Below are positions 1 through 64,000 of a stretch of 64,000 nt of DNA, piece by piece (position 1 is the first letter of the stretch; every line of letters starts with the position of its first letter). The notes beneath the pieces are model-generated. The model was not told the DNA's origin, ran no database searches, and was given only the letters and a program-made list of their open reading frames with translations. Origin of the DNA: Candidatus Coatesiibacteriota bacterium (GTDB taxonomy: Bacteria > RBG-13-66-14 > B26-G2 > JAUVZD01); assembly GCA_030602715.1 (NCBI GenBank), contig JAUVZD010000001.1, forward strand, positions 372,001 to 436,000, given 5' to 3'. Position numbers and translations under genes: made by a program.

Positions 1-159
1 GCCCAGCACTATCACCTCAGCCATAGCCACCAGGTCGGAAAGCTCCAGTGGTATCTGCATGGCGGTCGCCGGGGACGCAACCAAGCCCAGCACCAGAACG
101 GCGACGCCGACCTTTAAACATATCTTCCCTGCAAAGGGCATATTCAATCCTTTCTCCAT
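1..159 (-). CDS. N-terminus of a secreted protein, cut by the window edge
   Basis: Fifty-three codons are visible from an ATG that overlaps the rdgB stop codon (TGATG). The first 30 or so residues form a signal peptide: a Lys-containing start, a hydrophobic core (VGVAVLVLGLVA) and a plausible signal peptidase site after SPATA. The mature part begins MQIPLELSDLVAMAEVIVLG, which resembles secreted proteins that open with a 'leadership' segment of the form LxDLVxxAdxIVxG, but too little is present to name a family. It is the last visible gene of the smpB operon and is probably translationally coupled to rdgB. Confidence 0.6.
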   Translation of the reverse strand, partial: MEKGLNMPFAGKICLKVGVAVLVLGLVASPATAMQIPLELSDLVAMAEVIVLG

Positions 160-785
160 CAAATCTCTCCTTTTTCGGCAAGCTCCCTCAGCTTCTTGGC
201 GGCGGAGCTGAAGGCTTTGAACCGATGACTTATGGCGTTCTTCTCCTGCGGTGAAATCTCCGCCAGGGTCTTTCCCGTCTGGGGGAGAAGGAACATAGGG
301 TCGTAACCGAAACCGCTCTCCCCCCTGCTCTCCGTGGCGATAACTCCCTCAAGTGAGCCCTCAACGGTAAAGAGAACCTCATCCGGAACTGCAGCCACAA
401 CAGCGGTGCGGAAGCGAGCCCCTCGCATTCCCTCCGCCACGCCCTCCATCTCCGCGAGCAGTTTTCTACAGTTATCCGCATAGCTCGCCTCAGGACCCGC
501 ATAACGGGAGGAATAGACCCCTGGAGCCCCATCCAGAGCCTCCACCTCCAGGGCGGTATCATCCGCCAGGGTCAACCTCCCCAGCACCTTCGCTACCGAA
601 AGCGCCTTGATCTGTGCATTCTCCTCAATTGTCGCCCCGGTCTCAGCCACCTCCTCCCAGGCGGGAAGCTCCTCGGGGCTCAACAGACGAATATCGCCGC
701 CGGGCTCAAGTATTGCCCTTATCTCCCCCACCTTATCCATGTTGTGGGTAGCCAAAGCCACCTCAATAATCCCCTCGGGGGTCAT
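159..785 (-). CDS. rdgB: XTP/dITP pyrophosphatase (RdgB/HAM1 family)
   Basis: This enzyme hydrolyses non-canonical purine triphosphates (dITP, XTP) to the monophosphate plus pyrophosphate and so keeps them out of nucleic acids. All family landmarks are present: ATHN at residues 12-15 followed by K18 and E21, ADDTALEV near 74-81 with the metal-binding acidic residues, SRYAG at 93-97, GFGYDP at 158-163 and SHR at 186-188. The length of 208 aa is normal. The ATG overlaps the rph stop codon by four bases (ATGA), and the gene's own stop overlaps the next start, so it lies inside a tightly packed operon. The rph-rdgB pairing is common in bacteria. Confidence 0.96.
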   Translation of the reverse strand: MTPEGIIEVALATHNMDKVGEIRAILEPGGDIRLLSPEELPAWEEVAETGATIEENAQIKALSVAKVLGRLTLADDTALEVEALDGAPGVYSSRYAGPEASYADNCRKLLAEMEGVAEGMRGARFRTAVVAAVPDEVLFTVEGSLEGVIATESRGESGFGYDPMFLLPQTGKTLAEISPQEKNAISHRFKAFSSAAKKLRELAEKGEI

Positions 786-1510
786 TTAATCTCCAGACCT
801 ATCGCTTTCATCTGAACGCTGCTGATCTGCTTAATGCCTGAGAGGGCAAGTTCAATAACTTCATCTACCAGCTGTTTGCTAAAAGGGGCTGTCTCTCCGC
901 TTCCCTGAAATTCCACCAGCTCCCCTTTGGATGTTGCCACCACATTGAAGTCCGCCGATGCGCTACTGTCCTCCTCATAGTCCACATCCAACAACAATAT
1001 CCCCTCAACCAACGCACAGCTCACCGCACCCACATACTCCTTCAGGGGCCATTCATTCAGCCATCCCTCGTCTCGCTTTCCGCTCAGGGCGAGGTTGAGG
1101 GCTACAAGTGCGCCGTTAACCGCTGCGGTTCGGGTGCCTCCGTCGGCCTGGATGACATCGCAGTCCACCCACACGGTATTTTCGCCCAGCTTCTTCAGGT
1201 CGGTAACCGCCCTCAGTGACCGCCCCACCAGCCGTCCTATCTCCGAACTACGCCCGCTGACAAAAGCCCTTATGCGGTCCCTTATCTTCCTGCCACCACC
1301 GGCAGTGGGGAGCATATCGTATTCGGCTGTTATCCAGCCCCGCCCCTGACCCCTAAGCCAGTTGGGAACTCCCATCTCCACCACCGCGGTGCACACCACC
1401 CAGGTATCGCCCATACGCACCAGGGCACTCCCGTCGGGGTGCATCAGATAGTTAGGGACAATCTCCAGAGGGCGCAATTCATCTTCCGCCCTTCCATCCT
1501 TGCGCTCCAT
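782..1510 (-). CDS. rph: Ribonuclease PH
   Basis: This phosphorolytic 3'-to-5' exoribonuclease trims tRNA 3' ends. The 242 aa protein has the RNase PH core: the start RKDGRAEDELRP, ITAEYDMLP near 60-68, RSSEIGRLVGRSLR at 87-100 and the phosphate-binding segment CDVIQADGGTRTA near 117-129. The length matches the family. It follows murI after a 59-base gap and overlaps rdgB by four bases. The gap shows no terminator, so it is probably co-transcribed with murI. Confidence 0.96.
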   Translation of the reverse strand: MERKDGRAEDELRPLEIVPNYLMHPDGSALVRMGDTWVVCTAVVEMGVPNWLRGQGRGWITAEYDMLPTAGGGRKIRDRIRAFVSGRSSEIGRLVGRSLRAVTDLKKLGENTVWVDCDVIQADGGTRTAAVNGALVALNLALSGKRDEGWLNEWPLKEYVGAVSCALVEGILLLDVDYEEDSSASADFNVVATSKGELVEFQGSGETAPFSKQLVDEVIELALSGIKQISSVQMKAIGLEIK

Positions 1511-1569
1511 ACTCCTCCAATCATGTATGATGATATGCCATTAAATCTTCCTCATCTTTTCTCGCAGGC

Positions 1570-2385
1570 TCACAGCTCCAGCCCCTCAATCTCCGCCAGC
1601 TGGACATCAATGTGCTCCTGGTCCAGGAAGGTGCAGGCAACTTTATTAAAATCGTGGGGAATATCGGTGACGAAGAAGAGCCGACCGGAGGACTCCTTGC
1701 GTTTCGGGGAGAGCTCTCCCTGCTCCTTCAATATTTGCTCCACTTCAACCGCCGCCTGATAGGCGGAATCTATCAGCTTCACTCCACTCCCCATGACCTC
1801 ACGGATGACCGGCTTTAGCAGGGGATAATGGGTGCAGCCCAGAACCAGGGTATCTATCCCCCTGTCCAGCAGGGGGTCCAGATAGCGTTTGGCTATCAGG
1901 TAAGCCACCTCATCTGCATACCAGCCCTCCTCCACCAGGGGGACGAAGAGGGGGCAGGCACGCTCAAAGACGGTGGCGGAATCATCCAGCCGGTGAATGG
2001 CGTCAAAATAAGCCCTGCTGGCGATGGTGGTCTTGGTGCCGATCACCCCCACCTGCTTGGTCTTGGTGGTCTCCACCGCACCCAGGGCTCCACTATTCAC
2101 CACCCCGACAATCGGCACCGGGGATTTCTCCTGCAGAACGTCCATAGCCACTGAGGAGGCGGTGTTGCAAGCCACCACCACCAACTTCAGGTCAAAGCGA
2201 GAGAGGAAGCCAAGACATTCCAGGGCGAATCGGCGCACCGTCTCCTCGGATTTGTTGCCGTAGGGCAGGCGAGCGGTATCCCCCAGATAGACGGTGTCCT
2301 CGTAGGGCAGGCGGGAGAAGACCTCCTTTGCCACGGTAAGTCCTCCCACACCGGAATCAAATATGCCTATAACCCCCTCCATCAT
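1570..2385 (-). CDS. murI: Glutamate racemase
   Basis: Interconverts L- and D-glutamate to supply D-Glu for peptidoglycan. Both catalytic cysteines are visible: Cys73 in VACNTASS and Cys184 in LGCTHYPLL, with the usual His186. The N-terminal DSGVGG (residues 10-15) and GDTARLPYG (35-43) motifs are also present. At 271 aa the length is typical. Its start overlaps the stop of the GerMN gene by four bases. The operon neighbours (amidase, GerMN protein) are also envelope functions. Confidence 0.96.
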   Translation of the reverse strand: MMEGVIGIFDSGVGGLTVAKEVFSRLPYEDTVYLGDTARLPYGNKSEETVRRFALECLGFLSRFDLKLVVVACNTASSVAMDVLQEKSPVPIVGVVNSGALGAVETTKTKQVGVIGTKTTIASRAYFDAIHRLDDSATVFERACPLFVPLVEEGWYADEVAYLIAKRYLDPLLDRGIDTLVLGCTHYPLLKPVIREVMGSGVKLIDSAYQAAVEVEQILKEQGELSPKRKESSGRLFFVTDIPHDFNKVACTFLDQEHIDVQLAEIEGLEL

Positions 2386-2993
2386 GGCTGTTCCATCTCC
2401 AATGGTTCATGTTTATAGCTCCAGATTTTGCCCACTATGCCGGTTATGGGCTGGGAGCAGTCCAGATGACCCGCCAGGCTCTCCACCGTATCACCCTGAT
2501 ACAATATCTGATAACCCTCAACCTCCACCAGATTGCTTCTCAGGGTGAGCAGGATGGCGTTTAAGGCAAGCATCTCCCCGCTGGAGCCGGTGTGCACCTC
2601 CAGTTGGGAGAAGTTCAGATAGGCGATGCCCTGCTCCACCTCAACCGATTCCAGGGTAACGACGCCGGGAAGGACCGGAAAGTGCTCCTCCTCCTGTGGT
2701 CCTTCCATTAAGGCGGTGAGCAGTTCCACAACCATCTCCTCTACGGTGTCGTGTCGGGGAAGGCGCCTCTTCTCCTCCAGTAACCTCAGCTCGTCGCCCT
2801 GCGAGGACCCGAAATAGAGCAGTGCGTTCCAGGTCTCCCCCTCCTCAGCCGGCGGCTTCTTCTCCGGCTCCGCAATCTCCTCCCTCTGCCCGATGATATA
2901 GCGTATGCCGAAATACATCCCAGCCACCACCACCAAACCCACCACCGACCATAGCACAATCAGGGGCCAAGCCCTCTCCTTTCCCCGATTCAT
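2382..2993 (-). CDS. GerMN-domain membrane-anchored protein
   Basis: A 203 aa protein with one N-terminal transmembrane helix (about residues 10-30, PLIVLWSVVGLVVVAG) and an extracytoplasmic domain. Residues 55-190 fit the GerMN fold seen in spore-germination GerM and in many non-sporeformers: an LYFGSSQGDELRLLEEKR segment, the block VVELLTALMEGP, then LESVEVEQGIAYLNFS and LALNAILLTLRS. GerMN proteins are often encoded beside amidases, murI and rph, exactly as here. The biochemical role is not established. A four-base overlap on each side suggests translational coupling. Confidence 0.85.
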   Translation of the reverse strand: MNRGKERAWPLIVLWSVVGLVVVAGMYFGIRYIIGQREEIAEPEKKPPAEEGETWNALLYFGSSQGDELRLLEEKRRLPRHDTVEEMVVELLTALMEGPQEEEHFPVLPGVVTLESVEVEQGIAYLNFSQLEVHTGSSGEMLALNAILLTLRSNLVEVEGYQILYQGDTVESLAGHLDCSQPITGIVGKIWSYKHEPLEMEQP

Positions 2994-4183
2994 TTGATGC
3001 CCATCCTCTTCTCCTGCCGTTTTTTAAACTCGGCAACGCCCTCATATACCGCCCGGGCGATCAAATCCTGCCAGTAGGGGTCGTTCAGCTTCTCCTCCTC
3101 CTCCGGGTTGCTGATGAACAACCCCTCAACCAGTATGGCCGGCATATAACAGCCCACCAGGACGAAGAAAGGCGCCTGCTTCACCCCTCGGTCGGTAGAG
3201 CCCAGACGGGCTATGAGCGCCTGCTGAACCAGCTCCGCCAGCTCGCTGGACTCCTCCAGAAACTCGTTTTGTGCTATGGCGGCAAGGATGAACTCCAGAT
3301 CGGAGAGCTTGGAGGTGGATAGGTTAGGGTCTTCCATGAGGAAGTCCTCGTTCTCCCGCACCGCCACCGCCCGCTCATCGTCGGTGCGGGACTCGGAGAG
3401 GAAGAAGGTCTCCGTGCCGTTCGCCTTGGAGGAGTAGTAAGCGTTGTTGTGGATGGAGATGAACAGGTCGGCTTTAACATCGTTTGCCAGACCGGTGCGG
3501 TCGGCGAGATAGACCATGCTGTCATCATATCTACAAAGATAGACGGTAACACCCAGTTCTTTCTCCAGATAGTTCTTCAGCTTCAAAGATATCCGCAGAT
3601 TGACATCCTTCTCCATAACTCCCGTCGGACCCACGGCTCCGCTAAAGCGCCCGCCATGCCCCGGGTCTATGCAGATTGTGTTTATCGCCAGGTCATTGTC
3701 GGGGATTATCTCCTTGGGGTCATATTTATAGACATTCTCCTCGGTGCTGATATTAGAAGGATAGTCACCTGTAAAAGCCTCCTCCTTGGGGAAAATTTTT
3801 ATCACTATGCGTGCCGGGTCCGAAAGCAGATAGCCCTTATATTTGCCAGCCCCCTCAATCAGGCTGATGTCCATATACAGCACATCCTGATAGTAACTGA
3901 CCGAATAGCCGGCTATCAAACCGGCGCCCCCACCCTGTTCGGACACCGAGTCAGCCAGTGTGCAATCGGCGACCGAGAGGCGAAGTCCCCCGGAGGAGGT
4001 GGACCCCAATCCAAACTCGCTCTCCTGGTTCAGGGTGATTATCAAGGCGTCAAAATCGTCATAGCTCTTCGCCACCACCTGCGCTATGGTGTAACTCGCC
4101 CCAAAGGCACATGTGCAAAGATGCAGGAGGAGAATCAGGGCTATCCCTGAACCTGTAAAAGACAATCTACCCACGAGTCGCAT
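2990..4183 (-). CDS. Exported N-acetylmuramoyl-L-alanine amidase (Amidase_3 type)
   Basis: Cleaves the bond between N-acetylmuramic acid and the stem peptide of peptidoglycan. From the preferred ATG at 4183 the protein has 397 aa: signal peptide to about residue 29 (core IALILLLHLCTCA), an AMIN-like beta region to about 135, then the zinc amidase domain. Zinc ligands appear as H176 in DPGHGG, E191 in MEKDVNL and H245 in SIHNNA. The catalytic Glu is E353 in LVEGLFISN. GGGAG lies about seven bases before this ATG. An upstream GTG at 4207 is also open and would overlap smpB by 41 bases, so the start is uncertain by eight codons. Confidence 0.9.
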   Translation of the reverse strand: MRLVGRLSFTGSGIALILLLHLCTCAFGASYTIAQVVAKSYDDFDALIITLNQESEFGLGSTSSGGLRLSVADCTLADSVSEQGGGAGLIAGYSVSYYQDVLYMDISLIEGAGKYKGYLLSDPARIVIKIFPKEEAFTGDYPSNISTEENVYKYDPKEIIPDNDLAINTICIDPGHGGRFSGAVGPTGVMEKDVNLRISLKLKNYLEKELGVTVYLCRYDDSMVYLADRTGLANDVKADLFISIHNNAYYSSKANGTETFFLSESRTDDERAVAVRENEDFLMEDPNLSTSKLSDLEFILAAIAQNEFLEESSELAELVQQALIARLGSTDRGVKQAPFFVLVGCYMPAILVEGLFISNPEEEEKLNDPYWQDLIARAVYEGVAEFKKRQEKRMGIK

Positions 4184-4631
4184 CCTTGAGCTCCCTCTCC
4201 ACATCACGCTCCATGTCCCTCCTTTTTATGTCCTCCCGACGGTCAATCTTGCTCTTTCCCCGCACCAGCGCCAACTGCACCTTCACCTTTCCCGCCTTGA
4301 AATAGAGCTTGAGGGGAACCAAGGTCAGCCCCCTCTCCTGCACTTTACCGGTGATGCGCTTAATCTGCCACTTGTGCAGTAGAAGACGCCTGGGTCGTCG
4401 GGGGTCCAGATTCTGGTGGCTGGCGGGAGCGTAGGGGGCTATGTGCATGCCATAAAGGAAGACCTCCCCATGCACCGGTCTGCCGTAAGCTTCCTTAAGG
4501 CTCACCCGTCCACTGCGCAGGGACTTTACCTCAGCACCTATCAGAGAAATACCTGCCTCAAACTCCTCTATCACCTCATAATAGAAGCGTGCCCTGCGGT
4601 TCTTTACGATGATTTTTATCTTCTCGTCCAT
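4167..4631 (-). CDS. smpB: SsrA (tmRNA)-binding protein SmpB
   Basis: Partner of tmRNA in rescue of stalled ribosomes. The 154 aa sequence follows the family from start to end: VKNRRARFYYEVIEEFEAGI, LIGAEVKSLRSGRVSLKEAY, the EVFLYGMHIAPY segment and the basic LVRGKSKIDRREDIKRRD tail that folds in the decoding centre. It is the first gene after a near-perfect promoter and heads the operon with the amidase, GerMN protein, murI, rph and rdgB. No tmRNA gene (ssrA) was recognised in this window. Confidence 0.96.
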   Translation of the reverse strand: MDEKIKIIVKNRRARFYYEVIEEFEAGISLIGAEVKSLRSGRVSLKEAYGRPVHGEVFLYGMHIAPYAPASHQNLDPRRPRRLLLHKWQIKRITGKVQERGLTLVPLKLYFKAGKVKVQLALVRGKSKIDRREDIKRRDMERDVERELKDATRG

Positions 4632-4653
4632 AAGATGATTTTAAGTTTACCCC

Positions 4654-4682
4654 ATTATAAAAAAAGCCCTGCACCCTGTCAA
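4654..4682 (-). promoter_or_regulatory. Consensus sigma-70-type promoter of the smpB operon
   Basis: On the minus strand TTGACA (4682-4677) and TATAAT (4659-4654) match the consensus in all twelve positions, with a 17-base spacer. The expected transcript start is near 4647, about 16 bases before the smpB ATG. Confidence 0.85.
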
Positions 4683-4723
4683 GGGATTAGGATTCTAATT
4701 GGATTAAATCTACCCAAATATCC

Positions 4724-7597
4724 CTAATAATTCCACCCCACGAAGAACCGCACCGGGGTGTCCTTGGAGATGGAATGAAAGTCGGTCTTTTTGGCGACAT
4801 CCAGCCTGAAGACGAAGACATTGAACAGTCCCCAGCGAAGGCTGAAGCCAAAGTCCCCCCTCACTCCCCCCAGCTTCTCGTCCCAGGCTTCACCTATATC
4901 AAAGAATAAAGCCCCGTGGAAGCTCCCCAGATTTGCTTTCCCAATCGGCGTATCTATGACCATTTCTTTCAGAATGGGGAAACGTAGTTCCTGGTTGAAT
5001 ATAAACAACTTGGTGCCCATAAAATCACGATATTTATAGCCCCGCATGGAGAGGCTCCCCCCCATAGCCAAGGGAAGGACATCAGGGCCTCCACTGGCCC
5101 GAAAGATGAGCCTCAGGGCATAACAGCTCTGCTGGCTTATGCGGACATATCGGCGCAGGTCGCAGGAAAGGAGGTAATACTGGAACTCCTGTCGGGTCAA
5201 GTCGCCGGTCTGGCTTACGGTCAGATTATAGCGGGAGCCGTCAATGGGACCCACCGAGTTCCACAGGGAAGTATCTTTGACAAAGCTGACATAGTGCGAA
5301 ATTGCCACACCACCCTTCAAAGGCTCATCAAAGAAAGACCGCCTGAAGCCGTAGAGGTTTACTCCAGATTCAATACGATAGAAACGGGAGAGGGGATAGG
5401 AAAGGAGGACGGTTGCACCGTAACGCCTTTCGCTGTAGAGGTAGCCCAGGTTCCAATCGTAGTAGTCGTCCAGGTAATGAAAGCCCCCCAAGCCGAAGTT
5501 GAGACGGTGGGCGAGATTATAGTAATTGACCCCTATATTCATTCGGCTGAAGAAGTCGCCTACGGTCTCTGCGGAGTTGGAGAAGCTCAAAGTGATCATA
5601 TTATCGTTAAGCATGTCGGTAAAACTGAAGATAGCCCCAGCCCCACCTCCGAAGTCCGGGGAATATGCCACCTCAGCCTGGATGATATCCAGGGAATAGT
5701 CGGCGCTATACTTTTCGTGGGGATAATCGTCCGCCATATCCCCCTCCGCTTCCTCCTGGCCATCTCCTTCCTCTAAAATGACCTCCACCGAGCCGATGAA
5801 AGCAGAGCGATAGGGCATGGTCAAAATAGAGATGTTTCCCTCACTATAGCAGTCAAATATCAGCTCCTCTCCATCCGTGGTCAGGGTGGGCTCAAATGCT
5901 CCGGTGGTGAAGTTGGTATTCTGCCAGAGCTCGCCCGTGGAAAGGTCAAGAGTGTAAATATTGAACCGCCCACTGCGGTCGGAGGCGAAGAGAACCTTAC
6001 CACCTTCAAGAGGACGGGGATGGATATCCCGGCAGTGCTCATAGGTCAAACGCTCCACCTCCCCAAGCCCACCTTCTTCGGTCAACTTCAACAGATACAG
6101 ACTGCTCTCGTCCTCCCCCTCATCCGCCGAGCGGTCGGAGGAGAAGAGGACGTTTTCTCCATCGGGCAGGACGGTTGGGTCCCGGTCTGCATATCGGTCG
6201 TCGGTCAGAGCGGTCAGCTCCCCGTTAGCTCTATCCAGCAGATAGATGTCCATCTGCCCGGAGAGGTCCTGCCCGGCAAAGACCAGTTTATCCCCCCGGG
6301 GAAAGAAGGCGGGCGAAAAGATGCCTATCAATTTTTCAAAGCGGTAGGTGGCGACCACCTCCCGGCTGTTCAAATCCATTATGTTGAGCACATCGTTTGC
6401 CCCGCTCTTGGAGACGAAGGCAAGCTCGCCTGACGGGCTCACCGCCAGGGAACTGCGGAAGATATGCAGGGACTCAAACTCAGGCGTCCGCTGACCCTTG
6501 ACGATACACTCCACATCGCTCAAATAGATGCTTCTTACACCATGGTCACTTACCTCCAGACAACCCATATAGATATTGGTGTAGCCACTGCGATTGGAGA
6601 CGAAGACCAGGTAATCTCTGCCGCCCAGGGTGAAGGCTTCAGCTGAGACATCAACACTCTCGCTCTTCGCCAGGGGGAGAGCGGAGGTGGTCGGCTCATC
6701 GTACTCCACCACCAGGGGAAGATACTCCTCCCGCAGTTTCCCCTCCCAGCCCCGAGAGAGCGTCCCCACATCCACGCCCAGAGTAAACTCCATCACCTTG
6801 TTGAAGCTCTCATCCACCCAGATATTGTCCAGCATAGCCGGTATCTTATCCTCCCCGTAGGTCTCGGCGATGTATCCCACCAGGCTCTGCCCTTCCTTAT
6901 AAACCAGATATGAGCGGTAAGAATGATGAATATCCTCCAGGGGGGCAAAGTAGCCGTTAAGAACCGCATCACCAAGCACCATATCCGCTTCGCTGTCCCA
7001 CCGGGATGAGTAATACTCGGCGATTCCCTCCATATACCACAACGGAGGGATGGGATAGTAGAACTTGTCCCGGGAGCGCATCACAAACTTTATCTTGTTG
7101 AGGGTGAAGTAGTGGACTACTTCGTGGGTGAGGGTGGCACGGAAGCGGGAAAGGGAGCCGTCAAAGGGCATCAACACCCGACCCTTGAAGAACTCGGTCA
7201 CCCCTGCGACGGATTCGGGAAGGATGTAGGGGATGACATTGGTCTCCTGGAAGGGTTGATGGCTGGAGTAGATGATAAGGGGGATTTTGGATGTAAGGGT
7301 GTGGTTGAGATGGACCGAGAGGGTGGGGATTATGGTCTCCAGCATCTCGGCGGCTTCCAGAGCGAGCCACTTCTCCTGGGGGTAGAAATATATGTCAGCG
7401 GAAGGAGTGTGCATGACCTGCCAATCCAGGTCCAGGTATTGCACCTTGTTTTTTCCGAAATAGTAGTATCCACAAGACACCTCTGGCAACACCAGGAGAG
7501 AGAGAGCTACCACGATAAACAAACAAACTCCCAACTTTGCCGTTGCTCTCCCAGTATATCGGTGAACAGGAGTTCTATCTTCGGTAAAAATACGCAA
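4724..7597 (-). CDS. Exported HExxH metalloprotease with TolB-like propeller and barrel-like C-terminus
   Basis: A 957 aa protein in three parts. An N-terminal signal sequence (hydrophobic core about 22-40) leads into a peptidase MA-like domain with HEVVH at 158-162 and a downstream GIAEYYS, the usual spacing for the third zinc ligand. Residues 315-610 hold WD40/TolB-like (PD40) repeats such as VFVSNRSGYTNIY, LVFAGQDLSGQMDIY and VLFSSDRS. From about 650 to the end (LRWGLFNVFVFRLDVA, VRFFVGWNY) it alternates short beta strands and ends in an aromatic residue, like surface-antigen outer-membrane barrels. Inferred location is the outer membrane. The gene lies 11 bases after a small membrane-protein gene. 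Confidence 0.8.
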   Translation of the reverse strand: MRIFTEDRTPVHRYTGRATAKLGVCLFIVVALSLLVLPEVSCGYYYFGKNKVQYLDLDWQVMHTPSADIYFYPQEKWLALEAAEMLETIIPTLSVHLNHTLTSKIPLIIYSSHQPFQETNVIPYILPESVAGVTEFFKGRVLMPFDGSLSRFRATLTHEVVHYFTLNKIKFVMRSRDKFYYPIPPLWYMEGIAEYYSSRWDSEADMVLGDAVLNGYFAPLEDIHHSYRSYLVYKEGQSLVGYIAETYGEDKIPAMLDNIWVDESFNKVMEFTLGVDVGTLSRGWEGKLREEYLPLVVEYDEPTTSALPLAKSESVDVSAEAFTLGGRDYLVFVSNRSGYTNIYMGCLEVSDHGVRSIYLSDVECIVKGQRTPEFESLHIFRSSLAVSPSGELAFVSKSGANDVLNIMDLNSREVVATYRFEKLIGIFSPAFFPRGDKLVFAGQDLSGQMDIYLLDRANGELTALTDDRYADRDPTVLPDGENVLFSSDRSADEGEDESSLYLLKLTEEGGLGEVERLTYEHCRDIHPRPLEGGKVLFASDRSGRFNIYTLDLSTGELWQNTNFTTGAFEPTLTTDGEELIFDCYSEGNISILTMPYRSAFIGSVEVILEEGDGQEEAEGDMADDYPHEKYSADYSLDIIQAEVAYSPDFGGGAGAIFSFTDMLNDNMITLSFSNSAETVGDFFSRMNIGVNYYNLAHRLNFGLGGFHYLDDYYDWNLGYLYSERRYGATVLLSYPLSRFYRIESGVNLYGFRRSFFDEPLKGGVAISHYVSFVKDTSLWNSVGPIDGSRYNLTVSQTGDLTRQEFQYYLLSCDLRRYVRISQQSCYALRLIFRASGGPDVLPLAMGGSLSMRGYKYRDFMGTKLFIFNQELRFPILKEMVIDTPIGKANLGSFHGALFFDIGEAWDEKLGGVRGDFGFSLRWGLFNVFVFRLDVAKKTDFHSISKDTPVRFFVGWNY

Positions 7598-7608
7598 GGT
7601 GGTTTGTG

Positions 7609-7773
7609 CTACTTACTCTTCTTATGCCGCCTGCCAGCCAACCAGGCGTGAATCAGAATGGTGAGGCTGATGGTGTCCAGAGCTATAAGGATACAGAGAA
7701 TTGCTAAATCCGGTAGAATATAACACTCCACCACCTTGAATGTTTTCAGAATAAGAAAAATAATTGAAGCCAT
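7609..7773 (-). CDS. Small (54 aa) membrane protein
   Basis: The ATG at 7773 is preceded by AGGAGG seven bases upstream, the best ribosome site in this neighbourhood, so I choose it over longer in-frame starts that would overlap the methyltransferase gene. The product is almost entirely hydrophobic: one helix around 3-20 and a second around 21-46, ending in a basic tail (GRRHKKSK). I do not recognise a family. It sits between the methyltransferase and the HExxH protease in a run that begins with a PqqD-radical SAM protein. Confidence 0.6.
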   Translation of the reverse strand: MASIIFLILKTFKVVECYILPDLAILCILIALDTISLTILIHAWLAGRRHKKSK

Positions 7774-7802
7774 CCATTCACCTCCTGTTAACAGGGTATC
7801 TT

Positions 7803-8582
7803 CTATCCCTTCCTGCCCAGAGCATAGAACCAGGGTAGATATACCATCCATTCGCCGGCATCAAGCGCTTGACGCTCCTCCCGCTTCAATCGCTGTAGCT
7901 TCCCTTGCGACACAATATCCTTCCAAGCTCGCTCTCTGAACCACCAGGAGAGCTCAAAATCGCCCTCATCGCCCTCCCCCAGCACCTGTCCCTGAACTCC
8001 CACCTCGGTCTTCAAGCCAGCCTTTACAAACAACTTGCGCAGTCGCCTTCCCAGAAATGGGTCCAGCCCCTCCCGCCGTAAACTCTCCAGGTGTAGTTCT
8101 GCTATCTCCTTAAGGGGCCAGCAGATGAATCCACCGTAATCCGGTTCTGCACAGGCTACCACCCAACCTCCCCGGCGAGTAACCCGAGCCATCTCCTGCA
8201 CCATATCGTCGGGTGTCTGCGACCAGAAGAGTGTGAGATGGCACACAGCCGCCGAGAAGGTCTCATCCTCAAAGGGGAGAGCCTCACCCGAAGCTAAGCA
8301 GTGCAGAATCCCTTCATCTCCACTGTGTACGGCTTTCGCCCGGCGGAGAAGCTCCTCATCCCTATCCACCGCCACCAGCGAACCGGAGGAACGATGTGCC
8401 AGCTCAGCGCTTATCACTCCGCTTCCCGCACCCACCTCTAGAACAGGCGAAATACGGGCGATATTTATGCGCCGATACAAAAAATTGCGAGTGGCGTAGC
8501 TGAACTCAGCCTGCCTGCGCAGATAATATTCCCATTCCTCAGCACTCAAGCCTGCTATACGACGCTCCCCTTCACCCATCAT
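7803..8582 (-). CDS. Class I SAM-dependent methyltransferase
   Basis: A 259 aa Methyltransf_11/25-type enzyme. Motif I is LEVGAGSG (48-55), followed by the acidic AVDRDEELLRRA, LASGEALPFEDETF and the motif III region RVTRRGGWVV. Substrate unknown: family members methylate quinones, small metabolites or peptides. The gene is five bases downstream of the radical SAM gene, so the two are very likely co-translated and may act on the same substrate. Confidence 0.85.
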   Translation of the reverse strand: MMGEGERRIAGLSAEEWEYYLRRQAEFSYATRNFLYRRINIARISPVLEVGAGSGVISAELAHRSSGSLVAVDRDEELLRRAKAVHSGDEGILHCLASGEALPFEDETFSAAVCHLTLFWSQTPDDMVQEMARVTRRGGWVVACAEPDYGGFICWPLKEIAELHLESLRREGLDPFLGRRLRKLFVKAGLKTEVGVQGQVLGEGDEGDFELSWWFRERAWKDIVSQGKLQRLKREERQALDAGEWMVYLPWFYALGRKG

Positions 8583-8587
8583 TGAGC

Positions 8588-9952
8588 CTAAGCGGTTGAG
8601 ACGCTCTCCATGCAGTATAGAACCTCCTCCTCGGAGACCGCCAGGGGACAGCCCCCACCGCAGACCTCCAACTCCGGGCAGTCATGGCACTTCTCCATCA
8701 GGAACTTCCGCTCCCGCAAATCCTCCAATAAGGTATGATGCCAGATTTTTTCCCAATCATCCTTGAGGATATTACCCACCGATTGATAGTAGCTCTGGCA
8801 GGGGAGCACCTCTCCATCCGGCTCTACGCACATATTATACTTCCCCGCAGTGCATTGCTTTATACCCAGCTCCAGTTCAAGGGGGTTGAAAAGGCAATAT
8901 TGGGTGGGGGTATACCAGATAAAGCGCAGGTTGTTGCGCTGGCAAGCGGAGAGAAGCCTCGGCAGAACTTCGCTCAATTCATCCTCGGATATCGCAAAGG
9001 GGTAGCCCTTGCCGTGCCCGGAGCAGATGATGCCGTTTGCGGCGATCACCTCCAACCCCAGGGAAGCAAGAAAGTCCACCGTCTTTTCAATAGTCGGCGA
9101 GTTATGCTTGGTCAGTGTAGTGTTGGTAATAGTATAGACCGGGGTGTTGATGGCGTTCTTTATGCTGGCTACGGTCTCCCGCCAGGCACCTTTCTCTCCC
9201 ACCATCAGGTTGTGGATGGACTCATCATGGCTCTCCAGGGTAATCTGAAAATGGTCTATTCCGGCAAGCACCAGTCCATCAAGATAGTCCTTATCGGCTA
9301 GTTTGCGCCCGTTGGTCAGAAGCCCGGTAACCACCCCCAAATCCTCGGCATACTCCACAAGCTCCCGCAAATCCTCCCGCACTGTAGCCTCACCGCCGGT
9401 AAAGCAGATATGGGGAATTCCCGCCTCCCAGCAACGCTTGATGACCTTCTTCCACTGCTCGGTAGAGAACTCCTCAACCTGGCGGGGCTTGCCGACATAA
9501 CAGTGGGGGCACATATTCTGACAGCGGTAGGTCAAAGCCAGGTCCATGCGGTAGGGGGCTATGGTCTCGGAGGTAAAGGGCTCAATGCGTTCAACATCCA
9601 GGAAGGTTATGGGACAGACATCGTCGGTTGTGGTGAGGATATCCATCATCTCCTTAATCCTCTCCAAATCATCCACAACCTGCTTTTTGCTCACCCGATA
9701 GCGCCGTTTCATGCTCTTGATTATCTCTTCGTCGTCGGCGTCAGCCATAATCATCCTGGCATACTCCGTGCCGGTGGGATTGAGATGGATAATCTTGCTG
9801 GCGTTCAGTATCAGCGTGCCCGCGCCCCCCTCCTCCACCCGCAGGTGGAGCCGAAAGTTGCCGAACTCGTTATCTATTCGCTTCTCATACAAGCCCGTTT
9901 CCAGTGGCTTCTGTATGGTGAAGAATCCCTTTATTTTCCCTTTCACTCCCAT
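8588..9952 (-). CDS. PqqD-radical SAM-SPASM fusion protein
   Basis: A 454 aa maturase-like protein. Residues 45-105 resemble a PqqD domain (LNPTGTEYARMIMADADDEEIIKSM and following), the RiPP recognition element that binds leader peptides. The radical SAM core carries the 4Fe-4S motif C144-x3-C148-x2-C151, then FTGGEATVREDL. The C-terminal part has a SPASM-like set of cysteines (QCTAGKYNMCVEPDGEVLPC, then CHDCPELEVCGGGCP) for auxiliary clusters. Families with this layout modify peptides or perform related chemistry; the substrate is not evident. It is followed at once by a methyltransferase and a 54 aa membrane protein. No classic precursor peptide is obvious. Confidence 0.85.
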   Translation of the reverse strand: MGVKGKIKGFFTIQKPLETGLYEKRIDNEFGNFRLHLRVEEGGAGTLILNASKIIHLNPTGTEYARMIMADADDEEIIKSMKRRYRVSKKQVVDDLERIKEMMDILTTTDDVCPITFLDVERIEPFTSETIAPYRMDLALTYRCQNMCPHCYVGKPRQVEEFSTEQWKKVIKRCWEAGIPHICFTGGEATVREDLRELVEYAEDLGVVTGLLTNGRKLADKDYLDGLVLAGIDHFQITLESHDESIHNLMVGEKGAWRETVASIKNAINTPVYTITNTTLTKHNSPTIEKTVDFLASLGLEVIAANGIICSGHGKGYPFAISEDELSEVLPRLLSACQRNNLRFIWYTPTQYCLFNPLELELGIKQCTAGKYNMCVEPDGEVLPCQSYYQSVGNILKDDWEKIWHHTLLEDLRERKFLMEKCHDCPELEVCGGGCPLAVSEEEVLYCMESVSTA

Positions 9953-9977
9953 AGTCCTTACCCCTTGAAGAAACCGG

Positions 9978-10228
9978 TCATACCTGTTGCTGTTCCAGAG
10001 CTATCACCACCAACTCGTCATCCTCTTGCAGGTGGAAACCCACCTTCGGGTTCAGATAAAGCTTACCCTCCCTTATCACCTCAACCGGTATAGCCCGATG
10101 GTTATGCATAAGGATCCCAAAAACCAAACAACATAACTGACGAGAATTACAGTGGTTATCTTTCTCCAATTACGACGCAAAATACAATATATCCAGAATA
10201 AAATCCTGGTAGCACTATTCATATCCAT
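9978..10228 (-). pseudogene. Internally deleted ion-channel gene (N-terminus and TrkA-C end only)
   Basis: Two short overlapping frames look like the two ends of one gene. The first (ATG at 10228, 50 codons, stop at 10076) encodes a basic stretch and one membrane helix, RRNWRKITTVILVSYVVWFLG. The second, in another frame and ending at 9978, encodes MHNHRAIPVEVIREGKLYLN followed by a DDELVVIAL block, which is the pattern of a TrkA-C/RCK ligand-binding domain of potassium-channel-like proteins. The pore and NAD-binding region expected between them is missing, and the junction near 10110 shifts the frame. The relation to a specific channel family is inferred. Confidence 0.55.
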
Positions 10229-10256
10229 CCCTCAAACTATATTCTTATTTATGAAA

Positions 10257-10286
10257 AGTATATCACGAATTTAGTCCAACTGTAAA
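10257..10286 (-). promoter_or_regulatory. Probable promoter upstream of the channel remnant
   Basis: Minus-strand TTTACA (10286-10281), an 18-base spacer and TATACT (10262-10257). It would still drive the radical SAM operon although the first gene is broken. Confidence 0.45.
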
Positions 10287-10412
10287 GGGAATAAATGCCC
10301 CTTTAATCCCCTCCTATTCCGCAAAAAAGACTGATTTTGCCCTAAAGTTGGATTTTATTCCATATCACTTACCGAGTAGCCTGGGGTCAGCTTATGTATA
10401 TGATAAATTAAA

Positions 10413-10436
10413 GGGTGTCCTTATGCAAGGACACCC
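10413..10436 (-). terminator. Rho-independent terminator
   Basis: Perfect 10 bp stem GGGTGTCCTT / AAGGACACCC with a four-base loop. Read on the minus strand it is followed by TTTAATTTAT and lies 17 bases beyond the stop of the Cys-Ala-tailed membrane protein. Confidence 0.8.
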
Positions 10437-10452
10437 TAAAAAATACTCAACC

Positions 10453-12090
10453 CTATCTTCCACCACCGGCGCAGGCACAGGCACATCCGGCGCAAGCGCA
10501 AGCGCAGGCGCAAGAACTACCCCCACCACTACTTCTTCCACCCCCGCCCTTGTAAGATGATACCGGCGGGGGATTGGTCTTGGCGGTAACTCCACCGGTG
10601 AAACCGGTTACGCTTCCCACTATGTTCTTTGAGAAATTCTGCATCTTACCGATGACCCCGGCGGCGAAGGAAGAACCGGGAAGTGAGGGCACGGTTATCT
10701 TCCCCCCGCCCGCACCCCCCCTACCCCCACCAACTGTGCCGGGCCACCAGCCCGGCGCATAGACCGTTCTGCCGACGAAGATGGTGCGGGTGTTCTCCTC
10801 AAAGTCATCGTCCATTATAGTCCACTCTACATTATCCTCCCAACGAGCCATCGCCAGCTCCGGAGTATCCGCACTCTTCACCGTCTCCCATGCCTTCTTG
10901 ACGATGGATTGGTAATACTCAATCGTCTCCCTTCGGCTGAAGCCCTTCATCCGCTTGTTGACATTCTTGATCATATTGATCAGCACCTTGCGCAGTCTGA
11001 CTTCGCTCAAATTACCTTTTTTGGTAATCGCCTCCATAAATTCCACCTCATACTCACGCGGTTTAGCATCCGATGGTATAGATAGCTTCTTCAGCTTCAG
11101 GGGGTCCTCCGACTTCACCGAAAGAGAGCGTTTCTTCAACAGTCCGAACAGTATCATGGTCAATATCTTATTTAGAGGAAGCTCCAGGACCAGGGCGGCT
11201 TCAGGGGCGGTCAAGCCCCGCTTTATGCCCACACCCTCTATTGAGGCTTTGGCGGGCATGTATTTCATCCTCCTCATCCTATTGCCGACGACGGCGAGGA
11301 AGATGATTATGCCGATTGTCCCGAAGGGAATCAGACAGGGCAGGAAGGTGAAGATAAAACCCAGCAGACCACTTAAGAACTTCTCAAAGCCCGAAGGCGG
11401 TGAGCTTATCGGACCGGTCACATAGGCTCTGGGGAAGGAGACTCCAAAAAAATACTGGGTGTAGGGGTTGGCGGAAGGATTATGCCAGGTATAGACTACT
11501 CGGTCATCTAGAAATCCCATAGCGGTGGGTGGGCTCATATCTTCGCCGGTGTGGTAGCGGGGCTCCTCGGAGTTCAAGCCCGGCGGAAAGTGGATGTGCA
11601 CGGTCAGGTCGGTGGTGCCGTGGGCGTAATCACTGCCGAACCAGGTGGTGGCGAAGACCACGCTGGCGTAGTTCTGGTCGCTTTCGTCGCCGTAGACCAT
11701 ATTGTAGTTGCGCCCCATCACCGTCAGGGTCTTGGTCTCCCCGGGCATTATCTGCTGGCTACCGCTCAGGTGCACCTCAATGCCGATGTCTATGTATTCC
11801 GAGACCCGGATATCGTATAACTGCTCACCGTCAATCCAGGCTTCACAGGAGTCGAGATCGTAATCATTTGAGGGAAAGCCGACATCCACCACATCTATGG
11901 GGTCGGCGAATGTGTCGTTACTGAATGTAAATTGATACTGGATGACCAGGGAGCAGTCCGGGTCAATGAATACATCCACCACCTCTTTGGGCATCGCGAA
12001 GTAATAATATTGCCCGTAAGCGACGGCACCCGAAAACAACACCGCCAAAAAAGCCACCCAGAGGAAATGTCTCATCGCTTTCTCCATCAT
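10453..12090 (-). CDS. Exported membrane protein with Cys-Ala-rich C-terminal tail
   Basis: A 545 aa protein with an N-terminal signal sequence (HFLWVAFLAVLFSGAVAYG), an extracytoplasmic beta-rich region to about 235, one strong membrane helix near 245-270 (FIFTFLPCLIPFGTIGIIIFLAVVG) and a cytoplasmic part containing a helical domain (GLTAPEAALVLELPLNKIL). The organisation is similar to DUF2207-like proteins. The last 40 residues are Gly/Ser-rich and end in CACACACAGCACACAGGGR, an alternating Cys-Ala tail with nine cysteines. The function is unknown; such a tail could bind metal, form disulfides or be modified. The gene is last in a run with three small zinc-ribbon genes and ends at a strong terminator. 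Confidence 0.75.
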   Translation of the reverse strand: MMEKAMRHFLWVAFLAVLFSGAVAYGQYYYFAMPKEVVDVFIDPDCSLVIQYQFTFSNDTFADPIDVVDVGFPSNDYDLDSCEAWIDGEQLYDIRVSEYIDIGIEVHLSGSQQIMPGETKTLTVMGRNYNMVYGDESDQNYASVVFATTWFGSDYAHGTTDLTVHIHFPPGLNSEEPRYHTGEDMSPPTAMGFLDDRVVYTWHNPSANPYTQYFFGVSFPRAYVTGPISSPPSGFEKFLSGLLGFIFTFLPCLIPFGTIGIIIFLAVVGNRMRRMKYMPAKASIEGVGIKRGLTAPEAALVLELPLNKILTMILFGLLKKRSLSVKSEDPLKLKKLSIPSDAKPREYEVEFMEAITKKGNLSEVRLRKVLINMIKNVNKRMKGFSRRETIEYYQSIVKKAWETVKSADTPELAMARWEDNVEWTIMDDDFEENTRTIFVGRTVYAPGWWPGTVGGGRGGAGGGKITVPSLPGSSFAAGVIGKMQNFSKNIVGSVTGFTGGVTAKTNPPPVSSYKGGGGRSSGGGSSCACACACAGCACACAGGGR

Positions 12091-12118
12091 CTATCCTCCA
12101 TTTTACGATTTTCCCTCA

Positions 12119-12313
12119 TCATCTGTGGACTATTCTATAGATGCGACCGCAATATGAACACCTGAATCTATACATGGACACTTGCTCGTTATCCTCCCCA
12201 AGCGGCGCACCGCAGGAGTAGCAATGCATCCGCTCCCTCCCCAACCCACGATACCTCTCCTCCAACCCTCCCCGCAAAAGTTTTAGCTCTCCCCTATGAC
12301 CGTCTCCCTCCAT
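12119..12313 (-). CDS. Small zinc-ribbon protein (64 aa)
   Basis: Two CxxC knuckles (HCYSCGAPLG and FRCSYCGRIY) 20 residues apart form a rubredoxin-like zinc ribbon at the C-terminus; the first 28 residues are charged and without a motif. The ATG at 12313 lies two bases after the stop of the next gene upstream, with AAGG before it. A shorter start at the internal Met (residue 29) would leave only the ribbon. It resembles the ribbon ends of its two upstream neighbours, suggesting a small paralogous family. Confidence 0.6.
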   Translation of the reverse strand: MEGDGHRGELKLLRGGLEERYRGLGRERMHCYSCGAPLGEDNEQVSMYRFRCSYCGRIYRIVHR

Positions 12314-12315
12314 CC

Positions 12316-12642
12316 CTAATCCTTCTCATCGTCCACATAGACCTGATAACTAGCCCCGCAGAAAGGGCAACTGACCAACGCCAGGTTACCCTCTATGACC
12401 AGATCATCCCTCTTAATCGGCGCCCCGCACTTTTTGCATTCTATCTCCTCAAGTTTGATCTTGCCACCAAGCTGTATCTCCTCCCTGGAGCCTGAGGTCG
12501 CTGTGGGCTCGCCCCTTCCCTCCTTCCTACCCGAGGCCAAGGACTTGATTATGGCAATCACCACGACGACTAAAGCCGCCAAGAAGATAAGCACGAAGAT
12601 GAAACCAAGCCCCATCATACCACTCATACCCATATGACCCAT
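12316..12642 (-). CDS. Membrane-anchored zinc-ribbon protein
   Basis: About 108 aa from the ATG at 12642, which has GGAGGG eight bases upstream; a longer start at 12672 would overlap the neighbouring gene. One membrane helix (GLGFIFVLIFLAALVVVVIAII) is followed by a linker and a zinc ribbon with CKKCGAP and CPFCGAS knuckles. Its layout and ribbon are close to the gene just upstream, so the two are probably duplicates. The function is unknown. Confidence 0.65.
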   Translation of the reverse strand: MGHMGMSGMMGLGFIFVLIFLAALVVVVIAIIKSLASGRKEGRGEPTATSGSREEIQLGGKIKLEEIECKKCGAPIKRDDLVIEGNLALVSCPFCGASYQVYVDDEKD

Positions 12643-12665
12643 AACCCAATCCCTCCAAGGAGCAT

Positions 12666-13052
12666 CTACCACTTGGGTTCTTCGGATATCTGATATACCG
12701 AACCGCAGTAGGGGCAGTGCACGGTGATAGCCCCGCCTTCAACCGAGATGGATTTCTTATCTACAGGACCACCGCACTGTTCACACTTCAGCTTCTCCAT
12801 CTCCAAATCACCGGTAAGTTCAATCTGCTGGGTGATCTCTATCTTCTGTTCCTTTCGCTTCTGCCACCAAGCGAATCCGATGATTGCTAATCCCACTACG
12901 ATGAGGGCCACACCCACACCACACCACAATCCCAACTGCCCGCCGGCTTGTGCTTCCTCACTTGTGGAGGCTATCACAAACAGAACCCCAAAAAGAATCA
13001 TCAAGATGGCAACGATAATACCGACAATTCTCAGTCCCCGCAAACCGTTCAC
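12666..13052 (-). CDS. Two-helix membrane protein with zinc ribbon
   Basis: A 128 aa protein with two membrane helices (about 8-30 and 43-63) and a C-terminal zinc ribbon, CEQCGGPVDKKSISVEGG then HCPYCGSVYQI. The ribbon matches that of the next gene downstream in spacing and surrounding residues (both have an 'I.VEG..i.v.CP.CG..YQ' pattern). It heads a likely four-gene operon that ends with the Cys-Ala-tailed membrane protein. No enzymatic motif is visible. Confidence 0.65.
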   Translation of the reverse strand: MNGLRGLRIVGIIVAILMILFGVLFVIASTSEEAQAGGQLGLWCGVGVALIVVGLAIIGFAWWQKRKEQKIEITQQIELTGDLEMEKLKCEQCGGPVDKKSISVEGGAITVHCPYCGSVYQISEEPKW

Positions 13053-13135
13053 CTCCCCGGTATTTTCTTATAGTATATCTAATTTTGCAATCGGTGGAAA
13101 GAAAAATCGTAACCAAAGCACCTGTTACAGACAAA

Positions 13136-13156
13136 CCCACCCTGTATGCGGGTGGG
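13136..13156 (-). terminator. Hairpin, likely terminator of the acidic protein gene
   Basis: CCCACCC / GGGTGGG stem of 7 bp with a seven-base loop, 36 bases beyond the stop codon at 13192. The following minus-strand tract (TTTGTCTGT) is only moderately T-rich. Confidence 0.5.
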
Positions 13157-13191
13157 CAGTCTGCAAGCAATCATCTATTTTCACACAGTTG

Positions 13192-14151
13192 TTATTTTTT
13201 GCGATACTTCTCCACAATGATGGAGAGCAAGTCTATTGCGTCGGGCATGGTCAGGTTCTTGCGCCCAACTTTTACCTTGTTCCCCCGAATCTCAATGACC
13301 AGTTGTCGCAACTCCTCCTCAACCTTCTCTACAACAACTTCTTCCGGTCTCTCCTCAACCGGGGGAGCCTCCTTTGCCGGCGCTTCCTCTGCAACAGGGG
13401 GAATACCCTCAATCTTTGGTCCCTCCACCTCTATCGGCGTCGCCTCCTTTGCAGGAGCCGGTTCCACATGTCGCCCAATACCCACCTCCGCCAGTATCTC
13501 CTCCGGTTCGGTTTTTGGTTCCTCAACCTTCGGCTCCACAACCTCTGCCAGCGCTTTCTCCTCCCAGGCACTCGGTGCCAGCCCCTCCAACCCTAGCTCC
13601 TCCAGCGAGGGCAAGCCAAAACCCTCCTCCTCACCCTCGGCTGTAACTGGAACTCCCTCGGCAGGAACCTCGCCGACAGGCGGTGCAGCGGGTAATTCCT
13701 CGGGGAAGACCACAGGAGCCCTCTCCTCAGCGGCAACTCCTGGAGGTGGCGGGGGAATCTCAGCCCCAATATCCTCAACCGGAGGCGGTGGAGGAACTTC
13801 GCCCACATCCTCCCCCACACCTACTTCCTCAAAGACGGGTATCCCCTCATCCCTAATCGGCGGAATTTCCGGCACGACCAACTCCTCCTCCCCTACCGGG
13901 GTGGGTTCCACCTCCTCCGGAATATGGTCCACCAGGCTGTCATCCGGGATTGGCAGCGGAGCGACCTCACTCACCGCAGGCTCCCCCAAAGGAACACCCA
14001 AATCCTCAAGAACCGCTTCTCCCTCGCTCTTCTTCTCCTCAGCAAGCCCGAAGTCGCCGTACCTCAGGCTTTCCCTTAGACGCCTAGCCCTCTCCTCATT
14101 ACGCCTTTTTATCGCCTCTATGGGGTCCTCTTTATCCAGTTCATCAACCAT
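13192..14151 (-). CDS. Acidic, Pro/Glu-rich low-complexity protein
   Basis: About 319 aa from the ATG at 14151, preceded by AAGGGAAG; a longer in-frame start exists at 14205. The first 45 residues are charged and helical (EDPIEAIKRRNEERARRLRE). Residues 50-265 are dominated by Glu, Pro, Val and Ala with runs of five prolines and repeated EAPAKEA-type units, so this part is probably disordered. The last 45 residues are ordered: QLVIEIRGNKVKVGRKNLTM followed by a helix ending EKYRKK. No signal peptide, hence probably cytoplasmic. It has its own promoter and terminator. The function is unknown. Confidence 0.7.
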   Translation of the reverse strand: MVDELDKEDPIEAIKRRNEERARRLRESLRYGDFGLAEEKKSEGEAVLEDLGVPLGEPAVSEVAPLPIPDDSLVDHIPEEVEPTPVGEEELVVPEIPPIRDEGIPVFEEVGVGEDVGEVPPPPPVEDIGAEIPPPPPGVAAEERAPVVFPEELPAAPPVGEVPAEGVPVTAEGEEEGFGLPSLEELGLEGLAPSAWEEKALAEVVEPKVEEPKTEPEEILAEVGIGRHVEPAPAKEATPIEVEGPKIEGIPPVAEEAPAKEAPPVEERPEEVVVEKVEEELRQLVIEIRGNKVKVGRKNLTMPDAIDLLSIIVEKYRKK

Positions 14152-14225
14152 AAAAACACTTCCCTTGCTGATTATTCCGAAAAGTGCCGAATTGTCAAAA
14201 GTCAACCACTTCCCACTATTAACTA

Positions 14226-14254
14226 ATAATAACTTATTTCTTTAAAAATGTCAA
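14226..14254 (-). promoter_or_regulatory. Promoter of the acidic protein gene
   Basis: Minus-strand TTGACA (14254-14249), 17-base spacer, TATTAT (14231-14226). The predicted transcript start is near 14219. Confidence 0.75.
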
Positions 14255-14269
14255 GTGATTTCGGTTATC

Positions 14270-15346
14270 CTATCCCTTTCTGTGTATAAAGTTATATACC
14301 AACCCGGAGATGACCACCGCATCGTATATACACATCTCCTGACAGCAGTAGCAGGATATACACCTATCCCGGTCTATTCGGGGGGTATCATCTATCGCCT
14401 GTAGCGGGCAGGCTTCCACACAACGCATGCACCTGACACACTTTTCTATGTCTATACGGGGTCTGGGATGGGTATAGCGAAAGGCAACCGTATTGACCAG
14501 CGGAGCGACCAGACGGCGCAGACCGCCAAAAGGCATATTGAAGTCTGGCAGGGGGCTGGCATCCCCCTCAATCTGCACCCCTCCATACAACCCCCTGGCT
14601 CCAGCGTAGCGAATCTGGAAGATATCCGCCTCCCTGCGTCCCATAATCCTGGCTATGGCTGAATCTGCGGCTACTGCGCTGTAGGAGGCGATCAGCCGCC
14701 CCAGAGGACGCAATTCGCTTGATGAAGGTCCCTCGCCCTCCATAGCGGTCAAACCGTCAACAATGGTCAGGTCCGGGGGGCGAAACGCAAAGATATCCAC
14801 CACCAACTCGGAGAATTGTCGGGTTCCTCTGGCTCGAGTATGTAAGCGGGACTTATCCCCCCCGGCAATATAACCGTAGGTATTCTTCATCCCTCCGGTC
14901 AACTGGGTCAGGCTGTGGGTCTTGAAGCGGGGTAAACTGATAATATAATCCGCCTCCAGAACAATGCGGGAGAAGCGCACTTTATCTGCATATCTACTCT
15001 TTACCCTCTCCTCCACCGCCTGTTGAGCGATGTTGACGAAAAAGCCCTCACTTGCAGAAGCGATGCCGGAGACCTCGGCGGCTTTCTGGTTGGCTCCATA
15101 TCCTCCCACCCCGGGATTATCCCCCACCACCACCTTCGCCCCCCGGCGGGCAAGCTGCCTCACCACCGTTCGCACCAGCGCAGGATGGGTGGTCACCCCT
15201 TTCTGGGGAGGAAAGGGACCCAGGATGTTGGGCTTGACCAGGACCAACCTGCCCTCCCAGGGCAGGGGGAATTCCTCTAAAATTCGCTCAACTTGTGATG
15301 GAAAATCGGGAATCTCTGCAGGAAGGATGAGCACCCGTTCGCTCAA
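14270..15346 (-). CDS. DUF362 protein with two 4Fe-4S clusters
   Basis: About 358 aa if translation starts at the TTG at 15346, two bases after the folE2 stop and behind GAGGGG. The body is a DUF362 domain (LVKPNILGPFPP, the core VVGDNPGVGGYG, and LPRFKTHSLTQLTGGMKN). The C-terminus carries a bacterial ferredoxin-type pair of clusters: CVRCMRCVEACP and CISCYCCQEMC. DUF362-ferredoxin proteins are thought to be redox proteins, but no substrate is assigned. A longer frame extends upstream into folE2 and is unlikely. Confidence 0.85.
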   Translation of the reverse strand: MSERVLILPAEIPDFPSQVERILEEFPLPWEGRLVLVKPNILGPFPPQKGVTTHPALVRTVVRQLARRGAKVVVGDNPGVGGYGANQKAAEVSGIASASEGFFVNIAQQAVEERVKSRYADKVRFSRIVLEADYIISLPRFKTHSLTQLTGGMKNTYGYIAGGDKSRLHTRARGTRQFSELVVDIFAFRPPDLTIVDGLTAMEGEGPSSSELRPLGRLIASYSAVAADSAIARIMGRREADIFQIRYAGARGLYGGVQIEGDASPLPDFNMPFGGLRRLVAPLVNTVAFRYTHPRPRIDIEKCVRCMRCVEACPLQAIDDTPRIDRDRCISCYCCQEMCIYDAVVISGLVYNFIHRKG

Positions 15347-15348
15347 AA

Positions 15349-16143
15349 CTACCCCTCTTGCTTCTTGGAGGCGCTTCGCTTGTCTTCCTCTATGAAGGCG
15401 AAGGCGTCGTGTTTGTGGATTGATTCGTGGGATTGGGAGAGCACGCTGAACCAATCTATGCGCCGGTCCCGGCGCAGGCAGGTAGCCACCTCACGCACGA
15501 TGTCCTCCACAAAGCGGGGATTCTCATATGCCCGCTCGGTGACATACTTCTCGTCACTGCGCTTGAGGAGGGCGAAGATATCCGAGCTGGCTGAATCCTC
15601 CACCACCTTGACAATCTCCTCTATCCACACCAGCTTATTCATACGCACCTGCACGGTAACATCGTTACGCTGATTGTGGGCTCCATACTTGGATATCTCC
15701 TTGGAACAGGGGCAGAGGGTGAGCACCGGCACCTCCACCCTGAGGATGATATCGGTCTCTCCGCAGTTGCTGGCTATAAAAGCTGCCTTATACTCCAGAA
15801 GGCTTCGCTCGGCGGATACTGGAGCCTCCTTCTCAATAAAGTAGGGAAAGACTATCTCTATGTGGGCACAGTGAGCCTGGAAGCGCTCTCGCATCTGCTG
15901 GAGCATATCATCTATGGAACGGACGGTGATCTTTCCCCGATGGTAGTTGAGTGTCTCTATGAACCGGGACATGTGCGTGCCCCGAAACTGATGGGGTAGG
16001 TCAACGGACATAGAGATCTTGGCCACAGTCTCCTGCCAACGGTTGATGCGGTCCATCACCGTGATGGGATAGGTTACATTGCGCACCCCCACCTTATCCA
16101 GGTGCACGGAGTGATTTGCCGGCTGAGATTGTATATCCCGCAT
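15349..16143 (-). CDS. folE2: GTP cyclohydrolase FolE2
   Basis: Type IB GTP cyclohydrolase, converting GTP to 7,8-dihydroneopterin for folate or queuosine. The 264 aa protein has the family signatures DLPHQFRGTHMSRF (48-61), the metal-site region LTLCPCSKEIS with C144 and C146, and YGAHNQR. FolE2 enzymes can use several metals and are often kept for zinc-poor conditions, but no Zur site was recognised here. folD lies 5 kb away, also a folate gene. The DUF362 gene follows at once. Confidence 0.95.
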   Translation of the reverse strand: MRDIQSQPANHSVHLDKVGVRNVTYPITVMDRINRWQETVAKISMSVDLPHQFRGTHMSRFIETLNYHRGKITVRSIDDMLQQMRERFQAHCAHIEIVFPYFIEKEAPVSAERSLLEYKAAFIASNCGETDIILRVEVPVLTLCPCSKEISKYGAHNQRNDVTVQVRMNKLVWIEEIVKVVEDSASSDIFALLKRSDEKYVTERAYENPRFVEDIVREVATCLRRDRRIDWFSVLSQSHESIHKHDAFAFIEEDKRSASKKQEG

Positions 16144-16218
16144 GAGCTTAACTCAAAGTTTTTCCAAAGCTACCACGAAAGAAAACAAAAGACAAGTCCA
16201 ATATATGGCAAAGCTTGC

Positions 16219-17616
16219 TCATATCCCCTTCTCCTTCCACCGTCCGGCTCGGAACCAGAAGAAAATTATTATCCCCTCAACTAACATAGAGGCGGTTATA
16301 GCCCACCAGATACCAGAAAGCCCGAAATCTATCCCCGAAAATAAAGCCACTCCTTTCAAAGAGGTGAAAGCTCTTATGACGAGCCCGGAGCAGATGAAGG
16401 CTAGTGGCAGTTTGACAGCCCAGTTGGCGACGATACCGGCAACCATAGGCGGGGTGTTGTTACCGGCGCCGCGGAAGGCGGCACCATAGACACCGGCAAA
16501 GACCCCTAAAATCCAGCCCACAGCCACCGCCCGCAGATAATCCACGCCATATCCAATGACCAAACGGTCTGCGCTGAAGATGCGGATGATTAAGAATCCG
16601 CAGAAAAAGTAGGCGAAGAACATTATGAAACGCAGACCGCCGGCAAGCATGAGGTTGGTGTTTGCAGAACGCTCAGCCATCTTCGGCTCCCCCCGCCCCA
16701 GAAACTGTCCCACCAGGGTGGAGGTAGCCACCCAGATGCCGCTCAAAAAAGTATAAGAGAAACTGAGACTGCGCAAACCGACTCCGAAAGCGGCAAGGGC
16801 TTGGGTTCCGAAGACGCTGACCATGCGAAACAGTAAAAGACCGGTAATCGGTCGCTGTATCTGCTGTCCGAAGGCGGGAACGCCTATCTTCAACAAGCGG
16901 GGAAGCCAGGAGAGGGAGATCGGCTTCCGCCAACTGCGGGCAAAGGGTCGTATTATGCTCCTTTTGCGGGAGATGAACCACAATCCCAACATGGTGGAGC
17001 AGAGCATACTAATTACAGTAGCCATCGCCGAGCCGGCGGTCTCCAGGCGGGGGAAGGGACCGATACCGAAGATGAGAAAGGGATTTATGATGATATTCAG
17101 AACATTTCCTACGGCGAAGAATATCAGCGGGGTGCGGGTATCACCGGCGGCGGAGAGCATCTGGTTGATGATGACAGCGACCATAATAAGAGGATAACCC
17201 AGCATCATCACCCGCAGGTAGTCGCTCCCCCTCTGTATTACCTCCTCGCTGGCACCGAAGAAGGCGATAAACTGCTGGGAGAAGATATATCCCACAACTC
17301 CCACAAAAACTGAGCCCACCAAGCCAAACAGCAGGGAGTGAAAGGCAACCTCTCGTGCCTGTTGGTCCTCCCCCGCTCCGGTGAAGCGGGAGACCAGAGC
17401 CAGGGTGCCAGCACCGATGAGCTCGGTGATGATGAACAGTATCCAGACAATAGTCCCGCACAGTGCCACCGCGGCGATAGCAGGCGAGCCAAGCCTCCCT
17501 ATCCATATCATATCAACTATGGTCAGGGCGCTTCCCAGCATCTGGCTGAGGGTGGCGGGCCAGGCAAGCTCCCAGACATTTTGCAGAAGGGATTTCTTTT
17601 CCAGGTCTATTGCCAT
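16219..17616 (-). CDS. MATE-family efflux transporter
   Basis: A 465 aa inner-membrane protein with about twelve hydrophobic helices in two homologous halves. The start of the first half (LAWPATLSQMLGSALTIVDMIWIGRLGSPAIAAVALCG) and of the second (GVPAFGQQIQRPITGLLLFRMVSVFGTQALAAFGV) show the MATE pattern. Members export cationic drugs or metabolites in exchange for Na+ or H+. The gene is 36 bases after the HgdB-type gene and may be co-transcribed; the substrate is unknown. Confidence 0.92.
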   Translation of the reverse strand: MAIDLEKKSLLQNVWELAWPATLSQMLGSALTIVDMIWIGRLGSPAIAAVALCGTIVWILFIITELIGAGTLALVSRFTGAGEDQQAREVAFHSLLFGLVGSVFVGVVGYIFSQQFIAFFGASEEVIQRGSDYLRVMMLGYPLIMVAVIINQMLSAAGDTRTPLIFFAVGNVLNIIINPFLIFGIGPFPRLETAGSAMATVISMLCSTMLGLWFISRKRSIIRPFARSWRKPISLSWLPRLLKIGVPAFGQQIQRPITGLLLFRMVSVFGTQALAAFGVGLRSLSFSYTFLSGIWVATSTLVGQFLGRGEPKMAERSANTNLMLAGGLRFIMFFAYFFCGFLIIRIFSADRLVIGYGVDYLRAVAVGWILGVFAGVYGAAFRGAGNNTPPMVAGIVANWAVKLPLAFICSGLVIRAFTSLKGVALFSGIDFGLSGIWWAITASMLVEGIIIFFWFRAGRWKEKGI

Positions 17617-17652
17617 GCAAGTTATTGAAAGGTTATGCCTGTCAGCGGATGT

Positions 17653-18666
17653 TCACCCGGCAAGCATCTCCAGGAAGGTCTCCAGGCGCAGGATGCTCTT
17701 GGCGTCAAGGGGATTGGGGCGGTCCCCCTCCAGGGTGAGGATGGGAAGCTTCAGATGTCGGCGCAGGATGATATCCTCCACCTGACGGTAACAGAACCCC
17801 TGGACATAATGGATAAGACCGTCCAGTCGCCGCCGCCCCAACTCCAGTTTTATGTCCTCCAGGCGGGGAAAGATGCCGTAAGGATAGGTATAGTGCCAGT
17901 ATTGCTCAACCAGATCTTCGCCACCATAAGGCATAGCGAACTGGCGGGGGATCTCCAGATAGACCACCCGCACCCCCCGGCGTTCCTCAAGCCACTCCAG
18001 GAGGTCGTTGAAGATGAAAGGCACCCCGGCTATCCCCAGCCTTATCTCCTTATGCTCCCTCCTCCCCTCTCCAGCCGGCAATATCTTGGACTCAATAACA
18101 TCATCCAAGACCCGTCCAAAACCCTCCATATCTCCAGCCATCATATCGCTGGTTGATAGAAGCAGTTGGTTGACCTCCGTCGCCTGAAGCCCCCCCGCTT
18201 CCATATTCCCCTCATCAACCGCCAGGGCTTTTTCCCTAAACACATCAAGGCGACCCTTCCACTCCTCGGCGTCGTTCCAGCTCACGCCCAACCGTTCCAG
18301 GAAACGCTCCAACTCCCCTCGCAGAGCCCGTCGGTCGCGGTCAAAAGGATAGGCGAAGGTGATAACCTCCACCCCCTCGTCAGCCAGGGTCTCAATGAGC
18401 GCGTGGGTGTTGGAGCAGTCGCCCTGGGTCACCCCCACCATCCGCCGAAAACCCTCCGTCCGCACCACCGAGTAAATGCCCTTTATCCAGGAGCAAAAAG
18501 AGCGGGGATAACCCTCCCGCTCAGCCTCATCTACCAGTTCGCCGGGTTTCCGGTGGGCTACAAACAAATTATTCAAATCCACCGGCAACAAACCGGCGGC
18601 GAAGATGGCTTCAATGGGGACGGTGGTGGTTATACCTATCCGGCGGTCATTTGCATTCCCACTAAT
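17653..18666 (-). CDS. 2-hydroxyacyl-CoA dehydratase-type protein (HgdB/D-component family)
   Basis: The family holds an Fe-S cluster and takes part in radical dehydration of hydroxyacyl-CoA or related reductions. Recognisable parts: IGITTTVPIEAIFAAGLLPV at the N-terminus, GDCSNTH and FCSW cysteines, RLGIAGVPFIFNDLLEWLEE, and the C-terminal FCYRQVEDIILRRHL then LTLEGDRP. The conserved N-terminus has no in-frame ATG, GTG or TTG before it. I propose an ATT at 18666, six bases after GAGAGG and overlapping the upstream stop; a TTG at 18591 is possible but would cut off the conserved start. A one-base sequence error is an alternative. No activator ATPase gene is adjacent. Confidence 0.75.
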   Translation of the reverse strand: MSGNANDRRIGITTTVPIEAIFAAGLLPVDLNNLFVAHRKPGELVDEAEREGYPRSFCSWIKGIYSVVRTEGFRRMVGVTQGDCSNTHALIETLADEGVEVITFAYPFDRDRRALRGELERFLERLGVSWNDAEEWKGRLDVFREKALAVDEGNMEAGGLQATEVNQLLLSTSDMMAGDMEGFGRVLDDVIESKILPAGEGRREHKEIRLGIAGVPFIFNDLLEWLEERRGVRVVYLEIPRQFAMPYGGEDLVEQYWHYTYPYGIFPRLEDIKLELGRRRLDGLIHYVQGFCYRQVEDIILRRHLKLPILTLEGDRPNPLDAKSILRLETFLEMLAG

Positions 18667-19753
18667 AGTTCCTCTCCAGAATGAAGTCGCCCCATATTTC
18701 CAACAGTCGTTTATACTCGCTGTCCGGGATACAATTCAGCTCTTGCTTACCCTCTTCCACCAGAGCGCAAGCCTTATCCTTAGCGGTCTCAACCCCACCC
18801 AGCTCCTCAACCAGACCGATGAACTCCTTCATACGGTCCTCGTCGGTGGTATCATCGCCCAGGGTCCCCCTGATAAACTTACGCTGGGACTTGCTCGCCT
18901 GCGACCATGCGTGGAGCACCATAACCGTCCGCTTCCCCTCGTGCACATCACTGCCTACCGGCTTTCCCAATATCTCCTCATCCCCCACCAGCCCCAGAAT
19001 GTCATCAACTATCTGAAAGGCAAGACCACAACAACTGGAATACTGGGAGACCGCCTTGACCTGTTCGTCTTCTTCGTCCATGCTATCCTTCCCTATCATC
19101 GCCCCTGCCATTCCCGCAAAGCGGTAGAGTGCGCCGGTCTTCTTCCACAGCATATCCAGGACCATCTCCTGGCTGACCGATTCCAGGGGCAGGTGCTCAA
19201 ACTGCACATCCAACGCCTCCCCTTCAAGAAGCAGGGGCAGGACCACCCCCTCCAATTCCATTATGAGTGCCAAAGTCAGTTCGGCGGAGACCCCCCTTTC
19301 CAACAACCGTCCAAAAAGGGAGATCGCCCAGCCGTGCTGGATATCGCCGGCAAGTATGCCCATAGATGTGCCGTAATGGTTGGCGCTCTCCAAATCACAA
19401 CCCATCTCCTTAATGGCGGTATCCGAAAAGCGCTTATGGACGGTGAGACCACCCCGGCGCAGGTCATCCCGGTCTATGATATCGTCGTGCACCAAAGTCC
19501 AGGTATGGTATGCCTCCAGACCGGCGGCGGCTGGCAGGGCTTTCATCTCATCTCCGCCCACCGCACCACAGGAGAACAACAACACCCCCGGACGAAGGGA
19601 CTTTCCACCCACCTTGAAATAGCTATATACCGCCTCGTTCAGGTGATTGGGGGCGAACTTGCGCTGATATTCGGCATCAAAGATCAGCGCCTCCACCTCC
19701 TTTGCCCGGCTCTTCAAGGCATCAAGAAAGACCTGGTATCTACTAAGGTCCAT
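18662..19753 (-). CDS. Polyprenyl (isoprenyl) diphosphate synthase
   Basis: Chain-elongating isoprenyl synthase making allylic diphosphates for quinones or lipid carriers. The first aspartate-rich motif is LVHDDIIDRDDLRRGG (two Asp at DDIID) and the second is FQIVDDILGLVGD followed by LGKPVGSDVHEGKRT. KVGGKSLRPG near 48-57 binds isopentenyl diphosphate. At 363 aa it is longer than FPP synthases of about 300 aa, so product length cannot be predicted safely. It follows xseB, the usual ispA position after xseA-xseB. Confidence 0.92.
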   Translation of the reverse strand: MDLSRYQVFLDALKSRAKEVEALIFDAEYQRKFAPNHLNEAVYSYFKVGGKSLRPGVLLFSCGAVGGDEMKALPAAAGLEAYHTWTLVHDDIIDRDDLRRGGLTVHKRFSDTAIKEMGCDLESANHYGTSMGILAGDIQHGWAISLFGRLLERGVSAELTLALIMELEGVVLPLLLEGEALDVQFEHLPLESVSQEMVLDMLWKKTGALYRFAGMAGAMIGKDSMDEEDEQVKAVSQYSSCCGLAFQIVDDILGLVGDEEILGKPVGSDVHEGKRTVMVLHAWSQASKSQRKFIRGTLGDDTTDEDRMKEFIGLVEELGGVETAKDKACALVEEGKQELNCIPDSEYKRLLEIWGDFILERNY

Positions 19754-19774
19754 CCGCCCTTCCTTTGGTTGTGG

Positions 19775-20086
19775 TCAAAACAACGACGCGTCAGGGTCCT
19801 CCCCGGAATCATCCTCGGAAACCTCTGCCTCCCCCTCCGCCTCTCCCATACCGAACTCGCCGGGTTCGGCGGCAATAGCCTCCATCTGCCCTTCCAGGTC
19901 CTTGCGCAGTATCTCAATCCTTCTCTGGGAGTCAGAAAGCTCCTTCCTGCAAAAGCCCACCAGCTTGACCGACTCCTCATACAACTTCACCGACTCCTTG
20001 AGAGTCAGCTTGCCCGCAGATAACTGCTCAATTATCCCCTCCAGACGAGTCATAGCCTCCTCAAATTCCATCTCAGCCACTCTCAT
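19775..20086 (-). CDS. xseB: Exodeoxyribonuclease VII small subunit
   Basis: Residues 5-70 are the XseB helical hairpin: FEEAMTRLEGIIEQLSAGKLTLKESVKLYEESVKL, matching the family closely. The last 30 residues are an acidic tail (GEAEGEAEVSEDDSGEDPDAS) that is longer than usual. It overlaps xseA by 14 bases, implying coupled synthesis of the two subunits. Confidence 0.93.
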   Translation of the reverse strand: MRVAEMEFEEAMTRLEGIIEQLSAGKLTLKESVKLYEESVKLVGFCRKELSDSQRRIEILRKDLEGQMEAIAAEPGEFGMGEAEGEAEVSEDDSGEDPDASLF

Positions 20087-21344
20087 CCTCCTCCACTCTT
20101 ATATCTATCTCCCCATCACTCACCTCAGCCCTAAGAGCCTCCCCTGCCCTAACCTGTGTGGTGGAGAATACGACCTCCTCGGAAACCCTTCGGCTTATAA
20201 CGCTGTAACCCCGCTCAAGAACCCCCTGAGGATTGAGTGCGGAAAGCCGACCCTCCGCCTCCCTCAAATTCCATACATAGCCGTTAAAAAGCTGCTCGCC
20301 TGCCCCCAGCAGGTCCCGGCCGGTCCTTATCATCTGCTCGCCTCTTCTCTGACTGCTGTGGGAATATTGCTCCTCAAATCTCACCTGCAGGCGGTCTATA
20401 TCCTGGGCGGAGTTATCTAAAAGCTCCTGCACCCGCCTGAGACCCGGATGTCGCATCAACCGGGTAAGCTTCTCCCCCGCCTCGGAATATCCCCTGGAGA
20501 CAAAGTAATCCAGATCGCTCACCGTCCCCGAAAGCCAGTCTCGCAACTCACCGATGTCCTGGGTTACCAGCTCGCCGGCTGCGGTGGGCGTCGCCGCTCG
20601 CTTATCGGCCACAAAATCGCTGATGACGAAATCCACCTCATGACCCACAGCGCTGACCACCGGAATTGGCGATTCAAATACCGCCCGGGCTACTGCCTCC
20701 TCGTTGAAAGCCCACAAGTCCTCCATTGAACCTCCCCCCCGACCGATGATAATCACCTGGGCTCTCCCGTCGGCGCAAAGCATCTCTATACCTTCTACGA
20801 TGGACTGAGCCGCCCCCTCACCCTGCACTTTGGCGGGAGCAAGTATCACCAGAGCAGAGGGGTGTCTGCGCCAGATGACCTTGAGCATATCCCTTATCGC
20901 CGCCCCGGTCTCGGAGGTCACTATGCCGATGCGCTGGATTAGAAACGGCAGGGCTCTCTTTCGCTTCTCATCAAACAAGCCCTCATCTCGTAGTCGCTCC
21001 TTGAGCTGTTCAAAGGCAAGCGCCAGCTCACCGACCCCCAGGGGCTTGACCTGCTCGGCTACCAGTTGATACTGTCCCCCCTTGGGATAGACGGAGATGC
21101 GTCCCAGGGTGCTCACCGCCAAGCCCTCCTCCAGGCGAAAACGAAGCGAGCCGGCATAACGCTTGAAGAGCACCGCCTTCAACACCGCACCCTCATCCTT
21201 GAGGGAGAAATAGACATGACCGGAGGAATGATAGGTCAGGTTGGAGACCTCACCCTCCACCCAAACCGGCTGGGGGAAGGCTTCGTCTATAAGCCCGCTT
21301 ATCAGGTCGGTAATCTGACTTACTGAATATACCAGAGCTTCCAT
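20073..21344 (-). CDS. xseA: Exodeoxyribonuclease VII large subunit
   Basis: Catalytic subunit that degrades single-stranded DNA. The N-terminal OB fold (YSVSQITDLISGLIDEAFPQPVWVEGEVSN) is followed by the catalytic region with the family segments RIGIVTSETGAAIRDML, IIIGRGGGSMEDLWAFNEE and VSAVGHEVDFVISDFVADKRAATPTAAGEL. I place the start at the ATG at 21344 because it matches the family N-terminus; an upstream TTG at 21377 would add 11 unlikely residues. Length about 423 aa, normal. Confidence 0.94.
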   Translation of the reverse strand: MEALVYSVSQITDLISGLIDEAFPQPVWVEGEVSNLTYHSSGHVYFSLKDEGAVLKAVLFKRYAGSLRFRLEEGLAVSTLGRISVYPKGGQYQLVAEQVKPLGVGELALAFEQLKERLRDEGLFDEKRKRALPFLIQRIGIVTSETGAAIRDMLKVIWRRHPSALVILAPAKVQGEGAAQSIVEGIEMLCADGRAQVIIIGRGGGSMEDLWAFNEEAVARAVFESPIPVVSAVGHEVDFVISDFVADKRAATPTAAGELVTQDIGELRDWLSGTVSDLDYFVSRGYSEAGEKLTRLMRHPGLRRVQELLDNSAQDIDRLQVRFEEQYSHSSQRRGEQMIRTGRDLLGAGEQLFNGYVWNLREAEGRLSALNPQGVLERGYSVISRRVSEEVVFSTTQVRAGEALRAEVSDGEIDIRVEEDESG

Positions 21345-21434
21345 CGCCTCGGATGAATTTTTCCAAGAATGCCCCAAGGTTAAATTGAGGGGTATGATAG
21401 CATAAAGGCATATTAAATGGAAGGGGTAAACAAC

Positions 21435-21503
21435 GCGCCGGGGAAGTCCCGGCGCAGTATTTACAATTAAAATTACGATTTCAATTACTTTGTGTAATTG
21501 AAA
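21435..21503 (-). terminator. Two inverted repeats between folD and xseA
   Basis: An AT-rich perfect 10 bp inverted repeat (TTTCAATTAC / GTAATTGAAA, 21479-21503) lies just after the folD stop, followed on the minus strand by a GC-rich 8 bp stem (GCGCCGGG / CCCGGCGC, 21435-21455) with a GTTGTTT tract. Together they probably end folD transcription. Confidence 0.6.
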
Positions 21504-21526
21504 CCGGGAATCTCCGCTACAATAAT

Positions 21527-22366
21527 TCAGCCAACACCCACCGCCGCCCGGGCGGCGTGCAGGAGAAGAACCGCGGTGGTAACCGGACCCACCCCGCCGG
21601 GAACCGGTGTATATGCACCGGCTACCTCCCCGACCTCCGGGTGGCAGTCGCCCAGGGGACCGCTACCGTCATCCAGATAGTTATAACCAGCGTCCACAAC
21701 CACCATCTCCGAAGAGACCATATCCGGGGTGATGAGCCCCGCTTTCCCCGCCGCCACGCAGAGAACCTCCGCCCGGGAGACCTCGGCACGCAAGTCCTTG
21801 GTTCGTGTATGACACACTGTTATGGTGGCGTGCTCCCTCAAAAGCAGTGCCCACAGCGGACGCCCCACCGCCAGGCTCCGCCCCACAATCACCACCCTGC
21901 TCCCCTTCAAAGGCAGTCGGTGATGCTTCATCAACCTGAGCATTGCGGAGGCGGTTGCGGGTACATATCTGGGATGATAGGCGAAGAGCCGGCCCAGGTT
22001 GGTGAAGGAGATGCCGTCCACATCCTTCTCCTCGGGGACCTTGGCCTGCAAATCCTCCTCGGCCACATCCTGCGGATAGGGGCGCTGGACGATTATCCCC
22101 CCCACCTGGGGGTCTGCTGAGGCTTGAGTGAGGGCGGAAAAGAGCTCCTTTGCATCATCTACGACAATGCTCTGGGTAGGAAGACCAATCTTCTCCCCGG
22201 ACTTGGCGATGAAGGAAGCGTAGTCTGCGGCGGAGGCGTCGCCCCTGGGTAGGATGATGGCAAGCGTCTTCGGAGGCTCGTTTGATGTGGAAAGCAGCTT
22301 TTTCGCCTCGGCTTTGATACTTCCTGCAAGCTCCTTCCCCTTCCAGAGCTCAGTCATCCTCATCAC
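21527..22366 (-). CDS. folD: Methylenetetrahydrofolate dehydrogenase/cyclohydrolase
   Basis: Bifunctional one-carbon enzyme. The 279 aa sequence has the FolD features in slightly divergent form: DYASFIAKSGEKIG (the catalytic Lys segment), GIIVQRPYPQ (usually VQLPLP), PEEKDVDGIS, the dinucleotide-binding GSRVVIVGRSLAVGRPL and the C-terminal TPVPGGVGPVTTA. The start overlaps ymdB by 17 bases, which argues for coupling within the rny-ymdB-folD unit. Confidence 0.93.
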   Translation of the reverse strand: MMRMTELWKGKELAGSIKAEAKKLLSTSNEPPKTLAIILPRGDASAADYASFIAKSGEKIGLPTQSIVVDDAKELFSALTQASADPQVGGIIVQRPYPQDVAEEDLQAKVPEEKDVDGISFTNLGRLFAYHPRYVPATASAMLRLMKHHRLPLKGSRVVIVGRSLAVGRPLWALLLREHATITVCHTRTKDLRAEVSRAEVLCVAAGKAGLITPDMVSSEMVVVDAGYNYLDDGSGPLGDCHPEVGEVAGAYTPVPGGVGPVTTAVLLLHAARAAVGVG

Positions 22367-23177
22367 CGTCCTGTAGTGAATACTCTTCTTCTTCCTCCAG
22401 AATCTGTATCCGCCGGGGGAGGGAGCACCTCCCCCCCTCCTCCAACTGCAGAAGAACCCCCATCAGGACAGCGGGTCCCTTCTGGGGGGTCAGACGAACC
22501 GGCATATTGGTGAGCATATACTCAATAGCCTTGTCCCTATCAACACCTATCACCGAGTTCGCCGCTGCACAACAGCCGGCATCGGTTATGTAAGCGGTGC
22601 CTTTTGGCAGTATGGTCTCGTCGGCGGTGGGGACATGGGTGTGGGTGCCGATTACTGCACTTACCCGCCCGTCCAGATAATGCCCGATAGCCATCTTCTC
22701 GGCGGTGGCTTCGGCGTGAAAGTCAACGATTATGGGAACCTCTCCCGCTTTCTCCCTCAGCTCCTCAATGACCGCATCGGCGGTGCGGAAGGGACAATCA
22801 ATGGGGTCCATAAACACCCGCCCCTGCAGGTTGATGACCCCGACTTTGGTCCCGTCCTTTGCCTCAAAGATACCGTAGCCGGAGCCGGGAGCTCTGGGGG
22901 GGAAGTTTGCCGGACGCAGAAGGCGGAGTTCCTCGCCAAACACCGGCAGGATGTCCTTATTTTTAAAGATGTGATTTCCGCCGGTGATAACATCAACGCC
23001 CAGGTCAAAGAGTAGGTCCATCACCTTGGGGGTGATGCCTATCCCCCCGGCGGAGTTCTCCCCGTTGGCTATAACCAGGTCAAGATGGTAGCGACGGCGC
23101 AAACCACCCAACTCACGGGCGACTATGCGCCGTCCCACCCTTCCTACTATATCCCCCAAGAATAGAATGTCGGTCAT
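22350..23177 (-). CDS. ymdB: YmdB-family metallophosphoesterase (TIGR00282)
   Basis: Calcineurin-like phosphoesterase family with cyclic-nucleotide phosphodiesterase activity described in Bacillus. Metal-binding motifs: LFLGDIVGRVGR at the start, NGENSAGG near 38-45, GGNHIFKNKDI near 65-75 and GTHTHVPTAD near 175-184. The length of 275 aa is usual. It lies three bases downstream of rny, the same neighbour as in Bacillus and many other bacteria. Confidence 0.93.
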   Translation of the reverse strand: MTDILFLGDIVGRVGRRIVARELGGLRRRYHLDLVIANGENSAGGIGITPKVMDLLFDLGVDVITGGNHIFKNKDILPVFGEELRLLRPANFPPRAPGSGYGIFEAKDGTKVGVINLQGRVFMDPIDCPFRTADAVIEELREKAGEVPIIVDFHAEATAEKMAIGHYLDGRVSAVIGTHTHVPTADETILPKGTAYITDAGCCAAANSVIGVDRDKAIEYMLTNMPVRLTPQKGPAVLMGVLLQLEEGGRCSLPRRIQILEEEEEYSLQDGDEDD

Positions 23178-23180
23178 AAT

Positions 23181-24758
23181 CTACTTGGCGTACTCCACCG
23201 CCCGCACCTCACGAATGACGGTGACCTTGATCTTGCCGGGATAATCCTGCTCCTCCTCAATCTTCCTGGCAATCTGGCGGGCCAGGTTGAAAGCCTCCTC
23301 ATCGGGAACCTGGTCGTGCTCCACTATGATGCGCACCTCCCGACCTGCCTGAATGGCATAGGACTTGGACACACCGGCGAATGAGCCGGCAAGTTCCTCC
23401 AGCTGCTTGACCCTCTTGATGTAGCTCTCCAGGGTCTCCCGGCGGGCGCCGGGGCGGGTGGCGGAGATGGTATCACAGGCGGCGATCAGCACCGCCTCCA
23501 GAGTCTGGGGCTCGCACTGCTCGTGGTGGGAGGCGATGGCGTTCACCACCTTGGGGGATTCACCGAAACGTTGAGCAAGATCGGCGCCTATCTGGGCATG
23601 GGTGCCCTCCACCTCGTGGTCCACAGCCTTACCCAAGTCGTGCAGTAAGCCCATCCTGCGGGCGAGGTTGAAGTCCGCTCCCAGCTCGCTTGCCAGCACC
23701 CCGGCAAGATAGGCGACCTCCTTGGAGTGCTGGAGTACATTCTGACCGTAGCTGGTGCGATAAGCCAGCCGACCCAGGGTCTTTATCAGCTCCCGGTGGA
23801 TTCCGGAGATGCCCAGCTCAAAGATAGCCTGCTCTGCCTCCTCCCGAATCTTATCCTCCATCTCCTGCTTTACCTTCTCCACCACCTCTTCAATTCGGGC
23901 TGGATGGATACGACCGTCCTGTATCAACCGTTCCAGCGATTCCCTGGCTATCTCCCGGCGAATGGGGTCAAAGGCGGAGACGATCACCGCCTCCGGGGTA
24001 TCGTCAATTATCAGGTCCACGCCGGTGGCGTTCTCTATGGAGCGAATATTTCGCCCCTCCCGACCGATGATGCGCCCCTTCATCTCATCTGAGGGCAGAT
24101 GCACCACCGAGACCGTGGATTCCACCGCATGGTCGGAGGCACAACGCTCCACAGCCAGGGCGAGGATATTACGAGCCTCTCTTTCGGCGTCCTCCTTGGC
24201 CTGCTCAACGATATCCTTCACCATTACCGCCGCCTCGCGCTCGGCATCCTGGCGCATATTCTCCTTCAATATCTCCTTCGCCTCATCCCTGGTCAGTCCA
24301 CCGATTCGTTCCAGCTGGCGGTTCTGCTCCTCCAGCACCTGCTTAACCCGATTCTCACTCTCCATCACCTGCTGTTCACGACTCTGCAGTTTCGCCTGGC
24401 GTGATTCCAGCTCCGCCTCTTTGCGGTCCACATTATCCGACCTGCGCTCCAAACTGGCTTCCTTGGAGAGCTGGCGCTGTTCCATCTGCCGAAGTTCCCC
24501 GCGCTTATCCCGATTCTCCCGCTCCATTGCCTCCTTGGAGCGGTAGAGCTCATCTTTTGCCTCCAGCAGGGCGGCGCGCTTCTGGTTGGCTGCTTCCCGC
24601 TGAGCCTCCTCCAGGATGCTCTTCACCCGCTGCTCAGCGGTGCCTATCCTGGACTCCGCAATCCTCCTGCGCAGGATATATCCCAGGAAAAATGCCAGGG
24701 CGGAAAACCCCAACACCCCCACGACGGTCAGTAGAAAAGCGTATATGGGCACATTCAT
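23181..24758 (-). CDS. rny: Ribonuclease Y
   Basis: Membrane-anchored endoribonuclease that starts mRNA turnover. One N-terminal helix (FLLTVVGVLGFSALAFFLGYIL), a long Arg/Glu/Gln-rich coiled coil to about 205, a KH domain (DEMKGRIIGREGRNIRSIENATGVDLIIDD) and an HD domain (LHDLGKAVDHEVEGTHAQIGADLA with the HD dyad, then NAIASHHEQ). At 525 aa it matches the family. It is first in the operon rny-ymdB-folD. Confidence 0.96.
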   Translation of the reverse strand: MNVPIYAFLLTVVGVLGFSALAFFLGYILRRRIAESRIGTAEQRVKSILEEAQREAANQKRAALLEAKDELYRSKEAMERENRDKRGELRQMEQRQLSKEASLERRSDNVDRKEAELESRQAKLQSREQQVMESENRVKQVLEEQNRQLERIGGLTRDEAKEILKENMRQDAEREAAVMVKDIVEQAKEDAEREARNILALAVERCASDHAVESTVSVVHLPSDEMKGRIIGREGRNIRSIENATGVDLIIDDTPEAVIVSAFDPIRREIARESLERLIQDGRIHPARIEEVVEKVKQEMEDKIREEAEQAIFELGISGIHRELIKTLGRLAYRTSYGQNVLQHSKEVAYLAGVLASELGADFNLARRMGLLHDLGKAVDHEVEGTHAQIGADLAQRFGESPKVVNAIASHHEQCEPQTLEAVLIAACDTISATRPGARRETLESYIKRVKQLEELAGSFAGVSKSYAIQAGREVRIIVEHDQVPDEEAFNLARQIARKIEEEQDYPGKIKVTVIREVRAVEYAK

Positions 24759-25163
24759 AATCTCACACCTCTCGGTATCTATTCCCCGAGTGGTAGAGGA
24801 TTTTTATGGAATTTTCTGGGAGGAACCCTCCGAGTTGAGGGTCGGCAGGAACTCAACGGAAAGGCAAACCATCAATGCCAAGATGGTCTTATGATGAGAC
24901 ATCCCTTCTACATATAGCAGGGCTGATATGTTCAGGTCGGTACCTAGAATTTTGTGTTGCGGTCCTCAAATTCGCCTTCTATCTCTATCTCTTGGGTCAT
25001 GAAGCCCTATTTGAACTTTCTGCCTTTGCCCTTCCTTCAAAACCGGCGCTAAAACCGGTCCTCTAATGCCTTCCACCCAATCCTTCTACCCGCAAGGGAA
25101 GTTTTAGTTCTTCTCTAAACGCTCCAAAAAAGAGCCGATAATTGCAAATTAAAGCGATTCCAT
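24759..25163 (-). other. 405-base gene-free region upstream of rny; possible structured RNA
   Basis: No convincing gene. Read on the minus strand the part from about 24985 to 24810 can fold: TTGAGG and CCTCAA close the element with an inner CAAC / GTTG pairing, and two hairpins lie inside (ACATAT / ATATGT and ACCATC / GATGGT). This could be the rny leader or a small RNA. 6S RNA is encoded near rny in some bacteria, but the fold is not the usual single long hairpin. Further upstream ACCGG / CCGGT followed by TTTT (near 25041-25062) may terminate the PorV-like gene. Confidence 0.3.
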
Positions 25164-26117
25164 CTACATAAAATATGTAATTCCTATCCTGTGGGATAAG
25201 CCGAACTGTTCGGGGAAGGAGACCGCATAGTCCACCCCCACCATCTTCAGCCGAACTCCCACCCCGGCAAAGGGCTCGTCGGTTGCGGTGCGATAACCCC
25301 CACGCACGCTCAGTAGCTCCATCAAGGTAAACTCCCCCCCGAAGCGACCGCTCAATCTTCCCTCCAGGTCCACTTCCATCTCCCCGCTGGCGGTGAAGCC
25401 GTAAAGGGAGCCGAATGCGGTTCCCAGACGAAAATGCTGGAGGGGAATGTCCGACTGCTCCTTCAGACGAATATTGGGGGATACCAGGTTCTCAACGGTA
25501 AAAGCGATGCGGAAGAGGGAGTGGAAATAGCGCATAAAGCCGATATCAATCCCGAAGCCGGAATCGGAATACTTATCCAACTTGCTATAAAATATCTTGA
25601 AATTGAATCCGATGTAGGTTGAGGGAGGAATCTCCTCCTCAAAATCTCCGCCGAAACCCTTCCCCCAAGCCAGGGCAATCAGCGTCTCGGTGGGGATGAA
25701 GGTGCGTCCGGTGGGACCGAAGTCAACCTCTTCCATCTCCCCGAACTGCATATGGACAAAACCCGCCCCCAAGGTGCCCAGAGTTCCGAAGCCGATGGTC
25801 AGTGGTTTTGCCAGACCGAGATAGGAGATGGTGTAGCCGGGAAGCTCCGTAAAGGGGCGAGAGAAACTAAGGGAAAGCTCGCCCTCCTCCAACTGCCCCA
25901 GTCCGGCGGGATTGTAGAGGAAAGCCGAGGCGTCGTCAGCCACGGCGGTGAAGGCTCCGCCAAAGCCCACTGCCCGGGCGGATATGCCCTGGTCAAGAAA
26001 AGCAAACGGCTCTCCCCCTGCAGGTCCGTCCACTGCCGGGACTTGAGAGACGAAAAGTAAAAATATAAATGTTAAAACGCCGAAAAGGATAAAGTATCTA
26101 TAAGACATTAAGTTCAC
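25164..26117 (-). CDS. PorV/PorQ-type outer-membrane barrel protein
   Basis: A 317 aa protein with a signal sequence (FILFGVLTFIFLLFVSQVPAV) and the family landmark ISARAVGFGGAFTAVADDASAFLYNPAGL near 45-73. The rest alternates short amphipathic strands to an aromatic C-terminus (GITYFM), as in FadL-like barrels. PorV proteins belong to type IX secretion in Bacteroidetes, but this wider family is common in candidate phyla without proven T9SS; no other T9SS gene is in this window. It is the last normal gene before the mosaic region at 26.2 kb. Confidence 0.8.
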   Translation of the reverse strand: MNLMSYRYFILFGVLTFIFLLFVSQVPAVDGPAGGEPFAFLDQGISARAVGFGGAFTAVADDASAFLYNPAGLGQLEEGELSLSFSRPFTELPGYTISYLGLAKPLTIGFGTLGTLGAGFVHMQFGEMEEVDFGPTGRTFIPTETLIALAWGKGFGGDFEEEIPPSTYIGFNFKIFYSKLDKYSDSGFGIDIGFMRYFHSLFRIAFTVENLVSPNIRLKEQSDIPLQHFRLGTAFGSLYGFTASGEMEVDLEGRLSGRFGGEFTLMELLSVRGGYRTATDEPFAGVGVRLKMVGVDYAVSFPEQFGLSHRIGITYFM

Positions 26118-26163
26118 CTTTCAAAACCACTTGCACAGATGTATAGTTCAAGAGGTAATACTA

Positions 26164-26192
26164 AGAATAACACTATTAAAGTTTTTATGCAA
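26164..26192 (-). promoter_or_regulatory. Probable promoter of the PorV-like gene
   Basis: Minus-strand TTGCAT (26192-26187), 17-base spacer, TATTCT (26169-26164), about 45 bases before the start codon. Confidence 0.55.
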
Positions 26193-26211
26193 GGGATATT
26201 TTACCCTTTAT

Positions 26212-26694
26212 CGGTGGCTTTCTCCGCCAGTCCGGGCGTATGTAATGTACGCGGTGAACGCGGTCGTAATCGTCGCGGCGGCCAGCTTCCTTCCGGGTCT
26301 GGGCGCGCGCATCGCCGAGATGACGGGCCTGGGGCAGACCTTCGTCGGGAGCCTGTTTATCGCGATGTCCACGTCGCTGCCGGAGCTGGTCGTAACGATG
26401 GCGACGGTACGCATCGGCGCGATTGACTTGGCCCTGGGGAACCTCTTCGGGAGCAACCTATTCAACGTCGCGATTCTGGCGGCCGACGACATCATCTACA
26501 CAAAAGGCCCTATTCTGGCCGACGTCTCGAGCAACCACCTGATAACCGCCGCGTCGGCGATTGCGATGACGGCGGCGGTGGTCGTAGGCCTGACCTACCG
26601 AACTATAAAGCAACCGTTCCTCCTGGCCTGGGATTCAATGGGCATCCTCGCGATCTACTTCGTCAGCACCGTGATGTTGTATACGTTGAGGTGA
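26212..26694 (+). pseudogene. C-terminal half of a Na+/Ca2+ exchanger (CaCA family)
   Basis: From about codon WLSPPVRAY the frame encodes an alpha-2 repeat of cation/Ca2+ antiporters: GLGQTFVGSLFIAMSTSLPELVVTM then GAIDLALGNLFGSNLFNVAIL, followed by three more helices and a normal stop. The exchangers are about 320-350 aa with two repeats; only the second half is present. The region before 26212 is AT-rich, while this piece is strongly GC-rich with CGC/CGT-rich codons, so the break is sharp. The open frame can be extended to 26131, but those residues do not match the family. Probably a transferred or rearranged fragment. Confidence 0.75.
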
Positions 26695-26726
26695 ATATAT
26701 TTAAAGAAGCACATCCATCATTTATG

Positions 26727-26755
26727 TTGACTTGTAGTTAGTAATATGCTAAATT
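26727..26755 (+). promoter_or_regulatory. Probable promoter of the AT-rich TPR gene
   Basis: TTGACT (26727-26732), 17-base spacer, TAAATT (26750-26755), about 57 bases before the start codon. Confidence 0.5.
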
Positions 26756-26812
26756 AGTAAAAAATCTAGGTTTGAATTTAGAATAACTCATTATTACTTA
26801 GGGGGCTAAGAT

Positions 26813-28351
26813 ATGCCAGAATGGGTTGTGGAGCTATTAAGCATTTTAAAATGGCCCGCCTGTGTGGCGTTCATTGTAATAATCGCCCTCCTATTATTCA
26901 AGAAGGGGATACTCAAACGTTTAAATTCGATTAAGCAAGTTAAGTTTAAAAAAGGAGACTCTGAGGCTAAAGTAGATTTAGGAAAAGACGAACTCGAAAC
27001 GGAACAACTAACCGAATCTAAACCTAAACTAATAAACGAAGAAGCCCCGGCGAAAGAAGAAATACCAAAGAAGCCGAAACCGGAAAAGCCGAAAGATTGG
27101 TTTTCCGAAATGATTATAGCCTTTATTAATAGGGATACCGATAAAGCTAAAGAAGCATATGGAAAATTGCAAAAATCGGAGAAAGAAGAAATACCGAAAT
27201 TGAAGAACGAAGTTATTTACCAATCTAATCTATATATGTACGGCATAGATTCCGCCGGTCTAGAAAATTTATACGAATTAGCTAAAAACGAAAAAGTATC
27301 CGCGTTTGCTTGGTATAGGATAGGTATGTGCTACGAGAAAAACGGCGAATTAGAAAAAGCTTGCTCTGCTTACGAAAACGCCGTCGAAAAAACCGATAAT
27401 GACGATCAATACATCCGATATATTATAGAATTGGCCAACTGCTTATACTTAAACGGTAATAAACTAGAAGCTTTTAATAGATTAGCGGATTCCAGCCTAT
27501 TGACTTCAGATTCGGATAATGTTTATAAAGTATACGAAGCATTAGGGAAACTATACGGAAAAGAAAACGACCCGCTATCACGTGCTCTCGCTCTTGAATT
27601 AGCGTTAGAAAATAACCCTTCTAAATCCGGCGTAAAATTTGATACCGCATATTCATATAGCGATGCCGATTTACCATTACTCTCTATGTTACATTATAAA
27701 AACCTATTAAATATTAAACCTGAAAATCGTATTGCTACTAATAACTTAGGAGTATTTTACGACAAATTGGGCCTAAATATAAAATCCGTCGATTGTTTCA
27801 GGAAAGCCGCTGATAACGAATTACCGCTCGCTTTAGGTAATCTTTCTAAAATATACTCAAGTTCCGGCTTTAAAAGAGAAGCTATGGAGTTAAATGAAAA
27901 GGCTAAAAAACTGGAGAATATCCCCGGCCCAATAGCCGAAGCCATTACCGCTTTATCTAATAAGGAGGAGAAAGAGGAAGAAACGGAAACTAAATTATTA
28001 TCAACAGCGTTGGAAGAACAACGGTTTTTGCGGCAATTCGCGAAAGCGTATATACAGAAAACCGATACTATCCCTAAAATAAAAGGTATTTGGCAAATAC
28101 CGGAAAAAGGGGAATTAACTATTGAACAAAACGATAATATCATAAATGGTTTATCAGAATGGGATAATAAGAAATTCGAAATCGAAGGTAAGCTAAAAAA
28201 CCGTGGTCTATTATTTAAGACCTCAGAATATAGTTACAGTTGGAAATTCGGTAAAGGATTCGGTATCGTTTCGGATAATCAACAAGTAATCAACGCCATG
28301 TTAGTATCCGGTAACGAAGTCGACTTCTTGAAGCTAACTAAGTCCGATTAA
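26813..28351 (+). CDS. Membrane-anchored TPR protein of unknown function (AT-rich, foreign)
   Basis: A 512 aa protein with AGGGGG seven bases before the ATG. One N-terminal helix (WPACVAFIVIIALLLF) is followed by a basic stretch, a Lys/Pro/Glu linker (about 60-95) and a helical region (100-380) with TPR-like units such as AFAWYRIGMCYEKNGELEKACSAYENAVE and RIATNNLGVFYDKLGLNIKS. The last 110 residues form a separate domain (GIWQIPEKGELTIEQNDNII through the aromatic YSYSWKFGKGFGIVSDNQQV). The gene is visibly AT-rich and uses codons unlike its neighbours. No enzyme motif. N-terminal anchor plus repeats is seen in stress or defence proteins, but that is only a guess. Confidence 0.75.
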   Translation: MPEWVVELLSILKWPACVAFIVIIALLLFKKGILKRLNSIKQVKFKKGDSEAKVDLGKDELETEQLTESKPKLINEEAPAKEEIPKKPKPEKPKDWFSEMIIAFINRDTDKAKEAYGKLQKSEKEEIPKLKNEVIYQSNLYMYGIDSAGLENLYELAKNEKVSAFAWYRIGMCYEKNGELEKACSAYENAVEKTDNDDQYIRYIIELANCLYLNGNKLEAFNRLADSSLLTSDSDNVYKVYEALGKLYGKENDPLSRALALELALENNPSKSGVKFDTAYSYSDADLPLLSMLHYKNLLNIKPENRIATNNLGVFYDKLGLNIKSVDCFRKAADNELPLALGNLSKIYSSSGFKREAMELNEKAKKLENIPGPIAEAITALSNKEEKEEETETKLLSTALEEQRFLRQFAKAYIQKTDTIPKIKGIWQIPEKGELTIEQNDNIINGLSEWDNKKFEIEGKLKNRGLLFKTSEYSYSWKFGKGFGIVSDNQQVINAMLVSGNEVDFLKLTKSD

Positions 28352-28409
28352 CTATGATACGACATATTAAAGCCCTCTTTCTATAACAATATACTCTCTC
28401 TTCATAAGG

Positions 28410-28471
28410 TTGCGTACTCTCGCGATAGACTGGGGCGAAGCCCGCGTGGGCCTCGCGATGACCGCGGCGCC
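28410..28471 (+). pseudogene. N-terminal fragment of ruvX (Holliday-junction resolvase YqgF)
   Basis: From a TTG the first 20 codons read MRTLAIDWGEARVGLAMTAA, the RuvX/YqgF opening (L.IDyGe.RiGlA.s). The match stops exactly where the accA-linked direct repeat begins (about 28472), so the rest of the gene has been replaced. Confidence 0.55.
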
Positions 28472-28976
28472 CGCTTCGACTGGGGAGACAAGAACGTATC
28501 CGCCGCTTCGATGGAGTATTATCTGGTCGGCGGTAAATCTCTGTCCGGACCTTTCGAGGGCGAAGATTGTATCCCCTTCAAACAGTCCTCTTATCCACAA
28601 ACACACTGTTATCAAAGGGATTCTCCGAAGTGTAGCCCATCTTTCTAAAGTGCTCCCGACGGTGCTCTATCAGCTTCCTGCGCCCCATCTTCATCAGGGG
28701 CTTGAGATGCCCCAGGATTGCTTCCTTCAGCGCCTTTGCTGAAGCCTCATAGTCGGTATGAGCTCCGCCCAGCGGCTCCTGAACCACCTCATCCACCACC
28801 CCCAGCTTGAACAGGTCCCGGGCGGTAATCCTGAGTATTCGCGAGCTCTCCGGGGCTTCCGCCCTATCCCGCCACAGTATGGCGGCGCAACCCTCAGGGG
28901 ATATGACCGAATAGTAGGCGTTTGAAAGTATCAGCACCACATTGCCGACGCCGATGCCCAAAGCCCCCCCACTTCC
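28472..28976. repeat. Direct repeat, distal copy (accA 3' end plus downstream flank)
   Basis: About 500 bases that recur at 30841-31346 with only about 16-20 differences by eye. It spans the last third of accA and roughly 105 bases beyond its stop codon. To the left lies the ruvX fragment; to the right the match ends abruptly within an accA codon run (GGALGIGV). Confidence 0.85.
28578..28976 (-). pseudogene. accA 3'-end fragment (about 130 codons)
   Basis: Encodes the C-terminal part of the carboxyltransferase alpha subunit from GGALGIGVGNVVLILSNAYY to FDNSVFVDKRTV, nearly identical to the end of the intact accA at 30947. No frame damage is seen, but the N-terminal two thirds are absent and the fragment is joined to unrelated sequence (MAFRRLLFAPQQ frame). 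Confidence 0.85.
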
Positions 28977-29097
28977 CGGACGGTCTTCGCCGGCGGGTTG
29001 AACTTGTTGCGGAGCGAAAAGAAGACGGCGGAAAGCCAAAAACCGACCTTGCCGTCTCTTTTGGCCATAAGCAACCCGGGGATTCAGTTGTTAATTT

Positions 29098-30558
29098 TTA
29101 TTCGCCGTTCGTTCCTTCCAAATCCGCCAGACCCTCCCGGGCAAAATCCAAAGACCCGGTAAAATCTATGCCTGATTCGAGAACCGTTTCGAACTCGGCC
29201 CGGGCTTCGTCGGTCCTCCCCGTTTCCGAATAGCATTTGCCGAGGTAGTTACGCGCCAAGACTTCAATAATGGGTTTTACGCTGCCGCCTTTACCCTGCA
29301 GGCAATTATTCAACGCCCCTATGGCTTCGTCGAACTTACCCTGTTCCAGATAGGTCTGTCCCAGGTACAGCCACGCCCACGCGTTATCGGGCTCGGCCTC
29401 GGTTTTCTTCAGGAATCCGGCCTCGGCTTCCTCGTAACGGCCGATCTGTAAATACCCGACGGCCATCTCGGTCGACGCCTTTTCTCGGGCAGTCCCGAGG
29501 TCGTCGCAGCCGTCGCCGAACAAAAAGAACCCGGCCGCAACCGGCGGTTCCGACAGCCCTTCCCACTCGAACGCCGGCGGATAAGAGACCAGGCCGCCCG
29601 GCTGTAGAAACCTGAACTCCCGCTCCAACCCGAGGTCCGGGTGCTCGACCTTAATGTTGTTGCCGACCGAGACGATAAGCCGGTTGGGGTATAGATTGCC
29701 GAACAGGTAATCCCCGCTCTTTTCCGGGATACCCGTTTTTTCCATAAAGCGTTCAATCTGCTCCTCGTCGTTAAAATTCGGGTCATGCCCTTCCACCAAT
29801 TCAGCGACGGTCGCATCCGCTGGTATCCAACCGTACGGCGGTACGTAGAACTCCGCCCACTGGTGCCCCTCCTTGTCGAACCAGACGCAGGTCACGGTTC
29901 TGGCGGGAATACCCTGGGCCCGACACAAAGCGCAAAAGACTACGCTGTACTCGCCGCAGTCGCCCTTCAGGCGCACGAACGAGTTAGCGGCGCCCCGAAG
30001 GCTCAAGTCCGGGTATTCGTACGTCATGTTGTCGACGACCCAATCGAATATTAAATGGGCTTTAACGTACGGGTTTTTCTCGTCGCCCACTATCTCTTCG
30101 GACTTGGCGATTATCGCGTTCGTTACGTCAATCCAGTACTCCGATTTGGTGTAACGGACGTACTTCTCGGATTCCACGTCGTACGGTTCAACGCCGGCGG
30201 GGTCGGCGTCCACGTTTACTTCATAGACCGCGTAATCGAAATCGTAATAGAACAACAATCCGCCGCTCTCGTCGAAATCCGTAACGCGCCAGAAGATTAT
30301 CCGGTTCCCGCCCAGGTCGTCCTCGACCACGTCGTAAGGCTCGGGGTATATCTCGCCCATCTCGACGTCCTGCCCCCGATGGTTTACCGGCTGAGCCACC
30401 CAGAGCCGGAGTTCGCCGTCATCGCCTTCTGCGGATACGTTTTCGACGAAAAACCAGAACCTTCCCTTGCTCGTTTCCCGAGCGCCCTCCTCCGAAGCGA
30501 CGGCGAACGCCCCCAGAGCCAATATTACCGTTAACGTCATAACCGATAAATAGCGCAC
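29098..30558 (-). CDS. Secreted transglutaminase-like protein with TPR repeats
   Basis: About 486 aa from a GTG at 30558 with AGGAGG seven bases upstream; a longer frame to 30612 lacks a good site. Signal peptide MRYLSVMTLTVILALGAFAVA, a beta-rich domain, then a transglutaminase-like core with the papain-type triad C201 (LKGDCGEYS), H232 (KEGHQWAEF) and D248 (IPADAT). The C-terminal 110 residues hold TPRs (AWAWLYLGQTYLEQGKFDEAIGALNN). It may act as an extracytoplasmic peptidase or cross-linker. GC-rich codon use resembles the exchanger fragment and the right end of the window, not the flanking core genes. It is the cargo between the two accA repeat copies. Confidence 0.8.
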   Translation of the reverse strand: MRYLSVMTLTVILALGAFAVASEEGARETSKGRFWFFVENVSAEGDDGELRLWVAQPVNHRGQDVEMGEIYPEPYDVVEDDLGGNRIIFWRVTDFDESGGLLFYYDFDYAVYEVNVDADPAGVEPYDVESEKYVRYTKSEYWIDVTNAIIAKSEEIVGDEKNPYVKAHLIFDWVVDNMTYEYPDLSLRGAANSFVRLKGDCGEYSVVFCALCRAQGIPARTVTCVWFDKEGHQWAEFYVPPYGWIPADATVAELVEGHDPNFNDEEQIERFMEKTGIPEKSGDYLFGNLYPNRLIVSVGNNIKVEHPDLGLEREFRFLQPGGLVSYPPAFEWEGLSEPPVAAGFFLFGDGCDDLGTAREKASTEMAVGYLQIGRYEEAEAGFLKKTEAEPDNAWAWLYLGQTYLEQGKFDEAIGALNNCLQGKGGSVKPIIEVLARNYLGKCYSETGRTDEARAEFETVLESGIDFTGSLDFAREGLADLEGTNGE

Positions 30559-30640
30559 TTCTTTACCTCCTGTTTGTATTTGATAACTCTTACACCGATA
30601 GACTTCTCCCACGTATGAGGGCGACCAATTAAACGTGAAG

Positions 30641-30850
30641 CTACAGACCCTCCATTTCTGCCCACAAGTCCGCGCCCCGGGCCCAATCGGCGAGCCACGC
30701 CTCGAAGGTCGCCTTGTGCGCGACGAGCTGAGCCGGCGGCGCCAGCGCGCCCGGGTTCGGTTCCGATAAACTCCGCCGGGTCAAACCGGTAGCGGCGGTT
30801 GAAACCCCAGGTGCTTAACCCGCCGAAGGCCGCGAATCCCGGCTTCAACC
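30641..30850 (-). pseudogene. Frameshifted C-terminal fragment of an unidentified protein
   Basis: Two minus-strand frames join near 30735: GFAAFGGLSTWGFNRRYRFD then, after a one-base shift, PNPGALAPPAQLVAHKATFE and ADLWAEMEGL with a stop at 30641. Both halves look coding (GC-rich third positions, sensible residues), so it reads as a decayed gene end. I do not recognise the family. It abuts the proximal accA repeat. Confidence 0.45.
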
Positions 30851-31346
30851 GGGGAGACAAGAACGTATCCGCCGCTTCGATTGAGTATTATCTGGTCGGC
30901 GGTAAATCTCTGTCCGGACCTTTCAAGGCCGAAGATTGTATCCCCTTCAAACAGTCCTCGTATCCACAAACACACTGTTATCAAAGGGATTCTCCGAGGT
31001 GTATCCCATCTTTCTAAAGTGTTCCCGGCGGTGCTCTATCAGCTTCCTGCGCCCCATCTTCATCAGGGGCTTGAGATGCCCCAGGATTGCTTCCTTCAGC
31101 GCCTTTGCTGAAGCCTCATAGTCGGTATGAGCTCCGCCCAGCGGCTCCTGCACCACCTCATCCACCACCCCCAGCTTTAACAGGTCCCGGGCGGTAATCC
31201 TGAGTATTCGCGAGCTTTCCGGGGCTTCCGCCCTATCCCGCCACAGTATGGCGGCGCAACCCTCAGGGGATATGACCGAATAGTAGGCGTTTGAAAGTAT
31301 CAGCACCACATTGCCGACGCCGATTCCCAAAGCTCCCCCGCTTCCC
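30841..31346. repeat. Direct repeat, proximal copy (in intact accA)
   Basis: Partner of 28472-28976 in the same orientation. It includes the real 3' end of accA and the flank beyond its stop codon. Confidence 0.85.
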
Positions 31347-31948
31347 CCCTCACCGATGACATTGATGATTATGGGCACGCCCAGATTGTGCATCTCCTTG
31401 ATGTTTTTGGCTATTGCCTCCGCCTGACCCCGCTCCTCAGCCTCTATGCCGGGATATGCGCCGGCGCTGTCCAGGAAGGTGAGTATGGGGATGTTGAACT
31501 TGTCGGCGATGCGCATAATCCGAAGCGCCTTGCGAAATCCCTCGGGATGGGGAGAGCCGAAGTTACGCATCAGGTTCTCCTTGGTGGTGCGCCCCTTCTG
31601 ATGACCGACGACGCACACCGTTTGCCCGTCCAGCCGCCCGAAACCGGCGAGGATTGCCTTATCGTCGGCGAAGAGCCTGTCGCCGTGCACCTCAACGAAG
31701 TCAGTTATCATCAGCTTGACGAAGTCGTAGGTGTAGGGGCGCCGAGGATGGCGCGCCACCTGCACCCTCTGCCAGGGATCAAGATTGGAGAAAATTTCCC
31801 GGCGCAACTCGTCGGCTCTGTTCTCCAGCTCCTCTATCTTCTGGGAGAGATCCAGCCCCTCCTCCTCCATCATCTTCTTAAGCTCGGCGACCTTCTGCTC
31901 CACTTCATATATCGGTCGCTCAAAATCCAGCACCCCGAATTCCGCCAT
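30947..31948 (-). CDS. accA: Acetyl-CoA carboxylase carboxyltransferase subunit alpha
   Basis: Transfers carboxyl from carboxybiotin to acetyl-CoA in fatty acid synthesis, with AccD. The 333 aa protein is complete: FERPIYEVEQKVAEL at the start, VARHPRRPYTYDFVKLM, the oxyanion-hole region FGSPHPEGFRKALRIM, FLDSAGAYPGIEAEERGQAEAIA and VIGEGGSGGALGIGVGN. accD is not in the window. Its last 133 codons lie in the direct repeat described above. The next gene downstream is unrelated cargo, and upstream is a restriction-modification pair. Confidence 0.96.
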   Translation of the reverse strand: MAEFGVLDFERPIYEVEQKVAELKKMMEEEGLDLSQKIEELENRADELRREIFSNLDPWQRVQVARHPRRPYTYDFVKLMITDFVEVHGDRLFADDKAILAGFGRLDGQTVCVVGHQKGRTTKENLMRNFGSPHPEGFRKALRIMRIADKFNIPILTFLDSAGAYPGIEAEERGQAEAIAKNIKEMHNLGVPIIINVIGEGGSGGALGIGVGNVVLILSNAYYSVISPEGCAAILWRDRAEAPESSRILRITARDLLKLGVVDEVVQEPLGGAHTDYEASAKALKEAILGHLKPLMKMGRRKLIEHRREHFRKMGYTSENPFDNSVFVDTRTV

Positions 31949-31982
31949 CTATGAATACCTCCGATTGAGGGGCGGGGGTTGG

Positions 31983-32888
31983 TCAGTCGAACAGTCTTCC
32001 TTGTTTTTGAAAATCGGCGATACGCTTATCTGCCAATTGACAATATTTTTTATCTATCTCATACCCGACAAATTTTCTTTCTAATCCCAAAGCGGCAATA
32101 GCCGAAGCCCCACTGCCCATAAAAGGGTCAAGGACAACATCGCCATTGAAAGTATATAGTTGGGTCAATCTATATGGTAGCTCTATCGGAAAAGGAGCAG
32201 GATGACCAACTTTTTTCGCCGACTCCGGCTTGAAACTCCAAATGCTTTTGGTGAACTCTAGAAATTCGTCTCGGGAGATAGTATCTTTACGATCACCCAT
32301 CTTCTTCCTGGAAAAAGAACCTTTGGAGAATACCAAGATATATTCGTGGATATCTCGCAGAGTGGGATTTGAAGCCGAAAGCCAACTTCCCCACGCAGTA
32401 GAGGGACTTGAGCTCTCCGCCTTGTTCCAAATTATCTCACCCCGCATAAGAAAGCCTAAATCAAGCATATCTCGGATTATAAAAATATGGAGGGGGATAT
32501 AAGGTTTTCTCCCCAGGTTAGCTATGTTAATACACGCCCTTCCGCCGGGTACCAAAAGGCGATATACTTCCTCCCAAACCCGCTTGAGAAATTCCAGGTA
32601 TTCCTCCAAGGTCAAATCTTGGTCGTAGTCCTTTCCCACATTGTATGGGGGTGAGGTCACCATAAGATGTATACAGGAGTCTGGTAACTCATCAATTCTT
32701 TCCGATGATTTACAAAGGATTTGGTTCAGGTATTGCTGAGGGACTGGGTTTTCTACATATTCTAATTTCGTTTCTTGAGGCAATCCCTCATACAAACGGC
32801 TGGAATAAAAGGAAGAAGAGTCGTGACCTATTCTTCCCGGTGAGCCGAAAGACGAAGTGCGAGTGTTTCTTTTTTTAGACGAGGACAT
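31983..32888 (-). CDS. DNA methyltransferase of the ThaI-like system (N4-cytosine or N6-adenine, beta order)
   Basis: About 301 aa from the ATG at 32888, with AGGAGG about nine bases upstream. Motif IV TSPPYNVGKDYD comes before the SAM-binding DPFMGSGASAIAALGLERKFVGYEI, the beta-class order. SPPY favours N4-cytosine methylation. The central segments TAWGSWLSAS and KVGHPAPFPIELPYRL are shared with the methyltransferase at 42055-42861. It overlaps the endonuclease gene by 14 bases, so the two form one restriction-modification unit. Confidence 0.88.
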   Translation of the reverse strand: MSSSKKRNTRTSSFGSPGRIGHDSSSFYSSRLYEGLPQETKLEYVENPVPQQYLNQILCKSSERIDELPDSCIHLMVTSPPYNVGKDYDQDLTLEEYLEFLKRVWEEVYRLLVPGGRACINIANLGRKPYIPLHIFIIRDMLDLGFLMRGEIIWNKAESSSPSTAWGSWLSASNPTLRDIHEYILVFSKGSFSRKKMGDRKDTISRDEFLEFTKSIWSFKPESAKKVGHPAPFPIELPYRLTQLYTFNGDVVLDPFMGSGASAIAALGLERKFVGYEIDKKYCQLADKRIADFQKQGRLFD

Positions 32889-33525
32889 TGCTGTCACCCT
32901 CCTTCCAATAGTCAACCCATCTCTTATAAGGATTATATTCTATCTTTGACCTCTGCCATTGTATATAAATAGCAATGGTCTCTTTGTCTTCTGCTAATGT
33001 TTTAAGGGCTTCTCCATCGATCTCCACGCCCCTAGGATTAGTTCCCGGTTTAGGCAATTTAATATAGACATCCCTACCTATCCTGTTAAAAAGCTTCCTC
33101 TGAACTTTAAGTGGGATATAATAAAATCCCCCGCAATCATTCCAGTTGATTTGAATGAAAAGCATATCATAACTAGGGCGGTAATTCTCCCGAAAATCAC
33201 TTGCTTTCTGGATGTCAACTGTCCAAATTAACTTTACCCCGCTAAACCTAGTACTAGTAATAGTTTTTATTGCAATCGGACTACCAAACAGTCTTACATC
33301 CACCTCTGGCTCGGTTATAGGTATTTCTATATCTACATTTTCCTCGCCGAACTTATAAATTAAAAGAGCCACAACTATCCTCTCCCTTAGTGACCCAACC
33401 TCCATCCCAATCCTTCCCGCCCTTGAACTCTCAATTTCCGCCAATTGAAATAGAAAGGGCAAACGTTGTTTGATTCTATAAACAAGTTTTTCATCCTCAA
33501 ACAATTCTTTAAATTGACCTAGCAT
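32875..33525 (-). CDS. Type II restriction endonuclease, ThaI-like
   Basis: A 216 aa protein whose central region (FQLAEIESSRAGRIGMEVGS, then RERIVVALLIYKFGEENV and TEPEVDVRLFGSPIAIKTIT) resembles, from memory, the ThaI family that cuts CGCG. The possible nuclease core is D76 with K87 in a variant PD-(D/E)XK arrangement. The coupled methyltransferase downstream supports the assignment. Recognition sequence is not proven. The gene is somewhat more AT-rich than the housekeeping genes. Confidence 0.65.
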   Translation of the reverse strand: MLGQFKELFEDEKLVYRIKQRLPFLFQLAEIESSRAGRIGMEVGSLRERIVVALLIYKFGEENVDIEIPITEPEVDVRLFGSPIAIKTITSTRFSGVKLIWTVDIQKASDFRENYRPSYDMLFIQINWNDCGGFYYIPLKVQRKLFNRIGRDVYIKLPKPGTNPRGVEIDGEALKTLAEDKETIAIYIQWQRSKIEYNPYKRWVDYWKEGDSNVLV

Positions 33526-33606
33526 TCTTCACCTCAAAAAATACGGTCAAACCTTCTCTACTCCAAAAAAAACCCTCCAAAACTTAAAAATAAACATTAG
33601 GTTGCA

Positions 33607-33738
33607 CTACCATCTTAACATTACTGCCTTCCCCACATTCCTCTCCCAGAACACACCGTCCTCATATCCCTGAATACGCCCATCACCCTCCATCTTCGCC
33701 ATCCCCTCATCCTTAAACCAAAAAACATTATCATTGGG
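33607..33738 (-). pseudogene. 3'-end remnant of a DNA methyltransferase
   Basis: A short minus-strand frame ends in GDGRIQGYEDGVFWERNVGK and stops at 33607. The intact methyltransferase at 35257 ends in EDGRIQGYEDGLFWERNVVG, so this is a second, diverged copy of that C-terminus. Nucleotide similarity spans about 85 bases. No methyltransferase motifs remain. The rest of 33526-33795 holds no gene. Confidence 0.65.
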
Positions 33739-33795
33739 GCTTGGAAGAAGCAGGATAATCAAACTGCTCTACCCTATATTATACCAAATCCCGAC

Positions 33796-35238
33796 TCACT
33801 TCAGACAGTAGAGATACCCGTCCCAGCTCCCGAAATAGACCCTGCCCCCCACCACACAAGGGGATGAAAACACGTCGTCCCCGGTCTCAAACTCCCAGAT
33901 TAGCTTGCCGCTGTCAGCAGAGAGACAGTAGAGGCGGTCGTCCTCACTGCCCACATAGACCCGCTCATCAACCACACAGGGGGAGGAGAGCACATCATCC
34001 CCGGTCTTAAACTTCCAGATAAGCTCGCCGTCAGCAGAGGACAAGCAGTAAATATGGTCGTCCCTGCTCCCCACATAAACCCGGTCAGCGACCACACAGG
34101 GGGAGGAGACCACTTCACCCCCGGTCTCAAACTTCCAGATTAAACTACCGTCCTCAATTGAGAGACAGTAAATATTACCGTCGTCACTCCCCACATAGAC
34201 CATCTCATCATAAAAACAGGGGGAGGAGCGGACCCAGTCCTCCGCCTTGAACCTCCATGCAAAACCGCCGTCATCGGCGAAAAGACAGAAGATGTCACCT
34301 GCAAAATTTCCAATGAAAACCCTGCTCTTCACAACCAGGGGGGAAGAGAGGTCCCACTCTCCTATCCCAAATCTCCAAATCAGTTCGCCGTCGGCGGCAG
34401 AGAGACAGTAGAGACGGTCATCCCAACTCCCGGCATAGACCCTGCCCTCCACCACAGAGGTAGAGGATATCACCATATCGCCGGTCTTAAACTCCCAGAT
34501 TAATCTGCCGTCGCCAGCCGAGACACAATAAACATAACCGTCGTCACAGCCGAAGTAACACCTCCCGTCCACCACCGCAACTCCAGAATGACAATCGCTA
34601 TCACCCCGTCCCTCCTGATAGGTGGAGAACTGCCAGATGACATTACCGGTCCGGGAATCCACACAGTAGAGCCCATCCCCCTCATCGTCATAACCCGCAT
34701 CCCCTTCCGAGGTAACATATAATCTCCCGTCAACCAGGGCGAAACGATTGCCCAAACCCATGTCCCCCATCGGCGTCTTCCAGGCTAACTCGCCCTCCGG
34801 CAATATTCCCGAATCAACACCGCCCTTGTGAGAGGGCTCAAGCCCAAACATATACCAGTTCGGGGGCGAACCCCCATAAACCGAACTCAAACAGACATCG
34901 CCCTTATAAACCGCCTTCAGCCAGCCCTCAAATCCCTCCACCGTCCTGCACTTCACCCACACTCCATTGCGCTCCATAACCTCTATTCTATCTCCTTTAT
35001 CAAATATGTATTCTCCGTTCACCATCTTGGAATCTAAAGAGCGGGAAACTCTCAAGGACAACCCATCGGCTAAGATATAGAAGAAGGCACTCTTTCCCCC
35101 TTGGTCCTCCCTCCCCTTCCCCTCACAACTCCCCTGCACCACATCGCCGATCTCTCCGTCTGCTTCCTCTCTCTCATATGACACAAACGCCAACATTAGA
35201 AGCAGAACGAACATAACCGGAAATAGACCGTATTTCAT
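33796..35238 (-). CDS. Exported SH3-plus-PQQ beta-propeller protein
   Basis: About 480 aa from the ATG at 35238. Signal sequence LFPVMFVLLLMLAFVSY, a bacterial SH3-like domain (LSLRVSRSLDSKMVNGEYIF with VWVKCRTVEGFEGWL), then seven or eight PQQ-type blades of about 40 residues. Each contains a variant of VVDGRVYVGSDDGYLYCLSA, DGELIWKFKTGD and SSPCV. The blades are nearly identical to one another, suggesting recent internal amplification. It is probably a binding scaffold outside the cytoplasm, like BamB-type propellers, but no partner is evident. It starts about 18 bases after the methyltransferase stop and lies between that gene and the methyltransferase remnant. Confidence 0.85.
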   Translation of the reverse strand: MKYGLFPVMFVLLLMLAFVSYEREEADGEIGDVVQGSCEGKGREDQGGKSAFFYILADGLSLRVSRSLDSKMVNGEYIFDKGDRIEVMERNGVWVKCRTVEGFEGWLKAVYKGDVCLSSVYGGSPPNWYMFGLEPSHKGGVDSGILPEGELAWKTPMGDMGLGNRFALVDGRLYVTSEGDAGYDDEGDGLYCVDSRTGNVIWQFSTYQEGRGDSDCHSGVAVVDGRCYFGCDDGYVYCVSAGDGRLIWEFKTGDMVISSTSVVEGRVYAGSWDDRLYCLSAADGELIWRFGIGEWDLSSPLVVKSRVFIGNFAGDIFCLFADDGGFAWRFKAEDWVRSSPCFYDEMVYVGSDDGNIYCLSIEDGSLIWKFETGGEVVSSPCVVADRVYVGSRDDHIYCLSSADGELIWKFKTGDDVLSSPCVVDERVYVGSEDDRLYCLSADSGKLIWEFETGDDVFSSPCVVGGRVYFGSWDGYLYCLK

Positions 35239-35256
35239 AAACCTTGACAACTCTCA

Positions 35257-36216
35257 TCACCCCTCACATCCACCCCCGACCCTCATCTTTCCAACGACAT
35301 TCCTCTCCCAGAACAAACCGTCCTCGTAACCCTGAATACGCCCATCCTCCTCCGCCATCGCCAGCCGCTTCTCCGCCAGAAGACAGTATTCCAGCTCACG
35401 CTCTATGCCCACATAACGGCGACCCAGCTTCTTGGCGGTAACCGAGGTGGTGCCACTGCCCAGAAACGGGTCCAGGACCACATCGCCGGGGTTGGAGGAG
35501 GCGAGTATCACCCGGGCGAGCAATTTCTCCGGCTTCTGGGTGGGATGGTCGGTGTTCTCCGCCATTGACCAGAAGGGGACGGTCAGGTCGGTCCAGATGT
35601 TGGATGGATGGGTCAGGCGAAAGCCGCCGTCCTTCTCCCTCCGCCAGTCCTTGGGCTCACCCTCTTCGGTGGTATAGGGGGCAATCACCCTCCGCTTCAA
35701 CTTCACGTCCCGAACATTGAAAGTATAATCGTCCGAGACCGTCCCGAACCAGATGTCCTCGCAATTGTTCTTCCAGTTACTGCGAGCCCCCCTTCCCTTC
35801 TCCCGCTCCCAGGTGATGCGATTGCGGACGATGAAGTGTTTTTCCATCACCCCATAGACCGATGTGGAGGTGAACCACTCACTGCAGATATAGACCGAGG
35901 CGGTGGGCTTGAGCAAGCGAAGCATCCGGGAGAGCCAGCCCTCCATCCAGGCGGAATACTCCTCCCCGCCAAGGCGGGGTGAAAAACCGCCTCCGCCGAA
36001 TTTTTTGCTAATGTTATAGGGGGGGTCAATGAAGAGCAGGTCCACACAGGAGGAGGGCAAGAACTCCAGGGCGGAGATAGTATCCTGATGGATGGTGCGG
36101 TCTAAAATTTCTCCGAGTTCGGCTCTTTCCTTCAGGGTCAAGAGATGCCGATTAAGTTCCTCCCGCTCCTCATCGGTCAGGACGATGGTTCGGTTCCTGG
36201 GCGCCCGAGGACCCAA
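35257..36216 (-). CDS. Orphan site-specific DNA methyltransferase (probably adenine)
   Basis: A 319 aa beta-class enzyme: motif IV is IDPPYNISKKFGG, and the SAM-binding motif DPFLGSGTTSVTAKKLGRRYVGIE comes later. DPPY favours N6-adenine. MAENTDHPTQKPEKLLARVI is the usual segment between them. It ends with the tail GRIQGYEDGLFWERNV. No endonuclease gene is adjacent; the closest partner, the ThaI-like enzyme, has its own methyltransferase. It may be regulatory, or the remains of a broken restriction-modification system. Confidence 0.88.
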   Translation of the reverse strand: MGPRAPRNRTIVLTDEEREELNRHLLTLKERAELGEILDRTIHQDTISALEFLPSSCVDLLFIDPPYNISKKFGGGGFSPRLGGEEYSAWMEGWLSRMLRLLKPTASVYICSEWFTSTSVYGVMEKHFIVRNRITWEREKGRGARSNWKNNCEDIWFGTVSDDYTFNVRDVKLKRRVIAPYTTEEGEPKDWRREKDGGFRLTHPSNIWTDLTVPFWSMAENTDHPTQKPEKLLARVILASSNPGDVVLDPFLGSGTTSVTAKKLGRRYVGIERELEYCLLAEKRLAMAEEDGRIQGYEDGLFWERNVVGKMRVGGGCEG

Positions 36217-36238
36217 AGCGTCTCTCCCCGCAATAGAA

Positions 36239-37093
36239 CTAGAAATAGGTTTTAAAGGTCATCGCCAGGGCCCGATACCACTTGCCGGCGTCTTCGCGGT
36301 CCAGAAGTTTGGTCTTATCCTTCTGGTTCTCCAGCAGGTTCATCAGATAGAACTCCACATTGAACTCCGGAGCCACCCGCCAACGGATGCCCAGGTCCAG
36401 AAATCCCCGCTTACCGCCCAGAGAGTAGTCGCTGTTGTCGTTCAAACCCAGGTCATAGTCCAACAGTATCCAGAAGTCCGGGTTGATGGACTTCTCCAGA
36501 GCCGCATAGGCGGTGATACCCCCCTCATCACTGCGCTCGGTAATTGCATAATTGACGCCAATGTGAAAAGCGGTCACCCCCAAAAGAGAGAACTCCTGGC
36601 TGGCTACCAGGAAGAAGCCCTTGGATTTTACCTGATAGCGGCTGAAGTCCTCACTGACCCCCTCCCCCTTCAGTTTAAAGGGATTGACCCCGTCCAACCA
36701 GGGACCGAAACCCTGGTCATCGTAGCCGAAGCAGACCGCCGGGACGATACTGTTCCCCTGGGTGATGGATATCTTCACCAGAAAGCCCGGTCGGGGATTC
36801 CAGTCCGGTGGACCATAGCCGATGACATTTGAACCGCCGTAGGAGATACCCAGGGTCAGATGATTGGTCAGCCCCAGCTCCCCACGGAAGAGGAAGGGCA
36901 AAAGACGGAGCCCCAGCTCCCAACTCCCTTTCTCCTTGGTCCAGGCGGTGGGGCTGTTGATGACCCTCCCCTCGCCGTAGGGAATGTAGCGTCCGCCCAG
37001 GGTGGTTCCGCTCTCCACCTGAGCCGGGGCTTCCAGTGATGAAATGGATATCACAAAAATTGCCAGAAGTAACCCGCCTAAAATTCTCTGCAT
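36239..37093 (-). CDS. Outer-membrane barrel-like protein
   Basis: A 284 aa protein with signal peptide (ILGGLLLAIFVISISSLEAPAQ) and alternating strands through to an aromatic C-terminus (MTFKTYF), typical of small outer-membrane barrels. Segments such as RGELGLTNHLTLGISYGG and GGKRGFLDLGIRWRVAPEFN suggest about ten to twelve strands. No named family recognised. It has its own promoter and is followed at 22 bases by the orphan methyltransferase. Confidence 0.7.
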   Translation of the reverse strand: MQRILGGLLLAIFVISISSLEAPAQVESGTTLGGRYIPYGEGRVINSPTAWTKEKGSWELGLRLLPFLFRGELGLTNHLTLGISYGGSNVIGYGPPDWNPRPGFLVKISITQGNSIVPAVCFGYDDQGFGPWLDGVNPFKLKGEGVSEDFSRYQVKSKGFFLVASQEFSLLGVTAFHIGVNYAITERSDEGGITAYAALEKSINPDFWILLDYDLGLNDNSDYSLGGKRGFLDLGIRWRVAPEFNVEFYLMNLLENQKDKTKLLDREDAGKWYRALAMTFKTYF

Positions 37094-37126
37094 CTCACAC
37101 TCCCCCGTTTTTTTGTGGTTTTAGGA

Positions 37127-37155
37127 ATTATATTGATTTTACACCTGAAAGTCAA
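37127..37155 (-). promoter_or_regulatory. Promoter of the barrel-protein gene
   Basis: Minus-strand TTGACT (37155-37150), 17-base spacer, TATAAT (37132-37127). Confidence 0.75.
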
Positions 37156-37184
37156 GCCATTATAATTTGGGCGGTAAAAGGAAA

Positions 37185-37201
37185 GGCGGTTCTATACCGC
37201 C
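37185..37201 (-). terminator. Terminator after the CNNM-type gene
   Basis: Stem GGCGGT / ACCGCC with a five-base loop, followed on the minus strand by TTTCCTTTTA, 36 bases after the stop codon at 37238. Confidence 0.65.
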
Positions 37202-37237
37202 ATATGTGCCTCATTACATATCCGCCCTGGAATGTGC

Positions 37238-38506
37238 TTACTTCCCCTCACCTGCCTCCTTATTCCGTCCTCGTCCCCTCTCCTCTTCCTCTGTGGTGGC
37301 AATTATCGCCCATCTCACCCGGCGCTCATCGGCATCCTTAATCTCAATGGAGACGTTATCCTCCTGGATAACCTCCCCCGGCAGAGGAACCCTCTCCAGT
37401 TGTTGGAGGATGTAACCCCCAAGCGACTCAAAATCCTCGCTGGGAAGGTCTATGCCCAAAGCCTCGTTCAGCTCTTCAATATCTATCTTGGCGTTGACCA
37501 GATAACGACCGTCGCCCAACCTCTTCACCAACGGCTCCTCAAAGTCATACTCGTCCTGAATCTCCCCCACAATCTCCTCCATTATGTCCTCAATAGTTAC
37601 AATACCGGCGGTTCCACCGTATTCATCTACCACGATAGCCATCTGTATCTTATCCCTCTGGAACTCACTGAGCAGTTGGTTTACCCGCTTGGTTTTGGGG
37701 ACGAAATACGGCTGGCGAAGATAGTCCCCCAGCTTTCCCCCCTGCTTCTTGATCCGCAAGAGCAGGTCTTTGGCGTGGATGATGCCGATGATGTTATCTA
37801 TAGTCTCCTCATAAATGGGAATGCGAGAGTGTCCGCTCTCTATGATCAAATCCTCAATCTCCTCCACCGGGGTCTCAATATCCGCCGCCACTAAGTCAAT
37901 GCGGGGGACCATAATCTCCTTGGTCTGGGTGTCACGGAAATCTACGATACCCCGAATCATCTCCTTCTCCTGCTCTGCCAGGGGCTGTTGGTCATCGGCG
38001 TAATCCAGAAACTCGGAGAGGTCCTCCCGGCTATCAATCAAGTCGGGACGATAGTCCTCTCGTAAAAAGAAAGCCTCAAGAGAACTGCCCAATACCCGTG
38101 CCAGCCAAGCCAGGGGAAATATGAGGAAGGATAACAGGAAGAAGGGATATACCAAAATTTCCAGCAATCTGAAATTCTGGAACATCCGTCCCAATTGGTG
38201 GGCAAGATGGCGGACGACGACCAGAACGCCAGCCAGAGCGGAAGCGAGCGCCAATCCGCTGAACAGCCAGTCAAGTCTGAATAAAGGAAGGAATAGCGAA
38301 ATCAAAAAGAGGGCGGCGACCGTCTCCAGCAAACGCATAAAGAATACCACCTGGAAACGAAAGCGTCCCCAAATTGATTTTATCTTACCGTTCTTTTTGG
38401 AGGAATTTTCCCGAAAGAGGACATACGGCTCAAGGAATGAAGCCAGGAAGAAGAGCAAGAACCAGGCTATAATCTGAATATATATGGGCAACTCATCTAA
38501 GCCCAA
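37238..38506 (-). CDS. CNNM/CorC-family transporter (hemolysin-like, CBS domains)
   Basis: A 422 aa membrane protein: four hydrophobic segments to about residue 150, a CBS pair (IMVPRIDLVAADIETPVEEIEDLIIESGHSRIPIYEETIDNIIGI and VNQLLSEFQRDKIQMAIVVDEYGGTAGIVTIEDIMEEIVGEI) and a C-terminal CorC/HlyC domain with YILQQLERVPLPGE. This family is linked to divalent-cation (Mg2+/Co2+) efflux; the 'hemolysin' name is historical. The N-terminal DUF21-type region is less conserved than usual. Confidence 0.85.
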   Translation of the reverse strand: MGLDELPIYIQIIAWFLLFFLASFLEPYVLFRENSSKKNGKIKSIWGRFRFQVVFFMRLLETVAALFLISLFLPLFRLDWLFSGLALASALAGVLVVVRHLAHQLGRMFQNFRLLEILVYPFFLLSFLIFPLAWLARVLGSSLEAFFLREDYRPDLIDSREDLSEFLDYADDQQPLAEQEKEMIRGIVDFRDTQTKEIMVPRIDLVAADIETPVEEIEDLIIESGHSRIPIYEETIDNIIGIIHAKDLLLRIKKQGGKLGDYLRQPYFVPKTKRVNQLLSEFQRDKIQMAIVVDEYGGTAGIVTIEDIMEEIVGEIQDEYDFEEPLVKRLGDGRYLVNAKIDIEELNEALGIDLPSEDFESLGGYILQQLERVPLPGEVIQEDNVSIEIKDADERRVRWAIIATTEEEERGRGRNKEAGEGK

Positions 38507-38541
38507 AAGTTAAGGCACCTCCTTTAGCATTTTAGCCAATA

Positions 38542-38916
38542 TCAGTCCAGGTAGAGGTATTTTCCCGCCAGTTCCTCATCAAAGTCAAAGACATCTGTGA
38601 AATCCTCAACGCTGTCCTGCTCGGTCTTGCCCATCAGTCCGTTCTCAACCAGGGTGAAAACGATATTTCCAAAGTCAACGGTCTCCTTTATACCCCAATT
38701 GCGCAGAACATCAGCAGCCAAAGGACCGAAGAGCTCCTTAGCATAACGACTGATACCTGAGAGAAACTCCCTTCCGCTAATATGCCGTTTCTCATCAAGT
38801 AAATTCAAGGTGTAAGATAAAGCTGCCAGGACAAACCCGTATGCTTCTATCCTATAACGGCCGTCCTCTCTTAGAATCTTGTTCAAGACAAGCTTTATCT
38901 TCAAGCTATTGAACAT
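38542..38916 (-). CDS. Minf_1886 family conserved protein
   Basis: A 124 aa cytoplasmic protein that follows the family pattern: YGFVLAALSYTLNLLDEKRHISGREFLSGI, LFGPLAADVLRNWGIKETVDFGNIVFTLVENGLMGKTEQDSVEDF. The family is widespread in Verrucomicrobia, Planctomycetes and candidate phyla and has no known function. It has a good promoter of its own and lies 35 bases upstream of the CNNM gene, so the two may be co-transcribed. Confidence 0.85.
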   Translation of the reverse strand: MFNSLKIKLVLNKILREDGRYRIEAYGFVLAALSYTLNLLDEKRHISGREFLSGISRYAKELFGPLAADVLRNWGIKETVDFGNIVFTLVENGLMGKTEQDSVEDFTDVFDFDEELAGKYLYLD

Positions 38917-38948
38917 CTCTCCCTCACTGTGTATCCAAACCCAAGATT

Positions 38949-38977
38949 ATCATAACACCAAAACAATGAAAAATCAA
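38949..38977 (-). promoter_or_regulatory. Promoter of the Minf_1886 gene
   Basis: Minus-strand TTGATT (38977-38972), 17-base spacer, TATGAT (38954-38949), about 33 bases before the start codon. Confidence 0.65.
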
Positions 38978-39113
38978 GCAAGAAAAGACATCCCTCAAAG
39001 CACTTCCCCCAAAACCAGGGCAAACTCCATACCGGCACTCAAAATCAACCATACCACAATTTCAGCCCCTTTACGATTTTCCAAGACACAATCTTCACGC
39101 TTCCAGCCCCGGC

Positions 39114-40394
39114 TCAGTCCCTCTCCCTCAATCCTCGCACCTCCTTCAGCTCACGGCTCATGGAGCCCAAGGGGTTCCGCGACGGGGGCACATGGTATAA
39201 CCTCAGAGGTGCGGAAAGCGAGCTCGCCCAGCAGACGGTGAACTCACCAAAGCGGTCGTTCAGCTTATCTATCGCCGAAATCAGCGCCTTGCGTTTGCGC
39301 TCTCTGGCGAAGAGGGGGCGACTCTCCCCGCCGACCGCCAACAGGCTCACGCTCACCCCCACCAGCCGCACCGCCCGATGCCTGATGCTTATGCGGGAGA
39401 GAACCCGAAGCGCAGTCCGGTATATCTCCCCTCCCTCGTCCACATAGTACTTCATGGTGGTGAAGCGGGTGACGGTCTCAAAGTCCTTGAAGCGCAGGGT
39501 CAGCGCCACCCGCCGTCCCCGGTAGCCCTTCATGCGCAGGCGCCGTCCCACCTGCTCGGAGAGACCCAGCATCACCCCCCGCACCACCGCCGGGTCATAA
39601 GTGTCTGCCCGCAGGGTGATGGAATGACCCACGCTCTTGGCGTCCTCGGGGCGATAGTAGGGCACCAGCGGAGTGTCGTCCCGCCCCTGCCCCATCAGCT
39701 TCAGCCGCTCACCGTTTATGCCGAAAATTCCCCTCAGCACCCGCACCGGGAACCGCCCCAGCTCCCCGCAGGTGTGGACGCCCCGGGCGCCGAGATGGAC
39801 GCCCAGCCTCCTGCCGATACCGGGCATCTCCTCAACTGGAAGCTCCTCCAATACCTTAGGCAAATCCTGGCGGGAAAAGACGGTGCGCCCCCTCGGCTTG
39901 ACCCAGCCGGAGGCAAGCTTTGCCATCAGCTTGTTGGGAGCCAAGCCCACCGAGCAAGGCAGTTCCAGCTCCCTGCTCACCGCAGAGAAGACCTCCTCCG
40001 CCAGTGCGGTTGCGCCCTTCCTCCCCCCGCCCCGCTCCGCCACCGCCCGGCTCGCCTCCAGATAGAGCTCGTCTATGGAGGCGACCTCCACCTCCGGTCC
40101 GAAGCGCTCCAGCAGCGCCAGCAGGCGGGAGAGGGTGGAGATGTAGCGGGCCGGGTTTCCGCAGACCACCACCAGATGGGGGCAGAGCCTCCTGGCGTCG
40201 CCTACGGGCATCCCCGCCTTGATGCCGTATTCCCGCGCCGGATAGCTGGCGGTAGCCACCACCGAGCGCCCCTTGGGGTCGCCGGTCACCACCAGGGGCT
40301 TCCCTTTCAGCGCGGGATTGACCTTCTCCTCAATGGAGGCGAAGCAGGCGTTCATATCCAGATGAAGAATCCAGCGTGGCGGTTGCTCAGACAT
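39114..40394 (-). CDS. dinB: DNA polymerase IV (Y family)
   Basis: Translesion polymerase. Catalytic residues are D13 in LHLDMNACFASIEE and D108-E109 in VASIDELYLEAS (the common form is SIDEAYLD, so the Ala-to-Leu and Asp-to-Glu variants are mild). Further landmarks: GRSVVATASYPAREYGIKAGMP, GLAPNKLMAKLAS and the helix-hairpin-helix LPVEEMPGIGRRLG. The little-finger domain is complete. The last 25 residues (PLGSMSRELKEVRGLRERD) are not typical. Its promoter shares a motif with lexA, so it is probably SOS-controlled. Confidence 0.93.
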   Translation of the reverse strand: MSEQPPRWILHLDMNACFASIEEKVNPALKGKPLVVTGDPKGRSVVATASYPAREYGIKAGMPVGDARRLCPHLVVVCGNPARYISTLSRLLALLERFGPEVEVASIDELYLEASRAVAERGGGRKGATALAEEVFSAVSRELELPCSVGLAPNKLMAKLASGWVKPRGRTVFSRQDLPKVLEELPVEEMPGIGRRLGVHLGARGVHTCGELGRFPVRVLRGIFGINGERLKLMGQGRDDTPLVPYYRPEDAKSVGHSITLRADTYDPAVVRGVMLGLSEQVGRRLRMKGYRGRRVALTLRFKDFETVTRFTTMKYYVDEGGEIYRTALRVLSRISIRHRAVRLVGVSVSLLAVGGESRPLFARERKRKALISAIDKLNDRFGEFTVCWASSLSAPLRLYHVPPSRNPLGSMSRELKEVRGLRERD

Positions 40395-40403
40395 AAGAAC
40401 CCC

Positions 40404-40429
40404 CTCCCCCCCGCCAGAGGCGGGGGAGA
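40404..40429. repeat. GC-rich hairpin of the CCCCCGCC-GGCGGGGG type
   Basis: CTCCCCC-CGCC / GGCG-GGGGAG with an AGA loop, lying in the dinB leader between promoter and start codon. Similar hairpins occur at about 60750, 62080 and 63302. Confidence 0.55.
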
Positions 40430-40435
40430 GAGGAT

Positions 40436-40464
40436 ATTATACTCTACATTTGTTGAGCTGTCAA
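40436..40464 (-). promoter_or_regulatory. dinB promoter with candidate LexA operator
   Basis: Minus-strand TTGACA (40464-40459) and TATAAT (40441-40436), a perfect consensus with 17-base spacing. The whole spacer reads GCTCAACAAATGTAGAG, which matches 14 of 17 bases of a sequence over the lexA -10 region (45183-45199). A repressor bound here would block RNA polymerase. Confidence 0.75.
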
Positions 40465-40527
40465 GGGGGAAAATGGGGGACAAGGTATAGTAGACTATTG
40501 AAGAAAACTTGACTAGTATGGAGGATT

Positions 40528-40608
40528 GTGTTATCTTTGTTAAAAATATTTGAAGATTTATCTAAAGAACATGATAGAATTGCTAATTGTAACTTTAGGA
40601 GAAAATGA
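40528..40608 (+). CDS. Possible 26-codon leader ORF of the EVE-nuclease operon
   Basis: GTG with GGAGG three bases upstream, encoding about 26 residues (core SLLKIFEDLSKEHDRIANCN) and ending in TGA that overlaps the ATG of the next gene as ATGA. The overlap suggests translational coupling. It could be a small regulatory peptide, a leader, or the remnant of a larger gene. Confidence 0.3.
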   Translation: MLSLLKIFEDLSKEHDRIANCNFRRK

Positions 40609-41015
40609 TGATTAAAAAACTCTCAACTTCAGATCCATATAAGTCTATGTGTAGCGATTTATATTCGTTAGGAATATTTGACAAAGTTATCAATGGACTA
40701 CTATCAATAACGGAAAAGAATGACACAGATCAAACGATAATAATTGAGAGGAAATTTACAAATAACTCTGGAATTGATATAAGTTTTGGATATTACTTCA
40801 TTCAATGCCTAAATTCCCCCTGTGAGGAAGAACATCTAAAGCATTTCCGAGGTTCTTTGGAAACCTTTGTAAAACGAAAAACAAAATGTAACTATATGGA
40901 GGTAGAACCAATTGTTATTGCTCCGGAATATAGCGATGTTGTTATTAATTTTATTGACCAATATAACAGGATACAAAGGAGAAAACCAATAAAACTATTT
41001 AGATATGGAGAATAA
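40605..41015 (+). CDS. Uncharacterised protein, first gene of the EVE-nuclease operon
   Basis: A 136 aa AT-rich gene with AGGAGAAA before the ATG. The sequence contains YSLGIFDKVINGLLSITEKN, TIIIERKFTNNSGIDISFGY and EPIVIAPEYSDVVINFIDQY; the last is a common pattern in nuclease-like or DNA-binding accessory proteins, but I recognise no family. It ends two bases before the next start. The position suggests an accessory or specificity role in the restriction-modification-like operon. Confidence 0.6.
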   Translation: MMIKKLSTSDPYKSMCSDLYSLGIFDKVINGLLSITEKNDTDQTIIIERKFTNNSGIDISFGYYFIQCLNSPCEEEHLKHFRGSLETFVKRKTKCNYMEVEPIVIAPEYSDVVINFIDQYNRIQRRKPIKLFRYGE

Positions 41016-41017
41016 CT

Positions 41018-42055
41018 ATGGGTTCCTTCATTTGTGCCATTTCAGAAAGAGACTGGAAAATATCAAGAATTAAAGGTATTTATGGCAATAAAATGGGTAA
41101 ACTTAGTAGAGATGGGTCATACCGTGAATTTCCACTTACAACAAAATACTCTATTATAAGGGACCTTGTTGGAATGCAAAAAGGAGACAAGATCTTTTTT
41201 CATGTTATAGGCGATAGCAGCGTCCATGGTATCTACATTGTTCGTGAGGAACCCTTTTATGACACTTCAAAAATTTGGAAGGATGACCACGAAATATTTC
41301 CATATCGATTTCTCTTCAAGCCTCACCCTAAATACAAACATCTTTGCAAACAAGATGCGAGTATTTCAGTTATTGATTTCTATGAAGTAATCGAACAGCG
41401 TATTATTTGGTCTTTGGCCACTCTTGAAAACGAAAGGAATATTGAAGCGCGTAGCGTTCGTAAAATTGAAGACGGGAAAGAGACAAAGGAGATCCTGAAG
41501 CTTCTTCATAGAGATTTCATCATTAACCGAATTAGCACTAATATCAAATTTTTTCCTATTAAATTACCCACCAATGCTAAACCCCTCAGAGATTGCATTC
41601 AAGATATTGGTCGATTTGAGAATTCCATCAAAGCATTGTTTATGTATAAAATTGGGCAAAATGAACCATCTATTGTCAATATTTTTGGAGCAGTATCTGA
41701 CTTTATGAATGAAGTATTTATTGCCCAAACTACTAGAAAAAGCATCGACATCCTTTGCATTCAAAATAATAAACCTAATTCAAGAAGATATATCATTTGC
41801 GAGTTTAAAACTGACAAATGCGATATAAAAAGCCTTAGTCAGCTCCTTTATTATACGGATCTGTTTAAAAGAAGGGATTTTGTAGACATAGCTAATGATG
41901 TAATATTTGGGTGCCTGATCGGTAAGCGTTTTGATCCTGAAGTCATAGAATTTTCCAAGAAAAGAAATTCTTATGGCATAAACGGTAGTATTTTCCTAAT
42001 TGAATATACACCAATTGAAAAAGGAACGGATGCAGCTTTCAGGAGGATAGCCTAA
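41018..42055 (+). CDS. Putative EVE-domain / PD-(D/E)XK nuclease fusion
   Basis: A 345 aa protein. Residues 1-125 look like an EVE/PUA-type domain, the fold that reads modified bases: FICAISERDWKISRIKGIYG, MQKGDKIFFHVIGDSSVHGI, FYDTSKIWKDDHEIFPYRFL. Residues 200-310 look like a PD-(D/E)XK or NucS/DUF91-like nuclease core, with E232, D244 (SIDILCIQN) and E262-x-K264 (YIICEFKTDK), then the helix SLSQLLYYTDLF. Together this suggests a nuclease that senses base modification or sequence. The stop codon overlaps the start of the methyltransferase gene. Family calls are from motif recognition only. Confidence 0.65.
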   Translation: MGSFICAISERDWKISRIKGIYGNKMGKLSRDGSYREFPLTTKYSIIRDLVGMQKGDKIFFHVIGDSSVHGIYIVREEPFYDTSKIWKDDHEIFPYRFLFKPHPKYKHLCKQDASISVIDFYEVIEQRIIWSLATLENERNIEARSVRKIEDGKETKEILKLLHRDFIINRISTNIKFFPIKLPTNAKPLRDCIQDIGRFENSIKALFMYKIGQNEPSIVNIFGAVSDFMNEVFIAQTTRKSIDILCIQNNKPNSRRYIICEFKTDKCDIKSLSQLLYYTDLFKRRDFVDIANDVIFGCLIGKRFDPEVIEFSKKRNSYGINGSIFLIEYTPIEKGTDAAFRRIA

Positions 42056-42861
42056 TGCAGAGATTAGGACCTGATAAGGTTTATTTCAAAGAAGGTTCAA
42101 TCGTAATTTACAACGATGACTTTCTAAGTACAAAGTGCATAGATAAAGGTTGCATTGATTTGATTGTAACTTCCCCTCCTTACAATGTAGATATAAAGTA
42201 TGGTTCATATAGCGATGAAATTCCCTATAAAGATTATTTAAAATTTACTTCAGATTGGCTTACCAAATGCTTTCAATTGTCAAAGGATGACGGAAGGTTT
42301 TGCCTAAACATACCATTAGATAAAAACAAAGGAGGACAGCAAAGTGTATGCGCTGATATAACAACAATAGCAAAAAAGGTTGGATGGAAATATCACTCTA
42401 CAATAATTTGGAATGAACAAAACATCTCAAGGAGGACTGCATGGGGTTCTTGGCTTAGTGCCTCAGCTCCCTATGTAATAGCCCCCGTTGAAGTAATCGT
42501 AATACTATATAAAAAGAACTGGAAAAAAACCAGTGGGACCAAACTGTCTGATATCACAAAAGAGGAATTTGTTGAGTATACAAATGGAGTTTGGAATTTT
42601 AGTGGAGAGAGTAGGAAAAAAATAGGACATCCAGCACCATATCCCATAGAATTACCAAGAAGATGTATAAAGTTATTCAGCTACACCGGTGATACAATTC
42701 TTGATCCCTTTCTTGGAAGTGGAACAACTCTTATTGCTTGTTTGAACACAAAAAGAAAAGGAATTGGTATAGAAATAGATAAAAAATATTGTGAACTGGC
42801 TAAACAAAGACTTATCGCAGAAGGAAAAGTTTTTCAGTTAAGACTTGAATCTACCAAATAG
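42055..42861 (+). CDS. DNA methyltransferase of the EVE-nuclease operon
   Basis: A 268 aa beta-class enzyme with TSPPYN at 39-44 and DPFLGSGTT at 217-225. SPPY points to N4-cytosine. It shares TAWGSWLSAS and KKIGHPAPYPIELPRR with the methyltransferase of the ThaI-like pair at 31983, so the two may have related targets. The start overlaps the nuclease stop by one base (TAATG). It is AT-rich like the rest of the operon and has no target-recognition domain of notable size. Confidence 0.88.
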   Translation: MQRLGPDKVYFKEGSIVIYNDDFLSTKCIDKGCIDLIVTSPPYNVDIKYGSYSDEIPYKDYLKFTSDWLTKCFQLSKDDGRFCLNIPLDKNKGGQQSVCADITTIAKKVGWKYHSTIIWNEQNISRRTAWGSWLSASAPYVIAPVEVIVILYKKNWKKTSGTKLSDITKEEFVEYTNGVWNFSGESRKKIGHPAPYPIELPRRCIKLFSYTGDTILDPFLGSGTTLIACLNTKRKGIGIEIDKKYCELAKQRLIAEGKVFQLRLESTK

Positions 42862-42876
42862 TCTAATACCCCCCCC

Positions 42877-44049
42877 TCACTCCCCCACCACTGACATAAA
42901 GTCGGCGTCCTTCCACAAGCTCACGAAGGCTAAGTCCACACTCGCGTTCGCCAAAAACCCGGGGTCTAGCGCACCGGCTTGTTCAAGATACCACAGGGCG
43001 GTCTCCTTGCAATCCTGCACCGCACATATCTGCGCCGCCCAGTAATAGACCTGGGGGATGTCGTCCTTCAGCTCAATAATCCGCTCCATAGTGGTGAGCG
43101 CCTGGTCGTATTTTCGCAGGTTGATGAGCGACGCCGCCAGATTATAATGGGCCTCCACATTGCCCGGCTCCTCCTCTATCGCCCGCTGGAAATAACCCTC
43201 CGCCTCTCCGTCCCTGCCCAACCGGGCAAGGGCAAAGCCCAAAGCCACCCACAAGTCTATGTCCTCATAGCCCTCAACGGATGCCCGCTCAAAGGCTTCC
43301 AACGCCTCATCATACCGCCCGGCCTGGGTGAGGGACCAGCCCTCCCAGAATAGCTCCTGCGGTCCCCCTTCGCCGAATGTCTTTGCGGTCTCCAGAGCGG
43401 ACATCCCCCCGTAGGTATCCCCCAGGTTCATACGAGCCCGAGCCAGACCGAACCAGCCGTCGCCGTCGTGGGGCTCAAAGACCAGATAGCGCTCAAATGC
43501 CGATTCTGCTTCCTCGTCCAAGCCGGCGGAGAGCGCCGTCTCCGCCTTCAGCTTCCAGGCGTCGGGGTTGTCCCCCTCAATGGAGAGAAGCGCCGCCAGG
43601 TCGTCAAAGCAATCCTGGTAATATCCCAACTTACTGTTGAAGAACGCCCGATAGTAGAGCCCCAGAGGATAATCCGGCACCAGGTTCAGGGCGATATCCA
43701 GCTCATCCAGAGCCTCACTCACCTCTCCCAGGTGGAAGAGGGCAAAAGCTATATGGGCGTGGATCTCCGCCATCTTGCCCTCGGGGGCATAGATGACCGC
43801 TGTATCCAGACTGTCCAGAGCCTCCTGGAACCGTTTCAGGGAGTTCAGGGCGGCGCCCTTGTTAAAATACGGCGCCCAGTAGTCCGGGGCGATGTGGATT
43901 GCATGGTCGTAGGCTTCAATTGCGGTCTCAAAGCCACCGCTGGAAGCCATGAAGAGCCCGTAGCGATTGAACTCCTCGGCGTCCCTGTTGACCGCAAAGG
44001 AGACGGTCGCCGAAAGCAGAACTAAAAACATAAAGGCGACAACTCTCAC
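42877..44049 (-). CDS. Exported TPR-repeat protein
   Basis: About 390 aa from the GTG at 44049, preceded by GGAGGG; in-frame ATG at 44061 and TTG at 44070 are alternatives. Signal peptide MRVVAFMFLVLLSATVSFA, then roughly nine TPRs, for example APYFNKGAALNSLKRFQEALDSLDTAV and VEAHYNLAASLINLRKYDQALTTMERI. Probably a periplasmic scaffold; the partner is unknown. A promoter-like TTGAAT-17-TATAAT lies immediately upstream and would give a very short leader. Confidence 0.85.
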   Translation of the reverse strand: MRVVAFMFLVLLSATVSFAVNRDAEEFNRYGLFMASSGGFETAIEAYDHAIHIAPDYWAPYFNKGAALNSLKRFQEALDSLDTAVIYAPEGKMAEIHAHIAFALFHLGEVSEALDELDIALNLVPDYPLGLYYRAFFNSKLGYYQDCFDDLAALLSIEGDNPDAWKLKAETALSAGLDEEAESAFERYLVFEPHDGDGWFGLARARMNLGDTYGGMSALETAKTFGEGGPQELFWEGWSLTQAGRYDEALEAFERASVEGYEDIDLWVALGFALARLGRDGEAEGYFQRAIEEEPGNVEAHYNLAASLINLRKYDQALTTMERIIELKDDIPQVYYWAAQICAVQDCKETALWYLEQAGALDPGFLANASVDLAFVSLWKDADFMSVVGE

Positions 44050-44108
44050 ATTACCCTCCATTATAAGCAATGATTATACCATATTCAATTGCACAGTATT
44101 ATAAAAAA

Positions 44109-44130
44109 ACCGCCGGCAGGCGCCAGCGGT
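44109..44130 (-). terminator. Terminator of the lexA operon
   Basis: Stem ACCGCTGGC / GCCGGCGGT with a four-base loop, followed by seven T on the minus strand. The 184 bases between the DUF6504-like stop (44255) and the TPR gene contain no further gene that I can see. Confidence 0.8.
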
Positions 44131-44254
44131 CCCTCCACTATCATTCACCCCGACCATTCTCAGTCCCCGGGGCTAATCTCTTAGACCAGCTTGAAAAATC
44201 TCCCCGACCGACCCGCCGGGCTCAGGCGCTCCTGCTCGCCTTCATGCGCCCGTC

Positions 44255-44506
44255 TCAGCCCGAGGAGTAACTGCCCTTGATGCGCCACTCCGAGAACTGG
44301 GCATCAAAGCATATCTCAAAGATATTGACCCCGTCGCTCACCGCAAAACAGCGCAGGGGGCGCATCCCCTGCCGGTCCTCCCAGGAATAGGTTACCCTGA
44401 CGATGTTGTAGCGGATACCGCGCCACTCAAACCAGACCGGACGAATGTTCCCGCCGTAAAATACAGCCCCCACCCGGATGGGGTCGTTCCAACGTTCCTG
44501 CTCCAA
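44255..44506 (-). CDS. DUF6504-like small protein downstream of lexA
   Basis: An 83 aa protein with the compact pattern VGAVFYGGNIRPVWFEWRGI then RVTYSWEDRQG, aromatic residues and a final FEICFDAQFSEWRIKG. It resembles DUF6504 proteins, of which I recall an association with SOS or repair genes. Function unknown. It begins four bases after the lexA stop codon, so it is probably expressed with lexA and damage-inducible. Confidence 0.6.
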   Translation of the reverse strand: MEQERWNDPIRVGAVFYGGNIRPVWFEWRGIRYNIVRVTYSWEDRQGMRPLRCFAVSDGVNIFEICFDAQFSEWRIKGSYSSG

Positions 44507-44510
44507 CTCT

Positions 44511-45134
44511 TTATCCTCCTACCCCCTCCCTTATGAGACTTACCACTCTGCCGATTATGCGCACCTCGTCCTCCACCCCCTCCATCACTATGGGCTTATA
44601 TCTGGGGTTGGAGGGGATGAGGGTGGGGCGTCCGCCCTTGCGGGAGAAGCGTTTGACCGTAGCCTCCTCGCCCAACAGAGCCACCACGATCTGACCCTCC
44701 TCGGCGGTCTCGGCACGGCGCACCACCACCAGATCGCCGTCCAGGATGTGGTCGCCTATCATGCTGTCCCCACTAATCCGCAAGAGAAAGATATCCCCCT
44801 GGGGAAGCAGACTGCGGTCTATGGATAGCACTCCCTCCCAGTTCTCCTCCGCCAGCAGGGGCACCCCGGCAGCCACCCGACCGATGATGGGAAGAGCCCT
44901 GGCGCTTACCGCCGGTCCCTTTCCCTCACCTATCACCGAAAGCCCCCGGGAGAGCCCCGGCTTACTGCGCAGGTAGCCCTTCCTGATCAGGGCCTGCAGA
45001 TGGTCAAAGACCGCCCGAGGACCGATGCCCAGCACCCCGGCCATCTCCCGCACCGTGGGGGGCTGACCGTTAGCCTCTATCCACTCCACCACCACCCGAT
45101 AGACCTCTCCCTGTCTGTGGGTCAAGCCTTCCAT
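44511..45134 (-). CDS. lexA: SOS repressor LexA
   Basis: A 207 aa self-cleaving repressor. The N-terminal winged helix (LTHRQGEVYRVVVEWIEANG, then PPTVREMAGVLGIGPRAVFDHLQAL) is followed by the cleavage site A89-G90 in RVAAGVP, the catalytic Ser124 in SGDSMIGDHILDGDLVVV and Lys161 in EATVKRF. All catalytic parts are intact. It is probably autoregulated: a 17-base motif shared with the dinB promoter covers its -10 region. Confidence 0.95.
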   Translation of the reverse strand: MEGLTHRQGEVYRVVVEWIEANGQPPTVREMAGVLGIGPRAVFDHLQALIRKGYLRSKPGLSRGLSVIGEGKGPAVSARALPIIGRVAAGVPLLAEENWEGVLSIDRSLLPQGDIFLLRISGDSMIGDHILDGDLVVVRRAETAEEGQIVVALLGEEATVKRFSRKGGRPTLIPSNPRYKPIVMEGVEDEVRIIGRVVSLIREGVGG

Positions 45135-45182
45135 GGCTACACCTCCATGATAGCTAAAGAGTGCACATCAGCCGAAACATCC

Positions 45183-45221
45183 GCTCAACAAAAGTATACA
45201 CAACATCCGTTGCGATGTCAA
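45183..45221 (-). promoter_or_regulatory. lexA promoter with candidate LexA operator
   Basis: Minus-strand TTGACA (45221-45216), 17-base spacer, TATACT (45198-45193). On the plus strand 45183-45199 reads GCTCAACAAAAGTATAC, sharing 14 of 17 bases with the dinB promoter spacer and covering the -10 box. An inverted ACATC / GATGT pair (45203-45218) overlaps the -35 side and is a second, weaker operator candidate. Confidence 0.7.
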
Positions 45222-45270
45222 GTAAAATTTTCGCTCCAGGAGCGTTTTTTTGCATTTTTGGGGCGTTAAA

Positions 45271-45295
45271 AAATCCCTCCCTTGTGGAGGGATTT
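45271..45295 (-). terminator. Terminator after guaA and the truncated gene
   Basis: Perfect 10 bp stem AAATCCCTCC / GGAGGGATTT with a five-base loop; on the minus strand the run continues as TTTTTT. Confidence 0.85.
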
Positions 45296-45323
45296 CTCTT
45301 CACCGGCGGGGTAAAAAGCCAGT

Positions 45324-45662
45324 TTAAGTGAGGATGTAGCTTTTAAGCTCGGCGAGATATTCAATGTCCTCAAAGGGGTCGGGCAGATCAACCTGTATAT
45401 ACATTTTCATCCGCCCCACACCCGGTTTGAACCATACATATATCGGCAGGACCAGGGGGAAATCCCCCCAGCTGGAGAGGTGGACGACCATAATGCTGTT
45501 ATAGATAATCTTATAGCAGTCGGCAAAGGTCCCGGCGGTAACCACGACATCCTCCTGGGAATCAACGCTGGCGGCGATGGTGATATCAATAGTATCATCT
45601 ATGGGGAATGAGTTCTTTTTGCAAAGAGACCCCCCTTCACCCCCCTCAGCCCCTACTCCCAT
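45324..45662 (-). pseudogene. 5'-truncated gene, C-terminal part of a secreted-protein-like domain
   Basis: A frame of at most 112 aa that begins inside the guaA stop region. Residues 23-112 look like the end of a beta-rich lipoprotein domain: VVVTAGTFADCYKIIYNS, then IYVWFKPGVGRMKM and YLAELKSYIL, the pattern 'vpAGtF.dCyki...vWfkpGvG.vk...L.sy' seen in DUF3108-like proteins of about 200-250 aa. The N-terminal half and signal peptide are missing, and the first 20 residues are low complexity. It could be a short real protein, but I favour a remnant. Confidence 0.5.
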
Positions 45663-47215
45663 TCTATGGTCGCCGGGGGCTTGGAGCTGATGTCATAGAC
45701 AACCCGATTTATACCCCTGACCTCATTTATAATCCTGGTGGAGATGGAGGAAAGTAAGCTCTCCGGCAGGTGGATCCAGTCGGCGGTCATGCCGTCGGTT
45801 GAGGTTACACAGCGCAGGGCGACCACATTCTCGTAGGTGCGGGCGTCGCCCATCACCCCCACCGTGCGCACCGGCAGAAGCACCACCAGAGCCTGCCACA
45901 CTTTATCATAGTAGTCTGCTTTCTTCAACTCCTCTATGGCGATGGCGTCAGCCCGACGGACCAGCTCCAACCTCTGTGGGGTCACCTCCCCCAGTATACG
46001 TACCGCAAGTCCCGGTCCCGGGAAGGGATGTCTGCCGACTATCTCCTCCGGCAAATCCAGTTCCCGCCCCACCTCCCGCACCTCGTCCTTGAAGAGATAC
46101 TTCAAGGGCTCCACCAGCTCAAGTTCCATCCCCTCCGGCAGTCCGCCCACATTGTGATGGCTCTTGATGATGGCGCTGGGACCCTTGACCGAGACCGATT
46201 CTATATAATCGGGATAGAGCGTCCCCTGGGCTAGGAAGCGCAAGCCCTGCTCCTTTCGGGCTCGCTCCTCAAAAACCTCAATGAAGGTATGACCGATGAT
46301 GCGCCGTTTCTCCTCCGGTTCCTCCACCCCGCTAAGGTTCTTGATGAAGAGCTGGCCGGCGTCAACGACCTCAAGGGGAAGGATGGCGGATAGATAGCCC
46401 TGAACCTGCTCCACCTCCCCCTGGCGCATTAAACCGTTGTCCACCAGAACGCAGAGCAGTTGTTCGCCAATCGCCCGGCGAATGAGGGTAGCCATCACCG
46501 TGGAATCCACCCCGCCGGAGAGGGCGCAGAGCACTTTCTCGGCACCCACCTGCTCCTTTATCTTCAGAATCGCCATCTCCACAAAGGATTTGACGGTCCA
46601 GTCGGGGGAGAGGTTGCAGATTTTGAACAGGAAGTTGGCAAGCATCTGCTTTCCCTTCTCCGTATGATGCACCTCCGGATGGAACTGCACCCCCAGGATA
46701 GTGTCGTCTGCGTTGGCGACAGCCGCATAAGGGGCGTTCTCGGTGTGGGCGATGGCGTGAAAATCAGGGGGGATAGTCTCAAGCGCATCGCCGTGGCTCA
46801 TCCACACCCGCTCCACCTCATCCAGACCGGAGAAGAGGGGATGGGCGGTATCCACATTGAGGTCGGCAAAACCATACTCCCTTCTCCCGGCGCCTGCCAC
46901 CTTCCCTCCCAGCTTATGGGATATATACTGCAGACCGTAGCAGATGCCCAGCAGAGGAATCCCCATCCGCAGGATAAAATCCCCCGGCAGGGGGGCATCC
47001 TCATCGGTGACCGAGCTGGGACCCCCGGAGAGGATAATCCCCCCGATGGTGGAGAGTGGCGCCAGTTCCCCTTTAGTCACCCAATAGGGAAATATCTCCG
47101 AATAGATGCCCAACTCCCTGACTTTGCGGGCGATGAGCTGGGTATATTGGGACCCGAAATCAAGGATAGCCACTCTCTTCGCACCAGCTTCGGATTTACC
47201 CTTCAATTCTGCCAT
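45653..47215 (-). CDS. guaA: GMP synthase (glutamine-hydrolysing)
   Basis: Converts XMP to GMP. The 520 aa protein has the class I glutamine amidotransferase triad C92 (LLGICYGLQ), H179 and E181 (FHPEVHHT), the ATP pyrophosphatase P-loop SGGVDS (233-238) and the C-terminal dimerisation domain ending KPPATIEWE, the canonical GuaA terminus. It follows nadB after three bases. Confidence 0.97.
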   Translation of the reverse strand: MAELKGKSEAGAKRVAILDFGSQYTQLIARKVRELGIYSEIFPYWVTKGELAPLSTIGGIILSGGPSSVTDEDAPLPGDFILRMGIPLLGICYGLQYISHKLGGKVAGAGRREYGFADLNVDTAHPLFSGLDEVERVWMSHGDALETIPPDFHAIAHTENAPYAAVANADDTILGVQFHPEVHHTEKGKQMLANFLFKICNLSPDWTVKSFVEMAILKIKEQVGAEKVLCALSGGVDSTVMATLIRRAIGEQLLCVLVDNGLMRQGEVEQVQGYLSAILPLEVVDAGQLFIKNLSGVEEPEEKRRIIGHTFIEVFEERARKEQGLRFLAQGTLYPDYIESVSVKGPSAIIKSHHNVGGLPEGMELELVEPLKYLFKDEVREVGRELDLPEEIVGRHPFPGPGLAVRILGEVTPQRLELVRRADAIAIEELKKADYYDKVWQALVVLLPVRTVGVMGDARTYENVVALRCVTSTDGMTADWIHLPESLLSSISTRIINEVRGINRVVYDISSKPPATIEWE

Positions 47216-47218
47216 CGT

Positions 47219-48838
47219 TTACACCTCACCAAAATCCTCAATCGGCGGGTCTATAAAATTATCCCTCCGCCAATTCTCATCATCCCTTTCGGGGTGATCT
47301 ATATTATAATGCAAACCACGGGACTCCTTTCTGCGCATAGCCCCATAGATGACCAGACCGGCGACCACGGCGATATTTTTGGTCTCCAGGCTGTCCACTG
47401 TGGGGAAATATTTCCCGCAGAACTCATCCACCACCCGGCGAATTTGAGCTATCTTGCCGGCGGCGATGGCAAGCCTTTCATCGGAGCGCACCACCCCCAC
47501 ATAATTGTGCATCAACCGTCTGACCGCGGCCCACTCGTGGGAGACCACCACCGACTCCTTCGCCTGAGGAAGCCCCTCCAAAACAGTGGATTTGACCTCA
47601 TTATCCTTCAGGTTGACCTCTTGCATCAACTCCGGGGCGATGGTAGCCGCCCGATGAGCCATCACCAGCGCCTCCAGCAGGGAATTGGAGGCTAAGCGGT
47701 TGGCTCCGTGCATCCCGGTGCAGGCTACCTCCCCCACCGCCTGAAGCCCCAGGAGACTGGTCTTGCCGTAAGTATCCGTCCACACCCCGCCACAGAAATA
47801 ATGCGCCGCCGGAACCACCGGAATGGGTTCCTTGGTCACATCTATGCCCAACAGCTTACAGTTCTCATAGATGTAGGGGAAGCGCTCCCTGACCTGGGCG
47901 GAGCCGATGGGGCGCATATCCAGATAGACGCAGTCATCGCCCCGCTTCTTTATGGTGGCGTCTATCGCCCTGGCGACGATATCCCGTGGTGCCAGCTCAC
48001 CACGGGGGTCAAACTTTTGGGCGAAGCGCTCTCCGTCCCTGGTAATCAGTATACCCCCCTCACCCCGCACCGCTTCGGTGATGAGGAAAGAGCGCTCCAG
48101 GATAGTTTTTGCCCCGGGATAGTAAAGGCAGGTGGGGTGGAACTGGACGAACTCCATATTGGCAAGCCTCACGCCAGCTCTATAAGCCATAGCCATACCG
48201 TCGCCGGTGGCCACATTGGGGTTGCTGGTCACCAGATAGACCTTTCCCGCACCGCCCGAAGCCAGAAGGGTCAATCGGGAGAGAAAGAGCTCCACTCTCC
48301 CCTCGTCGGTCAACACCCAACATCCCAGACAGCGCCTTGAGGGACCCTCGCCGGCTGTAGCAATATCTATAACCATAGAATTCTCCAGCAGGGTGATATT
48401 CTCATGCTCCCGCACATTTTGGAGCAGGGCTGATTCCACCTTCTGACCGGTGAAGTCCTTGGCGTGGACGATGCGCCTGCGGGAATGCCCCCCTTCCTTG
48501 CCCAAATCCAGTCGGTTCCCATCGCCCTTCTTCTTGGTGAAATCCACCCCCAACTCCATCAACGCCTCTATCCGGGACGGTCCTTCTCGCACCACCAACT
48601 CCACCACCTCCCGGTGGCAGAGTCCCGCTCCCGCATTCACGGTGTCTTCCAGATGGGTCTTAAAGCTGTCCTCCGGGTCCAGCACCGCAGCAATCCCCCC
48701 CTGGGCGAAGTTGGTAGCCGAATCGGAGTCCTCCTTCTTGGTAACTATTACCACCTTGCCGTAGTCAGCCACCTGCAAAGCGTAGGAAAGCCCGGCGATT
48801 CCCGAACCTATGATTAGAAAATCACTCCGCTCCATCAC
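47219..48838 (-). CDS. nadB: L-aspartate oxidase
   Basis: Flavoenzyme producing iminoaspartate for NAD synthesis. The 539 aa sequence has the FAD-binding DFLIIGSGIAGLSYALQ, the family segment NFAQGGIAAVLDPEDS, HVEFVQFHPT-type NMEFVQFHPTCLY, AAHYFCGGVWTDTYGKTSLLGLQAVGEVACTGMHGANRLASNSLLEALV, and the C-terminal MRRKESRGLHYNIDHP. nadA and nadC are not here. The first codon is GTG at 48838, with an ATG one codon later. Confidence 0.95.
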   Translation of the reverse strand: MMERSDFLIIGSGIAGLSYALQVADYGKVVIVTKKEDSDSATNFAQGGIAAVLDPEDSFKTHLEDTVNAGAGLCHREVVELVVREGPSRIEALMELGVDFTKKKGDGNRLDLGKEGGHSRRRIVHAKDFTGQKVESALLQNVREHENITLLENSMVIDIATAGEGPSRRCLGCWVLTDEGRVELFLSRLTLLASGGAGKVYLVTSNPNVATGDGMAMAYRAGVRLANMEFVQFHPTCLYYPGAKTILERSFLITEAVRGEGGILITRDGERFAQKFDPRGELAPRDIVARAIDATIKKRGDDCVYLDMRPIGSAQVRERFPYIYENCKLLGIDVTKEPIPVVPAAHYFCGGVWTDTYGKTSLLGLQAVGEVACTGMHGANRLASNSLLEALVMAHRAATIAPELMQEVNLKDNEVKSTVLEGLPQAKESVVVSHEWAAVRRLMHNYVGVVRSDERLAIAAGKIAQIRRVVDEFCGKYFPTVDSLETKNIAVVAGLVIYGAMRRKESRGLHYNIDHPERDDENWRRDNFIDPPIEDFGEV

Positions 48839-48850
48839 TTTCCCTCATCT

Positions 48851-49909
48851 TTACCCTTGACCCTCCATAAGAACGATGGGATTGGAGAATACCCACGGAA
48901 GAGAGCGGTTTTTTCCGGACTCCGACGGCAGATAGACCTCCGCCCGATAGACCCCCGGTGAGCCTGCTTCATACTCCAGCCGACTACCTACCGCTTCCTT
49001 GACCACAATACCACTGCACAATAGCCTTATCTTCGCCTCCCTGGGGCTCTCAATCCGAAAAGCCACTCCCTCAGAGAATTCCACCCTATCACCCATAGAA
49101 AGACTCTTCCCATCTGAAAGCTCCCCCCAAAAGCGAAATCCCTTTGCCGACCCAAAAGCCTCCATGGAAATATACAGGCGACCCAACCTGAGAGCATCCA
49201 GAAGTGCCCGCTTATCCCGCTTGAAATCACCGCTCAGGGGCTTTTCCAGCAGGAGATGATTGTGCACCGTGCCCATAGCGAAGCGGTAAGGGAATATGGT
49301 CAGGCGGATGAAAAGAAACCCGTGGTGCTTCCCGTGATTGTCTATCTCTCCGATTCCCACCACCCGCCGTTTCAGGTTCATCTCATCCCACCGCTTCAGG
49401 GTAACTGTCCTGGGTCCGCGAATATGTCCCAGGGGATTGAGCACCCCTTTTATTCCCTGCCAGATGCCGGTCACCCGCTCCTGCCAGTCGGTCATCAGGT
49501 CCCAGATACCGATACCGGTGAAGCCATCCACCTCCCAGTGGGTCCAGTTATAACACCCCACACCGAAGCGAGGAACCCCCACATGGTCCGGGTGAGCGAT
49601 GAAGCCCAGACCGCCGGCATACCTCACCGCTGTTACAAAAACCTGTGGACCTCCATCGCTGTTGATGAGTTTATCGGTGCCTAAAACCAGATAGTGGTCC
49701 TTTTCCGGGGTGATCTCATATCCACACAGAAGCATTATCCTATCATGATACCCCTCGTAACCAAACTCAAGCGCCCGCAGAGTGTCGTGGTCGGTCAAAA
49801 CCACAAAATCCAGGTGATTCTGTGAAGCCGCAGTCATAATCTCTCCGATATCTGCGGTGCCGTCGGAGAAAGTGGAATGGAGATGTATCACCCCTACAGC
49901 TTCATACAT
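48851..49909 (-). CDS. PHP-domain metal-dependent phosphoesterase-like protein
   Basis: About 352 aa from the ATG at 49909, with GGGAG five bases upstream; longer frames overlap the TPR gene. Metal-binding motifs: VIHLHSTFSDGTA (HxH), LTDHDTLRALEFG (DHD), GYEITPEKDHYLVLG, and AHPDHVG. The remaining C-terminal part is beta-rich (VEFSEGVAFRIESPREAKIRLLCSG), like related PHP proteins that lack a polymerase. Substrate unknown. It lies 12 bases before nadB. Confidence 0.85.
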   Translation of the reverse strand: MYEAVGVIHLHSTFSDGTADIGEIMTAASQNHLDFVVLTDHDTLRALEFGYEGYHDRIMLLCGYEITPEKDHYLVLGTDKLINSDGGPQVFVTAVRYAGGLGFIAHPDHVGVPRFGVGCYNWTHWEVDGFTGIGIWDLMTDWQERVTGIWQGIKGVLNPLGHIRGPRTVTLKRWDEMNLKRRVVGIGEIDNHGKHHGFLFIRLTIFPYRFAMGTVHNHLLLEKPLSGDFKRDKRALLDALRLGRLYISMEAFGSAKGFRFWGELSDGKSLSMGDRVEFSEGVAFRIESPREAKIRLLCSGIVVKEAVGSRLEYEAGSPGVYRAEVYLPSESGKNRSLPWVFSNPIVLMEGQG

Positions 49910-49940
49910 GGAGACTCCCAACCATCGGACTAAACATCCC

Positions 49941-50831
49941 TTACTGCGAGCCCAGCAACTCCATAATCTCCGCATCTTCCAGATAGGGCTCAAAGTTGGG
50001 CTCGGCGAGGATGTAGTAGTAAAAGTCCGGATACAGTTCAGTCAACTCCTGCAAGATGGCAACCAGCTCGTCCTTTCTCCCCTGCAAGGCAAAGATGCAC
50101 GCCTTCACATACAGTGCGTCAAAATACTGGGGATAGATTGCCAGCGCTTCCTCCACAGCTTGCATCGCCTCATCCAGCCGACCCATCTCCTTCAAGACAT
50201 ACCCCTCAAGCTGATAGACGGATGGGTCCACATATTCCAACTCCTCAGCTTCCTCCAGTGCGGCAAACGCCCCCTCCAACTGTCCCTCCCCAGCCAGAAT
50301 TACCGCTTTGGCGCAGTAAGACCGATAATCATCCGGAGCAAGGGCTATCATCTCATCCACCAGCTGCAGGGCTTCGTCAGTGCGACCCAGGTTGTTCAAG
50401 GTTATGGCCTTGTTGTTCATAACATCTACATTTCCTGACTCTATCTCCAGAGCCCGGTCAAAGCAGTAAAGCGCTTCATAGAGGGAATCATAGGCAAGAT
50501 AGATGCTCCCTTTGTAATTATATGCCTCCATGTTCTCCTCATCCAGAAGAAGAGCCTTGTCCGCCGCTCGCATGGCGCTTTCAAAGTCACCGGTCTGGAT
50601 GGCGACAAAGGCAAACACCAACCAGGGGGCGGCATAATCGGGATAATCCTCCATAGCCTGAAATGCTATCTCCAACGCCGGCTCAAAATCCCAGTTTGCC
50701 AGATACTGTGCCGCCTCCTCCATCCTGGTCTGCAACTGTGGAGGCATTTCCTGCGCCGCTTGGGCGAGAAATGGGGACAGGCAGATGAGTGAGAACACAA
50801 GAACCGCAGAAACTACCACTCTTTCGGTCAT
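49941..50831 (-). CDS. Exported TPR-repeat protein
   Basis: About 296 aa from the ATG at 50831, with GGAG seven bases upstream. Signal peptide (ERVVVSAVLVFSLICLSPFLAQA), then TPR units such as APWLVFAFVAIQTGDFESAMRAADKAL and VDVMNNKAITLNNLGRTDEALQLVDEM. The repeats cover almost the entire mature protein. It is one of four TPR-type exported proteins in the window. A likely periplasmic scaffold. The region up to the divergent ABC operon is 146 bases. Confidence 0.85.
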   Translation of the reverse strand: MTERVVVSAVLVFSLICLSPFLAQAAQEMPPQLQTRMEEAAQYLANWDFEPALEIAFQAMEDYPDYAAPWLVFAFVAIQTGDFESAMRAADKALLLDEENMEAYNYKGSIYLAYDSLYEALYCFDRALEIESGNVDVMNNKAITLNNLGRTDEALQLVDEMIALAPDDYRSYCAKAVILAGEGQLEGAFAALEEAEELEYVDPSVYQLEGYVLKEMGRLDEAMQAVEEALAIYPQYFDALYVKACIFALQGRKDELVAILQELTELYPDFYYYILAEPNFEPYLEDAEIMELLGSQ

Positions 50832-50977
50832 AGACTTCTCCAGCTTCCTCCGATTGGAGTTGTCCCTGGATTTTACCAATAATAGATTGCCCTTCAAGGC
50901 TTGCTATGATAGCATCTCTAAGGTTAGAGTTAAAGACAAATAGATAATTTTAAGGATTTTTTTAGCCCAAAACTACA

Positions 50978-51952
50978 TTGTCCACTATCTGCATAAAGAA
51001 TATCCATCACACCTACATCTCCAAAAGCGGCATATTCGGTCGCAAGCGCAAGGAGGTGGAGGCGCTCAAGGGCATCTCCTTCACGGTGAATGAAGGGGAA
51101 ATCTTCGGCTTGCTGGGACCAAACGGAGCGGGGAAGACCACTATGGTCAAGATTCTCATCACCCTGCTCATCCCCAGCTCAGGTTCCGCCACCGTCCTGG
51201 GCTACAATGTGGTCAGCGATGCGGCGAAACTCCGTCCGCTGATCGGCTTCGTGCTCGGCGGGGAGCGAGGGGTTTACTGGCGGCTCTCCGGTCGGGAAAA
51301 CCTGCGCTACTTCGCCGACCTCTACGGCATCCCCCCTGCCGAAAGCTCTAAGCGCATATCGCAGCTGCTGGAACTTGTGGGACTATCAAAACGGGGCGAT
51401 GACAAGGTGGAGGGTTATAGCCGGGGGATGAAACAGAGACTACACATCGCCCGCTGCCTGTTGCACAACCCACGCATTCTCTTTCTGGATGAGCCAACTT
51501 TAGGTCTGGACCCGGTGGGAGCCAGGGAGATGCGCTCCCTCATAAAGCAGTTCCAGGAGGAGGGACGGACCATCTTCCTCACCACCCACTATATGTTTGA
51601 AGCCGACGAGCTATGCGACCGGGTGGCGGTCATCAGCAAGGGAACCGTCGCCGCCCTGGACAGCCCCAGAGAATTGAAGCGCTTCGTCGCCGATTTGCAT
51701 GTGATAGAATGTGAGGTTTATGGAATTCTGCCCCGGCAGATTGAGCGCATCAAGACCATAGCCTCGGTAACCGATGTAGCCATCCGGGACGAGGACGGCA
51801 CCCAGAGGGTCTTCATCCACACCAAGGAGGGTGGCGCGGCAATGCCCAGAGTCATCTCCATTTTAGAGGACACCCGCGTGGGAAATATAAACTTAAGGGA
51901 GCCGACCCTGGAAGACGCCTACGTGCGTCTGGTTGGAGGGGAGATAGATTAA
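50978..51952 (+). CDS. ABC transporter ATP-binding protein (ABC-2 exporter type)
   Basis: A 324 aa nucleotide-binding subunit with Walker A GPNGAGKTT (47-55), Q-loop region IGFVLGGERGVYWRLSG, signature YSRGMKQR (147-154), Walker B ILFLDEP (167-173) and H-loop TTHYMFEAD. The N-terminal insert with basic residues (SKSGIFGRKRKEVEAL) and the 90 aa C-terminal extension are typical of DrrA/NatA-like exporters. The start codon is a TTG without a clear ribosome site. It begins a plus-strand operon with a propeller protein and two ABC-2 permeases. Confidence 0.93.
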   Translation: MSTICIKNIHHTYISKSGIFGRKRKEVEALKGISFTVNEGEIFGLLGPNGAGKTTMVKILITLLIPSSGSATVLGYNVVSDAAKLRPLIGFVLGGERGVYWRLSGRENLRYFADLYGIPPAESSKRISQLLELVGLSKRGDDKVEGYSRGMKQRLHIARCLLHNPRILFLDEPTLGLDPVGAREMRSLIKQFQEEGRTIFLTTHYMFEADELCDRVAVISKGTVAALDSPRELKRFVADLHVIECEVYGILPRQIERIKTIASVTDVAIRDEDGTQRVFIHTKEGGAAMPRVISILEDTRVGNINLREPTLEDAYVRLVGGEID

Positions 51953-51953
51953 T

Positions 51954-53072
51954 ATGAATCGCAACTTTAACATCCTACGGTTTATATTTGCAGTCGTCCT
52001 GATATTCACCACCTTCCTCTCCTGCCTGGGCAGAGTGATGTGGAATGAGGTCTGGCGCACCCCGATAGGTCAGGTGGAGCCCGGTAATATCGCCAAACTG
52101 GGCAATCTGGTGGCGGTGGTCACCAACGATGAGACCACTCTGGCGGTCTTTGATGCCGGGAGCGGGGAGGCGCTCTGGGAATATTACACGGAAGCCTACT
52201 TCTACGCCCCTCCCACCATGCTCGCCGGCAATATCTACATCGGCGACTCCGAGGGCTCCATCCACTCCTTAACTTCCCAAGGTGAACTCCGCTTCACCTT
52301 TGACGGCGGTGATAGTATCCTCACTCCCCTCATCCCCTGGGGGAACAAACTATATTTCAGCGATGGCCCCCATCTGCGCTGCTTTAACCCCAAAGGTAAA
52401 GACATAGAGTGGAGTTTCACCGCCCACACAGGCGAAGGGGAGCGCCTCATCTGGTCCCCTCCGGCAATTGAGGACGGTCGTCTCTATTTCACTTGCGATG
52501 AATTCTTCTACTGCCTGGATGCTAGGTCGGGCGTTGAGCTGTGGCGCTACCAGACCACCGACTACGCCGTCCTCGGCGTGCACCACCCCCCGGTCTTTCG
52601 TGAGGATAAAGTCATCGTTCCCAACCCCGGCGATAGACTGATCGCCCTCTACACAGCCGACGGCTCACTTGCCTGGGAGGCTCACATTCCGGGTAGTTTC
52701 TGGGAACAGCCCATGGATGTAGCCCTCATCTGCCAGCGGGGAAAGGTGTTTTACGGAGTCATGGGGGTAAGCACCTACTTCCAAGCCGAGGAGGAAACCC
52801 CCAAGCTGTTGGAGGGGATAATCATCGCTCAGTCCGCGGATGGAGGAGACATCCTTTGGCGCAAGAAGGTGGATACCTTCTCCGGACTCTTTTGGGACCA
52901 CAACCGCCTGTTCGCCGTCTGCGGAAACAAGCTCTACTGGCTCAACCTAAACGATGGCTCTGCGCGGGCTTCCTTTGAGATAACCTCCAACATGGAAAGC
53001 CCCACCATCCGGGACGGCTATCTCTTCTACTACGACCCTCAGACCAGTGAGCTGGTGGGGGTAAGGCTGTGA
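51954..53072 (+). CDS. PQQ-type beta-propeller protein inside the ABC operon
   Basis: A 372 aa exported protein: hydrophobic N-terminus (FNILRFIFAVVLIFTTFLSC, with a possible but non-ideal lipobox Cys at about 23) followed by propeller blades such as LAVFDAGSGEALWEYYTE, NIYIGDSEGSIHSLTSQGEL, LYFTCDEFFYCLDARSGVELWRY and LIALYTADGSLAWEAH. It begins two bases after the ATPase stop, and its own stop overlaps the permease start (GTGA). Such tight coupling implies it works with the exporter, perhaps as an extracytoplasmic binding or assembly factor. Confidence 0.85.
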   Translation: MNRNFNILRFIFAVVLIFTTFLSCLGRVMWNEVWRTPIGQVEPGNIAKLGNLVAVVTNDETTLAVFDAGSGEALWEYYTEAYFYAPPTMLAGNIYIGDSEGSIHSLTSQGELRFTFDGGDSILTPLIPWGNKLYFSDGPHLRCFNPKGKDIEWSFTAHTGEGERLIWSPPAIEDGRLYFTCDEFFYCLDARSGVELWRYQTTDYAVLGVHHPPVFREDKVIVPNPGDRLIALYTADGSLAWEAHIPGSFWEQPMDVALICQRGKVFYGVMGVSTYFQAEEETPKLLEGIIIAQSADGGDILWRKKVDTFSGLFWDHNRLFAVCGNKLYWLNLNDGSARASFEITSNMESPTIRDGYLFYYDPQTSELVGVRL

Positions 53073-53920
53073 GCCAAATACAAACATCAGACACCCTGAT
53101 TCTAGAGATTACCTCCTCCGGTAAGGTAGGTTTGGGGGCACTCTTGCGGGCTATGTTCACCGCCGGTTGGTATAACCTCAAGATGATGGCAATAGACTGG
53201 TTCGTCATCTTCACCGTCATCGTTCAGCCTCTGCTGTTCGCCTTCCTGGCGGTTTTCCTTCTAAAGGGCAAGGGGGCGGAATTTCCCCTCATCTCCATCG
53301 TGGTGGGAAGCGGGATGGTGGGAATCTGGGGGGGCTTGCTCTTCAGCTCAGCCTTCAACTTAGAGGGGGAGCGCTGGATAGGTTCACTGGAGTATATCGT
53401 AGCCAGCCCCACCCCGCTAGGACCGGTCATCACCGCCAAGACCGCCTCCAACGTGCTCACAAGCTTCGTCTCCATGAGCGCCTGCTACGCACTGGCAGCC
53501 GCCCTCCTGCGGGTGCCCATCACCATAGCCAACATTCCCGCCTTCCTCCTGGCGGTTCTGGTCGCATTAGCCAGCCTACTCTGTTTCGGGATGCTCCTGG
53601 CTCCCCTCTTCGCGGTCAACCTGATGATGACTAGCTGGGCTAATGCACTTGAATTCCCCGTCTATATTCTGGGCGGATTCCTCTTCCCCATATCCCTCCT
53701 GCCCGGCTGGACCAACCCCCTCTCCTACATCCTGGCGCCGTATTGGGCATGCCGGGCTATGCGCGCCGCCGCCACTGGAGGTGAGGGGATGTGGGCTGAG
53801 ATAAGTCTCTCCATCGCAGTCATGGCAATCCTCTCGGCGGTCTATGTCATACTCTCCTTCTGGCTCTTCAGGGTGGTCCTGCGCAGACTGCGAGAGAGGG
53901 CGCTTTTAGGGATGCAATAA
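53069..53920 (+). CDS. ABC-2 type permease
   Basis: A 283 aa membrane protein with six predicted helices. The typical ABC-2 pieces are VIVQPLLFAFLAVFLLKGKG, MVGIWGGLLFSSAFNLEGERWIGSLEYIVASPTPLG and the late segment PVYILGGFLFPISLLPGWTNPLSYILAPYWACRAMR. Starts with GTG overlapping the preceding stop. It pairs with the ATPase at 50978; a second permease follows at 55186, so the exporter is probably a heterodimer. Confidence 0.9.
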   Translation: MSQIQTSDTLILEITSSGKVGLGALLRAMFTAGWYNLKMMAIDWFVIFTVIVQPLLFAFLAVFLLKGKGAEFPLISIVVGSGMVGIWGGLLFSSAFNLEGERWIGSLEYIVASPTPLGPVITAKTASNVLTSFVSMSACYALAAALLRVPITIANIPAFLLAVLVALASLLCFGMLLAPLFAVNLMMTSWANALEFPVYILGGFLFPISLLPGWTNPLSYILAPYWACRAMRAAATGGEGMWAEISLSIAVMAILSAVYVILSFWLFRVVLRRLRERALLGMQ

Positions 53921-53964
53921 ACTCCATCAAAAAAGTTCACAGCAAAACAACAGGGAGAACTGAG

Positions 53965-55152
53965 ATGCCCAAGCAAAAGAGCGGAATCATCTATCTAATT
54001 GACATTGTGCAGGACCCGGCAAAGGTCTTCCTGGCCCTGCTCACCCTGATAGTGGCTCTGGCTTTAGTCTTCATCACCTACAACCTGACCCCCTTATTCG
54101 GTAATAGCTTGACCGGTTTTCTAAGCGGGCAATTCCAGGGGGAGATGAGCGAGCCGTTTGAGAATGCGGCCGCTGCCCTCAATCTGGCGCTTATGCTCTT
54201 CGGTGTGCTTTTGGCTTCGGTGGTGCTGATTCTGGGAAACGGGGCAATAAGCAAAATGGTGCAGGAAGAGATCAGAGGCGGGCAAAAGGTATCCCCGGCG
54301 GAGGCTTTCCATTTCATCAAACGCCACTTCGCCTCCATGATATTTCTGCCCATCATCCAGATTCTGGTCGGTTTCTGCGTGCTGGCGGTGGTCTTTACAG
54401 CATTGAGTCTGATCTATTCATTAAACTACATAGGACCGATAATCTCCGCCCTGCTCTACTTACCCCTTTCCCTCATCGCCCTCTTCACCCTCATCTATCT
54501 TGCGGTGAGTATGAGCATGATTCCCCCCATCGTGGTCAGCCGGGAGAGTGGATTCGCCGACACCTTCGCCCATGTCTTTCGGGTCTTCACCAAACAGATG
54601 GGGCGCTTCGTCTTCCTGGAGTTCGCCGCTCTGGTCTCCCTGCCCTTCATGGTGCTCTATATGTTGATTCTCTCCATCCACAACATCTGCACCTACGGTC
54701 TGGCGCGCATCGGACTGGTGGACCGGGAGGGGAGCCAGGATTCGCCGGAGCTATCCATCAGGAAACTGCACCAAACCGCAGCTATCCCCGCACAGCCCAC
54801 CAACGCCTACTTGATACCTCTTATATTCGTAGTAACTTTATTGATACTAATCATCACCCTCCCCTTCCTGCCCTTCCTGTTCCTGCTGGTGGCGCTCTAC
54901 GGCTACATCACCTACATCGCCATGCAGGTCATCATCTACAACAAGTTCTACGACTCCGACTACAGCCAGTTCAACCTGGACTTCCTGCGTGCCATCTTCA
55001 AGCGCCAGGCGCCCACCCGCCCGGTGGTGGCGGTCTGCCCCCACTGCGACGCCGCCATCGTTGACAAGAAGCCCAGATACTGCCCCCGCTGTGGGAAGGA
55101 GCTGGGGAAGGCTCCGAAGCCGAAAGGGAAAGAAGAGACGAAAAAAATGTAA
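53965..55152 (+). CDS. Multispanning membrane protein with C-terminal zinc ribbon
   Basis: A 395 aa protein with about six helices (first near 20-43, last near 288-320) and helical loops similar to DUF975/DUF4013-like integral proteins: EEIRGGQKVSPAEAFHFIKR is a feature of that group. The cytoplasmic tail holds a zinc ribbon, VCPHCDAAIVDKKPRYCPRCGKELG, and a basic end. It lies between the two permease genes and is probably part of the same transport unit. Function unknown. Confidence 0.8.
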   Translation: MPKQKSGIIYLIDIVQDPAKVFLALLTLIVALALVFITYNLTPLFGNSLTGFLSGQFQGEMSEPFENAAAALNLALMLFGVLLASVVLILGNGAISKMVQEEIRGGQKVSPAEAFHFIKRHFASMIFLPIIQILVGFCVLAVVFTALSLIYSLNYIGPIISALLYLPLSLIALFTLIYLAVSMSMIPPIVVSRESGFADTFAHVFRVFTKQMGRFVFLEFAALVSLPFMVLYMLILSIHNICTYGLARIGLVDREGSQDSPELSIRKLHQTAAIPAQPTNAYLIPLIFVVTLLILIITLPFLPFLFLLVALYGYITYIAMQVIIYNKFYDSDYSQFNLDFLRAIFKRQAPTRPVVAVCPHCDAAIVDKKPRYCPRCGKELGKAPKPKGKEETKKM

Positions 55153-55185
55153 GCGAGGATGCAAATCCTCGCCTAAAACAAACCC

Positions 55186-55986
55186 ATGGCAACCCCCTTC
55201 ACTAATTTCCGCATATTCTGGCAGAGCGCCTATCTCTCCTACAAGGCGCTCTTCCGCTGGTTCTCGCCCATCTCTTACGCCTCCAGCAAGGTGATAATGC
55301 CCCTCTTCCAGCTCATCTTCTTCACCTTTCTGGGCACCTTCGCCACCGGCGCCGAGAACGCCCCCTTCTTCCTCATCGGCAATTCGGTGCTGGCGGTGGC
55401 GATCAACGGCATCTACGGCGTCTCCATGACCGTGGGGATGGAACGCAGGCAGGGCACCCTGCCCTACCTCTTCGGCACCCCGGCAAACAGGCTCTTCCTT
55501 TTCAGCGGGCGGGCGGTGGTGCACATCTTTGACGGCATGGTGGGTGCGGGAATAAGCCTGCTCGCCGCGGTGCTCATCTTCCGCCTGGACCTCTCGGCCA
55601 CAAATCCCCTCGCCTTCGCCCTGACCATCCTCATCACCTCCGCCTCCACGGCGGCTATGGGACTTCTCCTGGGCTCCCTCTCTCTGGTCACCCTCAATGT
55701 GATGTTTTTTAACAATACTATCTATTTCCTCCTGCTGGTCTTAGCCGGGGTCAACCTCCCCCTGGAGATGCTCCCCGGCTGGGCGCGGATAATCTCTCAG
55801 GGACTTCCCCTGACCCGGGGGCTTGCCGCGGCGCGGATGATAGTCGCCGGTTCGGGCTTAGGCGACATCTGGTGGCTGCTGGTGCAGGAACTCGGCATCG
55901 GGGCGATATACTTCACCATCGGCTATATTGCCTTCAGCCTATTTGAGAGGGAAGCGAAGAAGCGAGGGACGTTGGAGGCGTATTAA
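55186..55986 (+). CDS. Second ABC-2 type permease
   Basis: A 266 aa permease related to the one at 53069: SKVIMPLFQLIFFTFLGTFA, SMTVGMERRQGTLPYLFGTP and VLAGVNLPLEMLPGWARIISQGLPLTRGLAAARM. The end of the coding region (AKKRGTLEAY then TAA, 55954-55986) recurs in diverged form at 56327-56359 on the other side of hicB. It is the last gene of the ABC exporter operon. Confidence 0.9.
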   Translation: MATPFTNFRIFWQSAYLSYKALFRWFSPISYASSKVIMPLFQLIFFTFLGTFATGAENAPFFLIGNSVLAVAINGIYGVSMTVGMERRQGTLPYLFGTPANRLFLFSGRAVVHIFDGMVGAGISLLAAVLIFRLDLSATNPLAFALTILITSASTAAMGLLLGSLSLVTLNVMFFNNTIYFLLLVLAGVNLPLEMLPGWARIISQGLPLTRGLAAARMIVAGSGLGDIWWLLVQELGIGAIYFTIGYIAFSLFEREAKKRGTLEAY

Positions 55987-56359
55987 ATATTATGTGGTCA
56001 AGGCATACATTTATCAATCGTTCTTTTGAAAACTCTCTTATATAGAATTGGGCTTAAAAAAATGCCTTGACATAAACCAAGAAAAAGGATTTAATATTCT
56101 ACAAAGAATCATTAAATTGGAGGAAATTCCTATGAAGTTCAACATACCAATAATAGTTGAAAAGGACGAGGATGGATACTTCGCCTACGCGCCCGACCTG
56201 CAGGGATGTTACACACAAGGCGATACCTATGAGGAGACTTTGGCGAATATTAAAGATGTGGTCATCCTGCATATAGAGGACCGTTTGGAGTCGGGTGATA
56301 AAATTACAGTATAAAATTACTAAAATGCAAAGAGAAGGGGAACGCTGGAGGCGTATTAG
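55954..56359. repeat. Duplicated permease 3' end flanking hicB
   Basis: Copy 1 (55954-55986) encodes AKKRGTLEAY-stop and copy 2 (56327-56359) encodes AKRRGTLEAY-stop. They share 25 of 33 bases; seven of the eight differences are synonymous or in the stop codon, and one gives K-to-R. Copy 2 is thus the end of a related permease gene, not a random repeat. The 340 bases between hold hicB. Confidence 0.75.
56132..56314 (+). CDS. HicB-like protein (solo)
   Basis: 60 aa from the ATG at 56132, with GGAGG eight bases upstream. NIPIIVEKDEDGYFAYAPDL followed by GCYTQGDTYEETLANIKDVV is the HicB partial RNase H fold. No C-terminal DNA-binding domain and no adjacent hicA toxin gene can be seen, so it is either an orphan antitoxin or another HicB-like regulator. 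It sits between the two copies of the permease end and probably arrived as an insertion. Confidence 0.8.
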   Translation: MKFNIPIIVEKDEDGYFAYAPDLQGCYTQGDTYEETLANIKDVVILHIEDRLESGDKITV

Positions 56360-56385
56360 GCGGTCATCATACTCACAATAAAACA

Positions 56386-56409
56386 CCCCCATCCAAAATC
56401 GGGTGGGGG
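56386..56409. terminator. Terminator between hicB and tolC, possibly bidirectional
   Basis: Stem CCCCCATCC / GGGTGGGGG with a six-base loop. The minus-strand flank is GTGTTTTATTG (better, for tolC); the plus-strand flank is TTATCTTT. Confidence 0.65.
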
Positions 56410-56441
56410 TTATCTTTGCAGATAAAGCTCTATCTTAATTC

Positions 56442-57755
56442 CTACTCCTCCCACCCCATAGCCCTATAAAGCTCATAGACCGCCAATAGATAGTCGTGCA
56501 GAGCCTGCATGTAGCCAATCTCCGCTTGGCGCAGGGTCAGCTGGGAATCGGTAACATCCAGGTAGGTGGCAAGTCCGACTTTATACTGCGCCTCCACCAT
56601 ATCCACAGCCTCCTCGCACAGGGCGATGTTCGCCTCCTGCGCCACCATCATCTGCCGGCTGGACTCCATCTGCCGATAGAGCGCCTCCACCTCCAGGATG
56701 ATGCCCTCTTCAAGCTGTTCCCTGCCCATCTCAATCTGGCGCATCTGGGCTCTTGCCGCCATCACCTGTCCCGAGGTGGCGAAGCTGTCCCACAGGGGCC
56801 AGGAGAGGTTCAGGGTGGCGGAGAAGACCCCCTGATAATGCTCGCTGTCAAAGAATCTATCCGAGGTATTCTGATAGGAGCCGATTAAGCTGATGAGGGG
56901 GTTGTCGCCCGATTTTGACAGGCTGATATTTCGCTCCAGAATGTCCAGTTGATATTCCATCTGGGCAAGCTCCGCTCTGTTGGCGGAGGCTTCCTCCAGA
57001 CACTCCTCAAGGGTCATGGGAAGCTCCACATACTCCATCCTCCCCACAAGCTCCAGCGCTTTATCCTCATCAAGGTTTATCAGTTGGCGGAGCGCCCGCT
57101 CCTGCACCCTGTGCAAATTTTCCAGTTGAATCAGTTGAGTATTGAGATTGGTAACATCCACCTGGGCACGGAGCATCTCAAACTTGGGCGCAAGCCCCAC
57201 CTGATAGCGTTTCTCGGCGACGGAGAGATGGTCACCAGCCCTTTCAATGGACTCGGCAGTCACCGCAATCAATTCCTCAGTCAACAAGAGGTCGTAGAAG
57301 GCTTGGCGCACATCATAGACCAACCGACTTCGTGCCAAACGAAGCTCCTCTCCGGCGGAAAGCTCAGCGGTCTTGGAAAGCTTGTAGGCGTTATAGACCC
57401 GACCACCATACCAGATCGGCTGGACCAGGGTGGCTCCAAAAGAGACCTGCTCATCGGTGCCCATTGCTATTCGCATCTCATCGGGACCGAAAAGCCCCGC
57501 CGGTATGGTCACCTGCGGCACCGTGGAGAGCTTGGTGATGGAGGCGTCCAGGCTGAGGGTGGGGAAGAACCCACTGCGGGCATAGACCAGATTACCGTGG
57601 GCTTCCTCCAGGGCGTAGCGGGCGGCGATGACCGACTGGTCGCTTTCCAGAGCCATCTCAATACAGTCGTCCACCGACAGAACCACGCCGGATGTGGGAG
57701 GGGAATATAAAAGCAAAATGAGTGCGAAAGAGACTGTCAAAAGCTTCATCACCAA
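56442..57755 (-). CDS. TolC-family outer-membrane efflux protein
   Basis: A 437 aa protein with signal peptide (LLTVSFALILLLYSPPTSG) and the OEP repeat structure: LSVDDCIEMALESDQSVIAARYALEEAHGNL in the first half and LEECLEEASANRAELAQMEYQLDI in the second, long helices, and the closing QYKVGLATYLDVTDSQLTLRQAEIGYMQALHDYLLAVYEL. It forms the outer-membrane channel of an exporter. The TetR gene 20 bases upstream is probably co-transcribed and controls it. No fusion or RND gene adjoins; the nearby ABC operon could be the partner. Confidence 0.92.
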   Translation of the reverse strand: MVMKLLTVSFALILLLYSPPTSGVVLSVDDCIEMALESDQSVIAARYALEEAHGNLVYARSGFFPTLSLDASITKLSTVPQVTIPAGLFGPDEMRIAMGTDEQVSFGATLVQPIWYGGRVYNAYKLSKTAELSAGEELRLARSRLVYDVRQAFYDLLLTEELIAVTAESIERAGDHLSVAEKRYQVGLAPKFEMLRAQVDVTNLNTQLIQLENLHRVQERALRQLINLDEDKALELVGRMEYVELPMTLEECLEEASANRAELAQMEYQLDILERNISLSKSGDNPLISLIGSYQNTSDRFFDSEHYQGVFSATLNLSWPLWDSFATSGQVMAARAQMRQIEMGREQLEEGIILEVEALYRQMESSRQMMVAQEANIALCEEAVDMVEAQYKVGLATYLDVTDSQLTLRQAEIGYMQALHDYLLAVYELYRAMGWEE

Positions 57756-57775
57756 AACCTCAACTGAAAGGATTA

Positions 57776-58387
57776 TTAGGAGCTTTCCGGCAACAGCTCC
57801 AGAATATCTTCCACCAGTTTGGGAATGGGCTTATCTATCAGCCCCATCATCCAGCCCATTATCACCGACTGAATCACTCCCTGATAGACCAATGTCAGGA
57901 ACTGGGGGTCTTTGTCCTTGAATAAACCGTCCTTCTGGCAGGAAATTATAACCTCCCTGTATATTTCCATCGCCTTCTTCAGACAATCGTTTATTATCCT
58001 CTGATATTCATGTAGCATTCCCTCTTTTGGGATAATGATAAAACCCATGTGGGTCAGGTATATCTTATATAAATCCAGATTGTCCAGATGGTATCTCAGC
58101 ACCGCTTCGGTCATTATTCTCAATCGTTCCCTGGGAGCCAATCCCTCATCCAGCGCCGGCTCTACCGCCCGTCTCCAGCTATCAAACTCCTGCTTTATCA
58201 ATGAGATGAACAGGTCCTCCTTATTCTTGAAATAGCCATAGATGGTGCCCTTGGCGAGCTCCGCCCTCTCGGCGATCTCCTCCAGGGTGGCTTCATTGAA
58301 GGGCTTGCGGGAGAGCACCTCCTTGGCGGCGGATATAATCTCCTGTCTGCGCGCCCGTCTCTCCCTCTCCCGACGGCTCTCAGTCAT
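57776..58387 (-). CDS. TetR/AcrR-family regulator
   Basis: A 203 aa repressor. The N-terminal helix-turn-helix is complete: IISAAKEVLSRKPFNEATLEEIAERAELAKGTIYGYFKNKEDLFISLI. The C-terminal part is a ligand-binding helical domain with aromatic positions (YKIYLTHMGFIII). It lies first in an operon with tolC. A pair of 14-base inverted repeats overlaps its promoter, so autoregulation and control of tolC are likely. Confidence 0.93.
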   Translation of the reverse strand: MTESRRERERRARRQEIISAAKEVLSRKPFNEATLEEIAERAELAKGTIYGYFKNKEDLFISLIKQEFDSWRRAVEPALDEGLAPRERLRIMTEAVLRYHLDNLDLYKIYLTHMGFIIIPKEGMLHEYQRIINDCLKKAMEIYREVIISCQKDGLFKDKDPQFLTLVYQGVIQSVIMGWMMGLIDKPIPKLVEDILELLPESS

Positions 58388-58413
58388 AAGGGAAAACTCC
58401 TTCTCTGATTTTC

Positions 58414-58478
58414 TGACCGGTCGGTCATCTTCTGACCAGCCGTTCAGAAATTGTATAAAAAAAGAGGGGGGATGTCAA
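58414..58478 (-). promoter_or_regulatory. tetR-tolC promoter with two TetR-type operators
   Basis: Minus-strand TTGACA (58478-58473), 17-base spacer, TACAAT (58455-58450). Just downstream are two copies of TGACCNGNCGNTCA: the perfect-armed TGACCGGTCGGTCA (58414-58427) and TGACCAGCCGTTCA (58433-58446), with 19-base centre-to-centre spacing. The second site overlaps the expected transcript start. Confidence 0.8.
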
Positions 58479-58588
58479 GGGTTTTTGGGGGGAATTAGGT
58501 AAGTAGAAAAAAATAAACTTTATATCATTGGCGAGAGAATTTGGCACAAAAACCACGAATTTAACATATACAGGAATTTAATAAAATA

Positions 58589-59650
58589 TCATTCCGTATG
58601 AATACAATATAAATAATGGTCCAAGCTTCCTGCATATACCTTACCATCACCTACCCAAGGTCTGCATTGAACACAACCACTTAAAAAACATCTCCAGATT
58701 AGATAGCCGGTTTCGCTATCAAAACAGTATAGATAATCATCATTGCTTCCAATATATACTCTACCCTCGCAAACCCAAGGACTGGAATCAACCCAATTGT
58801 CCGTCTGATACCTCCAAATGAGGGAACCATTGTCGGCATCAAGGCAGTAAACATAATCGTCACGGCTTCCGAAATATACTTTACCATCGGCAACCCAAGG
58901 ACTTGATTCAACCATATAACCTGTCTCATATCTCCAAATAAGAGAGCCGTCCTCGGCGTCAAGACAATATACATAATTGCCACTACTCCCAATATATACC
59001 TTGCCATCAACAACCCAAGGGCTGGAGCGAATAGGATAGCCGATCCAGTATCTCCAAACTAAAGAGCCATTGTCTGCATCAAGACAATAGACATAACAAT
59101 CACTGCTTCCTACATATACCTTGTCAGCGACAATACTAGGACTAGACGAAACCTGATAGTTGGTTTTGTATCTCCATATTAATAAGCCATTTTCGGCGTC
59201 AAGACAATAGATATAGTAGTCACCGCTCCCTACATATACCTTGTCATCAATAACCCTAGGACTGGAGTGAACAATCCATCCCATTGTATATTTCCAAATT
59301 AGAGAGCCGGTATTGGCATCAAGACAGTACAAGTTGCAATCATAACTCCCAATGTATACCTTTCCAGCGACAACCCATGGACTGGAGACAATAGCACTTT
59401 CTGTTAGGTAACTCCATATGAGCGAGCCGGTATTGGCATTAAGGCAGTATATGTAATTGTCAGTACTCCCCACATATACCTTGCCGTCGGCAACACAAGG
59501 ACTCGAGAAAATATAATTTCCTGTCTGGTATCTCCAAGCTAGTTCACCCTCACCACCAATACCAACTATATCATCAAAATCGGCGCAATTTACGGTAAGA
59601 AGCAGCACCAGCGCTGTAACCGCATAAAACAAGAATCTATAACCCCTCAT
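58589..59650 (-). CDS. PQQ-type beta-propeller lipoprotein-like protein
   Basis: A 353 aa exported protein with a hydrophobic N-terminus (FLFYAVTALVLLLTVNC; Cys22 is a possible lipidation site, though VNC is a weak lipobox). The mature part is almost wholly seven or eight blades of about 40 residues with the pattern VADGKVYVGSTDNYIYCLNA then TGSLIWSYLTE and SSPWV. The blades are very similar to one another. The sequence is more AT-rich than most of the window. The blades resemble those at 33796, but codon use differs, so it is not a recent copy. Confidence 0.85.
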   Translation of the reverse strand: MRGYRFLFYAVTALVLLLTVNCADFDDIVGIGGEGELAWRYQTGNYIFSSPCVADGKVYVGSTDNYIYCLNANTGSLIWSYLTESAIVSSPWVVAGKVYIGSYDCNLYCLDANTGSLIWKYTMGWIVHSSPRVIDDKVYVGSGDYYIYCLDAENGLLIWRYKTNYQVSSSPSIVADKVYVGSSDCYVYCLDADNGSLVWRYWIGYPIRSSPWVVDGKVYIGSSGNYVYCLDAEDGSLIWRYETGYMVESSPWVADGKVYFGSRDDYVYCLDADNGSLIWRYQTDNWVDSSPWVCEGRVYIGSNDDYLYCFDSETGYLIWRCFLSGCVQCRPWVGDGKVYAGSLDHYLYCIHTE

Positions 59651-59671
59651 TTTCTTCCTCCTATCATTCCT

Positions 59672-59700
59672 ATTGTAAATCTTACACCTATGTAAGTCAA
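59672..59700 (-). promoter_or_regulatory. Promoter of the propeller gene
   Basis: Minus-strand TTGACT (59700-59695), 17-base spacer, TACAAT (59677-59672); the ribosome site AGGAGGAAG follows about 12 bases on. Confidence 0.75.
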
Positions 59701-59755
59701 GGGAACGAATGAATTCATATCAGTAAACAGAAAAATTCTTTATAAAAATTAAGTT

Positions 59756-60658
59756 TCACTCGCTGTCTTCACCCACACCCAACAACGTGACCACCATCCA
59801 GTTCGCCAGAGTATATTCTACGAAGTCATATATCTCGCTCTCCAGACACTCCCGCAGATAACCCTCCGTCAACTCCCTCTCCCCCTCAAAGTAATACCAA
59901 GCCCCCAGGTAGAACTTCCCCTCCATCTTTTGCTCCTCGTCCCTCGCAGAGGAGAGCATTCGCTCCCAATCAATAACTCCCCCATAGAACATAATTACCG
60001 GATTTATCCAATCGTCGCTGGTCAGCTCCTCCGCCCGCTCTCCCAGCGTCTCCTTTGCGCCGGTCAAATTCCCGGACAGCGCCCGAGCGATATAGAGCAA
60101 GAGGAGGGCGTAATCCCTATCGTAGCCTTTCTCTATGCCAATCTGAAGATCGTCCTCCGCCTGCCGATATTCCCCCAGCATTATGTGAGAGATACCCCGG
60201 TTAATATAGAGCAGGTCTATGCTCACATCCAGCTCAATCGCCCGGTTCAAGTCCACAACTGACCTGTCCGGTTCAAATAGGGCGTTATATACCACCCCAC
60301 GACTGTTCAGATACCAGGGCATGTCGGGGGAAAGCTCCAGCGCCCGGTGGTAATCCTGCAGGGCAAGCTCATACTCACCCAGGGAGAAATAGATATACCC
60401 CCGGTTGTGATAGGCGTCGGAGAGGGTGGGGTCCAGCTCTATGGCTTTGGTGTAGTATTCCAGTCGGTCCTGGGGGTCGGAGAGGATATCGCCGACCTTT
60501 AGATAATTCTTCGCCTCATCATTGTCATTCCCCCAGGCGTGAGGGACAGAGATTGCCATTAAGATAGCCCAAAGCAAGATGAGGAAAAAGCTATGCCACC
60601 CGGGAGGACACTTCAAACCGAGTAAACGGAAAAAATCCCCAAACTTTCCTCTCCTCAT
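59756..60658 (-). CDS. Exported TPR-repeat protein
   Basis: A 300 aa protein with an N-terminal membrane helix or signal (WHSFFLILLWAILMAISVPHAWG) and TPRs: SDAYHNRGYIYFSLGEYELALQDYHRALEL and LLYINRGISHIMLGEYRQAEDDLQIGI. The C-terminal part (YLGAWYYFEGERELTEGYLREC) resembles the end of NlpI-like proteins. Likely a periplasmic adaptor. A TATACT-like -10 box lies upstream, but I see no matched -35. Confidence 0.8.
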   Translation of the reverse strand: MRRGKFGDFFRLLGLKCPPGWHSFFLILLWAILMAISVPHAWGNDNDEAKNYLKVGDILSDPQDRLEYYTKAIELDPTLSDAYHNRGYIYFSLGEYELALQDYHRALELSPDMPWYLNSRGVVYNALFEPDRSVVDLNRAIELDVSIDLLYINRGISHIMLGEYRQAEDDLQIGIEKGYDRDYALLLLYIARALSGNLTGAKETLGERAEELTSDDWINPVIMFYGGVIDWERMLSSARDEEQKMEGKFYLGAWYYFEGERELTEGYLRECLESEIYDFVEYTLANWMVVTLLGVGEDSE

Positions 60659-60747
60659 TAAAATCGCTCCTCTCCGTATTTAGCAGGCTACGCTACACAT
60701 CCTCGCCCGAGTATAACAGATTTATACTGCAATGTTTAATGGAGAAA

Positions 60748-60835
60748 GCCCCCCGCCGCCAAAGGCGGGGGGGGTTAAAAATAAGTTGATGCTTTTTCAA
60801 CACCTACTCAAATATTGCCTTGATGTGACCCAGGG
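60748..60835. repeat. Tail-plus-terminator repeat, copy A
   Basis: Contains the last codons of the secreted protein gene (GHIKAIFE-stop), a spacer GTGTTGAAAAAGCATCAACTT on the minus strand and a CCCCCGCC / GGCGGGGG hairpin. The same three elements in the same order occur at 62079-62160. Confidence 0.7.
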
Positions 60836-61973
60836 AGGTGGGCTGGATGGTTACATAGGGGGAAACATCCAAGTAGAGGTGGAAATCGTCGTTGCAGGTG
60901 GTGCTGTAATCACCGTCAAAGGCTATGAAGCTGGCGATAACTCGCCAGTAGAAGGTGGTATCCTCGGTTACCGTGATGGTTTGCATGTAGCTGGGGAACT
61001 CGCCGGTGATGCCGGGGATGTCATACTCCGGAGAACCGAATGCGGGGTCGTCGTCTATCAACAGCTCAAATTCTACCCTATCCCAAAAATCCCACCCTAA
61101 CACCAATCCATTGTTCTCCCACTCAAAGGTGACATCCACGCTGCCCTTATACCCTACAGGGTCTTGACCTCCACCGAGGGATACGGCTTCAGAGGTGGTG
61201 CCTATGCCGCCGGGCACCTGGATGGTGCTTCCATCCGCCGGAGAGAGCAGGTCAAATGGATTCGGATAAAGCCCATCAACCCCTATATATGCGACGGCTA
61301 GACTCTCGTCAAGATTGCCCTGGTTATAGCAATAGGAGTGTCCCTCGGTCCCACTAGAGTTCTCAATGCCGGCGGTGGCACTGGCACCATGGTCGTCGTG
61401 GGAGGCGGTGGTGTCCTCATACTGAAACACAATTATGTTGTCAAAGGAGCCGTCGTTCTCAAAGATGACTACCTGGAATTGAACCGCATATGAGCTGGCG
61501 CCGTAGTTGTGCCAGGGGTCGTAGCTTATCACCCACCACCGATTAGGAGAGGAACCGCCAACATAGCTCCATAAGTGGTCGCCGGAATAACCGCGCATGT
61601 CATCCCAATAGACGGCCATAAGGTTATTGGGGGTACTGGTGCTGGGCAAATCCTGATTGGATAAACTATACATACCTGTTGAGCTGAAGCCCATCATTCC
61701 GTTGGTGCCCACATAGAAGCTGGTGCCGCTGCTATAGGAGTTACCGTAAAAATCAATGTCAAACGGAGTGGTGGTGGTGAAGTAGGTATCGTCGCCTATC
61801 CCCAAATCGGTCCCCGAGGAGGCGTCAATCCAGCTATAACTGGGACAAAAGGTCTCATCGGTGTCCATCCAGGCATAGGTATTGCTGGTGTCGTAGCCGT
61901 AGTCGGCGAAAGCAGAACCAGCAAAGAGCAAAACTAATGCAACTAACAAAGATGTTAACGCTTTCATTGTCAA
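60804..61973 (-). CDS. Large secreted protein with an Ig-like C-terminal part
   Basis: A 389 aa protein with signal peptide (LTSLLVALVLLFAGSAFA). Residues 25-235 are rich in Asp, Tyr, Ser and Gly; the pattern FDIDFYGNSYSSGTSFYVGT then LMAVYWDDMRG and VVIFENDGSFDNIIVFQYED recalls secreted nidogen-like or adhesin modules. Residues 240-370 look like a fibronectin/Ig-type domain (LLSPADGSTIQVPGG, VTFEWEN, FYWRVIASF). The end, TSLGHIKAIFE, is very similar to a detached tail at 62132-62179 and may be a surface or sorting signal. Own promoter and terminator. Confidence 0.7.
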   Translation of the reverse strand: MTMKALTSLLVALVLLFAGSAFADYGYDTSNTYAWMDTDETFCPSYSWIDASSGTDLGIGDDTYFTTTTPFDIDFYGNSYSSGTSFYVGTNGMMGFSSTGMYSLSNQDLPSTSTPNNLMAVYWDDMRGYSGDHLWSYVGGSSPNRWWVISYDPWHNYGASSYAVQFQVVIFENDGSFDNIIVFQYEDTTASHDDHGASATAGIENSSGTEGHSYCYNQGNLDESLAVAYIGVDGLYPNPFDLLSPADGSTIQVPGGIGTTSEAVSLGGGQDPVGYKGSVDVTFEWENNGLVLGWDFWDRVEFELLIDDDPAFGSPEYDIPGITGEFPSYMQTITVTEDTTFYWRVIASFIAFDGDYSTTCNDDFHLYLDVSPYVTIQPTSLGHIKAIFE

Positions 61974-62039
61974 ACCCTCCTTTTTTTGATTAAAGAATCT
62001 CAGCAGAGACTGCTGAATAAATAACGATTGCCTTTTGCT

Positions 62040-62068
62040 ATCCTAACCATAAAATCTCAATTTGTCAA
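62040..62068 (-). promoter_or_regulatory. Promoter of the secreted protein gene
   Basis: Minus-strand TTGACA (62068-62063), 17-base spacer, TAGGAT (62045-62040). The leader carries GCAAAAGGCAATCGTTA, shared with the next promoter upstream, and a CAGCAG / CTGCTG hairpin at 62001-62015. Confidence 0.7.
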
Positions 62069-62078
62069 GAAAAAAATA

Positions 62079-62160
62079 CCCCCCCCCGCCAAAGGCGGGG
62101 GGGTTAAAATAAGTTGATTCTTTTTTAACACCTACTCAAATATTACCCTGATGACGCCGA
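62079..62160. repeat. Tail-plus-terminator repeat, copy B (with strong terminator)
   Basis: Same layout as copy A: IFE-stop codons, AT-rich spacer, then CCCCCGCC / GGCGGGGG hairpin. On the minus strand the hairpin is followed by TATTTTTTTC, a good terminator for the zinc-ribbon/SH3 gene. Confidence 0.7.
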
Positions 62161-62179
62161 TTGATGGGGGACAGAGCAC
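62132..62179 (-). pseudogene. Detached C-terminal tail of a secreted protein
   Basis: Fifteen codons, VLCPPSIGVIRVIFE, then TAG. The end matches the tail of the gene at 60804 (TSLGHIKAIFE). It lies one base out of frame behind the stop of the zinc-ribbon/SH3 gene, so it could be the lost tail of that gene after a frameshift, or the end of a replaced gene. Confidence 0.55.
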
Positions 62180-62180
62180 C

Positions 62181-63206
62181 TCATTCCAATAAAACCGAAA
62201 GGGTCCAACCTGTGCGCCCGTCTTCGGTGCGAATAAATGTCCATCTCCCCGACTTTGAGACCACCGTTATCTTGGCGCCGGGCATGATTACATACGCAGG
62301 CATGTCACCCTCGTCAGGTTGGGTATATATCGGCAGGGCGCCCTCAATTATAACCTCTCCCTCTCCCAACTCCGTCTCATCAACCTCGGAGACCTCTCCT
62401 TCAACGCTGGGTTGCGTGGAACGAGAGACCTCAAATTGCGTGGAATGAGAAACCTGTTCCGTTGCATCAGAGCACGAGGAGGTCAAAGAGGCGACAATCG
62501 CCCAAACCCCAGCGACCATTCCAATCAGAAAGCCGATGAGGGGAATAAGACAGGATAGCTTGGATACCTTAAATACATTTCTTAATGCTCCAACAGCAAT
62601 CTTGGTAGTTGAATTGGCAATCTTCCAATAACCCTGGTGTTTGATAAGTTGATACTGAAAGGTGGTTTCGGGTTGAGTGGTGCGTCCGGAGGTCTGAAAT
62701 ATAATCGCCTCAATGGTAATGTCCGCTTTAGCGGTATCTGGAGTCAGCTCCAAGAAATCAACACTCACCGTATATCGCTTCATGTCGCCGGTGATGAACT
62801 GCTCCACCGCCCCTTGGCGCACCTTGTTATAAAAAGCTTGATTCAACGGGGAGATGGTGCTCACATATAGGTCCAGGTCTTCTGTGTTACAAGCCTCCTG
62901 GGTAACCCTCACCAGCGAGACTATCTCATCGGCGTCTTTTTTCAGCCTGGAATCCAGGAGACCGCCGGGTAATTTTTCATAGGTTATCTTCGGCTGAAAG
63001 GGGATGTCGGTGGTATCAATGGTGATCGGCTGACCGGGCAGGTTCCTGAAATAGACCACTTCGCCGGCATGGGGGCTGTATTCGCCCTCTTTTGGGAATT
63101 CCGGCTCCACCTCTATCGCTGAACCGCAATATTCGCAGACCTTAGCCTTCTTATCCTTGAGCACCGCCCCGCAGTTGGGGCAGCGAAAGGATTCAACCTT
63201 GGGCAT
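62181..63206 (-). CDS. Zinc-ribbon, transmembrane, SH3-type protein
   Basis: A 341 aa protein in four parts: an N-terminal zinc ribbon (FRCPNCGAVLKDKKAKVCEYCGS), a cystatin-like or Tim44-like domain (about 80-200, ADEIVSLVRVTQEACNTEDLD to HQGYWKIANST), a membrane helix (SCLIPLIGFLIGMVAGVWAIVASL) and an SH3-like extracytoplasmic end (LPIYTQPDEGDMPAYVIMPG, then KSGRWTFIRTEDGRTGWTLSVLLE). The ribbon is intracellular and the SH3 faces outward if the helix is a single span. Function unknown; it may sense or bind the cell wall. Confidence 0.75.
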   Translation of the reverse strand: MPKVESFRCPNCGAVLKDKKAKVCEYCGSAIEVEPEFPKEGEYSPHAGEVVYFRNLPGQPITIDTTDIPFQPKITYEKLPGGLLDSRLKKDADEIVSLVRVTQEACNTEDLDLYVSTISPLNQAFYNKVRQGAVEQFITGDMKRYTVSVDFLELTPDTAKADITIEAIIFQTSGRTTQPETTFQYQLIKHQGYWKIANSTTKIAVGALRNVFKVSKLSCLIPLIGFLIGMVAGVWAIVASLTSSCSDATEQVSHSTQFEVSRSTQPSVEGEVSEVDETELGEGEVIIEGALPIYTQPDEGDMPAYVIMPGAKITVVSKSGRWTFIRTEDGRTGWTLSVLLE

Positions 63207-63247
63207 AAGGAAATCCCCCCGGGGTAATCTTAACGATTATCTTTTGC

Positions 63248-63276
63248 ATTGTAACCACAACGCCACCGCAAATCAA
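63248..63276 (-). promoter_or_regulatory. Promoter of the zinc-ribbon/SH3 gene
   Basis: Minus-strand TTGATT (63276-63271), 17-base spacer, TACAAT (63253-63248). The leader contains GCAAAAGATAATCGTTA, nearly the same as the leader of the secreted-protein gene at 61973. Confidence 0.65.
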
Positions 63277-63301
63277 GCGGAATTCCCCACCTAATATAAC
63301 A

Positions 63302-63333
63302 CCCCCCCCCCCGCCAAAGGCGGGGGCGGGGGC
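63302..63333. repeat. GC-rich hairpin of the CCCCCGCC-GGCGGGGG type
   Basis: Long C-run, GCCAAAGGC loop region and GGGGGCGGGGG, then CTTTTATTAG on the plus strand. The flanking 63207-63400 region has no gene besides the promoter above. Confidence 0.6.
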
Positions 63334-63398
63334 TTTTATTAGTACAAGACAGTGCGAAAGATAGGTTGGGTTCGTAAAAAGCGACTCTAGACGTGAAC

Positions 63399-63575
63399 TT
63401 AACCTTTAGCGGCGCGCTCGGCAAGGCGGGCTTTTATTTCCTCAAGGCTGATAAGTTCGCAGCGGAGATGTTGTTTACGAGCTTCAAATAGGGTGGAGAT
63501 AAATTCCGGTGAGTCGGCAATCAACCAATTCTCCAAATCGTCCGTCGACTCGGCGGTCGCCAGGGAGCGTCTTGC
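63399..63575 (-). pseudogene. Antitoxin-like C-terminal remnant
   Basis: An open frame of 58 codons without a normal start, directly after the hydrolase stop. It reads STDDLENWLIADSPEFISTL then EARKQHLRCELISLEEIKAR and a short basic end. The pattern 'sPEF...l.eAr....g..is.eE.kArL' is common at the C-terminus of small RelB/Phd-like or related antitoxins. The N-terminal DNA-binding part is missing. GC-rich as the neighbouring hydrolase. Confidence 0.45.
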
Positions 63576-63576
63576 T

Positions 63577-64000
63577 TTATTCGCTCACCTCCGCGGGCGT
63601 CAAGTCCTCGAAAACCTCCTCTTGGGGGAGAGGTATGTTGATATAGGCGGTGCCGTCGCGCGGCGCCTGCATCAGGTCGATCATATGTATGCGGCGCGTA
63701 TCAGCGGTGTGGATGTAGTAGCGGCGGTTCTTGAGGTCCGCGGCGCTCGTCCAATCCGTCTGCTCAAGCAACGGTTGACCGCCGCGGACGCCTCGGACCG
63801 CGCCGAGGGGAATGTCGAACTGGTTGAGGATGTGGAACGCTTGGACCACGGTTTCCGTCGCGTCTTTAGCAGGGACGACCGTGCTTTTCAAGAAGGCCGC
63901 GCGCACGAAGCGCGACGGGGGCGTGAAATCGCCCGGTAAACCCAGCATCCCCGAGCCGTGGCCGAATGCCGTCAACGTCAGCCCGCCTAGCTCGGACGAC
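63577..64000 (-). CDS. Choloylglycine hydrolase-family (Ntn) amidase, C-terminal part
   Basis: The frame is open to the window edge, so the catalytic N-terminal Cys lies outside. The visible 140 residues match bile-salt hydrolase / penicillin V acylase-like enzymes: GHGSGMLGLPGDFTPPSRFV, AFHILNQFDIPLGAVRG, then DWTSAADLKNRRYYIHTADT and RRIHMIDL. Codon use is more GC-rich than in most of the window. The substrate (acyl-homoserine lactone, penicillin or bile salt type) cannot be told from this part. Confidence 0.8.
   Translation of the reverse strand, partial: SSELGGLTLTAFGHGSGMLGLPGDFTPPSRFVRAAFLKSTVVPAKDATETVVQAFHILNQFDIPLGAVRGVRGGQPLLEQTDWTSAADLKNRRYYIHTADTRRIHMIDLMQAPRDGTAYINIPLPQEEVFEDLTPAEVSE

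Follow-up and report, generated by a model that had tools for sequence, protein, structure and literature searches.

What kind of system is encoded by a compact AT-rich operon that joins a DNA methyltransferase to a putative EVE-nuclease fusion, and does its nuclease act on DNA that carries a modified base or on DNA that lacks one? EVE domains are generally treated as modified-base readers, and EVE-nucleases as type IV enzymes. The operon lies in a 64,000-nucleotide stretch of a Candidatus Coatesiibacteriota genome (hereafter the window), where three plus-strand ORFs, A (40605..41015, 136 aa), B (41018..42055, 345 aa) and C (42055..42861, 268 aa), follow one another with a gap of 2 bases between A and B and an overlap of 1 base between the stop of B and the start of C. 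The block is flanked by minus-strand genes, a dinB-type gene (39114-40394) and a TPR gene (42877-44070). Its GC content of 33.9% is the lowest of any equally long segment of the 64 kb, for which the mean is 53.0% and the sd 4.5, and GC3 is 0.26-0.31 in A, B and C versus 0.73-0.82 in the flanking genes. The initial annotation, which described three coupled, AT-rich plus-strand genes between minus-strand genes, thus agrees with these data, and the block is most likely a recent horizontal import; mobile-element terminal repeats were looked for around it and not found. A possible 26-aa leader ORF (40528..40608, plus strand, GTG start, TGA stop, ATGA overlap with A) exists mechanically as an open frame, but in the sole nearby plus-strand promoter-like match the -10 box falls after the GTG, inside the ORF, and the ORF is therefore unsupported. 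On the minus strand, the dinB-type gene has a perfect consensus sigma-70 promoter (TTGACA-17-TATAAT, within 40394-40464), and directly 3′ of it a 17-bp GC-rich hairpin lies over the start region of the gene.

The C-terminal part of B (about aa 197-345; 41606..42052, plus strand) is a NucS-like PD-(D/E)XK domain; B is predicted to be a restriction endonuclease. Pfam NucS_C matches aa 238-308 weakly (21.1 bits, slightly below the cut-off of 24), and a profile built from five family members also matches NucS weakly, with the NucS ELK motif aligned on E262-F-K264 of B. In the AlphaFold2 model, where pLDDT of residues 200-345 is mostly 54-89 with a low-confidence stretch at 228-242, VIA-align superimposed this domain on EndoMS/NucS with Z 11.4 and an rmsd of 2.4 Å over 109 residues, outscoring the subsequent matches. 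VIA-align matches were restricted to the nuclease domain, and Foldseek with the B model gave no match below E 0.001. E201, N231, D244, E262 and K264 are invariant in all 22 aligned sequences, and Q275 and Y279, which correspond to the QxxxY feature of NucS, are near-invariant. A nuclease core containing E232, D244, E262 and K264 had been proposed for B; both VIA-align and the 22-sequence alignment place D244, E262 and K264 in such a core, but E232 had to be given up as a catalytic residue, being E in only 14 of the 22 sequences. The invariant E201, in the first helix, is judged from the alignment the better candidate for the fourth acidic residue, and with this assignment the endonuclease catalytic residues (E201, D244, E262, K264) are intact in B. 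PADLOC restriction endonuclease models match the EVE-nuclease family of B at most weakly.

No Pfam match at E<1 was obtained on B for the NucS N-terminal DNA-binding domain, and the matches in this half of the protein are to EVE. This EVE-like region of the PUA superfamily (about aa 1-152; 41018..41473, plus strand) has conserved GD (56-57), G71, R97 and W131. Pfam EVE (PF01878) matches aa 53-151 weakly, with 16.7 bits for the window protein and 22.4 for its relative at locus L015 against a cut-off of 23, and the relative at L071 passes this cut-off with 23.7 bits. The five-member family profile matches two EVE proteins of solved structure, PH1033 (E=7e-7) and MJECL36 (E=2e-6). These matches support the proposed EVE-nuclease fusion. 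In the AlphaFold2 model, computed from an input alignment of 3 sequences, pLDDT stays below 50 across almost the whole of residues 1-199, the EVE part included. By sequence mapping, the position adjacent to the expected base pocket is occupied by Y (Y22) in the window protein, L015, L113 and L114, by W in L011, L016, L109 and L110, by L in L017, and by A or V in a clade whose members are paired with methyltransferases bearing an HPPY motif. This pattern hints at a difference in what the EVE-like region reads, and we treat it as a lead rather than evidence.

The third gene was correctly recognized as a DNA methyltransferase. C matches Pfam N6_N4_Mtase (E=3e-48) and PADLOC MTase_II (E=1.6e-96), and both motifs are intact in the beta order, motif IV (TSPPYN) preceding motif I (DPFLGSGTT). 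Motif IV of the SPPY form typically belongs to N4-cytosine enzymes; C is a beta-type DNA methyltransferase that probably makes N4-methylcytosine. According to Pfam it consists of the methyltransferase domain alone, with no reader domain fused. Its best plasmid match, a Calditerrivibrio methyltransferase (63%), adjoins an HNH endonuclease, and methyltransferases of the C type therefore pair with differing endonucleases.

Family searches with A gave no match, and the initial annotation assigned the first gene to no recognized family; A is nevertheless not an unrelated protein, since its C-terminal half resembles a degenerate copy of the B nuclease domain. Residues 51-135 of A align with the post-catalytic half of nuclease domains from the lineage of B (hhalign score 40.9, E 1.2e-5), where the top score among 100 column shuffles used as a control was 18.4. 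HMMER searches were consistent with this, since the B profile matched the A protein of L015 (E=3e-4 and 5e-5) and the A profile matched the L114 nuclease. Against nucleases of the HPPY clade, the profile score of A was not above shuffles, and the link of A is therefore to B's own lineage; this absence of a match would fit an origin of A by duplication inside the lineage of the window. In A, the nuclease ELK is replaced by FIQ or a comparable stretch and the ExK motif is lost, because of which A looks like a catalytically dead nuclease-type partner. The AlphaFold2 model of A alone was uninformative (pLDDT 43), so the fold of A rests on profile similarity.

Relatives of A and B were detectable through profiles; single-protein scans with A or B returned none from viral contigs, from phage and plasmid sequences or from genome contigs, and neither profiles nor the L011 protein revealed a relative in viruses or phages. 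The complete set of A, B and C occurs at 2 loci only, the window and L015. The latter belongs to a distant bacterium with a genome of about 0.7 Mb and carries all three genes in the order C-A-B, with identities to the window of 35% (A), 60% (B) and 72% (C); since all three are conserved there, A, B and C are more than chance ORFs. A is directly upstream of B at both loci, and the L015 module lies directly downstream of a tRNA-like sequence identified by eye.

For the nuclease family as a whole, gene context was counted at 21 loci, comprising the window and L015, 11 HPPY-paired loci, L115, and 7 loci without a methyltransferase of their own. In the HPPY clade (L038, L069-L072, L097-L100, L111 and L112), 11 of 11 loci have a different methyltransferase directly upstream of an intact, full-length nuclease, overlapping it or within about 20 bases of it, and motif I and HPPY, in this order, are intact in all 11. 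L115 has yet another methyltransferase upstream. The 7 loci without one are L011, L016, L017, L109, L110, L113 and L114, of which L016 and L113 are near a contig end and could have one downstream. A methyltransferase is thus next door to the nuclease in 14 of 21 loci, and the suggestion of the initial annotation that such pairing is unusual does not stand for this family.

Two further loci carry damaged operons. In L037, methyltransferase and nuclease are both decayed, and in G067 an operon of the L072 type is broken, with a truncated methyltransferase (50% identical) and a nuclease reduced to its C-terminal 211 aa (61% identical). This broken operon is interrupted by the L011 nuclease, forming a mosaic (L012 6707-9382, G067:C19) that includes a 106-aa ORF of unrecognized family. 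L011 was considered as a methyltransferase-paired locus and rejected, because it sits within the remains of another EVE-nuclease operon, and it was counted among the loci without a cognate methyltransferase. The surrounding defence island (L012 129-6620), inspected by eye, contains a methyltransferase, a BglII-like 188-aa protein, and EVE-like and TIR/SEFIR-like proteins. In L110 (3888-9000), the EVE-nuclease, which has no methyltransferase, overlaps with the last part of an S9 peptidase gene; UbiD and a sugar-isomerase-like gene belong to the same operon-like row, and the setting is odd for a defence nuclease.

In the IQ-TREE phylogeny of the nucleases, the 11 HPPY-paired members form one group (99/97), while the window and L015 (100/100) join the methyltransferase-free L113 and L114 (98/99). 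These four fall with the other methyltransferase-free nucleases in a set of nine rows (95/96). The fewest partner changes on the tree are 3, which is the minimum possible with four states; without a placed root, gain and loss of partners are only partly separable, and L115 and L017 are placed insecurely owing to a long branch and odd composition. The order of motifs is SPPY then FxGxG in the methyltransferases of the window and L015, and FxGxG then HPPY in the HPPY clade. Because this order differs, the two types are not one inherited partner, and the data suggest that one nuclease family recruited two unrelated methyltransferase types separately. Since no methyltransferase was found near the closest relatives, L113 and L114, the nuclease fold itself does not require one.

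We favor, with a probability of about 0.58, the reading that A-B-C, a horizontal acquisition, works as a type II-like restriction-modification system: C would protect the host, and B, probably together with A, would cut unprotected DNA. C would methylate a presumed short target sequence in host DNA, probably to N4-methylcytosine; the EVE/PUA-type domain of B would contact DNA, probably flipping and inspecting a base; and the NucS-like domain would then cut DNA without the mark of C, if the mark acts in the direction we suppose. A would serve as a non-catalytic partner of B, for example as the second half of a predicted A-B heterodimer. This reading is favored because intact methyltransferases are repeatedly and tightly coupled to the nuclease, the endonuclease-adjacent methyltransferase being kept as a pair in the window, in L015 and in 11 of 11 HPPY-clade loci, and because the two decay together when the methyltransferase breaks. 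A nuclease that is toxic in the absence of its methyltransferase would leave just this association of a broken methyltransferase with a broken nuclease, as in L037 and G067. The conserved three-gene module in L015, the invariant catalytic residues of B, the similarity of A to the nuclease and the joining of two methyltransferase motif orders to one nuclease family count in favor of this reading as well. Against it stand the modified-cytosine specificity of the EVE domains characterized so far, the prediction of EVE-PD(D/E)XK proteins as type IV enzymes, the methyltransferase-free state of L113 and L114, the restriction of the A+B+C set to 2 loci, and the low model confidence over the EVE region. 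A more specific proposal, which we hold tentatively and below even odds, is that an EVE-type reader was converted to sense an absent methyl mark, separately in two branches with unrelated methyltransferases, and that in the window branch the nuclease works as a heteromer with A, a dead copy of its own catalytic domain.

The strongest competitor, which we nevertheless consider rather unlikely, is a modification-dependent, type IV-like system in which the EVE domain of B reads modified phage bases, while the mark of C either keeps host sites safe or widens the reach of the system, a role proposed for the methyltransferase in pairs of a DCD-methyltransferase with a nuclease. EVE-PD(D/E)XK is a predicted type IV architecture, and pairs of a DCD-methyltransferase with a PD(D/E)XK protein are described (PMC7641849). 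It also agrees with this explanation that 7 relatives, the nearest ones included, have no methyltransferase of their own, and that the window lineage keeps an aromatic residue at Y22, where most methyltransferase-free relatives have W or Y and the HPPY-paired clade has A or V, although this pocket mapping is based on sequence alone. A type IV enzyme has no cognate methyltransferase and needs no adjacent one, yet C is coupled to B in the window and L015, a methyltransferase is tightly coupled in all HPPY-clade loci as well, and methyltransferase and nuclease co-decay. A role in repair, with a NucS/EndoMS-like nuclease and a methyltransferase mending lesions or mismatches from methylated-base deamination, as Vsr does with m5C methyltransferases, appears improbable. 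EndoMS/NucS is the best structural match of the nuclease domain (Z 11.4), and QxxxY (Q275/Y279) is common to both, but B has an EVE-like region in place of the NucS N-terminal domain, and the family is rare, patchy and AT-rich, unlike housekeeping repair. Moreover, the likely product of C is N4-methylcytosine, which is not a classic mutagenic base. Least credible of all is that B attacks DNA bearing C's own methylation, as a self-destruct or copy-control device. EVE domains do bind modified cytosine and C makes a modified base, but B and C are co-transcribed, so that the host chromosome would be destroyed unless B were restrained; no inhibitor is present except possibly A, and no precedent was found.

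As a small, horizontally moved operon of the restriction-modification type, A-B-C is ordinary; it is unusual in its endonuclease. R.BspD6I, a heterodimeric type IIS enzyme with a large and a small subunit, both among the structural matches of B, would offer a model for two unlike nuclease-type subunits acting together. Both subunits of R.BspD6I are catalytic, whereas A has no ExK motif and the A-B pairing is predicted only. NucS/EndoMS shares with B the nuclease fold and the ExK and QxxxY motifs, but has the NucS DNA-binding N-terminus where B has an EVE-like region and a methyltransferase operon. The ThaI-type system in the window has a methyltransferase 44% identical to C and an endonuclease unrelated to B. 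In DCD-methyltransferase + PD(D/E)XK pairs the reader is fused to the methyltransferase, whereas here it is fused to the nuclease.

EVE-PD(D/E)XK proteins were predicted as type IV enzymes by Bell, Wolf and Koonin (2020, PMC7641849). They resemble B in the fusion of EVE to PD-(D/E)XK, fast evolution and a defence setting, but are described there as modification-dependent and, in the text covered, without a methyltransferase partner, where A-B-C keeps both an adjacent type II-like methyltransferase and a nuclease-like small protein; within the literature covered, the EVE-nuclease family of B is known solely as this predicted type IV architecture. Characterized EVE domains read modified, not unmodified, cytosines (PMC7897488). 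VcaM4I (EVE-HNH, PMC7897488) has, like B, an N-terminal EVE and a C-terminal nuclease, and its base-flipping EVE provides a working model; it differs in having HNH rather than PD-(D/E)XK and no methyltransferase, and its pocket P24/W82/Y130 is tentatively, by sequence mapping, not kept in B. Type IV-like machinery acting on unmodified DNA under methyltransferase protection is known from LlaJI, which differs from A-B-C in being an NTP-dependent McrBC-type system with a B3 reader and two methyltransferases, A-B-C having no NTPase (PMC12707154). In the partial literature covered, from which REBASE was absent, no paper described an EVE-nuclease paired with its own methyltransferase. By genome context and phylogeny, one family spans methyltransferase-free members, a branch always paired with the HPPY type, and the window branch, which groups with the methyltransferase-free members but has another methyltransferase type and, in A, an additional nuclease-like subunit. 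With small proteins, one can thereby test directly how a sensor of modified bases could become a restriction enzyme sensitive to self-methylation.

Other restriction-related loci occur in the same genome, which is methyltransferase-rich, as the 13 matches to C within it indicate. A restriction-modification pair of the ThaI type in the window (31983-33525, minus strand), AT-richer than its surroundings, consists of a ThaI endonuclease (Pfam E=1e-94) and the methyltransferase that is 44% identical to C. Tetranucleotides strongly avoided in the window are GGCC, GATC, CGCG, TCGA, GTAC, CATG and CTAG, none of which assigns a site to C; CGCG, seen 77 times where 261 are expected, fits the ThaI-type system, and the avoidance of the others suggests several restriction systems, past or present. 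The gene at 35257-36216 on the minus strand, less than 7 kb from A-B-C, encodes yet another DNA methyltransferase, the third, which is of the DPPY type and has 319 aa. Elsewhere in the genome of the window, a 310-aa methyltransferase adjoins a 496-aa protein with a NucS_C match (E=3e-9; L073 4211-6635, G000:C18), forming a further candidate restriction-modification pair. Outside these systems, a 153-aa ORF in the window (28578-29039, minus strand) approximately repeats the C-terminal part of an accA-like gene 2 kb away (30947-31948, minus strand), a partial duplication.
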